DNA of 64,000 nucleotides, from NCBI RefSeq assembly GCF_900109195.1, contig NZ_FNZG01000002.1:814191-878190 (forward strand). Direction: 5' to 3'. Each line of letters starts with the position of its first letter. Position 1 is the first letter of the stretch. Made by a program: the position numbers and the translations under genes. The notes under the pieces were generated by a model that saw only the letters and a list, made by a program, of their open reading frames with translations, did no database searches and had not been told where the DNA came from. Positions 1 to 64,000 of the stretch are shown in pieces. Origin of the DNA: Pseudooceanicola nitratireducens (GTDB lineage Bacteria; Pseudomonadota; Alphaproteobacteria; Rhodobacterales; Rhodobacteraceae).

Positions 1-762
1 GTGACCCACGTCGAAGGCCGAGTCGATCCCGTTGCGGATGCCGAGACAATCGAGACCGAGCTGATGCTGGCCGACCTGGAATCGATCGAGAAGCGCCGCG
101 CCAATCTGGTGCGCAAGCTGAAGGGCAACGACAAGGAAGCCCAGCAGCAGGACCGCCTTCTGGCCGCCGCCCAGGCGGTGCTGGAAGACGGCAAGCCCGC
201 CCGCGTGGTCGAGGTCGACGCCGAGGACGCCAAGGCCTGGAAGATGCTGCAACTTCTCAGCACGAAGCCCGTGCTCTACGTCTGTAACGTCGCCGAAGAG
301 GAATCCGTCGAAGGCAACGCCCATTCCGCCGCCGTGGCCAAGATGGCCGCCGCGCAGGGCAATTCGCACGTCATCATCAGCGCCCGGATCGAGGAAGAGA
401 TCAGCCAGCTGGACGCCGAAGAGGCCGAGATGTTCCTGGGCGAGATGGGGCTGGAAGAGCCGGGGCTGGATCGCCTGATCCGCGCCGGATACGAGCTTTT
501 GCATCTTGAGACCTATTTCACCGTCGGCCCGAAAGAGGCCCGCGCCTGGACGATCCGCCAGGGCACCGCAGCCCCGCAGGCTGCCGGTGTGATCCATGGT
601 GATTTCGAAAAGGGCTTCATCCGGGCCGAGACCGTGGCCTATGCCGATTTCATCGCCTGCAACGGCGAGGCGGGCGCGCGTGACGCGGGCAAGCTACGGG
701 CGGAAGGTAAGGGCTACATCGTGCAGGACGGCGACGTCATGCACTTCCTTTTCAACGCTTGA
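1..762 (+). CDS. ychF: YchF/Ola1 family nucleotide-binding protein, 3' part
   Basis: This is the C-terminal 253 residues of the YchF (Ola1) protein, an Obg-family P-loop ATPase/GTPase that binds ribosomes and is linked to translation and stress responses. The frame is already open at base 1. Family members are about 365 residues, so roughly 110 N-terminal residues with the P-loop lie upstream of the window, and the GTG at base 1 is not the true start. Visible landmarks are a charged helical segment (about residues 20-65 of the fragment), the NVAEEE stretch corresponding to the altered G4 (NxxE) motif that favours ATP over GTP, and a C-terminal TGS domain beginning around HLETYFTVGPKEARAW. The stop is followed by a strong hairpin at 856-889. 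Identification is secure; only its completeness is limited. Confidence 0.95.
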   Translation: MTHVEGRVDPVADAETIETELMLADLESIEKRRANLVRKLKGNDKEAQQQDRLLAAAQAVLEDGKPARVVEVDAEDAKAWKMLQLLSTKPVLYVCNVAEEESVEGNAHSAAVAKMAAAQGNSHVIISARIEEEISQLDAEEAEMFLGEMGLEEPGLDRLIRAGYELLHLETYFTVGPKEARAWTIRQGTAAPQAAGVIHGDFEKGFIRAETVAYADFIACNGEAGARDAGKLRAEGKGYIVQDGDVMHFLFNA

Positions 763-814
763 TCCCAGTGCAATACCGGTGTGATCCCCGCATGATCCCG
801 GTGTGATCCGGGGC
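760..814. repeat. Five degenerate 11-bp tandem units at the ychF stop
   Basis: Five consecutive 11-base units (TGATCCCAGTG, CAATACCGGTG, TGATCCCCGCA, TGATCCCGGTG, TGATCCGGGGC) begin exactly at the ychF TGA stop codon. They are non-coding beyond the stop. The function is unknown; they look like slippage-derived repeats. Confidence 0.5.
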
Positions 815-855
815 CGCAGGTCCCGCGCACCGGAGGCCAAGACACAAGACACTAG

Positions 856-889
856 AAAGGCCGGCCGGGTTGCCCCGCGCCGGCCTTTT
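856..889. terminator. Bidirectional rho-independent terminator
   Basis: A hairpin with arms AAAGGCCGGC and GCCGGCCTTTT, followed by a T-run on the plus strand and an A-run on the other side, sits between ychF and the convergent sulfotransferase-like gene. It can terminate both. Confidence 0.8.
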
Positions 890-905
890 GCGTGGCCCCA
901 AGCGA

Positions 906-1634
906 TCAATAGCCCAGAAGCGCGTTCATGTCGGTGATGGAATAGCCGCGGCCGCCGACGTTCAGCGCATAGCGCTGTTGCAGCGCCTCGCGGTCGGGGT
1001 CGGCCAGCGCCTCGAGTCCCGCCTTGGACCGGTGCGAGGCGCGGTGTACCTGGTCGCCCTGAAAGTGGGGCAGGGGGGCGTCTTCGGGGACGGCAAAGGC
1101 CTCGCGGAAGGTGGCTTCGTCGGACAGCAACTGCTCCATCTTGCGGGTCGGAGCGCCGAGGCCGATGGCCAGGAAATTGAAGCTGAGCACATGGTGGCAG
1201 GCAAAGGCGTAAAGGCAGTTCGACAGGCTGCTGGGGACCTTCATCTGCACGACCTCGTTGAAGGATTGCTGCAGCACCTGCGAAAAATGCGCGGCATTGC
1301 CCGACAGCACGGATTTCGCGGCCCAGGCATAGCAGCTTTCGATCTGGGCACGGGGTTCGCGCACCAGCAGCCAATAGGTGACGCCCTGAGCATCGCAGAC
1401 GGGTTTCATCAGCTGGGGCGGCAGCAGCGTATGCACGGCGACAGGGCTGCGCCCGGCCTGGGCCGAGGCCTGCATCGCCGCAACAAAGTCTTCGGGCGTC
1501 TGAGAACCCTGGCCGATCGGGTGTTTGGCGATGAAATCCTGGGATCCATGGCTGACCTCGTAGCCCGGTATGCCGCCCAGAATCTCTGAAATACTGTGCG
1601 TTGCGGCAAAGCCGATGGATTCCGCGACGATCAT
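906..1634 (-). CDS. Sulfotransferase-like hypothetical protein
   Basis: This 242-residue protein is probably cytoplasmic, with no signal peptide or membrane segment. The ATG at 1634 is preferred because AGGGGACAG lies just upstream; the frame remains open for 32 further codons but without such a site. The N-terminal IGFAATHSISEIL resembles the 5'-phosphosulfate-binding loop of PAPS sulfotransferases, although the usual G-x-x-x-T/S-G pattern is not intact. WLLVREPRAQIESCYAW around residues 90-106 resembles the 3'-phosphate-binding motif (R-x-P ... S-x-Y). These two patches suggest a divergent sulfotransferase, with acceptor unknown. It is monocistronic, convergent with ychF and divergent from the heme oxygenase gene. 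The alternative is simply a conserved hypothetical protein with a P-loop-like fold. Confidence 0.6.
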   Translation of the reverse strand: MIVAESIGFAATHSISEILGGIPGYEVSHGSQDFIAKHPIGQGSQTPEDFVAAMQASAQAGRSPVAVHTLLPPQLMKPVCDAQGVTYWLLVREPRAQIESCYAWAAKSVLSGNAAHFSQVLQQSFNEVVQMKVPSSLSNCLYAFACHHVLSFNFLAIGLGAPTRKMEQLLSDEATFREAFAVPEDAPLPHFQGDQVHRASHRSKAGLEALADPDREALQQRYALNVGGRGYSITDMNALLGY

Positions 1635-1772
1635 GCTGCCTGTCCCCTTTTTCTGCGGTTTCTTGCGGGCAATTGTGAAGAAATGGCCCCCGGAATGACA
1701 GGTCTTTTTGCGGAAGTTAAACTGGGTCATCCGCGGGTTCGAAAAAATCTGGAAATTTCGACTAAATGTGTT

Positions 1773-1800
1773 TTGACCTTAGGTGAGCGAAACCTAGGTA
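1773..1800 (+). promoter_or_regulatory. Candidate promoter/operator for the phytochrome operon
   Basis: A TTGACC -35 at 1773-1778 is followed 16 bases later by TAGGTA. The spacer carries an imperfect inverted repeat, CCTTAGGT ... AACCTAGG, so a repressor or activator could bind between the promoter elements. It lies about 30 bases before the heme oxygenase ATG. The -10 is weak, so confidence is limited. Confidence 0.35.
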
Positions 1801-1828
1801 AACCAGACGTTTGTTGATTGAAGCCTGA

Positions 1829-2518
1829 ATGACACTGCCTTTTGTACCGCCCGCCGGGTCCAGCACCCCCGGTTTCCAGCCCGTGTCGCTAAGGGCACGT
1901 TTGCGTGCCGACACGCGGGCCGCCCATGATCGGCTGGACGCGCTTTTGTCCGGTGCGGACCTGTCGCACCGCTTGGGCCTGGCGCAGTTCCTGCATGCGC
2001 AGAAGCACGGTTTCGACTGTCTGGCCCTTCTGTCCGACCCTGCCGACCCGCCGCAGACCGCCCCGGTGGTCACGGCGCTGCGCGCCAGCCTGCGGGCCGA
2101 TCTGGACTTCCTGGGTCTAGGCCGGGGGCAAGGCGATCTGGTGGCTGCCGACGACCAATCCGGCGCGCCGACAAAAACCGCAAAAAAATCGTCCGGGCAA
2201 AGGAACTTACTGGCCTCGGCCGCGGTTGACTACATGGTGCTTGGTTCAGGCCTTGGTGCGGCCGTGTTGCGGAAGCGGTGGCTGCGGGCGTCGGATCCTT
2301 CCCTGCATGGCGCAGGGGGCTTTCTGACCGCAGAGCGTTCGGTAGACGATTGGAAGGCGCTTGTGACCCGGCTGGACAGCCTGCCGGGCACGGGCGCGGG
2401 TGCGGACAGGGCCGTCGCCGATGCGGCGCGGATCTTCGGGTTCTTCTCAGACGGCTGGGAAGATTTCGACAGGACAAAAGCGTCCGAAGTGGCGCAGACA
2501 GGGATAGGACTCAGGTGA
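1829..2518 (+). CDS. bphO: Biliverdin-producing heme oxygenase (BphO-like)
   Basis: A 229-residue bacterial heme oxygenase-like protein, which would open heme to biliverdin IX-alpha, iron and CO and so supply the chromophore for the phytochrome encoded next. The N-terminal LRADTRAAHDRLDALLS carries the expected proximal heme-ligand histidine (His33). The stretch DYMVLGSGLGAAVLRKRW in the second half matches the distal glycine-containing helix of the family. Length suits bacterial BphO proteins. Its TGA stop overlaps the GTG start of bphP (GTGA), indicating translational coupling and stoichiometric production of pigment enzyme and apoprotein. The Shine-Dalgarno is weak. The middle of the protein is divergent, so the call rests on motif plus context. 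Confidence 0.82.
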   Translation: MTLPFVPPAGSSTPGFQPVSLRARLRADTRAAHDRLDALLSGADLSHRLGLAQFLHAQKHGFDCLALLSDPADPPQTAPVVTALRASLRADLDFLGLGRGQGDLVAADDQSGAPTKTAKKSSGQRNLLASAAVDYMVLGSGLGAAVLRKRWLRASDPSLHGAGGFLTAERSVDDWKALVTRLDSLPGTGAGADRAVADAARIFGFFSDGWEDFDRTKASEVAQTGIGLR

Positions 2519-5100
2519 CCAACGGGCATCCGATGGGCGGCGCTTCTGCCGCGGCCACACAGACGGACGTGGATCTGACGAACTGCGACCGCGAAGCCAT
2601 CCATCTTCTAGGCAATGTTCAGCCCTATGGCTGCCTGCTTGCCGTGTCGTCTGACTGGCTGATCCAGCACGCCTCTCGCAATATCAGCGACTTCCTGGGC
2701 TGGAAGGTCGAGGACGCCGTGGGCCATCCCCTGTCCGACGTGCTGCCCCAGGCCAGCCTTGGGCGGTTGCGGGCCAAGCTGTCCAGCCTGCGACACGAAG
2801 ATGCCACCGCGCGGATCATCGATTTCGACCTGATGGCCGATGGCCGCCGCTTTGACGTTTCCCTGCATCAGTCCGGCCGGTCGCTTCTGATCGAGGCCGA
2901 GCTGAAGACCGACGAAGGGCTGGACCGAGACGACCTGGGCAGTGTTCAGGCGCTGATCCGCCGGATCGCCAACCGACCGAGCTTTGAGGACAAACTGGAC
3001 CAGGCCGCGCGCGGTCTGAAGATGCTTAGCGGTTTTGACCGTGTCATGGTCTATCGCTTTGACGACGAAGGCGCGGGCGAAGTGGTCGCCGAAGCCCGTC
3101 AGCGCGACATGGAGCCCTTCCTGGGCCTCCGCTACCCCGCCAGCGACATCCCCAAGCAGGCGCGTGCGCTGTACCTGCGCAACCTGCTGCGCCTGATCGC
3201 GGACGTTGATGCCGAACCCTCGCCGATCCTGCCGCCCGCCGATCCCAATGGCGTGGTGCCGGACCTGTCGATGGCCGTGACCCGCGCGGTGTCGCCGATC
3301 CACCTGGAATACCTGCGCAACATGGGTGTTCAGGCTTCGATGTCGGTGTCTATCGTGCGCGAAGGCAAGCTGTGGGGGCTGCTGGCCTGCCATCACAACA
3401 GCCCGCGCTACATCGACTTCGAAAAGCGCACCGCGATTGAACTGTTCGCCCAGCTTTTCGCCTATGAGCTGGCGCAGCATGAATCCAACGCCGAGCGCGA
3501 AGAACTGGCCCGCGCGCAATCGCTGCATGACAAGGTCGTATCGCGGGTTTCGGACGGGGAAAACCTGGTCGATGTCTTCGATGATTTCGCGGAACAGATC
3601 GAACAGCATATCTCGTACGACGGGATCGCGATCTATTCCGACGGGGTCTATCGCGCCATCGGCCGTGCGCCGACCCATGACGAATTCGTCGGGCTCGCCC
3701 GGTTCCTGAACACGGCGCCGACCTCGCGGGTGTTCCAGACCCATGACCTGGCCGCCGCTTACCCCGGTGCCGCGCATTTTGCAGATCGGGCCGTGGGCAT
3801 CATGGCCCTGCCGATTTCCCGCACCCCACGCGATTACATCGCGCTGTTCCGGGGCGAGGTGGCGAAACAGGTCACCTGGGCCGGCAATCCCGAAAAACCG
3901 GTCGAGGCCACGGGGCCGAACGGCCTTCGCCTGACCCCGCGCAAAAGCTTTGAAGCCTGGCGTCAGAAGGTCACCGGCCAGTCCGCCCCCTGGGCCACGG
4001 CCGAGCTGCGCCTGGCCGAACACCTGCGTCTGACCCTGCTCGAGGTCGTGTTGAAGGTCACCGATCAGGCCAACCTGGAAGCCAAGCGGTCGCGAGAACA
4101 GCAGGATCTGCTGATCGCGGAACTGAACCACCGGGTGCGCAACATCCTGAACCTGATCCGGGGCCTGGTGTCCCAGACGCGCGCCGATGGCGATCAGCTG
4201 GACGGCTATGTCGCGAACCTCAACGGCCGGATCCAGGCCCTGGCCCGGGCACATGATCAGCTGACCCGGCGCGACTGGTCCGCGGTGTCCCTGCGCGAGC
4301 TTCTGGATGTCGAGGTCCGGGCCTTCCTGACCGATGCCACCGACCGCGTGGTGATCAGCGGCGTGACGCCCTTCCTGTCGCCCCAGGCCTATTCCGCCGC
4401 GGCTCTGGTCTTTCACGAACTGGTCACCAATTCCGCCAAATACGGCGCGCTGTCGGATGACCGGGGCCGGGTGCACGTCGACATGAGCCGCGACCGCGAT
4501 GGCACGCTGGCGATTTCCTGGAAGGAAACCGGCGGCCCCGCGGTGCGCGCCCCAACCCGCCGCGGCTTCGGGTCGGCCATCATCGAACGGTCCATCCCCC
4601 ATGAACTAAGCGGCACGGCGCGGGTGGATTTCAAAGTGACAGGGTTGCAGGCCCATTTCACCATTCCCGCCCGTTTCATCGGCCCCGAAACCGAAGAGGT
4701 GCCCCCTGCGGCCGACCTGTCGGTGGTGGACGAGGTCCAGAACCTTTCCGGCCGGGCGCTGGTGGTCGAGGATTCGATGATCATCGCCATGGACGCCACC
4801 GACATGCTGCAAGAGCTGGGCTGCGACGAGGTCGATGTTGCCGGCTCCACCGCCGAGGCGATGACACTGCTGGACGCGGGCACCACCTATGACTTCGCGC
4901 TGCTTGACGTGAACCTCGGCTCCGACACCTCGGCCTCGGTCGCGCAGGTGCTGGCGGAACGCGGCGTGCCCATCGTGCTGGCCACCGGCTATGGCGAGAC
5001 CGAGGCGATCAAGGAAAGCTTCCCGCCCGCCCCGGTGCTGCAAAAGCCCTATTCCTCGGACACCTTGCGGTCTGCGATCCGGTCGTCGGTCACCGGCTGA
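2515..5100 (+). CDS. bphP: Bacteriophytochrome hybrid HWE-family histidine kinase with receiver domain
   Basis: A red/far-red photoreceptor of about 861 residues. Domains in order: PAS (about 20-120), GAF chromophore pocket (about 140-310, with YPASDIP near 207-213), PHY (about 320-500), HWE-type kinase and receiver (about 750-861). Cys24 in the sequence TNCDREAIHLLGNVQPYG is the conserved biliverdin-attachment site. Kinase features are ELNHRVRN (phosphoacceptor His539), an N-box FHELVTNSAKYGAL and the WKE motif of the HWE class. The receiver has VVEDS, phosphoacceptor Asp798 in LLDVNL, and Lys in LQKPYS. The start chosen is the GTG overlapping the upstream stop; ATG at 2533 is an alternative. 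An in-frame ATG at 2278 is rejected because it would run 240 bases inside bphO. The output partner is not in the window; HWE kinases often feed general-stress or single-domain regulators. Confidence 0.93.
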   Translation: MTNGHPMGGASAAATQTDVDLTNCDREAIHLLGNVQPYGCLLAVSSDWLIQHASRNISDFLGWKVEDAVGHPLSDVLPQASLGRLRAKLSSLRHEDATARIIDFDLMADGRRFDVSLHQSGRSLLIEAELKTDEGLDRDDLGSVQALIRRIANRPSFEDKLDQAARGLKMLSGFDRVMVYRFDDEGAGEVVAEARQRDMEPFLGLRYPASDIPKQARALYLRNLLRLIADVDAEPSPILPPADPNGVVPDLSMAVTRAVSPIHLEYLRNMGVQASMSVSIVREGKLWGLLACHHNSPRYIDFEKRTAIELFAQLFAYELAQHESNAEREELARAQSLHDKVVSRVSDGENLVDVFDDFAEQIEQHISYDGIAIYSDGVYRAIGRAPTHDEFVGLARFLNTAPTSRVFQTHDLAAAYPGAAHFADRAVGIMALPISRTPRDYIALFRGEVAKQVTWAGNPEKPVEATGPNGLRLTPRKSFEAWRQKVTGQSAPWATAELRLAEHLRLTLLEVVLKVTDQANLEAKRSREQQDLLIAELNHRVRNILNLIRGLVSQTRADGDQLDGYVANLNGRIQALARAHDQLTRRDWSAVSLRELLDVEVRAFLTDATDRVVISGVTPFLSPQAYSAAALVFHELVTNSAKYGALSDDRGRVHVDMSRDRDGTLAISWKETGGPAVRAPTRRGFGSAIIERSIPHELSGTARVDFKVTGLQAHFTIPARFIGPETEEVPPAADLSVVDEVQNLSGRALVVEDSMIIAMDATDMLQELGCDEVDVAGSTAEAMTLLDAGTTYDFALLDVNLGSDTSASVAQVLAERGVPIVLATGYGETEAIKESFPPAPVLQKPYSSDTLRSAIRSSVTG

Positions 5101-5266
5101 CCGGGCAGGCCGCATTTCGATTGGCAGACCCGTTCGCGGGTGTCTTTCCCTTGCCCGGCCTGCATCGCGTGCTTCTGTAGCCGCGTTTGCGACGAATGCC
5201 AGTTTTGCTGCTGCTCCCTGCAATTCGGCCTTGTTCTGCCCCGCCACAGCCACTAAACGGGTCGAC

Positions 5267-5356
5267 GGAGACGTGGCCGAGTGGTCGAAGGCGCTCCCCT
5301 GCTAAGGGAGTAGGCGGGAAACCGTCTCGAGGGTTCGAATCCCTTCGTCTCCGCCA
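5267..5356 (+). tRNA. tRNA-Ser(GCU)
   Basis: A 90-base class II tRNA. The acceptor arm GGAGACG pairs with CGTCTCC, followed by discriminator G and an encoded CCA. The anticodon stem CTCCC/GGGAG encloses loop CTGCTAA with anticodon GCT at 5301-5303, reading AGC/AGU serine codons. A long variable arm precedes the T arm with GGTTCGAATCC. The gene stands alone downstream of bphP, with no integrase or attachment duplication nearby. Confidence 0.97.
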
Positions 5357-5503
5357 TTTTCAAGACAATTGCGAACTGTAACACCGCGCCTTCGGGCGGT
5401 GGCGGGCGGGCGTGCGTTTGACGGGTGATGTCGTCGTAACGGAGGACGTGAGCGGGCAAGGCACCGATGGCTCAGGGCGATGGCCCGCGACGCTCCCCCG
5501 AAC

Positions 5504-5536
5504 AAAAAGACAGGCCGGAGGGCCGGCCTGTCTTTT
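5504..5536. terminator. Strong bidirectional terminator between tRNA and efflux operon
   Basis: Perfectly complementary arms AAAAAGACAGGCCGG and CCGGCCTGTCTTTT form a long stem with A and T tracts on both sides. It terminates the minus-strand RND operon and can end transcription from the tRNA side. The remainder of 5357-5565 shows no gene. Confidence 0.85.
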
Positions 5537-5565
5537 GCTCCAATCGTCCTCTGGCGGAAATGCCG

Positions 5566-8500
5566 TCAGGCGCGGGCGGCCTTGCGGGCGGCGGCGTCTT
5601 CCTTCCGGGCCTTGGGGAAGAAGGAATAGTAGAACACCGGTGCCGCGATCAGCGTCAGGATCGAGGCAAAGCCAAGCCCGCCCATGATCGTCACCGCCAT
5701 AGACGCGAAAAAGGCGTCCGACAGCAGCGGGATCATGCCCAGGATCGTTGTCGCCGCCGCCAGGACCACCGGCCGCAGACGCGAGGTCGAGGCGTCGAGG
5801 ACTGCCTGGCGGAAGGGCACGCCCTCGGCCCGGACCAGGTCGATTTCCTCGACCAGGACGATGCCGTTCTTGATCAGCATCCCCGACAGCGACAGCAGGC
5901 CCAGCAGCGCGGTAAAGGAAAACGGCAGGCCGGTGCCCAGCAGGCCAATGGCGACGCCGTTCACGCTCATCGGGACCAGCAGCCAGATGATCACCGGCTG
6001 GCGGATCGTGCCGAACAGCAGCACCGAGATCAGCACCATGATGATCAGCGACAGCGGCAGCTGCTTGCCCAGGCTGGCCTGCGCATCGGTCGAATTCTCG
6101 TATTCGCCGCCCCATTCCATCTTGTAGCCCTCGGGCAGGGCGATCGCCTCGACCGTGGGGCGGATCTGGGTGAAGACCGTGGCCGCGTTGACCCCGGCGG
6201 GAACACCGGCCTGAACGGTGATCGTGGGCACCCGGTCGCGGCGGACCAAGAAGGTGTTCTGCGCCTCCCATTCGAAACCGTCGACGATCTGCGCCACGGG
6301 CAGATAGGCCCCGGCCGCATCGGAATAGACCGGAAGGTCCGACAGATGGGTGCCGCCCTGCACACGGGCATCGCCTGCGCGCACGATGATCGGGATCAGG
6401 CGGTCGGCCTCGCGGTAGTAACCGACCTGCATGCCGTCCGTGCCCAGCTGCAGCGCCTGGGCCAGGTCGTCGCGGCCGACACCCGCGGCCTTGGCGCGTT
6501 CATCGGCAAAGCGGGGGACGATCACCAATTCCCGCTCGCGCCAGTCGGTGCGCAGATCCTGCAGCTGGTCCGAGGCCCCGATCAAGGCGGTCTCGGCCTG
6601 TTCGGCCAGATCGCGCAGCACCACTGGGTCCGGCCCGGAGAAGCGCACCGCAATGGGCGCGCCGCCACCGGGGCCAAAGGCCAGGCGTTCGGTGCGGAAT
6701 TCCCCGGATGTCAGGGTGGCGCGGCCGAAGGCCTCCAGCTCGGCCCGAAGGGGCGGGATCTGGTCCAGCCTGTCGGTGCGGATGATCAGGTGGCCGTAGG
6801 TCGGCAGGGCCTCTTCCGGGGCGTAGGTCAGCATGAAGCGTGTCGCCCCGCCGCCGATGAAGGTGGTGACCGATGCGACGTCCTCGCGGGCTGCCAGCCA
6901 GTCCTCCAGCACGGCCATGTCGTCTGAGACCTGGTTGATGCTGGCCCCCTGCGGCAGCTTGTAGTGCACGTAGAACAGGGGCGTGTTGCTGTCGGGGAAG
7001 AACTGCTGCTTGACCTGGCCGAAGCCAATGTAGCAGGCGGCAGTCACGCCGATCAGCCCAAGGATCACCAGGTGGCGCAGGGTCAGCGCGGCGGACAGCG
7101 TGGCGCGATAGGCGCGGAACAGCGGGCCGCCGTACAGATCGCCTTCGCCCTGGGTGCCGACCTTGAACAGGTAATGCGCCAGAAGCGGGGTCGCGGTGAT
7201 CGCCAGCACCCAGCTGAGCAACAGTGAAATCCCGATCACCGCGAACAGCGAGAACAGGAATTCGCCCGTGGCATCCGGGGACAGGCCGATGCCGGCAAAG
7301 GCCATGATGCCGATGACGGTCGCGCCCAGCAACGGGACTTGCGTTTTCGAGGCCACGTCCTGCGCCGCATCGCCCGAGCTTTTGCCGCGCGCCATGTCGC
7401 CCTGCATGCCTTCGGCCACCACGATGGCGTTGTCGACCAGCATCCCCATGGCGATGATCAGCGCCCCGAGCGAGATGCGCTCCATCTCGATGCCGAAGAT
7501 CGCCATCAGGAAGACGGTGCCGACCACGGTCAGCAGCAGCGTCGCCCCCACCACGATCGAGGCGCGCCAGCCCATGAACAGCGCCAGCACGATGACCACG
7601 ATGGCCACGGACATCGCCAGGTTCCACAGGAAGGCGTTCGAGGCCTCGTCCACCACCACATGCTGCTGGTAGATCGGGTGCAGTTCCACCCCGGCGGGGA
7701 CATCATGCAGGATCTCGTCCAGGCGCGCATCGACACGTTTGCCGACCTCGACGATGTTCAGGTCGGCCTTGCCCGCGACGCCCAGGGTAAAGGCGTCCTG
7801 CCCCTGAAAACGGATGATTTCCGTCGGCTCGTCAACGCGGGACCGGGTCACCGTTGCCAGGTCGAGAAGGTCGATCACCTCACCGCCGATGCCGATGGTC
7901 AGATTGGCGATCTCGTCCACCGTGTCGGAGCCTTCGGGGGCCTGGATGCGCACGTCCTGGCCGTTGCGGGTGACACTGCCGGCCTGGGTGCGGCTGTCGG
8001 TGTTCGACAGCGCCCCGGCGATGGCCTGTGGCCCGATCCCGAGGTTGGTGATGATCGAGGTGCGGGCGTCGACATAGACCGCCTCGGAGGGCAGGCCCGC
8101 GACGGCGACATCGGCGACCCCTTCGACCGCCAGCAGCTCGCGGCGCAGGTATTCGGAAATCTCGTGCACCTCGGCGTCGGTGAACCCGGGGGCGGTGACG
8201 GCGTAGAAGACGCCGAAGACGTCGCCGAAGGTGTCGTTGACGATCGGGGTTCCGGCCTCGGGCGGCAGGTTGCGCTGTGCATCGGCGACCCGGTTGCGCA
8301 GCTTGTTCCAGATCGCGGGCAGTTCGTCGCCGTCATAGGTCATGTCGATATTGACCGACACGCGGCTGACGCCCGGCTTGTTGGACGAGGTGATGAAATC
8401 GATCTCGCCCATCTTCTGGATCTCGGATTCGATCGGTTCCGAGACCTCGCGCGCCACCTGTTCGGCGCTGGCACCGGGGTATTGCGTGATGATGATGGCG

Positions 8501-8631
8501 TTCTTCAGGGTGAAGGCGGGGTCTTCCAGGCGGCCGATCGTGGCAAAGCCCCAGACGCCGCCCAGCAGGCAGGTCAGCATCAGAAGCCAGGTGATCAGCG
8601 CCTTTTCGATCGAGGCGCGGGCAATGGACAT
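5566..8631 (-). CDS. RND-superfamily efflux permease
   Basis: A 1,021-residue inner-membrane proton-driven pump of the AcrB/hydrophobe-amphiphile exporter class. It has the two-fold RND layout: one N-terminal membrane helix (residues about 10-32), a large periplasmic porter loop, a block of helices (about 330-520), a second porter loop and a C-terminal helix block. Proton-relay residues are only partly canonical. TM4 reads GMLVDNAIVVAEG, with Asp-Asn where AcrB has Asp-Asp, while the TM10 lysine is present in GMLIKNGIVLVEE. The start MSIARASIEK is chosen at 8631, four bases after the stop of the adaptor gene; the longer frame would overlap it. Substrate is unknown. No outer-membrane TolC partner is in the window, so a shared TolC is inferred. 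Confidence 0.93.
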   Translation of the reverse strand: MSIARASIEKALITWLLMLTCLLGGVWGFATIGRLEDPAFTLKNAIIITQYPGASAEQVAREVSEPIESEIQKMGEIDFITSSNKPGVSRVSVNIDMTYDGDELPAIWNKLRNRVADAQRNLPPEAGTPIVNDTFGDVFGVFYAVTAPGFTDAEVHEISEYLRRELLAVEGVADVAVAGLPSEAVYVDARTSIITNLGIGPQAIAGALSNTDSRTQAGSVTRNGQDVRIQAPEGSDTVDEIANLTIGIGGEVIDLLDLATVTRSRVDEPTEIIRFQGQDAFTLGVAGKADLNIVEVGKRVDARLDEILHDVPAGVELHPIYQQHVVVDEASNAFLWNLAMSVAIVVIVLALFMGWRASIVVGATLLLTVVGTVFLMAIFGIEMERISLGALIIAMGMLVDNAIVVAEGMQGDMARGKSSGDAAQDVASKTQVPLLGATVIGIMAFAGIGLSPDATGEFLFSLFAVIGISLLLSWVLAITATPLLAHYLFKVGTQGEGDLYGGPLFRAYRATLSAALTLRHLVILGLIGVTAACYIGFGQVKQQFFPDSNTPLFYVHYKLPQGASINQVSDDMAVLEDWLAAREDVASVTTFIGGGATRFMLTYAPEEALPTYGHLIIRTDRLDQIPPLRAELEAFGRATLTSGEFRTERLAFGPGGGAPIAVRFSGPDPVVLRDLAEQAETALIGASDQLQDLRTDWRERELVIVPRFADERAKAAGVGRDDLAQALQLGTDGMQVGYYREADRLIPIIVRAGDARVQGGTHLSDLPVYSDAAGAYLPVAQIVDGFEWEAQNTFLVRRDRVPTITVQAGVPAGVNAATVFTQIRPTVEAIALPEGYKMEWGGEYENSTDAQASLGKQLPLSLIIMVLISVLLFGTIRQPVIIWLLVPMSVNGVAIGLLGTGLPFSFTALLGLLSLSGMLIKNGIVLVEEIDLVRAEGVPFRQAVLDASTSRLRPVVLAAATTILGMIPLLSDAFFASMAVTIMGGLGFASILTLIAAPVFYYSFFPKARKEDAAARKAARA

Positions 8632-8635
8632 GGTC

Positions 8636-9679
8636 TTATTCCCCGATGCGGGTGAAGGGGCGCACGGCCTGGCCATCGCGCAGCTGCGAGGCCCCGGTCA
8701 TGACGATCTGCGTGCCGTCGGCGGGCCCGTCGGTCATGTAAAGGTTGCCGTCCTCGGCCAGCTCCACCGTGACCGGCGTGCGGGTCAAGGTGCCGTCCTG
8801 GTAGACCATGACAAAGGGCGCGCCCTCGGGGTCATAGGTCAGCGCGGTTTCGGGCAGGATGATGCCGCCCGCAGGCAGGCCATCCGCCGTGGCATAGACC
8901 GTGACCGAGGCACCGGGAAAGACGAAGGCCCCGGGATTTTCCGCAAAGGCCAGGGTGATCGCATAGGATTGCCCGATCGAGGAGGTCTCGGTCTCGAATT
9001 CGCGCAGGGTCAGCGGGTATTGCTGCGGATCGCCGGGGAATTCGGCGGCAAAGCTGACGCCATTGCCGGCCCCGGCCTGGCGGAACAGCACCTCGGGGAC
9101 CTGGATGTCGACGCGCATTTCCGACACGTCGTGCAGGCGGACCACGGGGGTGCCGGCAGCGACGGTCTGATAATTGGCGATCAGGCGACGGGCGACCAGC
9201 GCATCGAAGGGCGCGCGCAGGGTGGCGTGGCCCAGGTTGTCATTCGCATTGGCCAGGGCGATTTCCGCCAGCTTCAGCTGGGTTTCGGCGTCCTGCACCT
9301 GCACCGGCGACACAGCCTGCCCACGAAGCGAGGTCAGCCGTTCGGCATCGCGCTGCGCCTTGTTGTAATTCGCCTTGGCCTGGGCCACGGCGCGTTCATA
9401 TCCCGCCACATCCAGCTGGGCGATCAGATCGCCCTGGGATTTCGCCGTGCCTTCCTCGGCGTTCAGTTCCAGCAGCTGGCCGCCGACCTGAAAGGCCAGG
9501 TCCACCGTCTGCCGCGCCGCGACCTGTCCGAAGAACTGACGTTTCAGGACCATGGGCTTGGTGGTCAGCTCCATCAACTTGACGGGTTTTGGCGGGGTGG
9601 GCGGGGGCGCATCCTGTGCCAGGGTGACGGCGGGGGCGAAAAGGGCCAGAAGGCCAAGAAGGGGCCAGGGGCTGCGCAT
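8636..9679 (-). CDS. RND efflux periplasmic adaptor (membrane fusion protein)
   Basis: A 347-residue adaptor that bridges the RND permease and an outer-membrane channel. The N-terminus is a signal peptide (hydrophobic LLGLLALFAPAVTLAQ, cleavage about residue 21). The lipoyl/barrel-sandwich half motifs flank an alpha-hairpin (about residues 95-150: DVAGYERAVAQAKANYNKAQ and following), then a beta-barrel and membrane-proximal domain. It is the first gene of a two-gene minus-strand operon, with four bases between its stop and the permease start. A GGGGACTCC-type ribosome site precedes the ATG. The efflux substrate cannot be deduced from sequence. Confidence 0.92.
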   Translation of the reverse strand: MRSPWPLLGLLALFAPAVTLAQDAPPPTPPKPVKLMELTTKPMVLKRQFFGQVAARQTVDLAFQVGGQLLELNAEEGTAKSQGDLIAQLDVAGYERAVAQAKANYNKAQRDAERLTSLRGQAVSPVQVQDAETQLKLAEIALANANDNLGHATLRAPFDALVARRLIANYQTVAAGTPVVRLHDVSEMRVDIQVPEVLFRQAGAGNGVSFAAEFPGDPQQYPLTLREFETETSSIGQSYAITLAFAENPGAFVFPGASVTVYATADGLPAGGIILPETALTYDPEGAPFVMVYQDGTLTRTPVTVELAEDGNLYMTDGPADGTQIVMTGASQLRDGQAVRPFTRIGE

Positions 9680-9742
9680 GGGGGGACTCCTGTCGTGCGG
9701 AACTGCGACGTGGCGTTACCTAAGCAAGCTTTCGGGAAAAGC

Positions 9743-9762
9743 AAACCGTTTAGTTCAGTTTT
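9743..9762 (-). promoter_or_regulatory. Possible repressor site upstream of efflux operon
   Basis: The minus strand reads AAACTGAACTAAACGGTTT, containing the small palindrome AAACGGTTT, about 65 bases ahead of the adaptor start. AT-rich symmetrical sites like this are typical TetR operators before RND pumps, but no dedicated TetR gene is adjacent. The rest of 9680-9875 has no recognisable gene. Confidence 0.25.
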
Positions 9763-9875
9763 GCCCGGGCCTGTTGTCGCGGGGCCGGTTTGGGGTCGGT
9801 TTCTTGCGGATCTGGCGCGCGTTTGGGCCCGCATTTCGGGCAGGGGGTAGAAGGGCAGGGCGCAGAACGGCAAAC

Positions 9876-9900
9876 GGGCGCGGCAGGGATCGCCGCGCCC
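9876..9900. terminator. Hairpin terminator of the sugar-kinase/aldolase operon
   Basis: Perfect 9-base arms GGGCGCGGC/GCCGCGCCC separated by 7 bases lie just past the minus-strand transaldolase-like gene. On that strand the hairpin is followed by GTTTGCCGTT, a poor T-tract, so termination may be partial. Confidence 0.55.
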
Positions 9901-9924
9901 GTCTGTTGTCATTGCCGAAAGCTG

Positions 9925-10590
9925 TCAGAGCTTGCCGGCGGCCGCGTCTTCGAACTGGGCGACGGCGGCCAGCGACCGGTCATCGGTCAGCAGCATGTCG
10001 GCGACCGATGCGGCGATGGTGAAACAGTCGTGCCCCATTTCCGAAAGGCGGCACAGCTGGTCGGCATCGCGAAGCGAAGCGATCAGCACCCGTGTCCGGT
10101 TGCCGCGCGATTTTGTCACCGCCAGCATCTGCGTCATCGCCTCGTAGGCGGGCAGCCCGGCCTCCAGCATGCGGCCGAAGTAGGGGGCGATGTAGTCGGC
10201 CCCAAGTGCGCTGGCCACCAGCATCTGCTTGGCATCGTAGCAGGCGGTCATCAGGATCGGGCAGCCCTGCGCCTTCAGTGCGGGCACCTGGCGGATCGCG
10301 GTTTCGATCAGCGGCACCTTGACCACGGTGCGGATCCCGGCGGCCGATCCGGCCTCGAGCAGCCTGTCGGCCCAGGCGGCGTAGCTGTCCGGCGCGCCAT
10401 GGACCTGGGCGTGCAATTCGGTCGCGCCCAGGTCGGCGGCCTTGCGGGCCATCAGGCCCCAGTCGATTTCCGGATAGGACAGGCCCGCGCGGGCGGCCAG
10501 CAGGGGGTTTGTGGTGATACCGACGAAGATCCCCGTAGGCATCAGGCGATCCCAGTCTGCGGTGGCGGCGCTGTCGAGATATAGATCCAT
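9925..10590 (-). CDS. Transaldolase / fructose-6-phosphate aldolase family protein
   Basis: A 221-residue class I aldolase of the small transaldolase/FSA type, a TIM barrel forming a Schiff base with its ketose substrate. Lys91 in RTVVKVPLIETAIR is the expected catalytic lysine, preceded by the N-terminal DSAATADW segment and GITTNP that characterise the family. Length matches FSA-like enzymes (about 215-225) rather than long pentose-phosphate transaldolases. It is the last gene of the minus-strand sugar module, 66 bases after the PfkB kinase, so it probably acts on the phosphorylated sugar made there. Whether it is a true transaldolase or a fructose-6-phosphate aldolase cannot be told from sequence alone. 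Confidence 0.88.
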   Translation of the reverse strand: MDLYLDSAATADWDRLMPTGIFVGITTNPLLAARAGLSYPEIDWGLMARKAADLGATELHAQVHGAPDSYAAWADRLLEAGSAAGIRTVVKVPLIETAIRQVPALKAQGCPILMTACYDAKQMLVASALGADYIAPYFGRMLEAGLPAYEAMTQMLAVTKSRGNRTRVLIASLRDADQLCRLSEMGHDCFTIAASVADMLLTDDRSLAAVAQFEDAAAGKL

Positions 10591-10656
10591 GGGGCGGGTC
10601 CTTTCGGGCGTGTCCGGGCCGGGCGGGGCAATGCCCAGGGGGCCGGGCGTGTGATC

Positions 10657-11679
10657 TTAGGCGGTCAGGTCGGTTGTGGCGCGCAGGGCGTCGTCCAGTT
10701 CGGTCAGGGTTGGCGGGTCGCAGCCTTCCCGCTGGCAGTTCAGCGCGGCGGCCCGTGCGGCCCGGGTCAGCAGGGCCTGGGTGGTGTCGGTCGTCAGATC
10801 CTCCAGCCCCTGGGGCGACAGGTATCCGCCCGCACGCAGGGCGACAAGCAGGCTTGCCATGAATGTGTCCCCGGCGCCGACCGTATCCACCAGCGGATCG
10901 GCCGGGGGACCGGGCACGGTCAACTCGGCACCGCGCAGCCAGGCGGTCGCACCCTCGGCCCCGCGGGTCAGGACCACAAGCGGGGCAGGGGTGGCGGCCC
11001 GGATGCGGGCCAGCGCCGTTGGCTCGTCCTCATCCGGGCAAAGCGCGGCCAGGTCCTCATCGCTTAGCTTGAGGACGTGGACCTTGGCGATCATGCGGAA
11101 GATGCGGGCGCGATAGCTTCCGGGATCGGGGATGATCGACAGGCGCACGTTCGGGTCGAGGCTGGTCAGAAGCCCGCGCTGGTAGGCGGCCGCCATCGTG
11201 GCCTCCCATGCGTCGGCATCTGCGCCGTCGTTAAGGGTCAGCGATCCGGTGTGCAACGCGGCGACATCGGTGCCGATGGCGCGGGCCAGGCTGGCGGCGT
11301 CCACCGCGCGTTCGGCCGTGCCGTCGCGCTGGAACAGATAGCTGGGGTGGCCTTTCGTCAGCGTCACCTGCGCCATGGTGGTGGGGAGGTCGTTGCGCCC
11401 GCCGCCCAGGGTGACCCCGGCCTCGGTCAGACGATCCGCCAGCAGCACGCCCCAGGCATCGGTCGAGATCGGAGAGACATATCTGACAGGGGCGCTCTGA
11501 CGCGCGGCGGCGACCGCGACGTTGAAGGGCGACCCGCCGGGATGAGAGACGGCAACGCCGTCGGTGATGACCTGGTCGATCAGGTTCTCTCCACCGACGG
11601 CGATCCGGGCCCCGGGAGGGGAGGGCTTATTCGATGCGGTCTTGTCCGAAGCGGGCCTATCCGACATGGAATTATTCAT
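10657..11679 (-). CDS. PfkB-family sugar kinase (fructokinase-like)
   Basis: A ribokinase/PfkB-fold cytoplasmic kinase of about 340 residues that would phosphorylate the sugar imported by the adjacent ABC transporter. The N-terminal IAVGGENLIDQV and HPGGSPFNVAVAAAR form the sugar-binding glycine motif. The C-terminal DTVGAGDTFMASLL is the PfkB signature with the catalytic aspartate in GAGD. The ATG at 11679 overlaps the permease stop by 8 bases; the ATG at 11667 is equally possible and leaves a 4-base gap. Neither has a strong ribosome site, suggesting translational coupling. Context (binding protein, permease, kinase, ROK regulator) resembles the rhizobial frc fructose system, so fructose or a related ketose is the favoured but unproved substrate. 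Confidence 0.88.
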   Translation of the reverse strand: MNNSMSDRPASDKTASNKPSPPGARIAVGGENLIDQVITDGVAVSHPGGSPFNVAVAAARQSAPVRYVSPISTDAWGVLLADRLTEAGVTLGGGRNDLPTTMAQVTLTKGHPSYLFQRDGTAERAVDAASLARAIGTDVAALHTGSLTLNDGADADAWEATMAAAYQRGLLTSLDPNVRLSIIPDPGSYRARIFRMIAKVHVLKLSDEDLAALCPDEDEPTALARIRAATPAPLVVLTRGAEGATAWLRGAELTVPGPPADPLVDTVGAGDTFMASLLVALRAGGYLSPQGLEDLTTDTTQALLTRAARAAALNCQREGCDPPTLTELDDALRATTDLTA

Positions 11680-13234
11680 CGGCCCCGATGGCGCGGGCGC
11701 GTTCGAAGATGGCGAAGACAAAGGCGCTTGCCGCCAGCACCACGGCACCCAGCACCAGGAAGGGCGTCGCGGCGTGGTAGCCCAGCAGGGCCAGCACCGG
11801 GATCATCGCCACGAAGATCGCCGCCAGCGCCAGGCTGGTCACGCTGCTGCCGCGGAAGATGTTCACGCCGGCGGCCAGCACGACAAGGGTCAGCACCAGC
11901 GTCGTCAGGCCGTTGGCCGATACGGCGGCCTGCGAGGCCTCGATCGCGGCGGGGTCCATCAGACGGGCGGTGTGGCCGGGCGCAAGGGTAGTGCCGGCCT
12001 CGCGCAGGGCGCTGGCCGCGCCATGTTCGGCCAGGGCGATCTTGGCCCGCAGCCAGACTGCGCCGGGCGTCATCAGCGCCAGGAAGGCCATGAAGGTGCC
12101 GACGGCGGCCAGAAGCTTGCGCACCGCCTCGGGGTCGCGGGACTGGCGCACGATGTCGATGCCCACGGCCACCAGGATGATGCCGCCGGTCACCACCATC
12201 TGCCAGAAGGTGTTCAGCTGGGCCAGCGTCAGGCCGTTGTTGATCAGCTTGAGAAGGATGACCCCCATGAAGGTCCCCCAAAGCGACCCGCGCCCGCCGA
12301 ACAGGGATGTGCCGCCGATGACCACGGCCGCGATCGCGTCCAGTTCCCACATCTGGCCATAGTCGGATTTGGCATAGGGCGCGCGGCCCAGGAACAGCAG
12401 GGCGCCAAAGGCCGCCGCGAAGGACCCGAACATGTAGGTCATCAGCGTGTAGCGGCGGGTGTTGATCCCGGCCTGGCGCGCGCCGGGTTCGTTCGACCCG
12501 ATGGCATAGACGTAGCGGCCATAACGGGTGTTGGCGATGATCACGGCCAGCACGATGAAGAAGGCGATGAAGATCAGCATCGACATCTGGAAGGTGCGGA
12601 AGAAGTTCAGCCAGTTGGCATCGACAAAGCCGCCCAGGGTCTTGGCAAATCCGTCCAGCTCATCCGCGCGGTAGGCGTTGCGCAGCCCGGTGAAGGGGTT
12701 GAAACGGCCGAAATAGTCGAAGGCCTCGGGCAGTTTCGGGGTCGCCTGGGCATTGGTCGTCAAATGCCCGGTGCCGCGCCAGATCGACAGGCCCGCAAGG
12801 GTGACGATGAAGGCCGGCATGCCGAAATAGGCGACCAGCGTGCCGTTGAAGGCCCCGACCGCCAGGCCGATGCCCAGCCCGGTCATGATCGCGAAAAACG
12901 GCGGAAAGCCCCAGAAACTGGCGACATAGCCCGTCAGAGCCGCGGTCAGCCCCATGACGGATCCCACGGACAGGTCGATCCCGGCGGTCAGGATGATCAG
13001 GGTCATCCCTCCGGCGACGACGCCGATCGCGGCCGAGTTGTTCAGGATCGTCATCAGGTTCGACGGGCGGAAGAACATCGTGTCGACCGTCGCCACCTCG
13101 ATCGCGAGGCCCAGGACGATGATCGCCAGCAGCGCCCCGGACCATTCGGCGCGGAAGAACCGAACAACGAGCGAGATGAGCCGATCCTGCAGCGAACGGG
13201 AAGGCAAGGTCTGGCCATGGGTGGTGTCGGTCAT
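11672..13234 (-). CDS. ABC sugar permease (RbsC/XylH/FrcC type) with C-terminal extension
   Basis: Inner-membrane permease of a carbohydrate importer, 520 residues. The first 370 residues form the usual BPD_transp_2 fold with many membrane helices, including the hallmark TLIILTAGIDLSVGSVMGL, the YAIGSNEPGARQAGIN loop that contacts the ATPase, and the LFGGRGSLWGT helix. Typical RbsC/FrcC proteins stop near 320-430 residues. Here about 140 further residues (about 377-520) carry roughly four more hydrophobic segments separated by a polar stretch rich in Ala/Glu. The gene follows the binding protein and precedes the kinase; its ATPase partner is encoded divergently at 14494. The extension is either an added domain or an unusual subfamily feature; its role is unknown. 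Confidence 0.92.
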   Translation of the reverse strand: MTDTTHGQTLPSRSLQDRLISLVVRFFRAEWSGALLAIIVLGLAIEVATVDTMFFRPSNLMTILNNSAAIGVVAGGMTLIILTAGIDLSVGSVMGLTAALTGYVASFWGFPPFFAIMTGLGIGLAVGAFNGTLVAYFGMPAFIVTLAGLSIWRGTGHLTTNAQATPKLPEAFDYFGRFNPFTGLRNAYRADELDGFAKTLGGFVDANWLNFFRTFQMSMLIFIAFFIVLAVIIANTRYGRYVYAIGSNEPGARQAGINTRRYTLMTYMFGSFAAAFGALLFLGRAPYAKSDYGQMWELDAIAAVVIGGTSLFGGRGSLWGTFMGVILLKLINNGLTLAQLNTFWQMVVTGGIILVAVGIDIVRQSRDPEAVRKLLAAVGTFMAFLALMTPGAVWLRAKIALAEHGAASALREAGTTLAPGHTARLMDPAAIEASQAAVSANGLTTLVLTLVVLAAGVNIFRGSSVTSLALAAIFVAMIPVLALLGYHAATPFLVLGAVVLAASAFVFAIFERARAIGADE

Positions 13235-13334
13235 GACGGTCGGTCCTGTCTGGGTGCGGTCTGGGGTGGCCTTCCGGGGCCGATCTAGGCGACGGGCAAG
13301 GCTGCGGGGAAGGCGGGGTGCACGGTGGCAAAGG

Positions 13335-13362
13335 GGGCAGGCCCTAGAAGGAGGGCCTGCCC
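13335..13362. other. Intercistronic stem-loop after the sugar-binding protein gene
   Basis: Perfect 11-base arms GGGCAGGCCCT/AGGGCCTGCCC with a 6-base loop lie between the binding-protein stop and the permease. No T-tract follows, so an mRNA-stabilising or attenuating hairpin that keeps the binding protein in excess is more likely than a full terminator. Confidence 0.6.
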
Positions 13363-13375
13363 AGTCGGGCGTGGA

Positions 13376-14311
13376 TCACTCCATGCCGATCATTTTTTTG
13401 TATTCGGCCGAGGTCTCGGGCGTCACCAGGAAATAGCCGGTGTCGATCCGGGGGCTGACCTCTTCACCACGCGCGGCGGCCGCGGCGGCTTTGATGCCCT
13501 GATAGCCCATCTGGTACAGCATCTGGGCGGTGTCGGCGTGGACCCAGCCTTCGTCCATGGCGACGATGGCGTCCGAGGCCCCGTCGAAACCGACAAGCTT
13601 CACGTCACCCGCGCCGTAGCCCAGGTTTTCCAGCGCCGCCTTGGCCCCCATGGTGCCGCCGTCCCAGGCGTTGACGACCATCTTGATGTCGTCGCGCGCG
13701 TTCAGGATCGCCTCGACCCCTTCCTGGGCCTGGGCGCTGTCCCATTCGGTCGGCACTTCGACGATTTCCGAATTCGGACGCGCGGCCGAGAAGGCTTCGA
13801 CAAAGCCGTTGCGGCGTTCCTGGCCGGTGGACTGGGCCTGGTTGCCGGTGACATAGATCACCGCATCGCCATCCGCGACCAGCGCGGCGGCGGCGTTGCC
13901 CTGTTCCTTGGCCACGGCGTAGTTGTCGGTGGCGACGAAGGACGTGACCTCGGCCCCGGACACGCCGGTGTCGATGGCGATGATCGGGATGCCCGCGCTC
14001 ATCGCGTCATTGACCGCCGGTGCGATACCCGAGCTGTCGACAGGCGCGACGCCGATGGCCTTGGCCCCCTGGGCGACAAGGTTTTCAAAGACTTCCAGCT
14101 GGCTCGACAGGTCGCCCTGAAAGGACGGGCCAACCGACACCAGCTTGACGCCTTCTTCTTCGGCGGCATCTGCGGCGCCCTGGTTGATCATCATCCAGCC
14201 GGCGTTGGTGGCCGATTTGGTGATATAGCCGATCACGTCCTGCGCCTGTGCGGCGGTGCCGGCCAGAAGGGCGGCAAGGGTTGCACCGGCAAGGGTGAAT
14301 TTCACGTTCAT
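13376..14311 (-). CDS. Periplasmic sugar-binding protein (RbsB/FrcB type)
   Basis: A 311-residue type I periplasmic binding protein (Peripla_BP_4 fold) delivering a sugar to the ABC permease. A signal peptide (VKFTLAGATLAALLAGTAAQAQ) is followed by a mature chain starting around QDVIGYITKSATNAGW. Ligand-pocket features include the aromatic GWMMINQGA region, PIIAIDTGVSG and FDGASDAIVAMDEG. The start at 14311 is preferred over an in-frame ATG five codons upstream because GGGAGGAG sits 5 bases before it. It is the first gene of the minus-strand operon, facing the divergent ATPase gene across a 37-bp palindrome. Ribose, fructose, xylose or a related sugar are possible ligands. Confidence 0.92.
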   Translation of the reverse strand: MNVKFTLAGATLAALLAGTAAQAQDVIGYITKSATNAGWMMINQGAADAAEEEGVKLVSVGPSFQGDLSSQLEVFENLVAQGAKAIGVAPVDSSGIAPAVNDAMSAGIPIIAIDTGVSGAEVTSFVATDNYAVAKEQGNAAAALVADGDAVIYVTGNQAQSTGQERRNGFVEAFSAARPNSEIVEVPTEWDSAQAQEGVEAILNARDDIKMVVNAWDGGTMGAKAALENLGYGAGDVKLVGFDGASDAIVAMDEGWVHADTAQMLYQMGYQGIKAAAAAARGEEVSPRIDTGYFLVTPETSAEYKKMIGME

Positions 14312-14387
14312 TGGTACTCCTCCCAAATGCCACGGGCCTCCTCGCCCCGGCTCTGATGCCCCTAGAAAGATCGATTCCCCCCGTCTC

Positions 14388-14424
14388 TGTCAATAACTAA
14401 ATCAACTTGATTTAAGTATTGACA
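14388..14424. promoter_or_regulatory. 37-bp near-perfect palindrome, sugar-module operator
   Basis: Two 18-base arms (TGTCAATAACTAAATCAA and TTGATTTAAGTATTGACA) flank a single central C, with only two mismatched pairs. The site is AT-rich against a GC-rich background and lies between the divergent binding-protein and ATPase genes. It is the natural target for the ROK-family repressor at 15467, whose relatives (NagC, Mlc) bind similar AT-rich palindromes. Confidence 0.8.
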
Positions 14425-14493
14425 GCCCGCCCGTCCGGATGGCTTGTAAAGGGAAGGCCGCGCAGGATCCGATCGCGCGGCAAGGGAGGGAAC

Positions 14494-15276
14494 ATGGCCG
14501 AGAACCGTAAAGTCATATTGGAAACCAAAGGGTTGACCAAACACTACGGCGGCGTCCAGGCGCTGAACGACGCGGATTTCAAGATGTTCGCGGACGAACA
14601 TATCGCCATCGTCGGGGACAATGGCGCGGGCAAATCCACCTTCGTGCGGAACATCACCGGGGTCGAACAGCGCACCCGGGGCGAGGTCTTCGTGGACGGC
14701 GAACCGGTCTCCTTCGCCTCCCCCCAGGAGGCGCGCGAACATGGAATCGAAACGGTCTACCAGAACCTCGCGCTGGCCGATCACCTGGATGTGCCGGCCA
14801 ATATCTTCCTGGGCCGGGAAGAGGTGAAGTTCCGCCTTGGGCCGCTGTCGTGGCTGGACAAGAAGGCGATGGCCAAACGCTCGAAAGAGCTTCTGGACGA
14901 AACCGGCATCAAGATCCCCGACCTGCGCCAGCCGGTGGCGGGCATGTCGGGCGGTCAGCGCCAGTGCGTCGCCATCAGCCGGGCGGCCGGCTGGGGGTCG
15001 AAGCTGATCATCATGGATGAACCGACCGCTGCCCTGGGCATCCAGGAAACCACGCGGGTCGAACATATCATCCGCGGCCTCAAGGAACGCGGCGTTCCGG
15101 TCATCATCATTTCCCACAACCTGCGGCAGGTCTTCAATCTTGTGGACCGGATCGTGGTGTTCCGGCAGGGGCGGATCGCCGGCGTTCTCGACGCCAAGAC
15201 CGCCAGCGGCAACGATGTGGTGGCGATGATCACCGGCGTCGACCAAGGGGTCCACGAAGACGCGAGCTATATCTGA
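14494..15276 (+). CDS. Sugar ABC transporter ATP-binding protein (FrcA type)
   Basis: A 260-residue single-domain ATPase that powers the divergently encoded sugar importer. Motifs seen: Walker A GDNGAGKST (about residues 44-52), signature MSGGQRQ, Walker B LIIMDEPTAALG and switch His in IIISHNL. Ribose-type importers usually have a double-length ATPase (RbsA, about 500 residues), whereas a single-domain form of 260 residues is characteristic of FrcA-like systems, so the length itself supports the frc comparison. The start at 14494 is preferred for its AAGGGAGGG site 5 bases upstream. The gene stands apart from the binding protein and permease and is followed by the ROK regulator. Confidence 0.93.
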   Translation: MAENRKVILETKGLTKHYGGVQALNDADFKMFADEHIAIVGDNGAGKSTFVRNITGVEQRTRGEVFVDGEPVSFASPQEAREHGIETVYQNLALADHLDVPANIFLGREEVKFRLGPLSWLDKKAMAKRSKELLDETGIKIPDLRQPVAGMSGGQRQCVAISRAAGWGSKLIIMDEPTAALGIQETTRVEHIIRGLKERGVPVIIISHNLRQVFNLVDRIVVFRQGRIAGVLDAKTASGNDVVAMITGVDQGVHEDASYI

Positions 15277-15355
15277 TGGCCGCGTCTTGCCCGCAGGGCG
15301 AAGCCGCCGGGGCCCTTTATAGGCAGCACCTGCGCCGGGGGGGGCGGTCGGACCG

Positions 15356-15391
15356 GCGCCCCAGCTTGCGCCCCAGCTTGCGCCGCGACTT
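15356..15391. repeat. Three 12-bp tandem units
   Basis: GCGCCCCAGCTT occurs twice in direct succession, followed by the degenerate GCGCCGCGACTT, in the 190-base gap between the ABC ATPase and the ROK gene. The units are non-coding; their effect is unknown. Confidence 0.55.
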
Positions 15392-15466
15392 GCGACGGGG
15401 CCCGCGATCTGCCACAGGATCCGCCACCAGCCCGGGACGGGGCCGAACCAAGGACCGGGACCCGGC

Positions 15467-16645
15467 ATGAGCCTGATCGAAAGCACGACCGACCCGCGAC
15501 TGGCGCTGGTGCCGCGCCCCGAGAACGAACGCCTGATCCTGAGCCTGGTGCGCGAACACCGCGGGATGAGCAAGGCCGAGATCGCCCGCGCCACGGGCCT
15601 TTCGGCGCAATCGGCCACCAATATCGTCAACCGGCTGGAAGCCGAGGGGCTGCTGAGGGCCGGCAAAAGCGTGCGGGGCAAGGTCGGCCAGCCCTCGAAA
15701 CCCTATCTGATCAACGCCGAAGGGGCGCTGACCATCGGGGTCAAGGTGGGCCGCCAGTCGGTCGAGATCGCCACCATGGGCTTCGACTACGAGATCATCG
15801 AACACCGGCAGTTCCGCTATGAATACCCGGTCTACGAGGCCGTGCGCGATCACATCTTCGCCGCCATGCAGGCGCTGATCGACGATCTGGGTCCCGCCCG
15901 GGCGCGGCGCATCCTGGGGGTCGGACTGGCGCTGCCCGAGGGGCTGAGCAGCTGGGAAAGCGCCATCGGTGCCCCGCGTGGCCTGATGGCCCCCTGGGAC
16001 GAGGCCGATCTGAGGGCCGAGATCGAGGCCGCCTTTGGTCTGGCGGTGTCCAAGATGAACGACGCCTCGGCCGCCTGCCTGGCGGCGCTGAAGGTCGGCA
16101 AGACGACCGAGGCGCGGTCGTTCCTGTATATCTACGTCGGCACCTTTGCGGGCGGGGGCCTCGCCATCGACGGGCGCGTCTATGAAGGCATGTCGGGCAA
16201 TGCCTCGGCCATCGGGTCGCTGCCGATGAAGGTCGTCGCGTCCGGGCCGGGGGATCAGCTGATCGGCTCGGCCTCTCTCCAGGTGCTGGAAGAAAAGGCG
16301 GCGCAGGCGGGGATCGATCCGCAGGTCTTCTACCAGGATGCGCCGCTTTCCGCTGCGGCCGAGGACGTGCTGACCGCCTGGGAGGCCGTGGCCGCCCCGG
16401 CGCTGGCCTTCAGCTTTGTCGCCGGCCAGGCGATCCTGGATGTCGAGGTCATGGTGCTTGATACCAGCCTGGCCCATGCCCTGCGCGCCCGGCTGGTCGA
16501 TGCGACGATCGCTGCCCTGGTCCACTACGACACCCGGGGTCTTCGTCCCTTCCGCATCATCGCGGGCGACGGCGGGGTGCGGGCCCGGTCCATCGGCAGC
16601 GCGCTTCTGCCGTTTCAGGCGGTGACGGAATACGACCTGATGTGA
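15467..16645 (+). CDS. ROK-family transcriptional regulator (NagC/FrcR-like)
   Basis: A 392-residue sugar-responsive repressor. Residues about 15-75 form a winged helix-turn-helix ([27 protein letters not shown]). The remainder is an actin-like ROK domain with [20 protein letters not shown]. The zinc motif CxCGxxGCxE usual in NagC/Mlc and ROK kinases is not evident, so the domain probably only senses ligand. It is co-directional with the ABC ATPase and separated from it by about 190 bases with a short repeat. The 37-bp palindrome at 14388 is the obvious binding site, letting it control both divergent arms of the sugar module. A true sugar kinase is less likely given the HTH. Confidence 0.9.
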
Positions 16646-16683
16646 CGGATCCTGCGGGGGCGCAGAAGGGTGCAGAAAGCCTC

Positions 16684-16714
16684 TTGACCCTCCAGCGGCT
16701 GGAAGCCCTAGATA
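16684..16714 (+). promoter_or_regulatory. CueR-type promoter of copA
   Basis: TTGACC (-35, 16684-16689) and TAGATA (-10, 16709-16714) are separated by 19 bases containing the dyad CTCCAGCGGCTGGAAG. The overlong spacer with a central dyad is the signature of MerR/CueR-activated copper promoters. Confidence 0.85.
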
Positions 16715-16751
16715 CCTGTTCCAACGTCTTCGAGACCGGAAAGGACAGGCC

Positions 16752-19208
16752 ATGGCGCATTCACATCAGGATACCTCTCACGCTACGGGCGCAGTGACCC
16801 GCGACCCGGTCTGCGGCATGACCGTGGACCCGGATGCCGGCAAGCCCAGCCTGACGCACGAAGGCCATGTCTATCACTTCTGCTGCGACGGCTGCCGCAC
16901 CAAGTTCCAGGCCGACCCCGAGGCCTACCGCACCGCCAAGGACGTCGTCTGCGGCATGACGGTCGAACGCGCGACAGCGGCGCATATGTCGAAACACGCG
17001 GGCGAAAAATTCTATTTCTGCTCTTCCGGGTGCCAGACCAAGTTCGACGCCGCGCCCGAGGACTACATGGGCGACCGCCCCGCGCCCGAACCCATGCCCG
17101 AGGGCACCATGTACACCTGCCCGATGGACCCCGAGATCGTGCAGGACCACCCCGGAGACTGCCCGATCTGCGGCATGGCGCTGGAGCCGATGACGCCGAC
17201 CCTCGACAGCGGGCCGCACCCGGAGTTCGTTGATTTCAAACGTCGTCTCTGGCTGACCGCGCCCCTGGCGCTGGCGGTCTTCGTGCTGGAAATGGGCGCG
17301 CACATGGGCCTGCCCTTTGCCGACTGGATCGGTCATCGGGCCTTTGGCTGGGTGCAGTTCGCGCTGGCCACGCCCGTGGTCTGGCTGTGCCGCATCTTCT
17401 TCAAACGCGCCTGGAATTCGCTGAAGAACCGCAGCCCCAACATGTGGACGCTGATCGGGATCGGCACCGGTGCGGCCTATCTCTTCTCGATCGTCTCGCT
17501 TCTGGCCCCCGGGCTGCTGCCCGCGCAGATGGCCGATGGCATGGGCATGACACCGGTGTATTTCGAAGCCACCGCGGTGATCTTGGTCCTCGTCCTGCTG
17601 GGCCAGGTGATGGAATTGGCCGCCCGCGAACGCACCGGCGACGCGATCCGCGCGCTGATGGATCTGGCCCCCAAGACCGCCCGCCGGGTGGCCGGCGATA
17701 CCGAAGAGGACGTGCCGCTGGATGCGCTGAAAGCCGGCGACATCCTGCGGGTGCGTCCGGGCGACAGCGTGCCGGTGGATGGCGTGGTGACCGAAGGGCG
17801 CTCCTCGGTCGATGAAAGCATGATCACCGGCGAACCCGTGCCGGTTGAAAAGGTCGCGGGCGAAACGGTGACCGGCGGCACGCTGAACAAGACCGGCAGC
17901 TTCCTGATGGAGGCCCAGGTGGTGGGCGAGGGCACGACCCTGAACCGCATCGTGCAGATGGTCGCCTCGGCGCAACGCTCCCGCGCGCCGATCCAGGCGG
18001 TGGCCGACCGGGTGGCGGGCTACTTCGTGCCCGCCGTCGTGGCGGCGGCCCTGCTGGCCTTTGTCGCCTGGTGGGCCTTCGGCCCGTCGCCGGCGCTGTC
18101 CTATGCCTTTGTCGCCGCCGTCTCGGTGCTGATCATCGCCTGCCCCTGTGCGCTTGGCCTGGCGACGCCGATGTCGATCATGGTCGCCACGGGGCGCGGG
18201 GCCAATGCGGGCGTTCTGATCCGCGACGCCGAGGCGTTGGAGCGGTTCGCGAAGGTCGACGTTCTGATCGTCGACAAGACCGGCACCCTGACCGAAGGCA
18301 AGCCGACCCTGACCGATGTCGACCCCGTGGACATGGACGCTTCCTCCTTCCTCACCCTCGTTGCCGCACTTGAGCGTGGCTCGGAACATCCGCTGGCCGA
18401 GGCGATCGTGAGTGGTGCCGAAACCCGCGGGGCCGCCCGCAAAGACAGCACCGATTTCGACGCTGTCACCGGCAAGGGCGTCACCGGAACGGTCGAAGGC
18501 CACCGCGTGGCCCTTGGGAACGAGGCGCTGATGGCCGATCTCTCAGTCGACATCTCGGGGCTCTCCGACCGTGCGGCCGCCCTGCGCGCCGAAGGCAAGA
18601 CCGCGATGTTCGTCGCCGTCGATGGCCAGCCCGCCGGGCTGATCGCCGTGGCCGACCGCATCAAGGAAACCACCCCTCAGGCGATCCGCGCCCTGCACGA
18701 CGCGGGCCTGCGGATCATCATGGCCACCGGCGATGCCGAGGCCACCGCAAGGGCCGTCGCCCGTGACCTGCAGATTGACGAGGTCCACGCCGGCGTCTCG
18801 CCCGAGGACAAACATGCCCTGGTCAAACGCCTCAAGGACGAGGGCCTCTCGGTCGCCATGGCCGGCGACGGGGTCAACGACGCTCCCGCCCTGGCCGAGG
18901 CCGACGTGGGCATCGCCATGGGCACCGGGGCTGACGTGGCGGTGGAAAGCGCGGGCGTGACCCTGGTCAAGGGCGACCTGACCGGCATCCTGCGCGCCCG
19001 ACGACTGGCCGAGGCAACGATGCGCAACATCCGTCAGAACCTCTTTTTCGCCTTCATCTACAACAGCGCCGGCGTGCCGATCGCGGCCGGGATCCTCTAC
19101 CCGTTCCTCGGCATCCTGCTGTCGCCAATCTTCGCCGCCGCCGCGATGAGCCTCTCGTCCGTCTCGGTCATCGGCAACGCATTGCGCCTGCGGGCCCAGA
19201 AACTCTGA
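16752..19208 (+). CDS. copA: Copper-exporting P1B-type ATPase with two YHS domains and a heavy-metal-binding domain
   Basis: An 818-residue inner-membrane ATPase expelling Cu(I) from the cytoplasm. The N-terminus is unusual. A His-containing leader is followed by two YHS-type Cys domains (about residues 17-60 and 63-107, each with VCGMTV and a downstream C-x-x-C). A Cys-rich [20 protein letters not shown] domain (about 119-146) comes next, in place of the classical GMxCxxC HMA domains. The catalytic core is standard: CPC metal site at 464-466, phosphorylated Asp508 in DKTGTLTEG, an HP motif, and GDGVNDAP near 706. The CPC motif and HP dipeptide mark the P1B-1 copper/silver class. Its promoter has the CueR layout, and cueR lies just downstream. 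Confidence 0.95.
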
Positions 19209-19260
19209 CCCCCTCCCATCCTCTTGCCAGAAATATCCCGGGGGAGCGCGAGGGGGCAGG

Positions 19261-19408
19261 GCCCCCTCGCTTCCTTCTACGTCGGCACGCCTCCGGCGTG
19301 ACGGGACAAGGCCCCCTCGCTATCCTCTACGTGGCGCGCCTCTGGCGTGACGGGCCAGCGCCCCCCCGCCACCCTCTACGTCGGCACGTCTCCGGCGTGA
19401 AGGAACAC
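19261..19408. repeat. Three ~49-50 bp tandem repeats each with a hairpin
   Basis: Three imperfect copies (19261-19310, 19311-19359, 19360-19408) share GCCCCCTCGC, TCTACGTCGGC and the inverted core CACGCCTCCGGCGTG. They fill most of the 324-base gap between copA and cueR. They may act as transcript-end or REP-like elements; no open reading frame or T-tract is associated. Confidence 0.75.
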
Positions 19409-19481
19409 TCTCCCGCCGTCGTCACTGGCAGCCCACAAACCCTACCAGCCCCCAAACAAGGCCCCGCGTCCCTCTCCCCCC

Positions 19482-19512
19482 TTGACCCTCCAGTGGGGGG
19501 AGCCTTTATCTT
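19482..19512 (+). promoter_or_regulatory. CueR-type promoter of cueR
   Basis: TTGACC (19482-19487) and TATCTT (19507-19512) are separated by exactly 19 bases. The first ten bases after the 5' T (TTGACCCTCCAG) are identical to the copA promoter, implying that CueR controls its own gene by the same mechanism. Confidence 0.8.
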
Positions 19513-19532
19513 AAGGCCAAAGGAGACCCCAG

Positions 19533-19940
19533 ATGAACATCGGACGCGCTGCCGAGGCGACAGGCCTCTCGGTCAAGACCATCCGCTATTACGAGGAGAT
19601 CGGCCTGGTTGATGCCGACCGTGCCGCCAATGGCTATCGCGACTTTGGTGAGCGCCAGATCACCCAGCTGCGCATGCTGGCACAGGCCCGGCATCTGGGC
19701 TTTGGGCTAGAGGAATGCCGCCGCCTGCTGGATCTGAACGCCGATCCCGACCGGGCCAGCCGCGACGTGCGGGCGCTGGCGCTGCGCAACCTCGACGCCG
19801 TGCGGGACAAGATTGCCCAGCTGCGCGCGCTTGAAGGGCAGCTGGAATCGCTGATCACCCAGTGCCATGGCGACGACGCGCCGGATTGCGCAATCCTCGA
19901 CGGGCTCAGCAATGCGCCCGCAGCCGCGGCCAAGGGTTAA
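19533..19940 (+). CDS. cueR: Cu(I)-responsive MerR-family activator CueR
   Basis: A 135-residue dimeric activator that untwists promoters with 19-base spacers when it binds Cu(I). An N-terminal winged helix (MNIGRAAEATGLSVKTIRYYE) is followed by a long dimerisation helix and a metal loop with Cys111 and Cys119 (CHGDDAPDC, the C-x7-C pair of monovalent-metal MerR proteins). AAGGAGACC precedes the ATG. Two matching promoters, at copA and at its own gene, place both under its control. The following small secreted protein and cytochrome c are close enough to be in the same transcript. Confidence 0.95.
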   Translation: MNIGRAAEATGLSVKTIRYYEEIGLVDADRAANGYRDFGERQITQLRMLAQARHLGFGLEECRRLLDLNADPDRASRDVRALALRNLDAVRDKIAQLRALEGQLESLITQCHGDDAPDCAILDGLSNAPAAAAKG

Positions 19941-19949
19941 GTCCTGGTC

Positions 19950-20270
19950 ATGCTGCCGCGGCTGATCCTGTTGATCCTTCTGGCCCTCGGCTGGGCTCTG
20001 CCGTCCGTGGGGCCGGTCGGGGCGCATGAGATGGCGCAGCATATGGACTGTCCGGCCTGTCCGGAACATGCGATGGACCATCAGACTGGGGCGGTGCCAG
20101 CCACCTCCTCGGATTGTCCGCATTCCCTGACCTGTGCGGTGGTGGCATTGCCGCTGACCATGATGGATCTGACACAGGTCTCTGCGTCCTCGGGCCTCAG
20201 CAAACATTTCCACAGCCCGGCATGGGCGTCCCAACCGCCCAAGGCGGATCCGCCGCCCCCCCGATCCTGA
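19950..20270 (+). CDS. Small secreted Cys/His/Met-rich protein, putative copper-binding
   Basis: A 106-residue protein of no recognised family. Residues 1-25 form a signal peptide (MLPRLILLILLALGWALP and onward, ending near VGAHE). The short mature part is dense in metal-ligand residues: HEMAQHMDCPACPEHAMDH, then DCPHSLTC, then several Met and His residues. It starts 9 bases after the cueR stop, so it belongs to the copper transcript. The composition and position suggest periplasmic copper binding or sensing. Weak Shine-Dalgarno and low complexity leave some doubt about the start. Confidence 0.7.
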   Translation: MLPRLILLILLALGWALPSVGPVGAHEMAQHMDCPACPEHAMDHQTGAVPATSSDCPHSLTCAVVALPLTMMDLTQVSASSGLSKHFHSPAWASQPPKADPPPPRS

Positions 20271-20352
20271 TCGCGACACCAGTGCAAATTGCGGCTGAGG
20301 CCGCAGAATGATGACCGCGCCGGGGTCCTCCCGCGCCTTTCAGGACAAGAAG

Positions 20353-20790
20353 ATGAAGAAGTTCCTACCCGTCGCCGCCCTGGCCCTGGCCGCCCTTGGC
20401 GGTGCCTATTACCTGACCCGTCCCCCGGTTCCCCTGACGCAGAATGACACCCAGATTGACCCGGATGACGAGTCGATCGTCGAGGTCACCCTCCCGGCCG
20501 AGCTTTCGGGCCCGGCCCAGATCGGGAAACGTGCCTTCGACGGCACCTGCGCCGCCTGTCACGGGGCGAATGCCTCCGGGCGCATCGGCTATGGTCCGCC
20601 CCTTGTTCACAAGGTCTATGAACCCGGGCACCATGGCGACATGGCCTTCTACATGGCGGTCCAGAACGGGGTGCGGGCGCATCACTGGCCCTTCGGCGAT
20701 ATGCCGGCGCAGAGCGGCCTGACCCGCGCGGATGTGAGCGATATCATCGCCTACGTGCGGGAAATGCAGCGGGCCAACGGGATCGACTGA
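20353..20790 (+). CDS. Membrane-anchored or periplasmic c-type cytochrome
   Basis: A 145-residue monoheme cytochrome. The N-terminal hydrophobic segment (MKKFLPVAALALAALGGAYY) acts as a signal or anchor. The heme-attachment motif CAACH lies at residues 66-70 and the likely axial Met is in the later GDMPAQSG stretch. The ATG at 20353 follows AGGACAAGAAG; an upstream in-frame ATG at 20308 exists but is less well placed. It follows the small metal-rich protein by about 80 bases. In copper modules such cytochromes can accept electrons during periplasmic Cu(I) oxidation or serve respiration under copper stress; that role is inference. Confidence 0.85.
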   Translation: MKKFLPVAALALAALGGAYYLTRPPVPLTQNDTQIDPDDESIVEVTLPAELSGPAQIGKRAFDGTCAACHGANASGRIGYGPPLVHKVYEPGHHGDMAFYMAVQNGVRAHHWPFGDMPAQSGLTRADVSDIIAYVREMQRANGID

Positions 20791-20934
20791 TCCCGCGTCA
20801 AGCTGACAGGGTGCTGGGCGTCAGTCTGCCGGGCGATGGCCCGGGCTGACGCCCCGCCTTTGCAGGAATGGCAAGTTGCGCTTTTTCGGAAACGGTTCCA
20901 TCTTGCCGGCGTTTTCCGCAGGAGGAGGTGGAAT

Positions 20935-22533
20935 ATGCAGATCTGGCCCGCGCAGATCACCGATCGGATCGTGACCGAAAGCCATTTCGGTCGCGACAAT
21001 CTCAAGTGTTTTGCCGATCGTCCGGCCGACATCAACATCATGGTGGACGAGGCCGTCGCCCGCAATGCCGGGGCCGAGGCGCTGGTCTGCGACGACACCC
21101 GGATCACCTATGAGGCGATGGTGGCCCGGATCGGCACCCTGGCCGCCGGGCTGCGCGATCTGGGCGTGGCTCAGGGGGACCGCGTGGCGCTTGTCATGGC
21201 GAATTGTCCCGAATTCGTGCTGTCGCTGTTTGCCGTGATCCGGCTGGGGGCCATTGCCGTGCCGATCAACGTGCGCGAAGGCACGCCCGAGCTGGCGCAT
21301 ATCCTGAACGACTGCGGCGCGAAGGTCCTGATCCATGACGCGGATCTGTCAGGCCATCTGCCCGGGGACGCCGAATTGCCGCTGCTGCGCCAGCGGATCA
21401 GCGTGGGCGGGCAGGCCCCGGGTGCCCTTGCGTTCGAGGATATCGGAGCAGCCGGCCACACGGCCGATCCCGTGCCGGTCCAGGAAGAAGACACGGCCGT
21501 GATCCTTTATACCTCGGGCACGACGGGCAAGCCGAAGGGCGCGATGCTGACCCATTTCAACATCGTGCATTCCTCGATGCATTTCGAATTGGCGATGGAG
21601 CTGGGGATCGGCGACAGCTCATTATTGTGCGTGCCGGCGTCGCATGTGACCGGGCTGATCGCGACGATCTTCACCATGCTGCGCACCGCCGGGACCATCG
21701 TCATCATGCGCGCCTTCGAGGCCGAGGCCTTCCTGCAGATCATCGCACGCGAACGGGTGTCGCAGACGCTGATCGTTCCGGCGATGTACAACCTTGTGCT
21801 GCTGCGCTGCGATCTCAGCGCCTATGACCTGTCGTCCTGGCGGATCGGCGGCTATGGCGGTGCGCCCATGGCAGCCTCGACCATTGCCGAGCTGTCGGAG
21901 AAGGTGCCGACCCTCAACCTGATGAACGCCTATGGCGCGACCGAACTGACGTCCCCCGCGACGATCCTGCCGATCGGTTATGGTGTCTCCCGCGCGGACA
22001 GCGTCGGCATTCCCGTACCCTGCGGCGAAATCCGGGTGCGCGACGAAGCCGGGCGCGATCTGCCCCGCAACACCCCGGGAGAGCTGTGGATCCGTGGCCC
22101 GAACGTGGTGCCCGGCTATTGGAACAATCCCGAAAAGACCGCCGCCGAATTCCACGACGGCTATTGGAAAAGCGGCGATGTCGGATCGATGGATGAGGAG
22201 GGGTTCATCACCCTGCACGACCGCCGCAAGGACATGATCATCCGGGGCGGTTACAACATCTACAGCGCCGAGATCGAGAATACGCTGATCGCCCACCCCT
22301 CGGTCATGGAATGCGCGGCCATCGGGCGGGCCGACCCGGTGCTGGGCGAGAAACTGCATGTCTTCGTGCAGACCGAAGACCCCGATCTGACGCTTGAAGT
22401 TCTTCGGGACTACTGCAAGGCGCATCTGGCCGACTACAAGCGGCCCGATTTCGCGACCTTCACCCGCGATCCGCTGCCGCGCAATGCCAACGGCAAGATC
22501 GTAAAGCGGGCGCTGCGAGAGATGGCCGGATAG
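20935..22533 (+). CDS. Class I adenylate-forming acyl/aryl-CoA ligase
   Basis: A 532-residue ANL-superfamily ligase that activates a carboxylic acid to acyl-AMP and then acyl-CoA. The ATP-binding P-loop YTSGTTGKPKGAMLTH lies in the first half, followed by NAYGATELTSPA (the YGxTE motif). The hinge and C-terminal lid motif DRRKDMIIRGGYNIYSAEIE is followed by NANGKIVKRALRE, which holds the catalytic lysine. The ATG at 20935 is chosen because GGAGGAGGTGG precedes it; the frame is open further upstream. It is convergent with a TetR regulator. Substrate class (fatty, aromatic or dicarboxylic acid) is not resolved. Confidence 0.92.
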   Translation: MQIWPAQITDRIVTESHFGRDNLKCFADRPADINIMVDEAVARNAGAEALVCDDTRITYEAMVARIGTLAAGLRDLGVAQGDRVALVMANCPEFVLSLFAVIRLGAIAVPINVREGTPELAHILNDCGAKVLIHDADLSGHLPGDAELPLLRQRISVGGQAPGALAFEDIGAAGHTADPVPVQEEDTAVILYTSGTTGKPKGAMLTHFNIVHSSMHFELAMELGIGDSSLLCVPASHVTGLIATIFTMLRTAGTIVIMRAFEAEAFLQIIARERVSQTLIVPAMYNLVLLRCDLSAYDLSSWRIGGYGGAPMAASTIAELSEKVPTLNLMNAYGATELTSPATILPIGYGVSRADSVGIPVPCGEIRVRDEAGRDLPRNTPGELWIRGPNVVPGYWNNPEKTAAEFHDGYWKSGDVGSMDEEGFITLHDRRKDMIIRGGYNIYSAEIENTLIAHPSVMECAAIGRADPVLGEKLHVFVQTEDPDLTLEVLRDYCKAHLADYKRPDFATFTRDPLPRNANGKIVKRALREMAG

Positions 22534-22570
22534 GATGGCCGGATAGACTGGGCCGAACGGGCGGGGGGCG

Positions 22571-23203
22571 TCAGCTGCGCAACCCGTCCAGGATCGTCGC
22601 GGAAAGGGTGCGGGCGATGTGATCGCGTTCGGACTGGGGCTGATCGGGGCGAATACGGAACCAGTCGACCAGGCCGTTCAGCGCGCCGATCAGGGCCCGG
22701 CCGGCCAGTGGCACATCCGTGACCGACAGGCTGCCATCGGCCTGGCCTTCGGCCAGCACCTCGCGGAACAGATGTTCATAGCGGTTGCGCATCTCGATCA
22801 GCTCTCGAAGCACGGTGCGGTCGGCCTCGGTGGTCGAGCCCCGCAGGTAGATCTCGACGCCGATGCGGATGCTGCGCTGATAGGGCAGGGTGTCCATCAT
22901 GACATGGGCGTGGGCTTCGGCCATGCGGAACAGGCGGTCTGCGGCGGGCAGGTCCTGGGCCATCAGGGGCTCGACCGCCTCGAAGCAGAAGACCATGGCC
23001 TGACGGTAGACAGCAAAGAAGACCGCGTTCTTGGAGCGGAAATGGTGATAGACCCGCCCCTTGGTCGCGCCAAGGTGGTCGGCGATGTCGGTCATCGTCG
23101 CCTTTTCCAGCCCGTGACGCATGAAGCAATGGGCGGCGGCCTCGATGATTTCCTGCTGGTTGTCCTGCTTTTTCGCGGGTTGCGCGATCTCGCCAAGCAC
23201 CAT
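22571..23203 (-). CDS. TetR-family transcriptional regulator
   Basis: A 210-residue TetR repressor. The HTH spans about residues 18-60 (EIIEAAAHCFMRHGLEKATM, then LGATKGRVYHHFRSK), followed by an all-helical ligand domain. Start at 23203 is supported by AAAGGGGACAG immediately upstream; a longer frame beginning 21 codons earlier (MRCENC) is less likely. It lies between an acyl-CoA ligase gene (convergent) and the TRAP operon (divergent). The inverted repeat at 23339 is a good candidate operator for the TRAP promoter. Ligand unknown, possibly an acyl-CoA or the transported solute. Confidence 0.9.
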   Translation of the reverse strand: MVLGEIAQPAKKQDNQQEIIEAAAHCFMRHGLEKATMTDIADHLGATKGRVYHHFRSKNAVFFAVYRQAMVFCFEAVEPLMAQDLPAADRLFRMAEAHAHVMMDTLPYQRSIRIGVEIYLRGSTTEADRTVLRELIEMRNRYEHLFREVLAEGQADGSLSVTDVPLAGRALIGALNGLVDWFRIRPDQPQSERDHIARTLSATILDGLRS

Positions 23204-23338
23204 CTGTCCCCTTTGCTGGTCCTTTGTCTTTTCGTCAAAGACGGGGTTGCAGTTTTCACACCGCATTTTGCGCCCTTCTTGTCAACATGTCCCGTTTCGG
23301 GGGCTTGACCTGAGCCGGGCATCCCTGACTGTATAAAA

Positions 23339-23354
23339 CATACTACCGGGTATG
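23339..23354. promoter_or_regulatory. Inverted repeat operator before TRAP operon 1
   Basis: CATAC-TACCGG-GTATG forms an inverted repeat, extended by AAA/TTT on the flanks. It overlaps or follows a TATAAA element (23332-23337). It sits in the 302-base divergent gap between the TetR gene and TRAP binding protein; nothing else is recognisable in that gap. Confidence 0.6.
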
Positions 23355-23505
23355 ATGTTTCGGGCAATTGATTTGAGCATCAGCCGTGGTCGCAGCGATT
23401 GGAGGATCCTGCCGACCCCGGCGACAGGCGGCTTTGGGGCGTTTCAGGCCCCGCCAGCCCCGTCTTCCCGGACCGAGACATACGGATCATAAAGGGAGGA
23501 AACAC

Positions 23506-24663
23506 ATGACCCGCCGTACCGTAGCCAAGGCCTCGGCCCTGGCGATTGCCGCTGCTGCCGCAACCACCGCCACCCCGCTGGCGGCCGACAACCTGAACTT
23601 TGCCTATGGCTACCCGACGAATTCCGCCGTCGGTCTGGCCGTCGACGATTATGCCGCCGCGCTGGAAGAGCGTTCGGGCGGCGATCTGAAGGTGAAAAGC
23701 TTTGCGATGTCGCTGCTGAGCCTGCCGGAAACCAGCCCTGGCGTGCGCGACGGCCTGGCCGACGTGGGCTTTGTCCTGCCGCCCTATTACGCCGCCGAAT
23801 ACAGCACCAACCTGTTCCTGCACGAGCTGAACCAGCTGATCAACCTGGCCGAGACCCCGAACGGGAAAGAGCCGCTGGCCTATACCGGTGCCATGCTGGA
23901 ATACACCATGCAGGATTGCCCGGAATGCGTGGCGGAATTCGCCGCGCAGAACCAGGTCTATACCGGTGGCGGCGTCACCCCGCTGTACAACCTGCTGTGC
24001 AAGGACGTGGTCGTGACTTCGGTCGAGGATCTGAAAGGCAAGCGTCTGCGTGCGGGCGGTGCGGGTTTTGTCCGGTTTGCCGAACACTTCGGCGCGCAAG
24101 GCGTGCGCCTGCCGGTGAACGAAGTGTACGAGGCGCTGGATCAGGGGATCCTTGACTGTGCCATGCTCAGCGCGCCCGAACTGACGAACTACAACCTGCA
24201 TGAGGTCGTGACCGATATCACCATCGGCGTGCCGGGCGGGGCCTTCGCTGGCGTGGCCTCGGCCAACGTGAACCGCGATCGCTGGACCTCGATGAGCGAT
24301 GAGCAGCGTTCCGCGATGCTCTATGCCGGGACGGTGATGACCGCCGCGACGACCTGGAACTTCTACACCGATGACGCGGCGGCCATCCGCCACGCCAACG
24401 AGAAGGGGATCACCATTCACGACGCCGAACCGGAGCTGGTTGCCGCCGTGAAGGACTTCACCCGCCAGGACCTGCAGACCGTTTCGACGCTGTTCACCGA
24501 ACAGTACAACGTCGCGCGCGCGGCCGAGATCGCGGCCGAATTCCCCGCGCGTCTTGAGAAGTGGTACGCACTGGTGGCCGAGATCGAAACCCAGGAGCAG
24601 CTGACCCAGCTGCTGTGGGACGAGGTCGTCTCGAAGGTCGATCCCGCCGCCTACGCCCAGTAA
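23506..24663 (+). CDS. TRAP transporter solute-binding subunit (DctP family)
   Basis: A 385-residue periplasmic binding protein that hands a solute, often an organic acid, to a sodium-driven TRAP permease. The signal peptide spans about residues 1-27 (ASALAIAAAAATTATPLAAD). The mature protein shows typical DctP organisation, with an internal Cys pair (CPEC) and later Cys residues that are not standard for the family. The ATG at 23506 follows AAAGGGAGGAAACAC. It is first in a P-Q-M operon; a strong hairpin follows its stop. At 385 residues it is longer than the usual 320-345. Ligand unknown. Confidence 0.9.
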   Translation: MTRRTVAKASALAIAAAAATTATPLAADNLNFAYGYPTNSAVGLAVDDYAAALEERSGGDLKVKSFAMSLLSLPETSPGVRDGLADVGFVLPPYYAAEYSTNLFLHELNQLINLAETPNGKEPLAYTGAMLEYTMQDCPECVAEFAAQNQVYTGGGVTPLYNLLCKDVVVTSVEDLKGKRLRAGGAGFVRFAEHFGAQGVRLPVNEVYEALDQGILDCAMLSAPELTNYNLHEVVTDITIGVPGGAFAGVASANVNRDRWTSMSDEQRSAMLYAGTVMTAATTWNFYTDDAAAIRHANEKGITIHDAEPELVAAVKDFTRQDLQTVSTLFTEQYNVARAAEIAAEFPARLEKWYALVAEIETQEQLTQLLWDEVVSKVDPAAYAQ

Positions 24664-24674
24664 CGCGCGACTGT

Positions 24675-24695
24675 CGCGCCCCCTGACGGGGCGCG
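24675..24695. other. Intercistronic stem-loop after TRAP binding-protein gene
   Basis: Perfect arms CGCGCCCC/GGGGCGCG with a 5-base loop lie just after dctP-like and before the small permease. No T-tract; probably stabilises upstream mRNA or attenuates downstream expression. Confidence 0.6.
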
Positions 24696-24776
24696 GGGCC
24701 GGGAAGGCGCGGCAGGTTCCGGACCTGTCCCGCCAACCCGGCCTTTGCGCCTGTCCCCGCTGAAGAAAGCTATCCC

Positions 24777-25328
24777 ATGAACCTCATCGGAAGGGTCATA
24801 TCCGTCTTTTCCGCGGCTGCCTCTGGCGTTGCGGGGATCCTTGTCATCCTGCTGGTCTTCCACGTCGCCCTGGACGTGGTCATGCGTTATGTCTTCAACG
24901 CGCCGCTGGATGCGACCATTCTTTACGTTTCGGCCTTCTACATGGTCGCGATCGCCTTTCTGCCCCTGGCCAAGGTGGAACAGAACGACATGCACATCGG
25001 GGTCGAGCTGCTGACCGCCAGCTTCCCGCAGAAGGTGCAGGGCTTCCTGGCCTTCGTTGCCGCAGTGCTGACCGCTGGCGTGACCGCGCTGGTCGCGCTG
25101 CGCACCGGAGAGGAGGCGATGGCGAAATTCGCCACCGGTGCCTATTCGATCGAGGCCGGCGGCAAGGTCATCACCTGGCCCACCTATTTCTTCCTGCCCG
25201 TGGGCTTTGGCCTGATGTCGGTCGTGGCCGCGTGGAAGGCGCTTGCCATGCTGCTTGGCCGCCCCTCCGGGCTGAAGCCCCCGCGCATTGACGATCCCTA
25301 TCTGACGAAAGATCCCGCCGATGACTGA
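24777..25328 (+). CDS. TRAP transporter small permease (DctQ family)
   Basis: A 183-residue integral membrane subunit with four predicted helices (about residues 10-35, 50-68, 85-110, 130-155). It matches DctQ proteins, which pair with the large subunit to form the membrane part of a TRAP transporter. The stretch LDVVMRYVFNAPLDATILY is a family hallmark. Its stop overlaps the large-permease start by 8 bases, indicating translational coupling. It follows the binding-protein gene after about 113 bases that contain a stem-loop. Confidence 0.9.
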   Translation: MNLIGRVISVFSAAASGVAGILVILLVFHVALDVVMRYVFNAPLDATILYVSAFYMVAIAFLPLAKVEQNDMHIGVELLTASFPQKVQGFLAFVAAVLTAGVTALVALRTGEEAMAKFATGAYSIEAGGKVITWPTYFFLPVGFGLMSVVAAWKALAMLLGRPSGLKPPRIDDPYLTKDPADD

Positions 25329-26631
25329 CCTTCAAACCGCAGGCGTCTTCATTGCGGTCCTGTTCTTCCTGATCCTCATCCGCATTCCGATCGGCGTGTC
25401 GCTGATCGCTGTGTCCTTTGGCGGGCTCTGGGCCATGTTCGGCTGGAACATCGCCTGGGGATCGCTGGGCATCGTGCCCTACAACTTTGCCAGCAGCTGG
25501 GTTCTCAGCTCAATCCCGGCCTTTCTGCTGATGGGCTTTGTCGCCTATCACACGCGGCTGACGACCGGGCTGTTCAACGCGGCACAGGTCTGGCTGTCGG
25601 GGCTGCCCGGCGGGCTTGCCATTGCGTCGGTTTTCGGCAGCGCGGGCTTTGCCGCTGTGACCGGATCCTCGGTCGCCTGTTCGGCTGCCATGGGCAAGAT
25701 CGCCGTGCCGGAAATGGTGCGCAACCGCTACTCGCCCGAGCTGGCGACCGGCACAGTCGCGGCTGCGGGCACCATCGGGGCGCTGATCCCGCCGTCGATC
25801 CTGATGATCCTTTACGGGATCATCGCACGGGAATCCGTCAGCCAGCTGTTCCTGGGCGGGCTTGTCGTCGGGGTGATGACCCTGATCGCCTATGTGGCGC
25901 TGATCGTGGTGCGGGTGAAGCTGAACCCCGACCTGGCCCCGGCCGTCGAACGGCGCGTCACGAGGCAAGAGAAATTCCGGGCCCTGGGCGAGACATGGCC
26001 GATCCTTCTGATCGTCATCGGCGTCTTTGCCGGTCTCTTTGGCGGGGCCTTCACCCCGACCGAGGCAGGGGCCATCGGTGCGGTGCTGTCGCTGTTCGTG
26101 GCGGCGCTGAACCGGACGCTGACCTTCAGCGCCCTGCGCGCCGCCGTGACCGAGACGATCGCGACCACCGCCGGGCTTCTGATCATTGCCGTCGGGGCCA
26201 GCCTGCTGACGCGGTTCCTGGCCTTGTCGGGGATCGGGGATGCGCTGTCCTCGGCCATCCTGTCCTTCGGGATGTCGCCGCTTCTGATCATGGTCGGCAT
26301 CGTGATGGTTTATCTGGTTCTTGGCATGATGCTGGAGCCTGTCGGTGCCATGTTGCTGACCCTGCCGATTGTTCTGCCGCTGGTGGACGAAAGCGGGATG
26401 AGCCTGCTGTGGTTCGGCGTGGTTCTGGTCAAGCTGCTTGAGATCGGGATGATCACCCCGCCCATGGGGATGAATGTCTTTGTCATCAAGGGCGTGATCG
26501 GCAACCTGACGACGCTGACGACGGTGTTCCGCGGTGTCTTCTGGTTCGTGGTCGTAGACCTGATCATCGTGGCGATCCTGATCGCCTTTCCGGATGTGGT
26601 GCTGTTCCTGCCGCGTCTTGTGGGGGGCTAA
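25321..26631 (+). CDS. TRAP transporter large permease (DctM family)
   Basis: A 436-residue membrane protein with about 12 helices, the ion-driven core of the transporter. The family hallmarks FAAVTGSSVACSAAMGKIAVPEM and GTIGALIPPSILMILYG are present, with MMLEPVGAMLLTLPIVLPLV and ITPPMGMNVFVIKG in the C-terminal half. It is the last gene of a complete P-Q-M TRAP operon and is followed by a hairpin. Its expression is probably governed by the TetR protein upstream. Confidence 0.93.
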   Translation: MTDLQTAGVFIAVLFFLILIRIPIGVSLIAVSFGGLWAMFGWNIAWGSLGIVPYNFASSWVLSSIPAFLLMGFVAYHTRLTTGLFNAAQVWLSGLPGGLAIASVFGSAGFAAVTGSSVACSAAMGKIAVPEMVRNRYSPELATGTVAAAGTIGALIPPSILMILYGIIARESVSQLFLGGLVVGVMTLIAYVALIVVRVKLNPDLAPAVERRVTRQEKFRALGETWPILLIVIGVFAGLFGGAFTPTEAGAIGAVLSLFVAALNRTLTFSALRAAVTETIATTAGLLIIAVGASLLTRFLALSGIGDALSSAILSFGMSPLLIMVGIVMVYLVLGMMLEPVGAMLLTLPIVLPLVDESGMSLLWFGVVLVKLLEIGMITPPMGMNVFVIKGVIGNLTTLTTVFRGVFWFVVVDLIIVAILIAFPDVVLFLPRLVGG

Positions 26632-26643
26632 GACCTGCATTTT

Positions 26644-26677
26644 CCCGCGCCGGTCCGCACGACCGGCGCGGGGATTT
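26644..26677 (+). terminator. Terminator-like hairpin after TRAP operon 1
   Basis: Perfect 12-base arms CCCGCGCCGGTC/GACCGGCGCGGG with a 5-base loop are followed by GATTTCC. The T-tract is short. Confidence 0.6.
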
Positions 26678-26718
26678 CCTTGCCGCCACGGAAGGCGAAA
26701 CATAAATCGGGACGATAC

Positions 26719-26733
26719 TAGACGACCGGTCTA
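26719..26733. promoter_or_regulatory. TetR-type operator TAGAC-N5-GTCTA
   Basis: TAGACGACCGGTCTA is a 15-base inverted repeat 11 bases before the downstream TetR start. It closely resembles AcuR/NemR-family operators (TAGAC...GTCTA) and suggests autoregulation of the TetR-oxidoreductase pair. Confidence 0.7.
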
Positions 26734-26744
26734 TTCGCACCTAG

Positions 26745-27392
26745 ATGCGGGTCATGACACAGACGACCGCCACGCCCAGCAAGTCCGAAATCACCCGCCA
26801 GACGATCCTGTCGACCGGCCGCCGTCTGGTGGCGCGCGACGGGTTCGGGGCCATGGGGCTGTCCCAGCTTCTGAAAGAGGCGGGGGTGCCCAAGGGGTCC
26901 TTCTATCACTACTTCGCCTCGAAAGAGGCCTACGGAGAGGCGATCCTCACCGACTATGTCGAGGAGTACCTGGCCCGCATCGACACGCTTCTGGCCCGGG
27001 GTGGGCAGGGCGGGGATCGGGGGGCGGATCTGCTGATGGCCTTCTGCCAGGCCTGGCTTGACCAGGATCGCAGCGAAGGGCTGGTCAGCACCTGCCTTGT
27101 GGTCAAGCTGGGGGCTGAGGTCGCCGACCTGTCCGAACCGATGCGCGCCGTTCTGGACGACGGCGTCAGCCAGCTGACCGCCCGGATCGCGCAGATGCTG
27201 AAGATCGGCGCGAAAGATGGATCGCTGGTACTTGATGCCCCCGCGCCAGACCTTGCCGGGGTCATCTATGCCCAGCTTCTGGGCGCGGCGATCCTGTCGA
27301 AACTGTCCCATTCGCAGCACCCGCTTGAACGGGCGCTGGACGAAATCAAACGCCGCGTGATGGCACGCGGCCCGGAAAGGAAATCCCAATGA
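26745..27392 (+). CDS. TetR-family regulator (AcuR/NemR-like)
   Basis: A 215-residue TetR protein. The HTH is within residues 15-62 (SEITRQTILSTGRRLVARDG ... LKEAGVPKGSFYHYFASKE). The GSFYHYF recognition helix is typical of the AcuR/NemR/YcdC subgroup that senses reactive electrophiles or acrylate-type compounds. The TAGAC/GTCTA operator directly upstream fits that subgroup. ATG at 26745 or 26754 may be used. Its stop overlaps the oxidoreductase ATG (ATGA), so regulator and enzyme are translationally coupled, an arrangement like acuR-acuI or nemR-nemA. The inducer is unknown. Confidence 0.9.
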   Translation: MRVMTQTTATPSKSEITRQTILSTGRRLVARDGFGAMGLSQLLKEAGVPKGSFYHYFASKEAYGEAILTDYVEEYLARIDTLLARGGQGGDRGADLLMAFCQAWLDQDRSEGLVSTCLVVKLGAEVADLSEPMRAVLDDGVSQLTARIAQMLKIGAKDGSLVLDAPAPDLAGVIYAQLLGAAILSKLSHSQHPLERALDEIKRRVMARGPERKSQ

Positions 27393-28369
27393 AAGCCGCC
27401 GTACACGACATCTTTGGCGAACCCGTCGACGTTCTGGAAACCCGCGAGGTCGAGACCCCGAAGCCCGCCGCCGGAGAGGTCCTGGTGCGCACCCTGCTGT
27501 CGCCGATCCACAACCACGATCTTTGGACCATTCGCGGCAATTACGGCTACAAGCCGCCGCTGCCCGGGGCCATCGGCGGATCCGAGGCCGCCGGTGTGAT
27601 CGAAGCCGTGGGCGAGGGCGTCGATGGCACGCTGATCGGTCAGCGTATTGCCATCGCCGGGGTGCATGGCACCTGGGCCGACCACTTCATTGCCCCGGCC
27701 GGGGGCGTTCTGCCGCTGCCGCCGCAGATCTCGGACGAGATGGGGGCGCAGCTGATCGCCATGCCCTTCTCGGCGATTTCGCTGCTTGAGATGCTGCAGG
27801 CGAAGGAAGGCGACTGGATCGTGCAGACCGCGGCCAACGGGGCCGTCGGGCGCATCATGGTGATCCTGGCCAAGGCGCGCGGCATCAACCTTCTGAACCT
27901 GGTCCGTCGCGACGACGCGGCCGAGGACCTGCGCGCGGCGGGGATCGAGAATGTCTTGTCGACCGCCGATGCGGACTGGACCAAGGCCGCGCACGACATC
28001 ATCGGTTCTGGCCGCGTCGCCTCGGCCATCGATTCCGTGGGGGGCGAGATTTCGGCCGCGCTGGTGGATCTTCTGTCGGTGAACGGAGAGCTGGTGGTCT
28101 TTGGCACGGCGACCGGTGCGCCGATGCCGCTGAATTCGGGCGCGCTGATCATGAAGCAGGTCACGGTGAAGGGGTTCTGGGGCTCTCAGGTCAGTGCCGA
28201 CATGGATCCGGCGCTGCGGCTCAAGCTGATCACCGAACTGGTGCAGCTGGCGGCCTCGGGGCAGATGGTGCTGGACACCGGCGGGGCCTATGGGCTGGAC
28301 GATCTGAAGGGCGCGATGACCGCCGCGCTGACGCCCGGACGCGCGGGCAAGGTGATGCTGAAACCGTAA
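27389..28369 (+). CDS. Medium-chain dehydrogenase/reductase, 2-enoyl thioester reductase-like
   Basis: A 326-residue NAD(P)-dependent oxidoreductase of the zinc-independent MDR class. The N-terminal catalytic half (HNHDLWTIRGNYGYKPPLPG) is followed by a Rossmann segment around TAANGAVGRIMVILAKARG, closest in style to 2-enoyl thioester reductases (MECR/ETR-like), which often read NxxVG at this position. No zinc-ligand Cys cluster is visible. Translational coupling to a TetR regulator of the electrophile-sensing type suggests it reduces an unsaturated carbonyl compound. Quinone oxidoreductase activity is the other plausible assignment. Confidence 0.85.
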   Translation: MKAAVHDIFGEPVDVLETREVETPKPAAGEVLVRTLLSPIHNHDLWTIRGNYGYKPPLPGAIGGSEAAGVIEAVGEGVDGTLIGQRIAIAGVHGTWADHFIAPAGGVLPLPPQISDEMGAQLIAMPFSAISLLEMLQAKEGDWIVQTAANGAVGRIMVILAKARGINLLNLVRRDDAAEDLRAAGIENVLSTADADWTKAAHDIIGSGRVASAIDSVGGEISAALVDLLSVNGELVVFGTATGAPMPLNSGALIMKQVTVKGFWGSQVSADMDPALRLKLITELVQLAASGQMVLDTGGAYGLDDLKGAMTAALTPGRAGKVMLKP

Positions 28370-28380
28370 TGGCGGCTGCG

Positions 28381-28403
28381 GGCGGGGGTGCAAAATCCCC
28401 GCC
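28381..28403. terminator. Weak stem-loop after the MDR gene
   Basis: GGCGGGG ... CCCCGCC arms with a 9-base AT-containing loop lie 12 bases after the stop. There is no T-tract, so any termination would be inefficient. Confidence 0.4.
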
Positions 28404-28475
28404 TGATCCCCATCTGTGACAGGCCGGGCCGCCCGCAAAGGGGCAGGCCCGGGCCAAGGAAGAAAGGACCAGGAC

Positions 28476-29120
28476 ATGACTGACCCGATCCGCGTGGATA
28501 TCGTATCGGACGTGGTCTGCCCGTGGTGTGCCATCGGCTACTCTCAGCTGAAGCAGGCCTCGGACCAGACCGGCATCGCGATCGAGGTGCACTGGCACCC
28601 GTTCGAGCTGAACCCCGACATGGGCCCCGAGGGCGAGAACCTGCGCGACCATGTCAAACGCAAGTACGGGTCGTCGGCCGCGGATTCCGCCGCCGCGCGC
28701 GACCGTATCACCGCGATCGGCAAGGAGATCGGGTTCGACTTTGCCTTTGCCGAGGATCAGCGCATGTGGAACACCTTCCGCGCGCATCAGCTGATCGACT
28801 GGGCCGAAGGACAGGGCCGGGCGCATGATATGAAGCTGGCGCTTCTGACGGCCTATTTCGCCCAAGGGCGCAACGTCGATGACCTGGATGTGCTGGTCGA
28901 TGTGGCGGAAGGCATCGGGCTGGACGCGGATCAGGCGCGCCAAGCGCTGGATAGCGGATCCCAGGCGGATCAGGTGCGCGGGAAACAGCGTTTCTGGACC
29001 CAGCAGGGGATCACCGGCGTGCCCGCCATGGTCTTCCTGCGCCAGCATCTGGTGACCGGTGCCCAGGGCACCGAGAATTACGCCCGCATCCTGCAGCATC
29101 TGGCGGCTGAAGCCGCGTAG
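28476..29120 (+). CDS. DsbA/FrnE-family oxidoreductase
   Basis: A 214-residue thioredoxin-fold protein with the CPWC active site at residues 15-18 (DVVCPWCAIGY) close to the N-terminus, and the cis-Pro loop in GVPAMVF. No signal peptide, so it is cytoplasmic, like FrnE proteins that act as disulfide isomerase/oxidoreductases or glutathione-linked enzymes in detoxification. The ATG at 28476 follows AAAGGACCAGG. It lies downstream of the MDR oxidoreductase with about 106 bases between and could be part of the same stress-related transcript. The partner or substrate is unknown. Confidence 0.9.
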   Translation: MTDPIRVDIVSDVVCPWCAIGYSQLKQASDQTGIAIEVHWHPFELNPDMGPEGENLRDHVKRKYGSSAADSAAARDRITAIGKEIGFDFAFAEDQRMWNTFRAHQLIDWAEGQGRAHDMKLALLTAYFAQGRNVDDLDVLVDVAEGIGLDADQARQALDSGSQADQVRGKQRFWTQQGITGVPAMVFLRQHLVTGAQGTENYARILQHLAAEAA

Positions 29121-29129
29121 GGCCCCGGC

Positions 29130-29804
29130 CTAACCTGTTGTCCCAGGCTGTAACAGCCGGGGCAACAGATTTTGCGCCCGCGCCTCGAACTGGTCCAGCG
29201 CCCGCGCGTCGCCTGCCAGAACGCCCTGAACGGCGGTCCGGAAGGTGGCATCCAGCATCAGATAGACCAGATCGGTCTTGTCCTCGCTGCCCCCCATACG
29301 CAGCACCAGTTTGCGGATCAGCCCGGAGAGGGCCGTTTCGATCTCACCTACCACCGGAAGAAAGGCGGGATCAAAGCCCGCCTGGTTGCGAATGTCGTAC
29401 CAAAGCCGATGTGTCGCGGCATCCTGGCGGATCGATTGCGCCAGGCCTTGGGCAAAACGCTGGCTCAGCTCGGGCGCGCTGGCGTCCGAGGCCAGGATCG
29501 CCTCCATCTCTTCGAGAAAGCCAATCTTGTAGCGCTGGACGCAATAGGTGATCAGGTCGACCTTATCCTCGAAATAGTAATGCAGCGTGCCGACTGCGAC
29601 GCCCGACATTTCGGCGATGTCGCGCAGGCTGGTGCGGGCATAGCCCAGCTGTTTCAGCGCGGCGACGGCATGGTCGGCCAGCTCGTCCTTGCGGCGGGCG
29701 CGCTTGGCGGATTTCGCCTCGGCCTGACGTTCCAGGCGGTTCAGCTTGTCCAGCCGGGGCGCGGCGTGGCCGGGGCTTGGGGATGTCGGCGCGGTCTTCG
29801 TCAC
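29130..29804 (-). CDS. TetR-family transcriptional regulator
   Basis: A TetR regulator of about 224 residues. The HTH reads TSLRDIAEMSGVAVGTLHYYFEDK, preceded by a basic helix rich in Arg and Lys. A GTG start at 29804 is preferred, with GGAG about 9 bases upstream; the frame is open for another 36 codons upstream without a good site. It is convergent with the DsbA-like gene and co-directional with the acyl-CoA ligase that precedes it on the minus strand (about 210 bases between), which suggests a regulatory link to fatty- or aryl-acid activation. The 29805-30014 interval holds no other recognisable gene. Confidence 0.85.
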   Translation of the reverse strand: MTKTAPTSPSPGHAAPRLDKLNRLERQAEAKSAKRARRKDELADHAVAALKQLGYARTSLRDIAEMSGVAVGTLHYYFEDKVDLITYCVQRYKIGFLEEMEAILASDASAPELSQRFAQGLAQSIRQDAATHRLWYDIRNQAGFDPAFLPVVGEIETALSGLIRKLVLRMGGSEDKTDLVYLMLDATFRTAVQGVLAGDARALDQFEARAQNLLPRLLQPGTTG

Positions 29805-30014
29805 CCTGAACGCTCCGGAGGTTGGGGGCCAATGTGTTGGGCCGTATTTGAGGTTGTCTTTCCGGCTGCTGACCGGCCGCCATAGCCTGGGTGGCATCAC
29901 GGGCCCCGGCAAAGGGGGGGCGGGGCAGATGCCCTGGTGCCCTTTGGCCGTGGCGGGCAGTCGTTGACCGCCCGGCCAGGGTTCGGTTCCGATCAGGCCC
30001 CGGTCAGGCCCCCG

Positions 30015-31637
30015 TCAGGCGTCGATCAGGATCTCGCCATAGGCCTCGCGCAGCTTGTTCTTCAGAACCTTGCCGGTGGCCCCGAGGGGCAGATCCTCGA
30101 CAAAGATGACGCGGTCCGGCACCTGCCAGCTGGCGACCTTGCCGTCATAGGAGGCGCGGATCTCATCCTCGGTCGGGGTGGCACCGGGGGCAGGCACGGC
30201 GATGACCACGGGGCGTTCGTCCCACTTGGGATGACGTGCGGCGATGGCGGCGGCATTGGCGATCTTGGGGTGGGCGATGGCGATGTTTTCCAGTTCGACC
30301 GTGGAAATCCATTCGCCGCCGGACTTGATGATGTCCTTCGACCGGTCGCGGATCACCATGTAGCCGTCCGCATCCAGCGTGGCGACGTCGCCGGTGTCGA
30401 ACCAGCCATCCTCGGTCAGGGCGCTGGCGTCCTGGCCGAAATAGCTGTCGACGATCCAGTGGCCGCGGATCTGCAGTTCCCCCTGGGTTTCGCCGTCGCG
30501 GGGCAGTTCCTGCCCGGCCTCGTCGACGATGCGCAGGTCGACACCCCAGGGCGGACGGCCCTGGCCTTCGCGCAGGCGGGCCTGGGCGTCGGCGTCCAGC
30601 TCGCGGTGCTTTTCCAGCAGCTGGTTCAGCGTGCCAAGCGGAGAGGTTTCGGTCATGCCCCAAGCGTGGATCAGCTCTACCCCATATTTGTCGCGGAATT
30701 CGCGGATCATCGAGGGCGGCAGGGCCGATCCGCCAACCACCGTACGCTTCATCGACGTGGGCTTGATGCCGGTCTTCTCAAGCCCCGCCAGAAGGCCCAT
30801 CCAGATCGTCGGCACGCCAAGCGACAGGGTCACCTGTTCGGCGTCGATCAGGCGCGCCAGGCTTTCGCCATCAAGGTTCGGCCCCGGCATCACCAGCTTG
30901 GACCCGGTGGCGGCGGCGATATAGGGCACGCCCCAGGCGTTGACGTGGAACATCGGCACCACCGGCATCACCGCGTCGCGGGCCGAGATGTTCAGCCCGT
31001 CGGGCTGGTTGCCGCCGATGGAATGCAGCACCAGGGACCGGTGCGTGTATTGCACACCCTTGGGATTGCCCGTGGTCCCCGAGGTATAGCACAGCGCGGC
31101 GGGGGCGTTTTCGTCGACATCGGGCCATTGCGTGTCAGCGTCGCCGGTTTCCAGAAGCTCGTCATAGAACAGCAGGTCTTCGACCTGGGCGGCGGCCTCT
31201 TCGTCGCGCGGGCCCATCAGGACAAAATGCTTCACCGTCTTCAGATGCGCGCCCAGCTTGGCGGCGACGGGCAGGAAGGTCCGGTCGAGGAACAGGATCT
31301 CGTCCGCGGCGTGGTTGATGATATAGATCATCTGTTCCGGCGTCAGGCGGGGGTTGATCGTGTGGGTCACGCGACCGCCGCTGCCGATGCCGAAGTACAG
31401 TTCCAGGTGGCGGGTGTTGTTCCAGGCGATGGTGGCACAGCGCGCGCCTTCGGAAATCCCCAGCTTGTCCATGGCGGACTTGAGGCGGCGGGCATTGGCC
31501 CCGACCTGGCCCCAGGTGGTGCGGGCGCGGGTGCCGTCGGTCTCGACCGAAACGATTTCCGTCCCGGCGTGGTATTTCTCGGCATGGGCAATCAAAGAGC
31601 CCGTGGTCAGGGCGTTCCACATCATCGTACCGGACAT
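30015..31637 (-). CDS. Long/medium-chain acyl-CoA ligase (fatty acid or methylmercaptopropionate type)
   Basis: A 540-residue ANL-superfamily ligase. The P-loop CYTSGTTGNPKGVQYTHRS and the motifs HAWGMTETSPLG, GWFDTGDVATLD, DRSKDIIKSGGEWIS and GATGKVLKNKLRE form a complete catalytic set. The length and the N-terminal MMWNALTTGSLIAHAEKYH pattern resemble medium-chain acyl-CoA ligases such as DmdB-type enzymes of roseobacters, but that group also includes general fatty-acid ligases (AlkK/FadD-like), so the substrate is open. It is divergent from the GAF-Fis regulator. Confidence 0.92.
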   Translation of the reverse strand: MSGTMMWNALTTGSLIAHAEKYHAGTEIVSVETDGTRARTTWGQVGANARRLKSAMDKLGISEGARCATIAWNNTRHLELYFGIGSGGRVTHTINPRLTPEQMIYIINHAADEILFLDRTFLPVAAKLGAHLKTVKHFVLMGPRDEEAAAQVEDLLFYDELLETGDADTQWPDVDENAPAALCYTSGTTGNPKGVQYTHRSLVLHSIGGNQPDGLNISARDAVMPVVPMFHVNAWGVPYIAAATGSKLVMPGPNLDGESLARLIDAEQVTLSLGVPTIWMGLLAGLEKTGIKPTSMKRTVVGGSALPPSMIREFRDKYGVELIHAWGMTETSPLGTLNQLLEKHRELDADAQARLREGQGRPPWGVDLRIVDEAGQELPRDGETQGELQIRGHWIVDSYFGQDASALTEDGWFDTGDVATLDADGYMVIRDRSKDIIKSGGEWISTVELENIAIAHPKIANAAAIAARHPKWDERPVVIAVPAPGATPTEDEIRASYDGKVASWQVPDRVIFVEDLPLGATGKVLKNKLREAYGEILIDA

Positions 31638-32065
31638 GGCAGTCCTCCTTGGTTCATGTCTTCAGACGCTTGACTGCGGTCGCTCAGGGCTTGGCGCTGG
31701 CGCAACCGGGTCCGCGCGGAATTGGCATATGTCGGGCTGGGCATGACGGGGCAGAGAGGCCGGGCGACGGATCGGTCGTGGCGGGTTCTGTGGGGTGTCA
31801 TGCGTCCTCCCTGGCGGGATCTCCTCATCCCGGCGGGGGCAGTTGGACGGAATTTCTGAACGATTGTCCAGAAAATGCCCGGGGTGGGGTGCCGTGACGT
31901 GGCGGCATTTCGCCGGGCGCTTGCGCGGGCCTCTGACTTTGGTCGCATTTGCAGGGCTCGGGGGGCTGTCCTAACATGCGCCAAGGGGCGAGCCGGACCA
32001 ATGCCAGCCCGGGCCCATCCTCTTTGCGGCGGGCCAAGATGCGAACGGCCGGAGGAGGGCACATC
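31638..32065. other. Divergent intergenic region with one inverted repeat
   Basis: This 428-base gap separates the divergent acyl-CoA ligase and GAF-Fis genes. The only notable structure is the inverted repeat TTTCTG-N10-CAGAAA at 31853-31874, in a locally AT-richer patch. No coding frame with family resemblance or tRNA was found. Confidence 0.5.
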
Positions 32066-33082
32066 ATGACAAGCATGGCGCAGCACATCGACCAGGTTCT
32101 GGCCCGGGCGAGCGATCCGGGCGCGGCGGCGCGGTCGCGGCTGGCGGCCTCGTGGCGGCGGTCGCTGGATCACCATGGGCTGGACCCGGGCCAGCGCAGC
32201 GGCGTGCGGCGGGTCACCCAGGCGGTGCTGGACGAACGGCTGGAACGGTCCGAGGGCATGTTGCGCATCGCCACGCCCAAGATCGACGCCCTGTTCCAGA
32301 TGGTCGGCAGTTCCGGCTGTGGCGTGCTTCTGACCGATGACCGGGGGGTGGTGCTGGATCTGCGGGCCTCGGCCGGCGACCGCGAGGCTTTCGACAGCTG
32401 GGGGCTGGCCCCCGGTGCCGACTGGTCCGAGGCCTCGGAGGGCACCAACGGCATCGGCACCTGCATCGCCGAGGGGCGGCAGGTCATCATCCATCGTGGC
32501 GATCACTTCCACGCCCGCAACACCGCAATGAGCTGCATGGATGCGCCGATCTTCGGGCCCGAAGGCGATCTGATCGGCGCGCTCGACGTGTCCTCGGCCC
32601 GGGCGGACCAGACCGAGGCCTTCAATCAGCTGATCGCCGCCATGGTGGCCCAGACCGCCCGCCAGATCGAGGCGGATACCTTCCGCGCCACTTTCCCCGA
32701 GGCGCGGATCATCGTCGTAGACGCCGCGCCGCAGGTCGGGCTGGGGGGCGGCACGGGGGCGCAGGACAGTGCCATGCTGCTGGCGGTGGATGGCGACGAC
32801 ATCGTGCGCGGGGCCACGCGCGGGGCGCGGCGGGCCTTCCGACTGGCGGCCAGCGGGCCGGTGGATCCGCGCCCGGCCTCGGACCTGTTGCGCAGCGGCG
32901 AGGGGGAAGGCACGGGTGACAGCGGCCTGTCCAGCTTTGAAAAGGCGGAACGCGCGGCGGTGGTCCGGGCGCTGTCGCGGTCGGGCGGGAACGTGTCGCA
33001 GGCCGCGCGCAGCCTGAACATCGGACGCGCAACGCTGTACCGTCGCATGGGGCGCCTGGGTCTGAACGGAAAGATGGTCTGA
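32066..33082 (+). CDS. GAF domain - Fis-type HTH transcriptional regulator (AcoR-like without AAA+)
   Basis: A 338-residue regulator with the N-terminal region of AcoR-type activators, including the ASWRRSLDHHGLDP segment and a GAF-like sensor (about residues 75-215; TNGIGTCIAEGRQVIIHRGDH). The C-terminal Fis HTH is in about residues 290-335 (VSQAARSLNIGRATLYRRM). The central sigma-54-interacting AAA+ ATPase module (GAFTGA, Walker A) present in AcoR-like proteins of about 600 residues is absent, so it must act by another route. GGAGGAGGG precedes the ATG at 32066. A perfect palindrome begins at its stop codon, and an aldehyde dehydrogenase follows 123 bases later, an evident regulator-target pair. 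Confidence 0.88.
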   Translation: MTSMAQHIDQVLARASDPGAAARSRLAASWRRSLDHHGLDPGQRSGVRRVTQAVLDERLERSEGMLRIATPKIDALFQMVGSSGCGVLLTDDRGVVLDLRASAGDREAFDSWGLAPGADWSEASEGTNGIGTCIAEGRQVIIHRGDHFHARNTAMSCMDAPIFGPEGDLIGALDVSSARADQTEAFNQLIAAMVAQTARQIEADTFRATFPEARIIVVDAAPQVGLGGGTGAQDSAMLLAVDGDDIVRGATRGARRAFRLAASGPVDPRPASDLLRSGEGEGTGDSGLSSFEKAERAAVVRALSRSGGNVSQAARSLNIGRATLYRRMGRLGLNGKMV

Positions 33083-33105
33083 CCTGTCTCAGCGCTGAGA
33101 CAGGT
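33082..33105. promoter_or_regulatory. Perfect 24-bp palindrome, likely regulator site
   Basis: ACCTGTCTCAGC joined to GCTGAGACAGGT is fully self-complementary. The TGTCTC/GAGACA halves resemble upstream activating sites of AcoR-like Fis-HTH activators. It sits about 100 bases ahead of the aldehyde dehydrogenase ATG, the right distance for control. A terminator is less likely because no T-tract follows. Confidence 0.75.
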
Positions 33106-33205
33106 GGGGCACATGCCCGCCCCGCCCCCCGCTGACAGGACAGGGATTCGGGGGCAGCCTTCTGGGAACGCCGGTGGAGGACCGGGGGAACACAGGAGGA
33201 CTACC

Positions 33206-34726
33206 ATGAACGAGATGACCCAAGTAGCGGCCGAATACACGTCGCCCTTCAAGGACCGCTATGACAACTTCATCGGCGGCACCTTCGTCGCCCCGGTGAA
33301 GGACCAGTATTTCGACAACATCACCCCGATCACCGGCGCGAAGGTCTGTGAAGTGGCCCGCTCGACCGCCGAGGACGTGGAGCTTGCGCTGGACGCCGCC
33401 CATGCCGCCAAGGAAGCCTGGGGCCGCACCAGCGCGACCGAGCGCAGCAACATCCTGCTGAAGATCGCCGACCGGATCGAAGAGAACCTGGATCTGATCG
33501 CCACCGCCGAGACCTGGGACAACGGCAAGCCGATCCGCGAAACCGTGAACGCCGACATCCCGCTGGCGGTCGACCACTTCCGCTACTTCGCCGGTGTCCT
33601 GCGCGCGCAGGAAGGCAACATGTCGGAAATCGACCACGACACCGTGGCCTACCACTTCCACGAACCGCTTGGCGTTGTCGGCCAGATCATTCCCTGGAAC
33701 TTCTCGGTCCTGATGGCGGCCTGGAAACTGGCCCCCGCGCTGGCGGCCGGCAACTGCATCGTGCTGAAGCCCGCGGAACAGACCCCGGCGGCGATCATGG
33801 TGCTGATGGAATGCATCGCCGACCTGCTGCCTGCCGGTGTGCTCAACATCGTCAACGGCATGGGCCCCGAGGTCGGTGGCCCGCTGGCGGAAAGCCCGCG
33901 CATCGCCAAGATCGCCTTTACCGGCTCGACCGAGACGGGGCGCATCGTGATGAAGGCCGCGACCAAGAACCTGATCCCGGTCACGCTGGAGCTGGGCGGC
34001 AAGTCCCCCAACATCTTCTTCAGCGATGTCATGGCCGAGGATGACGCTTTCCTCGACAAGGCGGTCGAAGGCTTTGTCCTGTTCGCCTTCAACCAGGGCG
34101 AGGTCTGCACCTGCCCGAGCCGCGCGCTGATCCAGGAAGACATCTACGAGGAATTCATCAAGCGCTGCATCGCGCGGGTTGAAGCCATCGTGCAGGGCGA
34201 TCCCCGCGACATGAACACCATGGTCGGCGCGCAGGCATCGAAGGAACAGCAGGAGAAGATCAAATCCTACCTCACCATCGGTGTCGAGGAAGGGGCCGAG
34301 GTCCTGGCAGGCGGCGCAGAGGCGCGGTTCAACGGCGACATCGCCGGCGGCTATTACATCCAGCCGACCATCCTGAAGGGCCACAACAAGATGCGCGTCT
34401 TCCAGGAGGAAATCTTCGGCCCGGTCGTGTCGGTGACCACCTTCAAGGACGAAGCCGAGGCGCTGGCGATCGCCAATGACACCATGTACGGCCTGGGCGC
34501 CGGTGTCTGGACCCGCGACGGCACCCGTGCCTACCGCTTCGGCCGCGAGATCGAGGCCGGCCGCGTCTGGGTGAACAACTATCACGCCTATCCGGCCCAT
34601 GCGGCCTTTGGCGGATACAAGCAGTCGGGCATCGGGCGTGAAACGCACAAGATGATGCTGGACCACTACCAGCAGACCAAGAACATGCTGGTGTCCTACA
34701 ACCCCAACAAGCTGGGTTTCTTCTAA
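33206..34726 (+). CDS. NAD-dependent aldehyde dehydrogenase (acetaldehyde/ExaC-type)
   Basis: A 506-residue cytoplasmic enzyme oxidising an aldehyde to the acid, with all catalytic elements present: [31 protein letters not shown] (NAD site), Glu262 in LELGGKSPN and nucleophile Cys301 in [11 protein letters not shown]. The strong similarity in style to the group that includes ExaC/AcoD acetaldehyde dehydrogenases suggests ethanol or acetoin-derived aldehydes as substrates. ACAGGAGGACTACC precedes the ATG. The adjacent AcoR-like regulator and palindrome make induction by alcohol/aldehyde likely. A good terminator follows. Confidence 0.94.
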
Positions 34727-34773
34727 GGCTCCTCTCTCGGCCTTGGCCTGACGTTTCTCCCTGTCAGGCATGG

Positions 34774-34805
34774 GACCGGCTGCCCCCTGGGGCGGCCGGT
34801 CTTTT
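34774..34805 (+). terminator. Rho-independent terminator of the aldehyde dehydrogenase gene
   Basis: GACCGGC ... GCCGGTC outer arms with an inner GCCCC/GGGGC stem are followed by TTTT. Confidence 0.85.
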
Positions 34806-34873
34806 ACTGTGCGCGGCTGTTAAGCGACGTGCCGATCCAGGCGCGGATCACCGGATCGGCCCGCGCCACAGGG

Positions 34874-36322
34874 TCAGATCGGGTAGTGCAGCGGTCCGTC
34901 CTGCAGGGTGATCCAGCGCAGTTCGGTGAACTCGTCGATGCCCCAGATGCCGCCGAACCGCCCATAGCCCGAGGCCTTGACGCCGCCAAAGGGCATCTGC
35001 GCCTCGTCATGGACCGTGGGGCCGTTGACGTGGCAGATGCCGCTTTCGATCCGCTTGGCCACCGACAGCGCGGCCATGGTGTCACGGCCGAAGACCGCCG
35101 CCGACAGGCCAAAGTCGCTTTCATTGGCGATGCGCACGGCCTCGTCCACGGATCCGGCGCGGATGATGGCGACGACAGGTCCAAAGCTTTCCTCGGAATA
35201 GATCCGCATCTCGGGGGTGACATGGTCCAGCGCGGCGGCGTTCAGCATCGTGGCTTCTCCGCCGCCCGCAATCAGGGTCGCGCCCTTGTCGGTGGCGTCG
35301 GCGATCAGGTCGGTGATCCGTTCCGCCGCAGCCATGTTGACCAGCGATCCAAGCGGGGTGTCGCCCTGGCGGGGATCGCCGGCGCGCAGGCTGGCGACCT
35401 TTTCGGCGAAGGCCTGGACAAAGGCATCGCCTGCCGCGCCCACGGTGATGATCCGTTCGGTCGACATGCAGATCTGGCCCTGGTTCATGTAGGCTCCGAA
35501 ACCGGCGGCGGCGACGGCGGCGTCGATATCGGCATCCTCAAGCACGATCATCGGGGCCTTGCCGCCCAGTTCCAGAAGGGCAGGCTTCAAGTGCCGGCCG
35601 CAGAGTTCGCTGATGATCCGGCCGACCCGGGTCGAGCCGGTGAAATTCACCCGCCGGATCGCCGGATGTTCGATCAGCGCGGCGACGACCTGCGGCGCCT
35701 CCTCGGGGTCGTTGGAAACGGCGTTGATGACGCCTTCGGGGAAGCCCGCCTCGGCCACGGCCTCGACGATCAGGGCATGGACGCGGGGGCAAAGCTCGGA
35801 CGTCTTCATGACCACGGTATTGCCGCAGGCCAGCGGCGTGGCGATGGCGCGCACGCCCAGGATCACCGGCGCGTTCCAGGGGGCCATGGCCAGCACCACG
35901 CCCGCGGGCTGACGGATCGCCATGGCGGTGGATCCGGGCCGGTTCGAGGGGATCACGTCGCCCTTGATCTGGGTGGTCAGCGATGCGGCCTCGACCAGCA
36001 TGTCGGCGGCCAGCATGCAGTTGAAGCGCGCCCAGGCCTCGGTCGCGCCGATTTCGTCCTTCATCGCCTGCACGATGTCATCCGACCGGGCGATCAGGTT
36101 CTCGGACGCCGCCAGCAGCTTCTTGCGGCGTTCCCCGGGCGAGGTGGCGGACCAGGTGGCAAAGGCGCCGGCGGCGGCATCCACCGCGCGGGCCACGTCG
36201 TTCAGCGATGCGGCGGCGGCTTCGGTCACGACCTCACCGCTGATCGGGTTGGCGCGGGTGAAGGTCCGGTCGCCCTCGGCAGCCACGTAAGCGCCGTTGA
36301 TATAGAGATTGAGCTTGGTCAT
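34874..36322 (-). CDS. Aldehyde dehydrogenase, salicylaldehyde/vanillin dehydrogenase-like
   Basis: A 482-residue NAD(P)-dependent aldehyde dehydrogenase. It has PWNAPVILGVRAIATPLACG, FTGSTRVGRII, catalytic Glu in LLELGGKAPM and nucleophile Cys285 in NQGQICMSTER. The terminal GIDEFTELRWITLQDGP pattern is characteristic of the benzaldehyde/salicylaldehyde/vanillin dehydrogenase group, hence an aromatic aldehyde is favoured. It is the last gene of the minus-strand Liv-type transporter operon, only 11 bases past the LivF-like gene, so it likely metabolises what the transporter imports. Substrate not determinable from sequence. Confidence 0.9.
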   Translation of the reverse strand: MTKLNLYINGAYVAAEGDRTFTRANPISGEVVTEAAAASLNDVARAVDAAAGAFATWSATSPGERRKKLLAASENLIARSDDIVQAMKDEIGATEAWARFNCMLAADMLVEAASLTTQIKGDVIPSNRPGSTAMAIRQPAGVVLAMAPWNAPVILGVRAIATPLACGNTVVMKTSELCPRVHALIVEAVAEAGFPEGVINAVSNDPEEAPQVVAALIEHPAIRRVNFTGSTRVGRIISELCGRHLKPALLELGGKAPMIVLEDADIDAAVAAAGFGAYMNQGQICMSTERIITVGAAGDAFVQAFAEKVASLRAGDPRQGDTPLGSLVNMAAAERITDLIADATDKGATLIAGGGEATMLNAAALDHVTPEMRIYSEESFGPVVAIIRAGSVDEAVRIANESDFGLSAAVFGRDTMAALSVAKRIESGICHVNGPTVHDEAQMPFGGVKASGYGRFGGIWGIDEFTELRWITLQDGPLHYPI

Positions 36323-36333
36323 GGGCTCTCCTG

Positions 36334-37056
36334 TCAGCGAGTTTCGGCCAGGGATCCGCCCAGGAAGGCGCGGATCACGGCGGGGTCGGATTTGATGTCG
36401 GCGGCGGGGCCGGACTTGGTGATGCGCCCGACCTCCATCAGGTAGGCGTCATCCGCCAGTTCCAGCGTGGCGCGGGCGTTCTGTTCGACGATCAGGATCG
36501 TCAGGCCGGTGGCGCGGATGCGGGCGAGGGCGGCGAAGACCTCTTTCACCACGATGGGGGCCAGTCCAAGCGAGGGTTCGTCCAGAAGCAGCAGGTCGGG
36601 GTTCGACATCAGCGCGCGGCCGATGGCCACCATCTGCTGTTCGCCGCCCGACATGGTGCCGGCGATCTGGCCCCTGCGTTGCGCCAGCTTGGGAAACAGG
36701 GTCAGGACCTCGTCCATCCGGGCGGCGGCCCCCTGGCCCGCGCGGGCGGGCAGGGCGCCAAGCGCCAGGTTGTCGGCCACGGTCATGGCGGGGAAGATCC
36801 CGCGCCCCTCGGGGACCAGGGCGATGCCTTCCTCGACCAGGCGATGCGAAGGCAGGCGCAGCAGCGATTTCCCGCGATAGAGGATATCGCCCGAGGCCGG
36901 GCGGATCCGCCCGCCAACTGCCCCAAGGAGCGAGGATTTGCCCGCCCCATTGGCCCCGAGGATGGCGACCATGCGGCCCTGTGTTGCGGTCAGGCTGGCG
37001 CGGTCCAGCGCGACATGCTTGCCATAGGTGATGGTCACGTCACGGATCTCAAGCAT
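36334..37056 (-). CDS. livF: Branched-chain-type ABC transporter ATPase (LivF)
   Basis: A 240-residue HAAT-family ATPase. Walker A GANGAGKSS, signature MSGGEQQ, Walker B LLLLDEPSLGLAP and the switch histidine region are all present. The start at 37056 overlaps the preceding LivG-like stop by 8 bases. As LivF partner of a five-component importer, it pairs with LivG. Next to an aromatic-aldehyde-dehydrogenase-like gene and controlled by an AraC protein, this importer could carry an aromatic acid rather than an amino acid, as several Liv-type systems do. Confidence 0.93.
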   Translation of the reverse strand: MLEIRDVTITYGKHVALDRASLTATQGRMVAILGANGAGKSSLLGAVGGRIRPASGDILYRGKSLLRLPSHRLVEEGIALVPEGRGIFPAMTVADNLALGALPARAGQGAAARMDEVLTLFPKLAQRRGQIAGTMSGGEQQMVAIGRALMSNPDLLLLDEPSLGLAPIVVKEVFAALARIRATGLTILIVEQNARATLELADDAYLMEVGRITKSGPAADIKSDPAVIRAFLGGSLAETR

Positions 37057-37777
37057 CGACCTCTCCTCCCAGGTAGGCGGTGATGACGGAGGGGTCGGAC
37101 AGGGCCGCATCGGTCGCCTCGTCCGCGATCAGCTGGCCCGAGTTCATCACCACGACCCGCGGGCACAGCGCCCGCACCGCGTCGATGATGTGTTCGACCA
37201 TGAGGATCGTCAGCCCGCCTTGATGCAGCTTGCGGATCAGGTCGATGCCCTCGGACAGTTCGGTCGGGTTGAGGCCGGCCAGCCATTCGTCCAGCAACAG
37301 GATCTCGGGTTCGGCGGCCAGGGCGCGGGCCAGTTCCAGGCGCTTCTGGTCGATATAGGTCAGATCGCCGGCCTGGGCCTCGGCCCGGTCGGACAGGCCG
37401 ACCATCTCCAGCGCCTCGCGGGCGACCCGTTCGGCGGCGCGGCCCCAGTGGGCGTTGTGGCCGAAGACGGCGGTGATCTTGACGTTCTCGATCAGCGACA
37501 GCGACGGCAGGATGCGCACCAGCTGAAAGGTCCGGGCGACCCCGGCACGGGCGATGCGGTCGCGGCGCAGCCCGGTCAGGCGCTGGCCGTTCAACCGGAT
37601 CTCTCCGGCGGTGGCGGGCAGGGCCCCCGAGACCAGGTTGATCAGCGTCGTCTTGCCCGATCCGTTCGGCCCCAGAAGGCCGACGATCTCGCCCTTCTTC
37701 AGGGTAAAGGACACGCCATCCACGGCCCTCAGCCCGCCGAACTGCTTCACGGCCCCTTTGATCGACAGGAAACTCAT
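37049..37777 (-). CDS. livG: Branched-chain-type ABC transporter ATPase (LivG), variant signature
   Basis: A 242-residue HAAT-family ATPase. Walker A is GPNGSGKTT and Walker B region EILLLDEWLAGLNP. The ABC signature position reads LTYIDQKRLELARAL rather than the usual LSxGxxRRLE, a form seen in part of the LivG family. It overlaps its neighbours on both sides (4 bases with LivM, 8 with LivF). Function: nucleotide-driven transport with LivF through the LivH-LivM pore. Confidence 0.93.
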   Translation of the reverse strand: MSFLSIKGAVKQFGGLRAVDGVSFTLKKGEIVGLLGPNGSGKTTLINLVSGALPATAGEIRLNGQRLTGLRRDRIARAGVARTFQLVRILPSLSLIENVKITAVFGHNAHWGRAAERVAREALEMVGLSDRAEAQAGDLTYIDQKRLELARALAAEPEILLLDEWLAGLNPTELSEGIDLIRKLHQGGLTILMVEHIIDAVRALCPRVVVMNSGQLIADEATDAALSDPSVITAYLGGEVDA

Positions 37778-38700
37778 GTCCGTGCCTCCTTGGTCTGCGG
37801 GGCCTTGCGGGCGGTCAGGGTTTCAAGCTTGGCCAGAAGGCCGTTCGGCACCAGAAAGACGACCCCGATGAACAGAAGGCCCAGGAAGATCGGGTAGGTG
37901 TCGGGGAAGTTCGACGACAGGTATTCAAAGGCCAGGAACAGCGGCACGGCACCCAGGGCCGGGCCCCACAGCCTGTTCGCCCCGCCCAGCAGCGCCATGA
38001 TCACGGTCAGGAAGCTGACGGTCGGATTGAAGACGATCGCCGGTTCCACGTAGACATAGCGAGGAGAGGTGATCGCCCCGGCCAGCGTCAGGATCATCGC
38101 CGACAGCACGAAGGCGATCAGCTTGGTCCTTGCCAGGTTGATGCCGGAATGCGCGGCCACGGTTTCATCGTCACCGATCACCCGCAAAGCCAGACCCAGG
38201 CGGGACCGGTTGATCCAGGCAGTCAGCGCGAGGGTCGCCGCCCCAAGCGCCAGCATCTGCCAGTAAATCTGCCGCGTGGTGATATCCAGGAAGATATAGC
38301 GGCCCAGGGTGCCGGTCACGTTGACCTCGTACCAGGTGATCAGCTGGCGGGTCAGCTCGGCCAGGCCGAAGCTGAAGATGACGAAATAGACGCCCTGAAG
38401 CCGCAGGGTCGACAGGCCGACCACCAGCGCCATGGCCCCGCCGATCAGCGCGGCACAGGCCAGCACGGCGGGATAGGGCAGGGCCTCGTTCAGGACGGCG
38501 ACGGTGTAGGCCCCGGTGCCATAGAAGGCGACTGTGGCCAGCGAGATATAGTGCGTCTGCCCCGAAAACAGCGCCCAGGCCGATGCGAGGGTGACATAGG
38601 TCGCAGCCCCGATCAGCAGGCCCAACCCATAGTCCGAGATATAGTTGGGCAGCACGGTCAGCAGTGCCAGCCCGATCAGGGGAAGCAGGATCCGGATCAT
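37774..38700 (-). CDS. livM: Branched-chain-type ABC transporter permease (LivM)
   Basis: A 308-residue inner-membrane permease with about eight to ten hydrophobic helices, including GAYTVAVLNEALPYPAVLA and the conserved cytoplasmic loop RVIGDDETVAAHSGINLAR that engages the ATPase. The ATG at 38700 forms an ATGA overlap with the LivH stop; the longer frame starting 11 codons upstream would lie inside livH. It forms the heterodimeric channel with LivH. Confidence 0.93.
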   Translation of the reverse strand: MIRILLPLIGLALLTVLPNYISDYGLGLLIGAATYVTLASAWALFSGQTHYISLATVAFYGTGAYTVAVLNEALPYPAVLACAALIGGAMALVVGLSTLRLQGVYFVIFSFGLAELTRQLITWYEVNVTGTLGRYIFLDITTRQIYWQMLALGAATLALTAWINRSRLGLALRVIGDDETVAAHSGINLARTKLIAFVLSAMILTLAGAITSPRYVYVEPAIVFNPTVSFLTVIMALLGGANRLWGPALGAVPLFLAFEYLSSNFPDTYPIFLGLLFIGVVFLVPNGLLAKLETLTARKAPQTKEART

Positions 38701-39566
38701 GAGCGTGCTCCGAACAGGCCCTGGGGTCGCCACAGCAGGACGGCCAGGAAGATGGCAAAGGTCGCGGCCAGGGTCAGGCCGGGGTCGATGGCGGTGGCGA
38801 CGAAGGTCTCCAGCAGGCCCAGGGCAAAGCCCGCGGCCAGCGCGCCGGGCACATTGCCGACGCCGCCCATGATGACGATCACCAGTGCCTTCATGGTGAA
38901 GACCACGCCGTCGGTGGCGGAAAACGTCTGGTACATCGACACCGAGGCCCCGCCGATGGCCGCCAGGGCCGAGCCGAGGGCGAAGCCCTGGCGCGCCACG
39001 CGGTTGACGTCGATGCCGACCAGCGGGGCGGATCCGGGCGTCAGGGCGACGGCGCGCATCCGCAAGCCCCAGCTGGTGGTGCGCAGGGCGGTGACCAGCG
39101 CGGTGCCGGCAAGGATGCAGATCCCGAAGGCGATCAGCCGGTTCAGCGCGACCGACACGCCAAGGACCGACACGCCCCGGTCGAGATAGGAGATCGAGGT
39201 GAAATCGGCCCCGAAGCTGACCAGCAGCACGCCCTGGATCAGGAACAGCAAGCCGAAGGTGGCGAGGATGCTGTCGACCTCAAGCCGTCCGCTGCCGCCG
39301 GATCGGGCCACCAGCGGGCGCATCATCACCTGGTACAACAGCCAGCCCGCGCCATAGCCCGCCAGCGCGATCGCCGGCAGCGACAGCAGCGGCGACAGGC
39401 CCGCGCCCTGGAAGAAGGCCACGACCAGGAAGGCGGCGGCGAGTGTCAGCTCGCCATAGGCGAGGTTCATGATCCGTGCGATCCCGTATTGCAGCGTCAG
39501 CCCAAGCGCCAAAAGCGCATAGGTGCCACCCAGTACGAGCCCGAGGATGAGGGTCGTCATCAACAT
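38697..39566 (-). CDS. livH: Branched-chain-type ABC transporter permease (LivH)
   Basis: A 289-residue permease with eight or so membrane helices. The N-terminal LVLGGTYALLALGLTLQYGI and MNLAYGEL are LivH hallmarks, and the later RMRAVALTPGSAPLVGID loop is the ATPase-coupling region. It is second in the binding protein-H-M-G-F-aldehyde dehydrogenase operon, beginning about 94 bases after the binding-protein stop. Confidence 0.93.
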   Translation of the reverse strand: MLMTTLILGLVLGGTYALLALGLTLQYGIARIMNLAYGELTLAAAFLVVAFFQGAGLSPLLSLPAIALAGYGAGWLLYQVMMRPLVARSGGSGRLEVDSILATFGLLFLIQGVLLVSFGADFTSISYLDRGVSVLGVSVALNRLIAFGICILAGTALVTALRTTSWGLRMRAVALTPGSAPLVGIDVNRVARQGFALGSALAAIGGASVSMYQTFSATDGVVFTMKALVIVIMGGVGNVPGALAAGFALGLLETFVATAIDPGLTLAATFAIFLAVLLWRPQGLFGARS

Positions 39567-39660
39567 GGAGTGTCCTTGGGAAGGGCGGCCCGCACCGTTT
39601 GGCGCATCCCTTTGACGCGGGCCGTTTCATCTTGGGTCGTTTCTTTGCGGAAACGGTGGC

Positions 39661-40878
39661 TTACCACTCGGGCTTGGGGATCACGGGCGCGCTTGCCCCG
39701 TCCTTGTCGCCGGGGTTCACGGCGCGGAAGGCCCCGCCCTGCCACTGGCCGACCCACCACAGGTCGCGCAGCTGGTTGTCCTCCAGCTTGACCTCGCCGA
39801 TCACCGTCTCGAAGGTCCCGCCCGACAGTTCAGCGGCCAGGGCCGCGTGGTCAAGGCCGACCCGTTCCACCGCCTGTTCCAGCATCTCGAGCGAGGCATA
39901 GGTGATGGCCGAGGCCCAGCTGTCCGGGGCCTTGCCGGTGAATTCGGTGTGGCGGGCAAAATAATCCTGGATCGCGGGGCTGTCGGCATTGACGCCGCCG
40001 ATGGCCATCACGCCCTCGGCCTTGCCGTCGGCCACGCCGGGATAGATCGGAAAGGCACCGCCGACCGAGATGTAGAAGACCTTGGGGTTATAGCCCATGG
40101 ACTGCGCCGTCTTGGTCATGCCGAAGCTGCCCGGCGGGTAGGAGAAGGCGACGAAACTGTCCGCGCCGGATCCCTGTGCCTCGCTCATGAGGGCGGCGAA
40201 ATCCGAGGTGCCAAGGGGGTAAGTCTTGTCATAGACCAGTTCGAACCCGGCCTCTTCGAAGGCGGGGCGCGCGCCGTTGATCAGGTCGATGCCAAAGCCG
40301 TCCGCGACCGAGACGACGGCGACTTTGCCGTTGATCGTGCCGGCGTCGCGGGCGGCAGCCAGCACGTCGACCAGGCCCTTGGCATAATCATGCCCGCCGC
40401 CCAGCATCCAGAAGCTGCGGTCCCAACGGGCGGCGAATTCGGGTGCCTTGTCGGTCACGGCGGTCACGGCCAGCTGGGGATAGCCGAACTTGGCCATCAG
40501 GGGCGCGATCGCCAGGTTGGCGCCGGTGCCCCAGGGCGGCAGGATCAGGTCGACCTTGTCCTGGGATGCAAGCCGTTCGATGGCGCGCACCAGGTCCTGG
40601 TTGGCCGACCGGTTGTCGTATTCCACCACCTCGATCATCTTCTTGCTGCCGTCGGGCAGGGTCAGGCCGCCGGCCTTGTTCACGCTGTCGACCCAGAGTT
40701 CGTAGTTGGGGATCGTGGTGATGCCTGCGCCGGTGGCGCTTGGACCCGTGCGGGCGACGGCATAGCCGATCTTGACGGTGTCGCCCTCGGCCAGGGCCAT
40801 GCCCGCGGTCAGGGCCAGCGTGGACGTCACGCCAAACGAAAGCGCGCGCAGGGCTGCGCGCCGCGAAATTCCAGTCAT
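39661..40878 (-). CDS. Branched-chain-type ABC transporter substrate-binding protein
   Basis: A 405-residue periplasmic type I binding protein (Peripla_BP_6). The N-terminus MTGISRRAALRALSFGVTST carries twin arginines and a hydrophobic stretch to about residue 33, so either Tat or Sec export is possible. The core begins with DTVKIGYAVARTGPSATGAG. ATG at 40878 is chosen for AAAGGGAGGAAACC upstream; the frame is open for 62 more codons without such a site. First gene of the importer operon; divergent from the AraC gene, with direct-repeat operator sequences between. Ligand unknown, perhaps an aromatic or amide compound. Confidence 0.92.
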   Translation of the reverse strand: MTGISRRAALRALSFGVTSTLALTAGMALAEGDTVKIGYAVARTGPSATGAGITTIPNYELWVDSVNKAGGLTLPDGSKKMIEVVEYDNRSANQDLVRAIERLASQDKVDLILPPWGTGANLAIAPLMAKFGYPQLAVTAVTDKAPEFAARWDRSFWMLGGGHDYAKGLVDVLAAARDAGTINGKVAVVSVADGFGIDLINGARPAFEEAGFELVYDKTYPLGTSDFAALMSEAQGSGADSFVAFSYPPGSFGMTKTAQSMGYNPKVFYISVGGAFPIYPGVADGKAEGVMAIGGVNADSPAIQDYFARHTEFTGKAPDSWASAITYASLEMLEQAVERVGLDHAALAAELSGGTFETVIGEVKLEDNQLRDLWWVGQWQGGAFRAVNPGDKDGASAPVIPKPEW

Positions 40879-40985
40879 GGTTTCCTCCCTTTCAGCCGGT
40901 TTTGGCCGGCCAGATGCGCCTAAGGCGGTCCCCGCAGGGCGGGTCCGACTTGGCTGAGACACAGGATAGTCCCGGTCCGGCAGGG

Positions 40986-41021
40986 CAATAAATGCACTTG
41001 CGGGGCCAATAATTGCACTTG
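40986..41021. promoter_or_regulatory. Two 15-bp direct repeats, AraC-type operator
   Basis: CAATAAATGCACTTG (40986-41000) and CAATAATTGCACTTG (41007-41021) differ at one base and start 21 bases apart, two helical turns. Spacing on one DNA face is typical of AraC-family operators. They lie in the divergent gap between the importer binding protein and the AraC gene. Confidence 0.8.
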
Positions 41022-41062
41022 TGCTTGATTTTTGGTGGGCTGGGCGCAAGTCTGCGGGCATC

Positions 41063-41938
41063 ATGCCTGTGCCCTATCGTCCCGCCCCGCCGCGCCGTCC
41101 GACCCCCGGTCTTCAGCGGATCCGTAGCCCGCTGTCGCGGGTGGCCTATGGCTTGCCCAAGGGTGCGGCGCATCTGCTGGTGCTGGAATATGGACGAGTG
41201 CATCTGGCGCTGAAGGACGGGGCCCGGATGCCCGATCACGACGGGCCCAGGCTGCTGTGGTGGGTCGGGTCCGCGCCGCGCGAACTGGTGGTTGGGGCGG
41301 GCACGCGCGGCAGTCTTCTGACCGTGCCCGAGGCGGCGCTGATGCAGGCGCTTCCGACCACGCCGATCGGTGAACAGATGCAGCGCACCCTGACGCAGGA
41401 CCTGGACCTGGCGGTCGAAAGCTTTGGCAATATCCCCGACCTGCTGGACGGTTTCTCCACGGAACGCCAGGGCGGAGATCCCGGGGCCGAGATCGCCACC
41501 GCGCATTACCTGTCGCTGATCCTGTTGCAGCTGTGGCGGCGGGCGCGGAAGGACCTGGTGCACCTGGGGGGCGCGCCGCAGGGGCTGTCGGAACGGTTCA
41601 TCCTGCTGGCCGCACAGCGCGCCCGCGATCACCTGCCGGTCGAGGATTACGCGCGCGAGCTGAAGGTCAGCCGCGACCGCCTTGGCTCGGCCGTCAAGCG
41701 GGCGACGGGGCTGTCGCCGCGCGCCTATCTGCACCGGTTGCTTCTGCGCGACGCGATGGAGCTTTTGGCCAATACCGGCAGCCCGGTCAGCCAGGTGGCC
41801 TTTCGCCTCGGGTTCGTCGATCCGGCCTATTTCACCCGCTTCTTCAAGCGCGAGACGGGGCAGAACCCGGCCGCCTTCCGCAAATCCTATCGCCGCAGGG
41901 AAGCCAGCGAACCGCAAAGCTTTGCCGCCTGGCCCTGA
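41063..41938 (+). CDS. AraC-family transcriptional regulator
   Basis: A protein of about 291 residues with an N-terminal ligand-sensing domain and a C-terminal double helix-turn-helix (about residues 205-280; ARELKVSRDRLGSAVKRATG and SQVAFRLGFVDPAYFTRFFKRETGQNP, the second matching the AraC signature). ATG at 41063 is preferred because a GTG at 41021 would start within the operator repeat; ribosome sites are poor for both. Divergent from the Liv-type importer/aromatic-aldehyde dehydrogenase operon, which it probably activates. Confidence 0.88.
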   Translation: MPVPYRPAPPRRPTPGLQRIRSPLSRVAYGLPKGAAHLLVLEYGRVHLALKDGARMPDHDGPRLLWWVGSAPRELVVGAGTRGSLLTVPEAALMQALPTTPIGEQMQRTLTQDLDLAVESFGNIPDLLDGFSTERQGGDPGAEIATAHYLSLILLQLWRRARKDLVHLGGAPQGLSERFILLAAQRARDHLPVEDYARELKVSRDRLGSAVKRATGLSPRAYLHRLLLRDAMELLANTGSPVSQVAFRLGFVDPAYFTRFFKRETGQNPAAFRKSYRRREASEPQSFAAWP

Positions 41939-41944
41939 GGCACG

Positions 41945-41975
41945 AAAAAGGCCCCCCGCAGCGATGCGAGGGGCC
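41945..41975. terminator. Terminator between convergent AraC and TRAP operon 2
   Basis: The minus strand reads GGCCCCTCGCA-TCGC-TGCGGGGGGCC followed by TTTTT, a canonical terminator for the minus-strand TRAP operon; the same hairpin also ends the AraC gene. Confidence 0.8.
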
Positions 41976-41998
41976 GGTGCAGACCATCTTGGCCGGGC

Positions 41999-42979
41999 TT
42001 ATTCGCCCTTCAGCGCCTTGACGTAGTCGCTGGCGGGCAGGCCGGCAGCGTCGGCCTCGGCGATGACCTTCTCGACCACGGGGGCGGAGGCTGCGTTGAA
42101 CTTCGCGGCCTCATCTGCGCTTAGGGTGATGACCTCTTTGCCGTCGGTGGCCTGGAAATCGGCCAGGGCGCTTTCGGCCACGCTCATCCAGGCCTTGTTG
42201 GCGGCGATGGAGGCCTCCTTACCGGCCTCCAGCACGATCTGCTGCTGGTCGTCCGTCAGATCACCAAAGCTGTCACGGTTCATGATCATGAAGAAGGACG
42301 AAACGGTGGTGTCCATGCCCATGGTGATGTGGTTGGTGACCTCGGCCAGCTTGAAGGCCTTCAGGGTGGTGGCGTCGATCATCGCGCCGTCGATCACGCC
42401 GGTCTGCATGGCGTTGTAGATTTCAGGCGCGGGCATCGAGACGGGGGTGGCCCCCCAGGCCTCGACCACCAGGCCGGCATTGCGCGAGGGCACGCGGATC
42501 TTCAGGCCGGACAGATCCTCGAGGCTGCGGATCGGCTTTTCCGAGGTGAACAGAAGGTTGGGCGCGTTGTTCCACAGGCCGACCAGCGCGACGCGGCGGT
42601 ATTCATTCGCCAGGATGTCGATGTTGTCCTGCACCGCCTGGGTGCCGGTCGCCGGGTCGATCACGCCGGGCAGTTCGGTCAGCAGCGTGGTGGGGAAGTT
42701 CGCGGCCGTATAGCCGGGCAGGCCAAAGGCGATGTCGGTCACGCCCTCGACGGTGCGGTTGTATTGTTCCACCGGGCCCGGGCCCAGTTCGCCGCCCATA
42801 TAGGTCGTGACGGTCACGGCCCCGCCGGTTTTTTCGGCCAGGGTGGCGGCAAAGGGGGCATAGACCTGATCGACCACGAAATGGGTGGGCGGCTGGAAAT
42901 CGGCCAGCTTCAGGTCGTCTGCCATGGCCATGGGCGCGGCCAGAACCAGCGCGGCGGCGGTGAGGGTCTTGATGAACAT
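41999..42979 (-). CDS. TRAP transporter solute-binding subunit (DctP family)
   Basis: A 326-residue periplasmic binding protein. The signal peptide covers about residues 1-20 (LTAAALVLAAPMAMAD). The central region LEDLSGLKIRVPSRNAGLVVEAWGA has the conserved Arg of DctP proteins (KIRVP) that pins the substrate carboxylate, so the ligand is likely an acid. It is the last gene of the second TRAP operon (Q-M-P order on the minus strand), downstream of a LysR gene and near aromatic-catabolism-like enzymes. An aromatic or carboxylated ring-cleavage substrate is a reasonable guess. Confidence 0.92.
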   Translation of the reverse strand: MFIKTLTAAALVLAAPMAMADDLKLADFQPPTHFVVDQVYAPFAATLAEKTGGAVTVTTYMGGELGPGPVEQYNRTVEGVTDIAFGLPGYTAANFPTTLLTELPGVIDPATGTQAVQDNIDILANEYRRVALVGLWNNAPNLLFTSEKPIRSLEDLSGLKIRVPSRNAGLVVEAWGATPVSMPAPEIYNAMQTGVIDGAMIDATTLKAFKLAEVTNHITMGMDTTVSSFFMIMNRDSFGDLTDDQQQIVLEAGKEASIAANKAWMSVAESALADFQATDGKEVITLSADEAAKFNAASAPVVEKVIAEADAAGLPASDYVKALKGE

Positions 42980-43029
42980 CCTGGGGTCCTCCTCTTTGGG
43001 ATGTCGTGTGGGCCGGGCCGCGGTGCGGC

Positions 43030-44334
43030 CTAGCCGAACATGGTGTCGGGCAGGAACAGGGCGATGCCCGGGAAGGCGATGATCAGCAAAAGCGCCAGGA
43101 TCATCGCGGCAAGGAAGGGAAAGACGCCGCGGAAGACGGTGGTCAGGGGCACATCCCCCGCCACGCCGCGCACGACGAAGACGTTCAGGCCCACGGGCGG
43201 GGTGATCATCCCCATCTCGATGACAATGACGGCGATGACGCCGAACCAGATCGGATCGAAGCCCAGGGCGATGATCACCGGGTAGACCACCGGCACCGTG
43301 ATCACCAGCATCGACAGCCCGTCCATGAACATGCCCAGCACGACGTAGGCCAGGATGATGACCAGCAGCGTGCCATAGGCCCCAAGCCCAAGCGCCCCCA
43401 GCCCTTCGCCCAGGGTGGCGGGGATGCGGGTGATGGCGAAGAAGGGGTTCAGGACATTGGCCCCGATCACGATGGTGTACAGCATGGCCGAGGTCGACAG
43501 CGTGCTGAGCGCGGCCTCTTTGAAACCGTCCCAGGACAGGCGGCGGCGGACCAGCGCCAGCAGGATGGTCAGGGCCGCGCCGATGCCCGAGGCCTCGACC
43601 GGGGTGAAGACGCCCAGGTAGATGCCGCCGATGGAAATCGCGATGACGGCCAGAAGCGGCCCGGCCTCGCCCAGGGTGCGCAGCTTCTGCGGCAGGGGCA
43701 CATGTGCGCCGCGCGGGCCGGCAGCAGGGTCGCGCAGCGATACCAGCCAGATTGCGCCCATGAAGAGCACGGTCAGCAGAAGCCCCGGCAGGATGCCCGC
43801 CATGAAGAGCCTGCCGATGCTTTCCTCGGTCAGGATGGCGTAAAGGACGAACCCGGTCGACGGCGGGATCAGGAAGCCAAGCGTGCCGCCCGCCGCGATC
43901 GACCCGGTGGCCAGCGAAGGCGCATAGCCCAGGCGCTTCATCTCGGGCAGGGCGACCTTGCCCAGGGTGACGGCCGTCGCGACCGAGGACCCCGAGACGG
44001 CGGCAAAGACCGCGCAGCCCAGCACCGAGGCCGAGGCCAGCCCGCCCCGGAACGCCCCGACCCAGGCGAAGGCCGCATCATAAAGCCCGCGTGAAAACCC
44101 GGCGGCCGAGGCGATATTGCCCAGCAGCACGAACATCGGCACCACGATCAGGTTGTAGTTGGCAACCGCCGAATAGCTTTCGGTCAGCAGCACGCCTCCG
44201 GCACTGCGGGCCCCTTCCAGCGCCCAGTAGCCGAAGAACCCGACGCTGAGCATGGCAAAGGCCACGGGCGTGCGCAGGATCAGCAGGACAAAGAGGATGG
44301 CAATGCCGATCAATCCGGCGGCAATCGGTGTCAT
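43030..44334 (-). CDS. TRAP transporter large permease (DctM family)
   Basis: A 434-residue membrane protein with about 12 helices. Family hallmarks are AVSGSSVATAVTLGKVALPEM, GGTLGFLIPPSTGFVLYAI, VLGMFMDGLSMLVITVPVVYP and ITPPVGLNVFVVRG. The ATG at 44334 overlaps the small-permease stop by one base (TGATG-type junction). Pairs with the DctQ-like subunit and the binding protein downstream. Confidence 0.93.
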   Translation of the reverse strand: MTPIAAGLIGIAILFVLLILRTPVAFAMLSVGFFGYWALEGARSAGGVLLTESYSAVANYNLIVVPMFVLLGNIASAAGFSRGLYDAAFAWVGAFRGGLASASVLGCAVFAAVSGSSVATAVTLGKVALPEMKRLGYAPSLATGSIAAGGTLGFLIPPSTGFVLYAILTEESIGRLFMAGILPGLLLTVLFMGAIWLVSLRDPAAGPRGAHVPLPQKLRTLGEAGPLLAVIAISIGGIYLGVFTPVEASGIGAALTILLALVRRRLSWDGFKEAALSTLSTSAMLYTIVIGANVLNPFFAITRIPATLGEGLGALGLGAYGTLLVIILAYVVLGMFMDGLSMLVITVPVVYPVIIALGFDPIWFGVIAVIVIEMGMITPPVGLNVFVVRGVAGDVPLTTVFRGVFPFLAAMILALLLIIAFPGIALFLPDTMFG

Positions 44335-44843
44335 CAGTCGGCCCCCCGCAGGATCAGCACCAGAAGCTGGACGGCAAAGACCAGCGCACACAGGCCCGCG
44401 CCAACCGACAGGATGGCGTAGAAGGGCCAGATCGGCATTTTCAGCATGTTCGTCGCATCGCCCCATTCCAGCGCGTCCAGCGCCTTCAGCGCGGCGCGGC
44501 GGCACAGCAGGCCCAACACCAGGGCCGAGATCACGCGCGACAGGATATCGCCAAGGAACCGGCCCCATCTGCCCAGCATGCTGTCAAAGACATCGACGGC
44601 GACATGATCGCCCTTGGCGGTGCAATAGGGCAGGGCGGACATGACCAGACCCACGGCGGTCAGCTGCACGATTTCGTTCACGCCCAGCAGCGGGGTGTTG
44701 AACAGGTATCGCATGACGATGCCCGCCGTGACGACCAGCAGTATGGCGATCAGGCACAGGGTGCCGACGACGGTCAGGGCCAGGGCGGCGCGGTTCAGCT
44801 GCCGCTGCAGGCCCTCGGAAAAGTCCAGGGCGCGGCGCATCAC
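44334..44843 (-). CDS. TRAP transporter small permease (DctQ family)
   Basis: A 169-residue membrane protein with four predicted helices. LLVVTAGIVMRYLFNTPLLGVNEI is the DctQ hallmark segment. It is the first gene of the Q-M-P operon, lying 164 bases downstream of the LysR stop on the same strand. It may share a transcript with the LysR gene or have its own promoter in that gap. Confidence 0.9.
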   Translation of the reverse strand: MMRRALDFSEGLQRQLNRAALALTVVGTLCLIAILLVVTAGIVMRYLFNTPLLGVNEIVQLTAVGLVMSALPYCTAKGDHVAVDVFDSMLGRWGRFLGDILSRVISALVLGLLCRRAALKALDALEWGDATNMLKMPIWPFYAILSVGAGLCALVFAVQLLVLILRGAD

Positions 44844-45007
44844 GCCGTTGTCCCGGCTTGGTCGGAATACAATGTCATTGGCGTCCTCTTCCCCCTTGTG
44901 CCCCCCTTGTGCGGCGCGCCTTGCGTCGCAGCCGCCAGCGGGACATGCCTAGCGGGTCGGGGCCGGAGCTGACCAATTCAAAGCCGAGGTCGCGAAATAA
45001 GCTGATG

Positions 45008-46189
45008 CTATAGGGTGATGTCCTGCGCCCCCTGGCGCAGCAGATCCAGAAGCAGCGCCTGCGCCTTTGTGGGAAACCAGTTTCCACGGTAGGTCAGGCC
45101 GATGGGACGGCGCGGCCAGCGGGTGGTCACATCAATTTCATGCAGCAGCCCATGGGCCAGTTCGGCCTGCGCCTGCGCCGACGAGATACAGCCCAGGTGG
45201 TCGCTTTGGGTCAGCAGTTCACGCATCAGAAGGATCGATCCCGCCTCGACGATGCTGTCGGGCAGGCCGGTTTCGGCAAAGAAGGCATCGAAATGCGCGC
45301 GGCTGGGGGCACCGATCCGGGGCACCACCCATTTCCAGCTGCGCAGATCTTCGGCGGTCAGGCCTTTGCGGTCCAGCAGCGGATGGCCCGGCCCGGCGAT
45401 GATCGACAGGCGGTCGTCGAACAGCGGTTCCTGCCGGATGTCGCCGATCGGGGGCGGGCTGCGCAGGGCACCGATGATCATGTCGATCTTGCCCCGCCGC
45501 AGATCACCCAGAAGTTCGTCATAGGCCCCGTCGATCACCCGCACCGGATGGTTGGGGCGCTGGTCGCGGAACCGGGCCAGGGCGCGCGGAAGGAGGACCG
45601 AGCGCGACAGCGGCAGCGCGCCGACGACGACCCGGCCGGCCTCTCCTCCGTCCAGGTCGGCCAGGTCGGATTCGGCCTGGTCGATTTCGGTAAAGGCCAG
45701 CATCACCGCCTGGGTCAGGGCCGAGGTCGCCCGCGTCGGCACCAGCCCAAAGGCGGTGCGGTCGAACAGGGGGCGGCCGGCCTCTTTCTCAAGATGGGAA
45801 ATCGCGCGGTGTACGGTCGGCTGGGCCAGGCCAAGGCGGCGGGCTGCCAGGGTGAAATTCTCGGTCTCGTGCACGGCCACCAGCGCCTGAAGCTGCGCCC
45901 AGGTCGCAGTCAGTTTCAGCCGGGGGGCGATGTCGGTCAGGGCCGGGTCCAGCCGGTCGAAGGCGCGGCGCAGACGGGCGGACATCGCCTCTCCCCTCGG
46001 GGTGGGGAAGAACCCTTGGCGGGTGCGGTCGAAAAGCGGGCCTCCGGCCTCTTTCTCAAGCTTGGTGACGGCCTGGGTCACCGCCGGCTGCGACACGTTC
46101 GCCAGCGCGGCGGATTGGGTCAGCGATCCGGTGTCGGCCACGGCCAGCAGCAGCCGGAAGTGCCGCAGGTTGCGGGACAGGGCGATCAT
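45008..46189 (-). CDS. LysR-family regulator with two N-terminal HTH domains
   Basis: A 393-residue LysR-type protein, longer than the usual 290-330 because the winged HTH is present twice. The first is residues about 5-65 (SLTQSAALANVSQPAVTQAV ... LFDRTRQGFFPT). The second is about 95-155 (NFTLAARRLGLAQPTVHRAI ... LFDRTAFGLVPT). The effector-binding domain follows (GRVVVGALPLSRSVLLPRAL onward). Both copies keep the conserved recognition helix, so the duplication looks functional. It is divergent from the extradiol dioxygenase/aldolase pair and upstream of the TRAP operon, and probably controls both. A LysR-type box lies at 46284. Confidence 0.93.
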   Translation of the reverse strand: MIALSRNLRHFRLLLAVADTGSLTQSAALANVSQPAVTQAVTKLEKEAGGPLFDRTRQGFFPTPRGEAMSARLRRAFDRLDPALTDIAPRLKLTATWAQLQALVAVHETENFTLAARRLGLAQPTVHRAISHLEKEAGRPLFDRTAFGLVPTRATSALTQAVMLAFTEIDQAESDLADLDGGEAGRVVVGALPLSRSVLLPRALARFRDQRPNHPVRVIDGAYDELLGDLRRGKIDMIIGALRSPPPIGDIRQEPLFDDRLSIIAGPGHPLLDRKGLTAEDLRSWKWVVPRIGAPSRAHFDAFFAETGLPDSIVEAGSILLMRELLTQSDHLGCISSAQAQAELAHGLLHEIDVTTRWPRRPIGLTYRGNWFPTKAQALLLDLLRQGAQDITL

Positions 46190-46283
46190 GGGCGCAGGGC
46201 TTTGAATGGGAATGCTGTCACAGGCGTCACGTGTCTTGTTTTCAGGGCTGAAATGCCTCCGATAAGGGCGGCGAAGGCAGGTG

Positions 46284-46298
46284 AGTATAGCGCATACT
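46284..46298. promoter_or_regulatory. Candidate LysR box before the dioxygenase gene
   Basis: AGTAT-AGCGC-ATACT is a 15-base perfect inverted repeat with the GTAT/ATAC core typical of LysR binding sites, about 136 bases before the dioxygenase ATG and 95 bases from the LysR start. The rest of 46190-46433 shows no gene. Confidence 0.55.
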
Positions 46299-46433
46299 TA
46301 TGGCAAGGGACAGGCTTTCAACTTGCCGCAGGGGGATGGCGATGAAATCACCACCCCCAGGGAAACGGAGGAGAGATCGCCCGCCAAGGGCCGGTCACGC
46401 CTCCGTCAGCGCGGAGGCAACCAAGGGATCGCA

Positions 46434-47393
46434 ATGGAACAGCCGACCAACCCCAGCATGGATCTTGCGCATCTTGGCCATGTCGAGATGCTGACCGACA
46501 AATACGAGGAAAGCCTGGATTTCTTCACCCGCGTCTACGGTCTGAAACTGTCCGGAGAGGACGAGACCAGCGCCTATCTGCGGGCCTGGGACGATTACGA
46601 ATTCCACACGCTGAAATTGACCCGCGCCGAGACGACGGGCGTCGGGCATATCGGCTATCGCGCCGCCAGCCCCGAGGCGCTGGAGCGGCGCGTGGCGGTG
46701 ATCGAGGCCTCAGGCTACAAGACCCACGGCTGGGTCGAAGGCGATCTGGGCCATGGCCGCGCCTTCCGGTTCGAAGACCCCTTCGGCCATGTCTTCGAGA
46801 TCTACTATGACACCCGCTGGTACGAGGCCGAGGGCGAAGACCAGGCGGCACTGAAGAACACCGCCTCGTCCTTCACCGGGGCGGCCCCGCGAAGGATCGA
46901 CCACCTGAACCTGCTGTCCGAGGATGTCACCGAATTCCGCCGCTTCATGGAGACCTGCCTGGGGTCGCGCGTGACGGAATACATCCAGCTGGACAACGGG
47001 CGGATCGGCGGATGCTGGTTCACGGTCAACAACAAGACCTATGACCTGGCCTGTACCGAGGAACACGGCGGCGGCGATGGCCGGTTGCATCACGTGACCT
47101 ATGCCACCGACCAGCGCGAAGACATCCTGCGCGCCGCCGATATCTTCCTGCAGAACGGGGTGCATATCGAAACCGGCCCGCACAAGCACGCGATCCAGGG
47201 AACCTTCTTCCTGTATGTCTGGGAACCGGCGGGCAACCGGGTCGAACTGGCCAATGCCGGGGCGCGGCTGATCCTGGCCCCGGACTGGCAGCCGGTGAAA
47301 TGGACCGAAAGCGATCGCAAGAAGGGCCAGGCCTGGGGGCTGAAGACCATTCCGTCCTTCCACACCCATGGTACGCCGCCGGTCAAAGGCTAG
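46434..47393 (+). CDS. VOC-superfamily extradiol (type I) ring-cleavage dioxygenase-like protein
   Basis: A 319-residue two-domain vicinal-oxygen-chelate protein built like catechol 2,3-dioxygenases. The N-terminal module ([20 protein letters not shown]) is structural. The C-terminal module carries the expected Fe(II) triad: His in RRIDHLNLL, His in GRLHHVTYA and Glu in [10 protein letters not shown]. The ATG at 46434 follows AAGGGATCGC; the frame is open upstream. It precedes a LigK-type aldolase by 61 bases in one operon. Expected reaction: meta-cleavage of a catechol-like diol. The substrate, and whether it is gallate-, protocatechuate- or catechol-like, is not determined. Confidence 0.87.
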
Positions 47394-47454
47394 GCCGCCC
47401 CCCGGGGCAGTGCGTCCTGCATGGATCGGGACATCAGCAAGGAAAGTGAACAAG

Positions 47455-48126
47455 ATGGCAGTTGTCGTACAGAACATACCCCGCGCGGAGGCACCGGTGA
47501 TCGACGCCCTGGGCCGGGCCGGTGTGGCCACGGTGCACGAGGCGCAGGGGCGCAAGGGATGCCTGCAAAGCCACATGCGGCCGATCTATTCCGGCGCGCA
47601 GATCGCGGGATCGGCGGTCACCATCTCGGCCCCGCCGGGGGACAACTGGATGGTGCATGTAGCGATCGAACAGCTGCAAGAGGGCGACATCCTGGTGCTT
47701 GCCCCGACCTCGCCCTGCGACAACGGGTATTTCGGCGATCTGCTGGCCACAAGCGCCATGGCGCGCGGCTGTCGCGGGCTGGTGATCGACGCGGGCGTGC
47801 GCGACATCCGCGATCTGACGCAGATGGGCTTCCCGGTCTGGTCGCGGGCGATTTCCGCGCAGGGCACGGTGAAGGAAACGCTTGGCTCGGTGAACGTGCC
47901 GGTGGTCTGCGCCGGTCAGACGATCCAGGCGGGCGACATCATCGTGGCCGATGACGATGGTGTCTGTGTCGTTCGCCGGGACGAGGCCGAGGCGGTGCTG
48001 GAAAAGGCCGAAGCACGCCTTGCCGCCGAAGAGGCCAAGCGCCAGCGCCTGGCCAGCGGAGAGCTGGGGCTGGACATCTACGACATGCGCGGACGGCTGG
48101 CCGAGAAAGGGCTGAAGTACGTCTAA
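47455..48126 (+). CDS. ligK: 4-carboxy-4-hydroxy-2-oxoadipate aldolase/oxaloacetate decarboxylase (LigK/ProA type)
   Basis: A 223-residue class II-type pyruvate aldolase of the RraA-like fold. The enzyme splits 4-carboxy-4-hydroxy-2-oxoadipate into pyruvate and oxaloacetate, the last step of the protocatechuate 4,5-cleavage and gallate pathways. The Mg-binding signature [14 protein letters not shown], with the upstream glycine-containing [10 protein letters not shown] loop, and the C-terminal [13 protein letters not shown] match LigK/ProA proteins well, as does length (LigK about 228). ATG 47455 follows AAGGAAAGTG. Cotranscribed with the extradiol dioxygenase-like gene; hydratase and dehydrogenase of the classical pathway are not adjacent. 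An RraA ribonuclease inhibitor is less likely given these motifs. Confidence 0.85.
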
Positions 48127-48132
48127 CCCCCC

Positions 48133-48528
48133 TCAGGCGGGGGTGAAGACATAGCGTTTGTCCAGCTGGTACTTGACCACGTAGCCGATGCTCAGCCCCA
48201 GGATTGCCCCGCCTTCGCGTGCCAGGTCCGTGCCGAAGGCCAACCAGAAGGCCGTTTCGCTGCCCCAGAAGATCAGCGTCGTGACGCCGCCCATCACCGT
48301 GTAGGCGGTGAAGCGGCGGGCATGGGCGCGGGCCCCGGTGCTGCGGTCGTCAAAGATCCAGCGCTTGTCCAGGACGTATTTCACCACCAGCCCGACCAGC
48401 GTGCCTGCCGCCATGGCAAGCACCAGGCGCAGGGGCGTGTCAGCCCCGCCCAGCACAAGGCGCTGCACGCCTAGGTTGGCCAGCGTGGCGATCACGGCAA
48501 AGGCGGTGTAGCGGGCGATCAGGCTCAC
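48133..48528 (-). CDS. GtrA-family membrane protein
   Basis: A 131-residue small membrane protein with four predicted helices (VKYVLDKRWIF and VVKYQLDKRYVF appear as two similar basic motifs at helix ends). GtrA proteins are proposed flippases or accessory factors for polyprenyl-linked sugars. A GTG start at 48528 overlaps the UbiA-family gene stop (GTGA), so the two are translationally coupled. Convergent with the LigK-like gene, only six bases away at the 3' ends. Confidence 0.85.
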   Translation of the reverse strand: MSLIARYTAFAVIATLANLGVQRLVLGGADTPLRLVLAMAAGTLVGLVVKYVLDKRWIFDDRSTGARAHARRFTAYTVMGGVTTLIFWGSETAFWLAFGTDLAREGGAILGLSIGYVVKYQLDKRYVFTPA

Positions 48529-49778
48529 AACAGTGCCCCGATCAGAACGCATCCAGCGATCACCGCGAAACAGATCTGGCTGATCCGGTCGCGCAGGGCA
48601 AAGACCACCGGGTCGTCATGCATCTGCCCCCGATGGGTCAGAAGCACCGTGCGCGTGATCCAGTAGAGCAGCACCGCACAGACCGCCCAAAGGGCTGCGG
48701 GCTGGGCATAAAGTTCGACCACGTTCGGCGAATTGACGTAAAGCGCCATCACCAGGACCGAGACATAGCCCGAACACAGCGCAATCATCGAGATGATGGG
48801 CAGGTCCGCCACCTGATACCCTCGGCCCGAGGACGCCAGTGCGCCGCGCCCGGCGGCGTCCACCAGTTCGGCCTGCCGTTTGACCGCCGCCAGCGACAGG
48901 AAGATGAACAGCGCGAAGGCCAGCAGCCAGACCGACAGCGGGATCTTCGTCGCCGTGCTGCCCGCGATCATCCGCATGATGTACAGCCCCGCCAGCATGC
49001 AGATGTCGATCACCATGTGGCGTTTCAGGCTGAAGGAATAGAGCATGGTCGCGCCATAGTAGATCGCCAGCACCGCGATGAAGGTCGGGCCGAGGGGGGC
49101 TGCGACGGCCCCGCCGGCGATCAGCAGCGCCGGGGCCAGGACCGATCCATAGGACAGCGGCACCGCGCCGCTGGCAAAGGGGCGGTTGCATTTGCGCGGA
49201 TGGGCGCGGTCGGCAGCAAGGTCCAGCAGATCGTTCAGCACGTAGACCGAGGAGGCAACCAGGCTGAAGCTGACAAAGGCTAGAAGGGCGGCGGCAAAGG
49301 TCGCGGCGTCCAGCTGATGCGCGGCCAGCATCGGCAGGAAGACCAGCAGGTTCTTCAGCCATTGATGCGGGCGCAGGGCGCGCAGCACGTCGCGTTTCCG
49401 GGGCGTGGCCTGGGGTGCGGCCTTTCCTTCGATGATTGTCGCGATGCCATGGTGGTCGGCGATCTGGCGGGCGATGCCCTTGGGGTATTTGGCCGATAGG
49501 GTTACGGGCGCGTCGGGGCGGCCAAGGTCTGCCACCACGTCGGGATCATAGGGCAGGGTGGCCGGATCCAGCGTGGAATGCCGGTCCAGGTGGTCGCGCA
49601 GAGCCTGCCGCCCGCGCGCCAGTGCGGCAAGGGTCGTCAGCGGTCCGGTCCAGCCCTGACCGAAGGCCTGCCAGAATTGTTCCTGGCGCAGACGGCTGCG
49701 CAGCAGCCCGCCCTCAAGCGGAATGACCCTGGTGGCATCACCCTGGGGGCTGGACGTTTGGGGCAGGGTGTCGGGCAA
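48525..49778 (-). CDS. UbiA-family prenyltransferase with degenerate N-terminal HAD-like region
   Basis: A 417-residue membrane protein. Residues about 130-417 are a UbiA/DPPR-synthase-type prenyl(phosphoryl)transferase with nine or so helices. It has NDLLDLAADRAHPRKCNRP, the first Asp-rich motif, and later YSFSLKRHMVIDICMLAG, the second. The first 125 residues resemble the HAD phosphatase part of HAD-UbiA fusions, but the catalytic DxDGT start is replaced by RVIPLEGGLLRS, so this domain is likely inactive and shortened. The frame begins with a TTG preceded by a CGGAG site. GtrA follows by overlap; together they suggest a polyprenyl-phosphate sugar system. Confidence 0.85.
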   Translation of the reverse strand: MPDTLPQTSSPQGDATRVIPLEGGLLRSRLRQEQFWQAFGQGWTGPLTTLAALARGRQALRDHLDRHSTLDPATLPYDPDVVADLGRPDAPVTLSAKYPKGIARQIADHHGIATIIEGKAAPQATPRKRDVLRALRPHQWLKNLLVFLPMLAAHQLDAATFAAALLAFVSFSLVASSVYVLNDLLDLAADRAHPRKCNRPFASGAVPLSYGSVLAPALLIAGGAVAAPLGPTFIAVLAIYYGATMLYSFSLKRHMVIDICMLAGLYIMRMIAGSTATKIPLSVWLLAFALFIFLSLAAVKRQAELVDAAGRGALASSGRGYQVADLPIISMIALCSGYVSVLVMALYVNSPNVVELYAQPAALWAVCAVLLYWITRTVLLTHRGQMHDDPVVFALRDRISQICFAVIAGCVLIGALL

Positions 49779-49915
49779 GGATCAGGCTCCGGTCCGGGGA
49801 AAGTGCCGGCAGTATCGGGGCGGGGCCGGGGGCGCGCAAGCGCGGGCCCCGTGGGGCGGGGCTTTTGGGTCAAGGCGTTGCGCGGGGGACTCGCCGGGGC
49901 GTGGGCGCAGGGCGA

Positions 49916-50779
49916 TTAGGTGTTCCGGAAGATCCGGGATTCCCCCAGCATGTTCTCCAGCGCCGCGATCCGTTCGGCGCTTTGATCCGGGCCAAGGCGC
50001 TGGATCTCGGCCACCAGCGCCTCGATCAGGAAGTTGATGGCCAGGGTGCTGTCCCAGCTTGACGGCACCTCGACCATCGAGCGGAAGGTATGCGCGGCGA
50101 CCTTTTCGATAGGCGATCCCCAGGCATCGGTGAACAGCACGATGCGCGCGCCCTGTTCGACGGCCAGGCGGGCCAGCTTCTCAAGCTCGCGTTCATACCG
50201 GCGGATGTCGAAGACCACGAGGACCGAGGTTTCGTTCATGTCCAGCAGCGACTGCGGCCAGACCGAGGGCGAGCTGTCCAGCAGGTGCACGTTCGGCCGG
50301 ATGATCTGCAGGTGGTTGAAGAAGTAATGCGCGTTCGACCGGGTGATGCGCCCGCCCAGCAGGTAGATACGCATCGTGGGATCCGACAGCAGCTGACCAA
50401 CCGCGTCGAATTCGGCAAGGTCCAGCCGGTCGAGCGTGCGGTTGATGTTCGATGACACGGTTTCGGCAAACTGCGACACGATATGGTCGCGGGCATCGGT
50501 CAGGGCGGCGTCCAGCTTGGCCAGGGGGCGTTTGATCCGTTCGGCCAGTTCTTCGCGGATGGCATTCTGCAGGTCGGGAAAGCCGTCAAAGCCCAGCTTG
50601 CGCGCCAGGCGGATCACCGTCGGGGTCGAGACCTCGGCCATCTCGGCCAGGCGGGTGATCGATTGCAGCCCGGCGACCAGCGAATCCTCTTGCAGCACGG
50701 CCGAGAGCTTGCGTTCGGACGCGGTCAGATCGGACTGCCGTTCCCGCAGCAGGTCCCGAACCAGTGGTCTGCTTTCCAA
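49916..50779 (-). CDS. RpiR/MurR-family transcriptional regulator
   Basis: A 287-residue regulator with an N-terminal HTH (about residues 1-77; ITRLAEMAEVSTPTVIRLARKLGFDGFPDL) and a C-terminal SIS sugar-isomerase-like sensing domain (about 110-250; TMRIYLLGGRITRSNAHYF, then LVVFDIRRYERELEKLA). Start is a TTG at 50779 with AAGGAACC just upstream. It is divergent from the amidohydrolase-TRAP-ligase operon and very likely its regulator, with two inverted repeats between. RpiR proteins usually sense phosphosugars, but relatives in amino-compound catabolism exist, so the ligand is open. Confidence 0.93.
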   Translation of the reverse strand: MESRPLVRDLLRERQSDLTASERKLSAVLQEDSLVAGLQSITRLAEMAEVSTPTVIRLARKLGFDGFPDLQNAIREELAERIKRPLAKLDAALTDARDHIVSQFAETVSSNINRTLDRLDLAEFDAVGQLLSDPTMRIYLLGGRITRSNAHYFFNHLQIIRPNVHLLDSSPSVWPQSLLDMNETSVLVVFDIRRYERELEKLARLAVEQGARIVLFTDAWGSPIEKVAAHTFRSMVEVPSSWDSTLAINFLIEALVAEIQRLGPDQSAERIAALENMLGESRIFRNT

Positions 50780-50794
50780 GGTGGTTCCTTTCTG

Positions 50795-50815
50795 TACAAA
50801 CTCTGCGCGTTTGTA
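50795..50815. promoter_or_regulatory. Inverted repeat operator 1 in RpiR-divergent region
   Basis: TACAAAC-N7-GTTTGTA is a perfect 21-base inverted repeat 16 bases upstream of the RpiR start, suitable for autoregulation. Confidence 0.7.
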
Positions 50816-50836
50816 AAAATAGTTACAGGAATATTC

Positions 50837-50871
50837 TTGACAGGCCAGAAAATTCTGTAGTGATCTCTACA
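50837..50871 (+). promoter_or_regulatory. Promoter with overlapping operator for the gamma-glutamyl-type operon
   Basis: TTGACA (50837-50842) is followed 18 bases later by TGATCT. The 16-base repeat TGTAG-TGATCT-CTACA (50856-50871) overlaps the -10, and CAGAA-AA-TTCTG lies in the spacer. This is a typical repressor-controlled promoter for the amidohydrolase gene starting at 50907. Confidence 0.6.
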
Positions 50872-50906
50872 ACAAGACGAGGGATCGGAACCGGGGGGCA
50901 AAATCC

Positions 50907-51680
50907 GTGCAAGACGACTGGACAGCGGTAGAGCGTTTCCGCCCGGACGGGGCTGCGCCTGTCGTGCTGGTCTGCGAACATGCGTCGCGCCACATTCCCG
51001 CCGATCTGAACGACCTGGGGCTGACGGGGGCGGCGCTGACGTCGCATGCGGCCTGGGATATCGGGGCCCTTGCCGTGGCGCGGGGCCTGGCCGAACGGCT
51101 GGACGCGCCGCTGGTGGCGGGGGCGACATCACGGCTTGTCTATGACCTCAACCGCCCGCTGGAGTCGCCCACGGCGATCCCGCCGGTCAGCGAGGTCTTT
51201 GAAATTCCGGGCAACCAGGGGCTGTCCGACACGGCGCGCCGCGACCGGTTTGACCGGCTTCATACCCCCTTCCATGACGCCCTGGCCGAAACGGTCGCGA
51301 CGCAGCGGGCGCGGGTCGCGGGGCCGGTGGCGCTGATCACCGTGCACAGTTTCACCCGGATCTACCTGGGCCAGGAGCGCGCGGTCGAACTGGGCTATCT
51401 GTTCCATTCTGATGGCGCGCTGGCGCAGGCGGCCTTGCAGGTCGAACAGACCCGCGGGCAGTACGCAAGCGCGCTGAACGAACCCTACGGGGCCGGGGAC
51501 GGCGTGACCTACACGCTTGAAAAACATGGCGAAAGCCAGGGTCTGCCCGCGCTGATGATCGAGGTGCAGAACGACCTGATCGAGCCGCCGGAAGGCGCGG
51601 CCGCCATGGCCGATCACCTGGCCGAGACGCTGCGCGCGATCCTGCCGCAGCCGGGACAGACACAGGAGGCCACCGCATGA
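50907..51680 (+). CDS. N-formylglutamate amidohydrolase-family protein
   Basis: A 257-residue zinc-type hydrolase of the FGase fold (HutG-like), which cleaves an amide such as N-formyl-L-glutamate to glutamate. VLVCEHASRHIP at residues about 19-30 is the conserved metal-binding opening motif; VALITVHSFTRIY is the second conserved block. Start is GTG at 50907. It heads the operon and overlaps the TRAP small permease (ATGA). In a histidine-degradation cluster one would expect hut genes; none are here. With a glutamine-synthetase-like ligase three genes on, it might instead hydrolyse a gamma-glutamyl product. This alternative role is inference. Confidence 0.87.
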   Translation: MQDDWTAVERFRPDGAAPVVLVCEHASRHIPADLNDLGLTGAALTSHAAWDIGALAVARGLAERLDAPLVAGATSRLVYDLNRPLESPTAIPPVSEVFEIPGNQGLSDTARRDRFDRLHTPFHDALAETVATQRARVAGPVALITVHSFTRIYLGQERAVELGYLFHSDGALAQAALQVEQTRGQYASALNEPYGAGDGVTYTLEKHGESQGLPALMIEVQNDLIEPPEGAAAMADHLAETLRAILPQPGQTQEATA

Positions 51681-52261
51681 AGGCGATGCGCCGCTTCATC
51701 ACGGTGGTGGATGCGTTCAACTACCGCCTGGGCCGGCTGATGATGTTCGGCATCTTCGTCCTGATGGGCGTTCTGCTGTGGTCGACCTTTTCCAAGGCGG
51801 CCGGAAGCCCGTCGCTGTGGACGCTGGAAATGGCCCAGTTCATCATGGTCGGCTATTACATCCTGGGCGGGCCCTACGCGATCCAGATGGGATCGAACGT
51901 ACGGATGGACCTGTTCTATGGCGATTTCTCGCCCCGCCGGAAGGCCTGGTTCGACGCGATCACCGTCTTCTTCCTGCTGGCCTACCTGGGCGTGCTGCTG
52001 TGGGGCGGGATCGAGTCGACGATCTACGCCTTCCAATACGGCGGTGAGAGGTCGTCGTCGGTCTGGCGGCCCTATATCTGGCCGATCAAGGTCATCATGT
52101 GCACGGGCATCACCTTGATGCTGCTGCAATCGCTGTCCGAGCTGTTCAAGGACATCATCTTCCTTAAAACCGGAAAGCCGATGCGCCCTGATCAGGGTGC
52201 GGGTCCGGATCAGAAAAACACAGCCTCTGCCGATCAGAAAGACGCCGCCGATGCCCTATGA
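51677..52261 (+). CDS. TRAP transporter small permease (DctQ family)
   Basis: A 194-residue membrane protein with four predicted helices between residues 15 and 165. MMFGIFVLMGVLLWSTFSKA and YILGGPYAIQMGSNVRMDLF are recognisable family segments. The polar C-terminal tail (about 25 residues) is longer than usual. Translationally coupled by ATGA to the upstream hydrolase and overlapping the large permease by 11 bases. Confidence 0.9.
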   Translation: MKAMRRFITVVDAFNYRLGRLMMFGIFVLMGVLLWSTFSKAAGSPSLWTLEMAQFIMVGYYILGGPYAIQMGSNVRMDLFYGDFSPRRKAWFDAITVFFLLAYLGVLLWGGIESTIYAFQYGGERSSSVWRPYIWPIKVIMCTGITLMLLQSLSELFKDIIFLKTGKPMRPDQGAGPDQKNTASADQKDAADAL

Positions 52262-53579
52262 GCTGATCGCCATCCTCATGTTCTCGACCATGATGGTCAT
52301 GCTGTTCACCGGGCAGCGTGTCTTCGGGGCCATCGGCTTTGTCGCCGTCATCGCGGCGATCCTGCTGTGGGGCGACCGGGGCGGCTATGACATCGGGTTT
52401 TCCGCCGCGATCAAGCTGATGCGGTGGTATCCGCTGCTGACCCTGCCGATGTTCATCTTCATGGGCTACGTGATGTCGGAATCGAAGATTGCCGACGACC
52501 TGTACAAGATGTTCCACGTCTGGATGGGCGGGCTGTCGGGCGGGCTGGCCATTGGCACGATCTTCCTGATGGTGCTGATTTCCGCCATGAACGGCCTGTC
52601 GGTCGCGGGCATGGCCATCGGGGCCACCATCGCGCTGCCGGAACTGCTGAAACGCGGCTATGACAAGACAATGGTGACCGGGGTGATCCAGGCGGGGTCC
52701 TCGCTTGGGATCCTGGTGCCGCCCTCGGTCGTGCTGGTGTTGTACGCGATGATCGCGCGGCAACCCGTGGGGCAGCTGTGGCTGGCGGGCGTGCTGCCGG
52801 GGCTGATGATGGCGGCGCTTTTCGTGATCTACATCGCCGTGCGCTGCAAGCTGAACCCGGCGCTTGGCCCGGTGCTGCCCAAGGAAGAACGCGACGCCGT
52901 TCCCCTGGGCGAAAAGCTGCGGCTGCTGCGGGCGGGGCTGCTGCCGCTGGCGATCTTCTTCATCATGATGTTTCCCTTCGTGAAGGGCTATACCTCGCTT
53001 GTCGAAAGCTCGGCCATCGGGGCGCTGGCGGCCTTCCTGGCGGCGGTGCTGAAGGGCCGGATGACGCGCAGGGTGTTCGAAACCTGCATCCGCCAGACCC
53101 TGGGCATCACCTGCATGTTCATGTGGATCATCCTGGCGGCGCTGGCCTTTGGCGCGGTCTTCGACGGGCTGGGCGCGGTCAAGGCGATCGAGAGCCTCTT
53201 TACCGAACGGCTGGGCCTGAACCCCTGGGTCATCCTGATCCTGATGCAGCTGTCCTTCCTGGTGATGGGCACCTTCCTGGACGACACCGCCATGCTGGTC
53301 ATCGTTGCGCCGCTTTACGTGCCGCTTGTTGGCGAGCTGGGGTTCAACCTGATCTGGTACGGTGTGCTGTATACGATCACCTGTCAGATCGCCTATATGA
53401 CGCCGCCCTTCGGCTATAACCTGTTTCTGATGCGGGCCATGGCCCCGCCCGAGATCGGGCTGAAGGACATCTACCGGTCCATCATCCCCTTCGTGGGTGT
53501 CATGGTGGTGGCGCTGGTGATCGTCATGGCCTTCCCGCAGATCGCCCTTTGGCTGCCTGATCTGATCTATTCCAGATGA
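52251..53579 (+). CDS. TRAP transporter large permease (DctM family)
   Basis: A 442-residue permease with about 12 hydrophobic segments. LISAMNGLSVAGMAIGATIALPELLKR, SSLGILVPPSVVLVLYAMIA and MGTFLDDTAMLVIVAPLYVPL are hallmark regions, and ITCQIAYMTPPFGYNLFLM is near the end. It is of the type found with tat-exported binding proteins (FcbT-like). The ATG at 52251 lies inside the small-permease 3' end by overlap. Together with DctQ and the binding protein it completes the third TRAP system. Confidence 0.93.
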   Translation: MPYELIAILMFSTMMVMLFTGQRVFGAIGFVAVIAAILLWGDRGGYDIGFSAAIKLMRWYPLLTLPMFIFMGYVMSESKIADDLYKMFHVWMGGLSGGLAIGTIFLMVLISAMNGLSVAGMAIGATIALPELLKRGYDKTMVTGVIQAGSSLGILVPPSVVLVLYAMIARQPVGQLWLAGVLPGLMMAALFVIYIAVRCKLNPALGPVLPKEERDAVPLGEKLRLLRAGLLPLAIFFIMMFPFVKGYTSLVESSAIGALAAFLAAVLKGRMTRRVFETCIRQTLGITCMFMWIILAALAFGAVFDGLGAVKAIESLFTERLGLNPWVILILMQLSFLVMGTFLDDTAMLVIVAPLYVPLVGELGFNLIWYGVLYTITCQIAYMTPPFGYNLFLMRAMAPPEIGLKDIYRSIIPFVGVMVVALVIVMAFPQIALWLPDLIYSR

Positions 53580-53634
53580 ACCATAAGGCCGGATCAACCG
53601 GTCGCGTAATTCGAAACCAACAGGAGAGAGAGTA

Positions 53635-54672
53635 ATGACAACAAGACGTTCCTTCCTTCGCGGCGCAGCGGCCGCGGCCCCGGCGGCGCTGGCTGCTCCG
53701 GCCGTCGTCCGGGCGCAAAGCGCAATCAAGTGGCGCTGGCAGACCTATGCCGGTGCGGCGCTTGGCGAACATGTGACCAAGCCGATCGTCGACTACATCA
53801 ACAACGCCTCCAATGGTGAGCTCGAGGTCGAGCTGTTCTACGCCGATCAGATCGTCCCGACCGGAGAGCTGTTCCAGGCGCTGCAGCGTGGCACCATCGA
53901 CGCGGTGCATTCGGACGACGACTCGATGGCGTCGCCGACCCCGCTGCGCCAGTTCGGCGGCTATTTCCCCTTTGCCACCAAGCACATCCTCGACGTGCCG
54001 GTGCTGTTCAACCAGTACGGCCTGAAAGAGATCTGGGAAGAGGAATACGCCAAGGTCGGCGTCAAGTGGCTGTCGGCCGCGGGTCAGGACCCGTGTAACT
54101 TCAACACCAAGAAGGAAATCACCTCGGTCGCGGATCTGGACGGGCTGAAGCTTTATACCTTCCCGACCGCGGGCCGCTTCCTGGCGCAATTCGGCGTCGT
54201 GCCGATGAACATTCCTTACGAGGATGCCGAGGTCGCGGTGCAGACCGGTGAGCTGGACGGTATGGCCTGGTCGGGCATCACCGAGGATTACACCGTCGGC
54301 TGGGCGAACGTCACCGACTACTTCCTGACCAACAACATCTCGGGGGCTTGGATCGGGTCCTACTTCGTGAACGAGAAACGTTGGGCGGACCTGCCCGAGC
54401 ACCTCAAGGCCGTCGTCATGTCGGCAATCGAAGCCGGTCACACCTACCGCAACCAGTGGTACTGGGGCGGCGAGGCCAAGCTGCGCGCCACCGGCGATCA
54501 GCTGGAACTGCGCACCGTGCCGGCCGCCGAATGGGCCGAGGTCGAAAATGCCGCCAAGGCCTTCTGGGAAGAGATTGCCCAGGAAGGTGAAATCCAGCAG
54601 AAGATCGTCAACATCTTCAAGGAATACAACGGCGTCATCAACCAGGCAGGCCCGCCGTACACCAACGGCTGA
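53635..54672 (+). CDS. TRAP transporter solute-binding subunit with Tat signal
   Basis: A 345-residue periplasmic binding protein. MTTRRSFLRGAAAAAPAALA is a twin-arginine signal (RRSFLRG) with cleavage near residue 28, consistent with export of a folded protein. The mature core contains the DctP Arg-region variant DLDGLKLYTFPTAGRFLAQF and multiple aromatic residues (WRWQTY, WYWGGEAK), suggesting a ligand with a non-carboxylate or amine group rather than a simple dicarboxylate. FcbT1-like binding proteins share this style. Third position in the TRAP set; a stem-loop follows its stop. Confidence 0.92.
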   Translation: MTTRRSFLRGAAAAAPAALAAPAVVRAQSAIKWRWQTYAGAALGEHVTKPIVDYINNASNGELEVELFYADQIVPTGELFQALQRGTIDAVHSDDDSMASPTPLRQFGGYFPFATKHILDVPVLFNQYGLKEIWEEEYAKVGVKWLSAAGQDPCNFNTKKEITSVADLDGLKLYTFPTAGRFLAQFGVVPMNIPYEDAEVAVQTGELDGMAWSGITEDYTVGWANVTDYFLTNNISGAWIGSYFVNEKRWADLPEHLKAVVMSAIEAGHTYRNQWYWGGEAKLRATGDQLELRTVPAAEWAEVENAAKAFWEEIAQEGEIQQKIVNIFKEYNGVINQAGPPYTNG

Positions 54673-54728
54673 CCCGTCGACGATGACGATGCAGGGCGGC
54701 CCCGCGCGGGCCCTCCTAACGAAACAGC

Positions 54729-54752
54729 AAGGTGGCCTTTCGGGGCCACCTT
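54729..54752. other. Intercistronic stem-loop after TRAP binding-protein gene
   Basis: AAGGTGGCC-TTTCGG-GGCCACCTT is a perfect 9-base stem in the gap between the binding protein and the ligase gene. No T-tract follows; it may stabilise upstream mRNA. Confidence 0.6.
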
Positions 54753-54776
54753 GGCGCGTGAAACAAGGGGAAAGAC

Positions 54777-56141
54777 ATGCCGGGCAACCTGACATTCGAA
54801 ACGCTCAAGGAAATGGCCGCGACCGGGGAAATCGACACCGTTCTGGTGGCCCTGGTGGATATGCAGGGCCGCCTGATGGGCAAACGCTTCCACGTGTCGA
54901 ACTTCATCGAACATTCGGTCGAGGAAACCCATTGCTGCAACTACCTGCTGGCCACCGACCTGGTGATGTCCACGCCCAAGGGGTACAAGGCGACCTCGTG
55001 GGAGTCGGGCTATGGCGACTATACGCTGAAGCCTGACCTGTCGACGCTGCGTCTGGTTCCCTGGTTGGAAGGTACCGCGCTGGTGCTGGGCGATCTGGAA
55101 GATCACCACACCCATGCCCCCGTCGCCCATTCGCCGCGCGAGATGCTGAAACGCCAGATCGCGCGGCTGAAGGATCTGGGCTTTGACGCCATGATGGCGA
55201 CCGAGCTGGAGTTCTTCCTGTTCGAGAAAGATTACCGGACCCTGCAGAAGGAAGGCTACCAGGAGCTGGTGCCGCTGTCGGGTCACAACGAAGATTACAA
55301 CCTGTTCCAGACCACCAAGGAAGAGGGCATGATGCGCCCGCTGCGCAATCATTTGGTCGGTGCCGGCATCCCGGTCGAGAACACCAAGGGCGAGGCCGAG
55401 CTGGGCCAGCAGGAGTTGAACATCCGCTACGCCGAAGCGATGGACTGCGCCGACAACCACACGATCGCCAAGCATGCGACCAAGGAAATCGCCTGGGCCA
55501 ACGGCATCTCGGCCTCGTTCCTGGCGAAATGGGCGTCGGACAAGGTCGGGTCGTCCAGCCACGTGCACATGTCGCTGTGGAAGGGGGCGGAGGCCGCGTT
55601 CTTCGACAAGAATGACGAACACGGCATGTCCCCGGTGATGAAGAACTTCTGCGCGGGTCTGATCAAATACGCCCGCGACTACACCTTCTTCCTGGCCCCT
55701 TACGTCAACAGCTATAAACGCTTTGCCAAGGGCACCTTTGCGCCGACGAAATCGGTCTGGTCCGTCGACAACCGCACCGCCGCCTTCCGTCTGTGTGGCG
55801 AAGGCACCAAGGGCGTGCGCATGGAATGCCGGATCGGCGGGTCGGATCTGAACCCCTACCTGGCACAGGCCGCGCTTCTGGCCGCCGGGATCAAGGGCAT
55901 CGAAGAGGGGCTGGAACTGGCCCCGCCGACCCGCGGCGATGTCTACGACGCCGAGAACGTCGAAGAAATCCCGACGTCCCTGCGCGAGGCGACCGAGACG
56001 CTGAAGAATTCGGCCCTGCTGCGCGAGGCCTTTGGCGATTTCGTCGTGGATCACTATGTCCGCTGCGCCGAATGGGAGCAGGAGGAATACGACCGCATCG
56101 TCACCGACTGGGAAATCGAACGCGGGTTCGAACGGGCCTGA
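54777..56141 (+). CDS. Glutamine synthetase-family ligase (gamma-glutamyl-amine ligase, PuuA-like)
   Basis: A 454-residue glutamine-synthetase-fold ligase. The beta-grasp N-terminus (DTVLVALVDMQGRLMGKRF) is followed by metal and ATP residues in MATELEFFLFEK and GSSSHVHMSLWKG (the substrate His). It then has YVNSYKRFAKGTFAPTKSVW and the arginine motifs NRTAAFRL and RMECRIGGSDLNPYLAQAAL. GS-like proteins of this size without the adenylylation Tyr region include PuuA (gamma-glutamylputrescine), IpuC (isopropylamine) and GlnA4 (ethanolamine) ligases. The neighbouring alcohol and aldehyde dehydrogenases and hydrolase support gamma-glutamylation of an amino alcohol. Substrate unproved. Confidence 0.9.
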   Translation: MPGNLTFETLKEMAATGEIDTVLVALVDMQGRLMGKRFHVSNFIEHSVEETHCCNYLLATDLVMSTPKGYKATSWESGYGDYTLKPDLSTLRLVPWLEGTALVLGDLEDHHTHAPVAHSPREMLKRQIARLKDLGFDAMMATELEFFLFEKDYRTLQKEGYQELVPLSGHNEDYNLFQTTKEEGMMRPLRNHLVGAGIPVENTKGEAELGQQELNIRYAEAMDCADNHTIAKHATKEIAWANGISASFLAKWASDKVGSSSHVHMSLWKGAEAAFFDKNDEHGMSPVMKNFCAGLIKYARDYTFFLAPYVNSYKRFAKGTFAPTKSVWSVDNRTAAFRLCGEGTKGVRMECRIGGSDLNPYLAQAALLAAGIKGIEEGLELAPPTRGDVYDAENVEEIPTSLREATETLKNSALLREAFGDFVVDHYVRCAEWEQEEYDRIVTDWEIERGFERA

Positions 56142-56142
56142 T

Positions 56143-56511
56143 ATGATCGAACGTATCGACCACCTCGTCCTCACCGTGCGGGACATTGAGGCCTCGGTTG
56201 CCTTCTACACCCGCGTGCTGGGGGTCGAGGCCGTGACATTTGCCGGGGGGCGGCGCGCGCTGGCCTTCGGCAATCAGAAGATCAACCTGCAGACCCTGGG
56301 CCAGGAACAGCGTAATCACGCCTGTATCGGGTCGGGGGATCTGTGTCTGATCACCAACTGGCCGGTTCAGGACGTGCTTGACCGGCTGGCACAGGAAAAC
56401 ATCGCCGTGGTGGAAGGGCCGGTTGCGAAATCGGGCGCTCTAGGTCCCATCACCTCGGTCTATTTCAATGACCCCGATGGCAATCTGATCGAAGTGAGCC
56501 GCTATGACTGA
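56143..56511 (+). CDS. VOC-superfamily small metalloprotein (glyoxalase/virulence-protein-like)
   Basis: A 122-residue single VOC domain (MIERIDHLVLTVRDIEASVAFYTRVLGV), with likely metal ligands His7 and a C-terminal Glu in DPDGNLIEVSRYD. ATG at 56143 directly follows the ligase stop (one base apart). Its stop overlaps the aldehyde dehydrogenase by 8 bases. Such small VOC proteins are often called glyoxalases or biphenyl-2,3-diol-like, without proven activity. Position in the operon suggests an auxiliary step or isomerisation in the amine pathway. Confidence 0.87.
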   Translation: MIERIDHLVLTVRDIEASVAFYTRVLGVEAVTFAGGRRALAFGNQKINLQTLGQEQRNHACIGSGDLCLITNWPVQDVLDRLAQENIAVVEGPVAKSGALGPITSVYFNDPDGNLIEVSRYD

Positions 56512-57886
56512 CATGTTGCAATGTATCTCTCCGATTGACGGTAGCGTCTTTGCGGAACGCCCTGTCCTGACGCTGGACGAAGGCAAGGCCGCCGCCGCCC
56601 GCGCGCGTGACGCGCAGGCCGCCTGGGCCGCGCGCCCCCTGCAGGAGCGGATCGACCTGGTGATGGCCGGTGTCGCCGCCGTCGGCGCGATGAACGACGA
56701 AATCGTGCCCGAACTGGCGCATATGATGGGCCGCCCGGTGAAATTCGGCGGTGAATTCGGCGGCTTCAACGAACGCGCCAGCCATATGGCCAAGATCGCC
56801 GCCGACAGCCTTGCCGATATCGAGGTGGGCGAGGATGAAACCTTCCGCCGCTATATCCGCCGCGTGCCCTGGGGTGTCGTCTTTGTTGTCGCGCCCTGGA
56901 ATTATCCCTACATGACCGCCATCAACACGGTCGCCCCGGCGCTGATCGCGGGCAATACCGTGGTGCTGAAACACGCGACCCAGACGCTGCTGGTCGGCGA
57001 ACGCATGGCAAAGGCTTTCCATTCCGCCGGTGTCCCCGAGGATGTGTTCCAGAACGTCTTCCTGTCGCATGACACGACGAACGAACTGCTCAAGGCGCGC
57101 GCCTTCGATTTCGTCAACTTCACCGGATCGGTCGGTGGCGGCCAGGCGATGGAACGCGCGGCGGCGGGCACCTTTGTGCCGGTCTCGACCGAATTGGGCG
57201 GCAAGGACCCGGGCTATGTGATGGAGGACGCGGATCTGGACGCGGCGGTCAATACGCTGATGGACGGGGCGCTGTTCAACTCGGGCCAGTGCTGCTGCGG
57301 GATCGAACGGATCTACGTGCACGAAAGCCTCTATGACGCCTTTGTGGAAAAGGCCGTCGCCTGGGCGAAAACGTTGAAATTGGGCAATCCGCTGAACGGG
57401 GAAACCACCCTGGGCCCCATGGCGCATGTGCGATTTGCACAACTTGTGCGCGACCAGATCGACGCCGCAGTCGCCGCAGGGGCCGTGGCGCATATCCCGA
57501 CGGACCCGGCCGATGACGGCGGGGCCTATCTGACGCCGCAGGTGCTGACCAATGTGACCCACGACATGGAAGTCATGCGCGAGGAAAGCTTTGGCCCCGT
57601 GGTCGGCATCATGAAGGTGTCTTCCGATGACGAGGCCGTGGCGCTGATGAATGACAGCCACTACGGGTTGACCGCGTCGCTCTGGACAGCGGATATCGAC
57701 CGTGCGGCGGCGATCGGGGACCGGATCGAAACCGGGACCGTCTTCCTCAACCGGGCCGATTACCTGGATCCCGGCTTGTGCTGGACCGGCTGCAAGGATA
57801 CCGGGCGCGGCGGCGGGCTGTCGGTGATCGGCTATCACAACCTGACCCGTCCGAAATCCTACCACATGAAGAAGGTGACATCATGA
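56504..57886 (+). CDS. NAD(P)-dependent aldehyde dehydrogenase
   Basis: A 460-residue dehydrogenase. Motifs: VVAPWNYPYMTAINTVAPAL, VNFTGSVGGGQAM, catalytic Glu in STELGGKDPG, and nucleophile region NSGQCCCGIERIY, where the second Cys of three (Cys264) aligns with the catalytic residue. The unusual CCC triplet is notable. It follows the VOC gene by overlap and is coupled to the alcohol dehydrogenase by ATGA. In the proposed pathway it would oxidise the aldehyde from a gamma-glutamyl amino alcohol to the acid. Confidence 0.92.
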   Translation: MTDMLQCISPIDGSVFAERPVLTLDEGKAAAARARDAQAAWAARPLQERIDLVMAGVAAVGAMNDEIVPELAHMMGRPVKFGGEFGGFNERASHMAKIAADSLADIEVGEDETFRRYIRRVPWGVVFVVAPWNYPYMTAINTVAPALIAGNTVVLKHATQTLLVGERMAKAFHSAGVPEDVFQNVFLSHDTTNELLKARAFDFVNFTGSVGGGQAMERAAAGTFVPVSTELGGKDPGYVMEDADLDAAVNTLMDGALFNSGQCCCGIERIYVHESLYDAFVEKAVAWAKTLKLGNPLNGETTLGPMAHVRFAQLVRDQIDAAVAAGAVAHIPTDPADDGGAYLTPQVLTNVTHDMEVMREESFGPVVGIMKVSSDDEAVALMNDSHYGLTASLWTADIDRAAAIGDRIETGTVFLNRADYLDPGLCWTGCKDTGRGGGLSVIGYHNLTRPKSYHMKKVTS

Positions 57887-59028
57887 GCCTGACCGCCAAC
57901 TGGTCCTATCCCACGGCCATCCGCTTTGGCGCCGGCCGCATCGCCGAACTGCCCGAGGCCTGCATCGCCGCAGGCATGAAGAACCCCCTGCTGGTGACCG
58001 ACAAGGGTCTGAAAAGCATGGAGATCACCACCAAGGCGCTGGACATCCTGGACAGTGCCGGCCTGGGGCGTGGCCTTTTTGCCGAGGTCGACCCCAACCC
58101 GTCAGAGGTCAACCTGGAGGCCGGGCTGAAGGTCTACCGCGAAGGCGGCCATGACGGTGTCATCGCCTTTGGCGGCGGCTCGGGTCTGGATCTGGGCAAG
58201 ATGGTCGCCTTCATGGCGGGTCAGTCGCGCCCGGTCTGGGATTTCGAGGATATCGGCGATTGGTGGACCCGCGCCGACCCCGAAGGCATCGCGCCGATCA
58301 TCGCCGTGCCGACCACCGCCGGCACCGGATCCGAAGTGGGCCGCGCCAGCGTCATCACCAATTCCGAAACCCATGTGAAAAAGATCATCTTCCATCCCAA
58401 GGTGCTGCCGACGGTGGTGATCTGCGACCCCGAGCTGACGGTTGGCATGCCCAAGCATATCACCGCCGGCACCGGCCTTGACGCCTTTGCCCATTGCGTC
58501 GAGGCGTTTTCCTCGCCGCATTACCACCCGATGAGCCAGGGCATCGCGCTCGAGGGCATGCGCTTGGTCATCGACAACCTGCCGCGCGCCTATGACGACG
58601 GCACGGATATCGAGGCGCGGGCGAACATGATGTCCGCCGCCGCCATGGGCGCGACCGCCTTCCAGAAGGGCCTGGGCGCGATCCACGCGATGAGCCACCC
58701 GATTGGCGCGGTCTACAACACGCACCACGGCACCACCAACGCGGTCTGCATGCCCGCCGTTCTGGACCTGAACGCGCCGCTGATCCGCGACAGGTTCGAC
58801 CGGGCCGGGGAATACCTGGGCATTTCCGGCGGCTTCGACGGGTTCCGCAGCTTCGTCGATGATTTCAACGCGCGCTTCCAGATCCCCAAGGGGCTGGGCG
58901 AGATGGGCGTTCAGGCTGACCGCATCGACGACCTGGTCGCCATGGCGCTTGAGGATCCGTCCTGCGGCGGCAACCCCGTCGAACTGACGACCGAGAACCT
59001 GACGGCGCTGTTCAAAGCGGCGATGTAA
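57883..59028 (+). CDS. Iron-containing alcohol dehydrogenase (group III)
   Basis: A 381-residue Fe(II)-dependent alcohol dehydrogenase. GGGSGLDLGKMVAF binds NAD. PTTAGTGSEVGRASV is the family signature, and metal ligands include Asp/His in DAFAHCVEAFSSPHYHP and His residues in GAIHAMSHPIGAVYNTHHGTTNAV. The start overlaps the aldehyde dehydrogenase stop (ATGA). It ends the operon and is followed by a terminator. Likely role: oxidation of the alcohol function of the (gamma-glutamyl) substrate, with the neighbouring aldehyde dehydrogenase taking the next step. Confidence 0.93.
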   Translation: MSLTANWSYPTAIRFGAGRIAELPEACIAAGMKNPLLVTDKGLKSMEITTKALDILDSAGLGRGLFAEVDPNPSEVNLEAGLKVYREGGHDGVIAFGGGSGLDLGKMVAFMAGQSRPVWDFEDIGDWWTRADPEGIAPIIAVPTTAGTGSEVGRASVITNSETHVKKIIFHPKVLPTVVICDPELTVGMPKHITAGTGLDAFAHCVEAFSSPHYHPMSQGIALEGMRLVIDNLPRAYDDGTDIEARANMMSAAAMGATAFQKGLGAIHAMSHPIGAVYNTHHGTTNAVCMPAVLDLNAPLIRDRFDRAGEYLGISGGFDGFRSFVDDFNARFQIPKGLGEMGVQADRIDDLVAMALEDPSCGGNPVELTTENLTALFKAAM

Positions 59029-59055
59029 GGGGTTTTTGGTTTTCTGATTTCAGGC

Positions 59056-59084
59056 GGCGCGGGCATGTCCCGCGCCGTTTTTGT
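59056..59084 (+). terminator. Rho-independent terminator of the gamma-glutamyl-type operon
   Basis: GGCGCGGG-CATGT-CCCGCGCC is followed by GTTTTTGTTT, just 27 bases after the alcohol dehydrogenase stop. Confidence 0.9.
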
Positions 59085-59104
59085 TTGCGTTGAGTTTTTC
59101 CCGG

Positions 59105-59250
59105 CCCGGCGGCACGCCGGGCAGCGCCGTCCCGCCCCCCTGGGGCGGCGCTTTTGCGCCCCATGGCTCCGCCCGTGATCAGGCGAAATCGTCCATTGGA
59201 CGATTTCCGAGAAGCCAGATCACCCCCGCGGGGCGGCGCTGCCCTATGAG
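59105..59250. repeat. REP-like mosaic of palindromes
   Basis: In the 390-base gap between the terminator and the SDR gene lie nested palindromes. One is an 11-1-11 repeat (GAAATCGTCCA / TGGACGATTTC, 59185-59207) flanked by GTGATC and GATCAC (59175, 59218). Another pairs TGGGGCG with CGCCCCA (around 59141-59164). The design resembles dispersed extragenic repeats; no gene is evident in 59085-59358. Confidence 0.6.
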
Positions 59251-59358
59251 AGCAATATCACCGACACCAAGTCATTTTTGCTTCTAAGCATCACTGACAT
59301 GGCGATTTATCACGCAATTGGACTGGCATGCGCTCACGAAACTGAACTCTCAGGCAAA

Positions 59359-59392
59359 GAAAAACCGCCCACCCGAGGCTCCGGGCAGGCGG
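59359..59392 (-). terminator. Terminator of the SDR/ligase operon
   Basis: On the minus strand CCGCCTGCCCG-GAGCCT-CGGGTGGGCGG is followed by TTTTT, shortly after the SDR stop. Confidence 0.85.
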
Positions 59393-59418
59393 CACAAGAG
59401 ACACGAAAAACCAGGCCC

Positions 59419-60177
59419 TTACTTTGGCGCCATACGGATCGCACCATCCAGACGGATGACCTCTCCGTTCATGTATTGCGTCTCGATCAGGAACTTCGCG
59501 GCATTGGCGAAATCCGCCGGATCGCCCAGACGCGAGGGGTAGGGGACCTGGTGGCCCAGGCTTTCCTGCACATCCTCGGGCAAAGATGCCAGAAGCGGCG
59601 TCTTGAAGATCCCCGGTGCAATCGTGTTCACCCGGATGCCCGACCGCGCAAGTTCCCGCGCCATGGGCAGGGTCATGCCGACGATGCCGCCTTTGGATGC
59701 CGAATAGGCCGTCTGGCCGATCTGCCCGTCAAAGGCCGCAACGGATGCGGTGTTGACGATGGCCCCGCGCGCCAGATCCTCGATGGGATCCTTTTCGATC
59801 ATCTTCGCGGCGGCCAGGCGGGCGACGTTGAACGTGCCGATCAGGTTGACCTTGATCACCGTCTCGAAGTTGGCCAGCGGCATGGGGCCATTCTTGCCAA
59901 CCATCTTTTCCGGCGGGCCGATGCCGGCGCAGTTCACCACGATGCGCAGCGGGGCCAGGGCGTCGGCGGTGTCGACGGCCTTCTGCACGTCGTCCTCGGA
60001 TGTGACGTCACCTGCGGCGGCCGCGCCGCCCAGTTCCTGCGCCATGGCCTCGGCGGCGTCAGCGTTCCGGTCCAGCACGGTGACCTTCGCACCGTTTTCA
60101 GCCAGCATGCGGGCGACCGCCTGGCCAAGCCCGGATCCGCCACCGGTGACCAGCGCACCATGTCCTTGAATTTTCAT
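59419..60177 (-). CDS. Short-chain dehydrogenase, 3-hydroxyacyl-CoA type (CouN/HSD10-like)
   Basis: A 252-residue SDR. NAD site [18 protein letters not shown]-equivalent NCAGIG, catalytic Ser in [11 protein letters not shown] and YSASKGG (Tyr/Lys), with a C-terminal region typical of 3-hydroxyacyl-CoA dehydrogenase type II (17-beta-HSD10-like). Its start shares one base with the upstream ligase stop. In p-hydroxycinnamate pathways a dehydrogenase of this class oxidises the 3-hydroxy-3-arylpropionyl-CoA to the beta-keto thioester. General fatty-acid or steroid roles are alternatives. Confidence 0.9.
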
Positions 60178-62015
60178 CAGCTTTCCTCCCTCTTCGGCGT
60201 GATGACATCCACGTCACCCGCCGTGTACAACCTTTCGACCAGATCCGCACGGTGGCGCAGCACCGCACGCTGGTTGACCGAACCCTTGTCCGTCACCTCG
60301 CCCTTGTCCAGATCCAGCGGCTGGTCCATCAGAAGAACCGCCGTCACCCGCCCCGAGGAGCCGCCCGCGCTGGCCGCATGGGCCGCCAGCTTCTCGGCCA
60401 CGGCCTCGTGCACTGCCGGGTGACGGGTCAGCTGATCGGCAGGGGTGTCGGGGGCCAGCAGGGCCAGGCGCGCCATGTCGGGCACCAGCAGCGCGGTCAG
60501 CCGTTCACGGTTTTCGCCCGCGATCACCGCGTTCGAGGCCAGCCCGCCCATCTGGTCCACCAGCTTGGCACGCAGGGCCCCGACGGCGACCCAGGTGCCG
60601 GTCTGAAGTTTGAAGTTCTCGGCGATGCGGCCGTCGAAGACGAAGCCCTTCCAGGGGTTGCCCTCTTCCGCGAAGCGCAGCGCGTCGCCCAGCATGTAGA
60701 ATCCTTCGTCGTCAAAGGCCTTGGCGGTCATTTCGGCGTTGCGCCAGTAGCCGGGCGTGACGTTCGGCCCCTTGATCCGCACCTCGAGCTTGCCCTCGGC
60801 CGGGACCAGTTTCATGACCACGCCCTGAGAGGGGATGCCCACATTGCCCGGCCCCTCCTGCGGGTCGGTGCAATACAGCGAAAAGGGGGCCGTCTCGGTC
60901 GAGCCGAGGCCGGTGGACATCAGCACCTTGTGGCCGACGGTCTGTTCGGCCAGATCCTCGATCCGGGTCCAGGTGTGCTGGGCCAGACCGGCACCGGCGT
61001 ACATCATGTGCTTGAGATTGCGAAAGAAGCTTTCCCGCAATTGGTCGTCGGTCTCCATCGCGCGGACCAGGGCGTCATAGCCCGCTGGCACGGTCAGGTG
61101 CCAGTTGGGAGAGACCTCTCGCAGGTTGCGGATCGTTTCGGCCATGCCGCCCGGCGTCGGCTTGCCGTGATCGATGTAATAGGTGCCGCCGTTATACAGC
61201 ACCATGTTGAAGACTTTGTTGCCGGCGGCGGTATGGCTCCAGGGCAGCCAGTTGACGACCACGGGCGGCTCGTCCCGCAGGAAGGCGTAGCAATCGGCAA
61301 CGATTTCCTGATTCGAGGCCAGCATCCGGTTGGTCTGGGTCACCGCCTTGGGCGTGCCGGTGGTGCCAGAGGTGAACAGGAACTTGACCACGCTGTCCGG
61401 GCCTGTCGCCGCATGGGCCGCATCCACGTCGCGCGGGGTGGCGGTTGCGTCCGCCCACAGGGTCGTCGGACGGCCCGCCACCTGGCCTTCGGTGGTGAGG
61501 ACGATGATGTCTTCGGGCAGGGCCTTCAGGATCGCATCCTCAAAGTGGCCAGCCTTTTGCGCAAAGACCGCTCCGGGGGTGATCTGCTGGGCGATGCCGG
61601 TCAGCTTGGCATAGTCCGAGGCGACCAGCGAATAGGCCGGGGAAATCGCCGCCGAGGGGATGCCAACATATTGCGCGGCCATGGCAATCACCGCGTGTTC
61701 GATGCTGTTCTCCGACAGGATCATCAGCGGCCGTTCCACCGTCAGCCCCTGATCCAGCAGCCATTGCCCGCGTGTCCGCACCTGTGCCGCCAGATCCGCG
61801 TAGGTGACCCGCCGCCAATCGTCGCCGTCCCGTTCCGCCATCCATGTGGTGTCGGGCGTCTGCGCGGCCCAATGGTCGATGCGGTCGGTCATACGTGCGG
61901 GGTAGTCGGCGATCGGGTCTTCGCGCCAGATCAGCCAGGACCCGTCCGGGCGCTCCTCCCACGCCAGCTGGGGGTCCCACAACTTGGCCTGACGGTAGCC
62001 TTCTGCATGTGCCAT
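60177..62015 (-). CDS. Feruloyl/p-coumaroyl-CoA synthetase-like acyl-CoA ligase
   Basis: A 612-residue ANL ligase of the feruloyl-CoA synthetase (FCS) group. P-loop [45 protein letters not shown] and [18 protein letters not shown] follow. The N-terminal region [32 protein letters not shown] and [20 protein letters not shown] is characteristic of FCS proteins (about 600-620 residues), longer than usual acyl-CoA synthetases. GGGAGGAGACCC precedes ATG 62015. Divergent from the enoyl-CoA hydratase across a putative operator. Hydroxycinnamates are the favoured substrates. Confidence 0.9.
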
Positions 62016-62040
62016 CCTGGGTCTCCTCCCTCTGCGCCCG

Positions 62041-62070
62041 AGAATTTCGTTTACAAGGAAACAATTTTCT
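62041..62070. promoter_or_regulatory. Imperfect palindrome in the ligase/hydratase divergent promoter
   Basis: AGAATTTCGTTTAC-AAG-GAAACAATTTTCT, 30 bases, AT-rich, central in the 88-base gap between the divergent genes. It is a plausible site for the MarR-type repressor downstream, which would control both arms. Confidence 0.6.
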
Positions 62071-62103
62071 GGGAAACAATCAATGCGAAAAATGAGGGAA
62101 GCC

Positions 62104-62898
62104 ATGTCCGACAGTGAATCCGACAAAGACATCGTCCTTTACGACCTGGATGGAGAGGTCGCGGTCATCACGCTGAACCGGCCCGAGAAACGCAATGCCG
62201 TCAGCGACCGGGTGATCAAGGCCCTGGCTGCCGCCGTGGACCGCGCCCAGGAAGAAGCCAAGGCCGCCGTGATCTGCGGCAATGGCAAGCATTTCTGCGC
62301 CGGTCTGGACCTGGCGGAACATGTCAAACGCTCTCCGATCGAGGGGGTGCACCATTCGCGCAGCTGGCACGCCGTCTTTGACCGGATCGAAGCGGGCAAG
62401 ATCCCCTTCTTCAGCGCCCTGCACGGGGCCGTCGTGGGTGGCGGGCTTGAACTGGCGGCGGCGACGCATATTCGGGTGGCTGATGCGACGACCTTCTTCG
62501 CGCTGCCCGAAGGCACGCGCGGTATTTTCGTCGGCGGTGGTGCCTCGGTTCGCGTCGGGCGGCTGTGCGGCGTGGCGCGGATGACAGACATGATGCTGAC
62601 CGGGCGCACCGTCTCGGCCGAGCAGGGGGAGCATTGGAACCTGTGCCAATACGTCGTCGGCGAAGGCGAGGCGAAGGCATTTGCCATCGACCTGGCGCGC
62701 AAGGCGGCGCAGAATGCCGAGATGTCGAATTATTCCATCATCCACGCGCTGCCGCGGGTCGGGGACATGTCGCGCGCCGACGGGCTGTTCCTGGAAAGCT
62801 TCGTCGCTTCGATGGCCGCCTCCTCTCCGGAAGCCGAGGAGCGCCTGAATGCCTTCCTCAACAAAAGCGCGGCGCGCCTGTCGCATCCCGGCAAGTGA
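62104..62898 (+). CDS. Enoyl-CoA hydratase/isomerase family protein (hydroxycinnamoyl-CoA hydratase-like)
   Basis: A 264-residue crotonase-fold protein. Oxyanion-hole segments NGKHFCAGLDL and HGAVVGGGLELAAA are present, as is a conserved acidic LPEGTRGIFVGGG with a Glu in the catalytic position. ATG 62104 follows GAGGGAAGCC. With the FCS-like ligase, dehydrogenase and amidohydrolase around it, hydration of p-hydroxycinnamoyl-CoA is the likely role; a hydratase-lyase (feruloyl-CoA to vanillin) is a second possibility. Its stop overlaps the MarR GTG start. Confidence 0.9.
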   Translation: MSDSESDKDIVLYDLDGEVAVITLNRPEKRNAVSDRVIKALAAAVDRAQEEAKAAVICGNGKHFCAGLDLAEHVKRSPIEGVHHSRSWHAVFDRIEAGKIPFFSALHGAVVGGGLELAAATHIRVADATTFFALPEGTRGIFVGGGASVRVGRLCGVARMTDMMLTGRTVSAEQGEHWNLCQYVVGEGEAKAFAIDLARKAAQNAEMSNYSIIHALPRVGDMSRADGLFLESFVASMAASSPEAEERLNAFLNKSAARLSHPGK

Positions 62899-63374
62899 GC
62901 CGGGTGCAGCTGGTGGTCGACCGCTCGGACGAGGCCGAGCTGCGGCTGGGCCAACTGGCCGGGTCGCTTGGCTTCCTGTTCCGGGTCGGCCAGCTGGAAG
63001 TCTTTGACAATTTCTTCGACCAGCTGGGGAAATCCGGGCTGAAGCCGGGCGAATTCTCGGTCCTCTGGGTGGTGCATCTGAATCCGGGCGTGCGCCAGGG
63101 GGCGGTGGCCGAAAAGCTGCGGATCAAGCGGGCGCATATGACCAAGCTGGTGCGCAGCTTCGAAGAAGACGGGCTGATCGAACGCACAATCCCCGAAGGA
63201 GACCGCCGTGGGATCGAGCTGAGGCTGACCCGATCCGGCAGCGCTTTTGTCGAGGATCACGCGCAGGAGTTCTTTGACTACGCGCAAAGCGAAACCGACC
63301 GGCTTAGCCCCGATGAGGCGGCGCAACTGATTGCCCTGCTACAGAAATTCACCGGGCTGACCCCCGGTTCGTGA
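62895..63374 (+). CDS. MarR-family regulator (CouR/FerC/PhdR-like)
   Basis: A 159-residue winged-helix regulator. The DNA-binding core is LKPGEFSVLWVVHLNPGVRQ ... KRAHMTKLVRSFEEDGLIERT, with the wing in EGDRRGIELRLTRSG. GTG at 62895 overlaps the hydratase stop (GTGA). In p-hydroxycinnamate systems (CouR, FerC, PhdR) a MarR protein represses the ligase and hydratase genes until a hydroxycinnamoyl-CoA binds it. The divergent palindrome at 62041 fits. Confidence 0.92.
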   Translation: MSRVQLVVDRSDEAELRLGQLAGSLGFLFRVGQLEVFDNFFDQLGKSGLKPGEFSVLWVVHLNPGVRQGAVAEKLRIKRAHMTKLVRSFEEDGLIERTIPEGDRRGIELRLTRSGSAFVEDHAQEFFDYAQSETDRLSPDEAAQLIALLQKFTGLTPGS

Positions 63375-63405
63375 CGTATGCGCCACGGCGCAGAGGAGGA
63401 GAGAC

Positions 63406-64000
63406 ATGAATTTTGACGAGTTGATCGCCATCGACATCCACACCCATGCAGAGGAACCCTGCAACCACGGGCGGGACGACGGCTATAACGAATTTCAGGC
63501 CGGCATGGCCAAGTATTTCCGCAACCCCGCCGGGGCCGAGGGCATGCTGCCGACCGTGCCACAGACCGCCGAGTATTTCCGTGAACGCAAGATCGGCGCG
63601 GTGATCTTCCCCGTGGATGCGGAACGCGAGACGGGGTTCAAACGCTACAGCAACGAAGAAGTCGCCCAGCTCTGTGCCGAGAATGACGACATCCTGATCC
63701 CCTTCGCCTCGATCGACCCGCACAAGGGCAAGGCGGGGGTGCGCGAAGTGCGGCGTCTGGTTCGCGATTTCGGCGTGCGCGGGTTCAAGTTCCACCCCAC
63801 GATGCAGGGCTTCTGGCCGAACGATCACAAGATCGCCTATGAAATGTATCAGGCGATCGAGGAAGAGGGCGCGATTGCCCTATTCCACACCGGGCAGACC
63901 GGCGTGGGATCGGGGATGCGCGGCGGCATGGGGATGCGGCTGAAGTATTCGAACCCGGTGCACGTCGATGACGTGGCCGTGGATTTCCCCGACATGAAGA
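63406..64000 (+). CDS. Metal-dependent amidohydrolase-superfamily protein, 5' part
   Basis: The first 198 residues of an amidohydrolase-like protein that runs past the window end. DIHTHAEEP near the N-terminus gives the HxH metal pair, with later metal/active-site regions GFKFHPTMQGFWPND and ALFHTGQTGVG. ATG 63406 follows GAGGAGGAGAGAC. Members of this superfamily include aromatic decarboxylases (ACMSD-like), and also the CouO/PhdC hydrolase that cleaves the beta-keto aryl thioester in retro-Claisen hydroxycinnamate degradation. The neighbourhood favours the latter. Confidence 0.85.
   Translation, partial: MNFDELIAIDIHTHAEEPCNHGRDDGYNEFQAGMAKYFRNPAGAEGMLPTVPQTAEYFRERKIGAVIFPVDAERETGFKRYSNEEVAQLCAENDDILIPFASIDPHKGKAGVREVRRLVRDFGVRGFKFHPTMQGFWPNDHKIAYEMYQAIEEEGAIALFHTGQTGVGSGMRGGMGMRLKYSNPVHVDDVAVDFPDMK

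Follow-up and report, generated by a model that had tools for sequence, protein, structure and literature searches.

In the PuuA-PuuB-PuuC-PuuD pathway, putrescine is glutamylated, oxidised and hydrolysed. The same logic would apply to the genes described here, which lie in a 64,000-nucleotide stretch of Pseudooceanicola nitratireducens DNA (the window hereafter means this whole stretch). The putrescine pathway differs in its diamine substrate, in its oxidase and in its hydrolase, which is of the class I amidotransferase type. The Csal_0678 cluster of Chromohalobacter salexigens, as far as the available passages describe it, shares with the window a homologue of EtoX and four enzyme families. 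The structures 4UAB and 4XF5 of Csal_0678 were reportedly presented by Vetting and colleagues in 2015.

The families PF00120, PF00465, PF00171 and PF05013 are tabulated for C. salexigens in a 2022 review (PMC9397018), and the operon in the window contains all four. The GlnA4 pathway of Streptomyces coelicolor (SCO1611-1615) shares with it a glutamine synthetase-like (GS-like) protein, a dehydrogenase, an aldehyde dehydrogenase (ALDH) and an FGase-family hydrolase (PMC6529630, PMC9397018). The gamma-glutamylethanolamide synthetase function of GlnA4 has been shown (PMC9397018). The regulator of that pathway is EpuRI, unlike the RpiR-family regulator in the window (PMC9397018), and the available passages of PMC6529630 and PMC9397018 mention no TRAP importer, whereas the window encodes one.

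In Phaeobacter sp. MED193, the ethanolamine operon MED193_10021-10056 has the order RpiR, gamma-glutamylglycine amidohydrolase (GGAH), EtoV, EtoW, EtoX, ligase (ETAGA), ALDH (GAADDH) and alcohol dehydrogenase (ADH; GETADH), as reported in 2023 (PMC10132767). Five of its proteins were raised on phosphorylethanolamine, and the ocean data of the same study put the share of bacteria with etoX at about 5 to 10%. Compared by its published description, this operon is like that of the window in roles, order and RpiR neighbour. The window has the published order RpiR / GGAH-V-W-X-ligase-ALDH-ADH plus one inserted VOC gene; the legend of the Phaeobacter operon shows no VOC gene, whereas the window has one between the ligase and ALDH genes. 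Based on homology and gene order, we are confident that the window genes represent the operon for ethanolamine utilisation already published for marine Alphaproteobacteria (the eto or gamma-glutamylation route).

Organisation of the operon

A divergent RpiR gene lies next to a run of eight closely spaced genes on the + strand, which encode the FGase, TRAP Q-M-P, the GS-like ligase, the VOC protein, ALDH and the iron-containing ADH (Fe-ADH) (Table 1). Overlaps were observed at four of the seven junctions (FGase/Q, 4 bases; Q/M, 11; VOC/ALDH, 8; ALDH/ADH, 4), and the GS and VOC genes are 1 base apart. The spaced junctions flank the gene of the TRAP binding protein (M-P, 55 bases; P-GS, 104 bases). 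The start of DctM was refined to 52251 (ATG) and that of VOC to 56143. The preliminary description had named the same genes with a divergent RpiR, and had noted overlapping starts and stops at most junctions. Every named gene was found at its place and in its family, and the four overlaps agree with the second statement.

Table 1. Features of the operon region in the window
Feature	Position	Strand	Remarks
RpiR-family regulator (HTH_6 + SIS)	49916..50779	-	divergent, TTG start as listed; same place in Phaeobacter operon
Candidate RpiR operator, palindrome TGTAG-N6-CTACA	50856..50871	.	divergent intergenic region
FGase-family (PF05013) hydrolase, predicted gamma-glutamylglycine amidohydrolase	50907..51680	+	family match, E 2.3e-41
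TRAP small permease DctQ (EtoV-like)	51677..52261	+	family match
TRAP large permease DctM (EtoW-like)	52251..53579	+	family match
TRAP solute-binding protein DctP (EtoX-like), predicted ethanolamine binder	53635..54672	+	4UAB/4XF5 match
GS-like ligase (Gln-synt_C), predicted ethanolamine gamma-glutamylase	54777..56141	+	family match, 5DM3 match, Phe321
Small VOC protein, possible accessory	56143..56511	+	STM3117-type match
Aldehyde dehydrogenase, predicted to convert the gamma-glutamyl aldehyde to gamma-glutamylglycine	56504..57886	+	family; GAADDH position in Phaeobacter
Iron-containing alcohol dehydrogenase, predicted gamma-glutamylethanolamide dehydrogenase	57883..59028	+	family; GETADH position in Phaeobacter

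Two ORFs upstream of the operon (46281-48126 of the window) were inspected by eye. One resembles an extradiol-type VOC dioxygenase with two domains, the second a protein of the RraA/HMG-aldolase family. These are possible aromatic catabolism genes.

Substrate and predicted pathway

The best of the 57 PDB matches of the EtoX-like DctP was 4UAB/4XF5 (E 2.8e-145), and the alignment runs without a gap across residues 27-342 (316 residues). The next match was at 2.5e-19. 4UAB is Csal_0678 with ethanolamine bound (PMC12410723), and Csal_0678 is described as an ethanolamine binder (PMC4646407). In 4UAB, the ethanolamine is held at Glu220 (PMC12410723, PMC4646407). The Glu of the ethanolamine-binding segment (Glu217 of the alignment, with an assumed offset of 3 from Glu220) was kept in all 81 EtoX sequences, that of the window included. 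Csal_0678 does not possess the carboxylate-binding Arg, which is Arg-147 in SiaP (PMC12410723, PMC4646407). The segment likely to lie at this position, placed without an alignment to SiaP, reads GLKLYTF in the window DctP. For Phaeobacter EtoX, a Kd of 7.9 uM was reported for ethanolamine, and phosphorylethanolamine, glycerol phosphates and phosphocholine were not bound (PMC10132767). The preliminary description had left the substrate open; from the match of EtoX to ethanolamine-bound 4UAB and from the published Phaeobacter operon, it is very probably ethanolamine.

A search for EutB (PF06751) gave no match in the same genome (99.22% complete), and only E. coli was positive among 14 control genomes. 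Thus, no classical ammonia-lyase route was found in this genome.

The same gamma-glutamylation logic might serve another amine or amino alcohol, such as alaninol, isopropanolamine, 3-aminopropanol or a polyamine. The GS-like protein also matches the gamma-glutamylputrescine synthetase model NF045547 (200.5 bits, below the cut-off of 650), and the ADH and ALDH families are broad. Moreover, the Phaeobacter EtoX non-binders given in the available passages of PMC10132767 include no other amino alcohols, so that the binding test leaves another substrate standing. However, EtoX matches an ethanolamine-bound structure gap-free and far above the other solved relatives, and the Phaeobacter system combines proteins that rise on phosphorylethanolamine with an EtoX that bound ethanolamine (PMC10132767). 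We therefore consider a substrate other than ethanolamine very unlikely.

The ligase had its best PDB match in 5DM3 (E 7e-203), which we take to be from Chromohalobacter. Phe321 of the ligase aligns where L094, the presumed GlnA of the same genome, has Glu at the flap. This genome possesses three other GS-like genes, and the two besides L094 are also without the Glu. In the GlnA4 model, E327 of glutamine synthetase is replaced by F331 (PMC6529630). The ligase is likewise without Glu327, with Phe321 in its place. Against the type I GlnA model TIGR00653, the score was 234.2 bits, below the cut-off of 429.15.

The FGase scored 27.4 bits against TIGR02017, the HutG (N-formylglutamate deformylase) model, below the cut-off of 278.75. 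Its only PDB match was 2ODF (E 6.1e-56), the hypothetical protein Atu2144, presumably of Agrobacterium from the locus name. A second FGase elsewhere in the genome has a stronger PF05013 score (249.1 vs 143.1 bits) and is perhaps HutG. Although the two window proteins belong to PF00120 and PF05013, a true ammonium-assimilating glutamine synthetase was rejected by the Phe in place of the catalytic Glu and the TIGR00653 score, and the HutG of histidine breakdown by the TIGR02017 score far below cut-off; with the second, stronger FGase and the three other GS-like genes elsewhere in the genome, this pairing has next to no likelihood.

Hydrolysis of gamma-glutamylglycine by a member of the formylglutamate amidohydrolase family was proposed in 2019 (PMC6529630). 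In the available passages of PMC10132767, PMC6529630 and PMC9397018, this step is either annotated or predicted. The preliminary description had regarded the FGase in place of PuuD as a new functional variant. Since the same operon and an FGase-family hydrolase appear in these published passages, the variant is already in print and the claim of novelty was rejected.

No gamma-glutamyl enzyme was named among the best 60 of the 268 PDB matches of ALDH, or among all 43 of Fe-ADH. Neither dehydrogenase matched a profile that specifies a gamma-glutamyl substrate, and all NCBIfam matches among those listed fell short of cut-off.

In the predicted ethanolamine pathway, EtoX would bind ethanolamine in the periplasm and EtoVW would import it. 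The GS-like ligase would use ATP and join ethanolamine to the gamma-carboxyl of glutamate. The resulting gamma-glutamylethanolamide would be converted by Fe-ADH to the aldehyde, and the aldehyde by ALDH to gamma-glutamylglycine. The FGase-type amidohydrolase would then release glycine and glutamate. We infer all of these steps from homology and conserved order. Homology also supports the outline drawn earlier, in which an amino alcohol is imported by TRAP, gamma-glutamylated and oxidised by Fe-ADH and then ALDH, before the FGase-like hydrolase frees the glutamate.

Conservation of the operon among relatives

The related loci analysed were the best 80 of 362 and are therefore close relatives. 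Genes were called as the best tblastn hits with an identity of at least 35%. The eight core genes (RpiR counted, VOC not) showed the order and orientation of the window in 59 of the 80 loci. Because they are ordered alike in so many loci, the arrangement is beyond chance. Gene by gene, the number of loci was 76 for GS, 72 for FGase, 70 each for RpiR and ALDH, 69 for Fe-ADH and 4 for VOC.

For 12 of the other 21 loci, the absent genes are confined to a side with less than 4500 bases of contig. A gene is absent despite sufficient room in the remaining nine: ALDH in L006 and L022; Fe-ADH in L053; GS, ALDH and Fe-ADH in L010, L017 and L028 (L028 is also without RpiR and FGase, on its cut side); and RpiR and FGase in L021, L024 and L076.

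Conservation between the window and another locus, L095, was uneven among the transporter genes, with 84% identity in DctM, 63% in DctP and 57% in DctQ. These parts may have separate histories or merely different rates.

EtoX was detected at E <= 1e-100 in 124 of 196 genomes of the order, at 125 places. At 111 of these places, a same-strand FGase gene lies 1.9-2.7 kb upstream of EtoX. This count covers all 125 EtoX matches and 126 of at least 150 FGase matches; by eye, none of 24 omitted matches is near an EtoX place. Conservation of the FGase only with hut genes, named beforehand as evidence against the pathway, was therefore not observed. No FGase was found in the stretches fetched around all 14 exceptional places. 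In three of them (L107, L108 and L112), GS-ALDH-ADH is present beside EtoX; thus, the operon can occur without the FGase. In the other 11, the fetched stretch showed the TRAP genes and yielded no GS, ALDH or ADH.

Candidate operator and the extra VOC gene

The RpiR protein probably controls the operon, perhaps via the palindrome at 50856. The sequence TGTAGTGATCTCTACA at this position occurs only once in the window. We searched for TGTAG-N6-CTACA with at most one arm mismatch in the RpiR-FGase gaps of the related loci; 10 of the 80 loci, in which RpiR or FGase was not in range, were skipped, and the window, from which the palindrome was derived, was left out. The palindrome was present in 23 of 29 gaps where RpiR is at least 56% identical, exactly in 10. 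These 29 loci are not independent of one another: eight carry Marivita in their titles, and relatedness was uncontrolled. Where RpiR is less than 56% identical, it was present in none of 41 gaps. The split at 56% was chosen post hoc, and the identities fall at 46% or lower or at 56% or higher. Shuffled sequences, which preserve base composition only, gave means of 0.16 for the loci with RpiR at or above 56% and 0.26 for those below. These results suggest that TGTAG-N6-CTACA is a candidate operator that tracks one class of RpiR.

The best match of the VOC protein is to STM3117-type VOC proteins. The gene lies between GS and ALDH also in L001-L004, of which L001 and L002 come from Pseudooceanicola relatives. 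The idea that VOC belongs to the pathway in every case was rejected, since only 4 of the 80 related loci carry the gene. One of the ten best VOC matches in the 196 genomes is the window's own. Four of the ten showed the arrangement GS-VOC-ALDH-ADH on direct reading (L095, L096, where GS is cut by the contig end, L098 and L100). Three others lie 1440-1441 bases past EtoX, compared with 1471 for the window's own, a comparison of position only. The last two (L097 and L099) have no operon gene near.

L098 and L100: No TRAP, EtoX or FGase gene was found near the ligase-VOC-ALDH-ADH cluster. Thus, VOC goes there with the enzymes. At 1e-30, no FGase match was obtained for genome G073, which is listed with none and whose EtoX stretch (L101) is one of the 14 exceptions above, or for genome G172, which is absent from the 148 matching genomes. 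By eye, from the first residues, the cluster is flanked by an FAD amino-acid oxidase-like gene on one side and a hydroxyacid dehydrogenase-like gene on the other.

A wider VOC search through the class (190 genomes, E <= 1e-40) matched a single genome, the one to which the window belongs. The VOC proteins of operon members and those of L097 and L099 read INLQTLGQE; L104 and STM3117 read INLH. With more doubt than confidence, we put forward as a joint proposal that in some of these bacteria VOC is an accessory enzyme dedicated to the gamma-glutamyl-ethanolamine route, for example to remove an aldehyde or a gamma-glutamyl by-product that has cyclised, and that RpiR controls the operon through TGTAG-N6-CTACA.

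The operon in the window is very probably another copy of a known and common marine-bacterial operon, ordinary but for one small extra gene. Ethanolamine from membrane lipids is a marine source of nitrogen and carbon. For the genes described here, our survey names a very probable substrate and counts how constant the FGase is. It also contributes two minor leads, a candidate operator and a VOC gene that in some genomes accompanies the enzymes and not the transporter.
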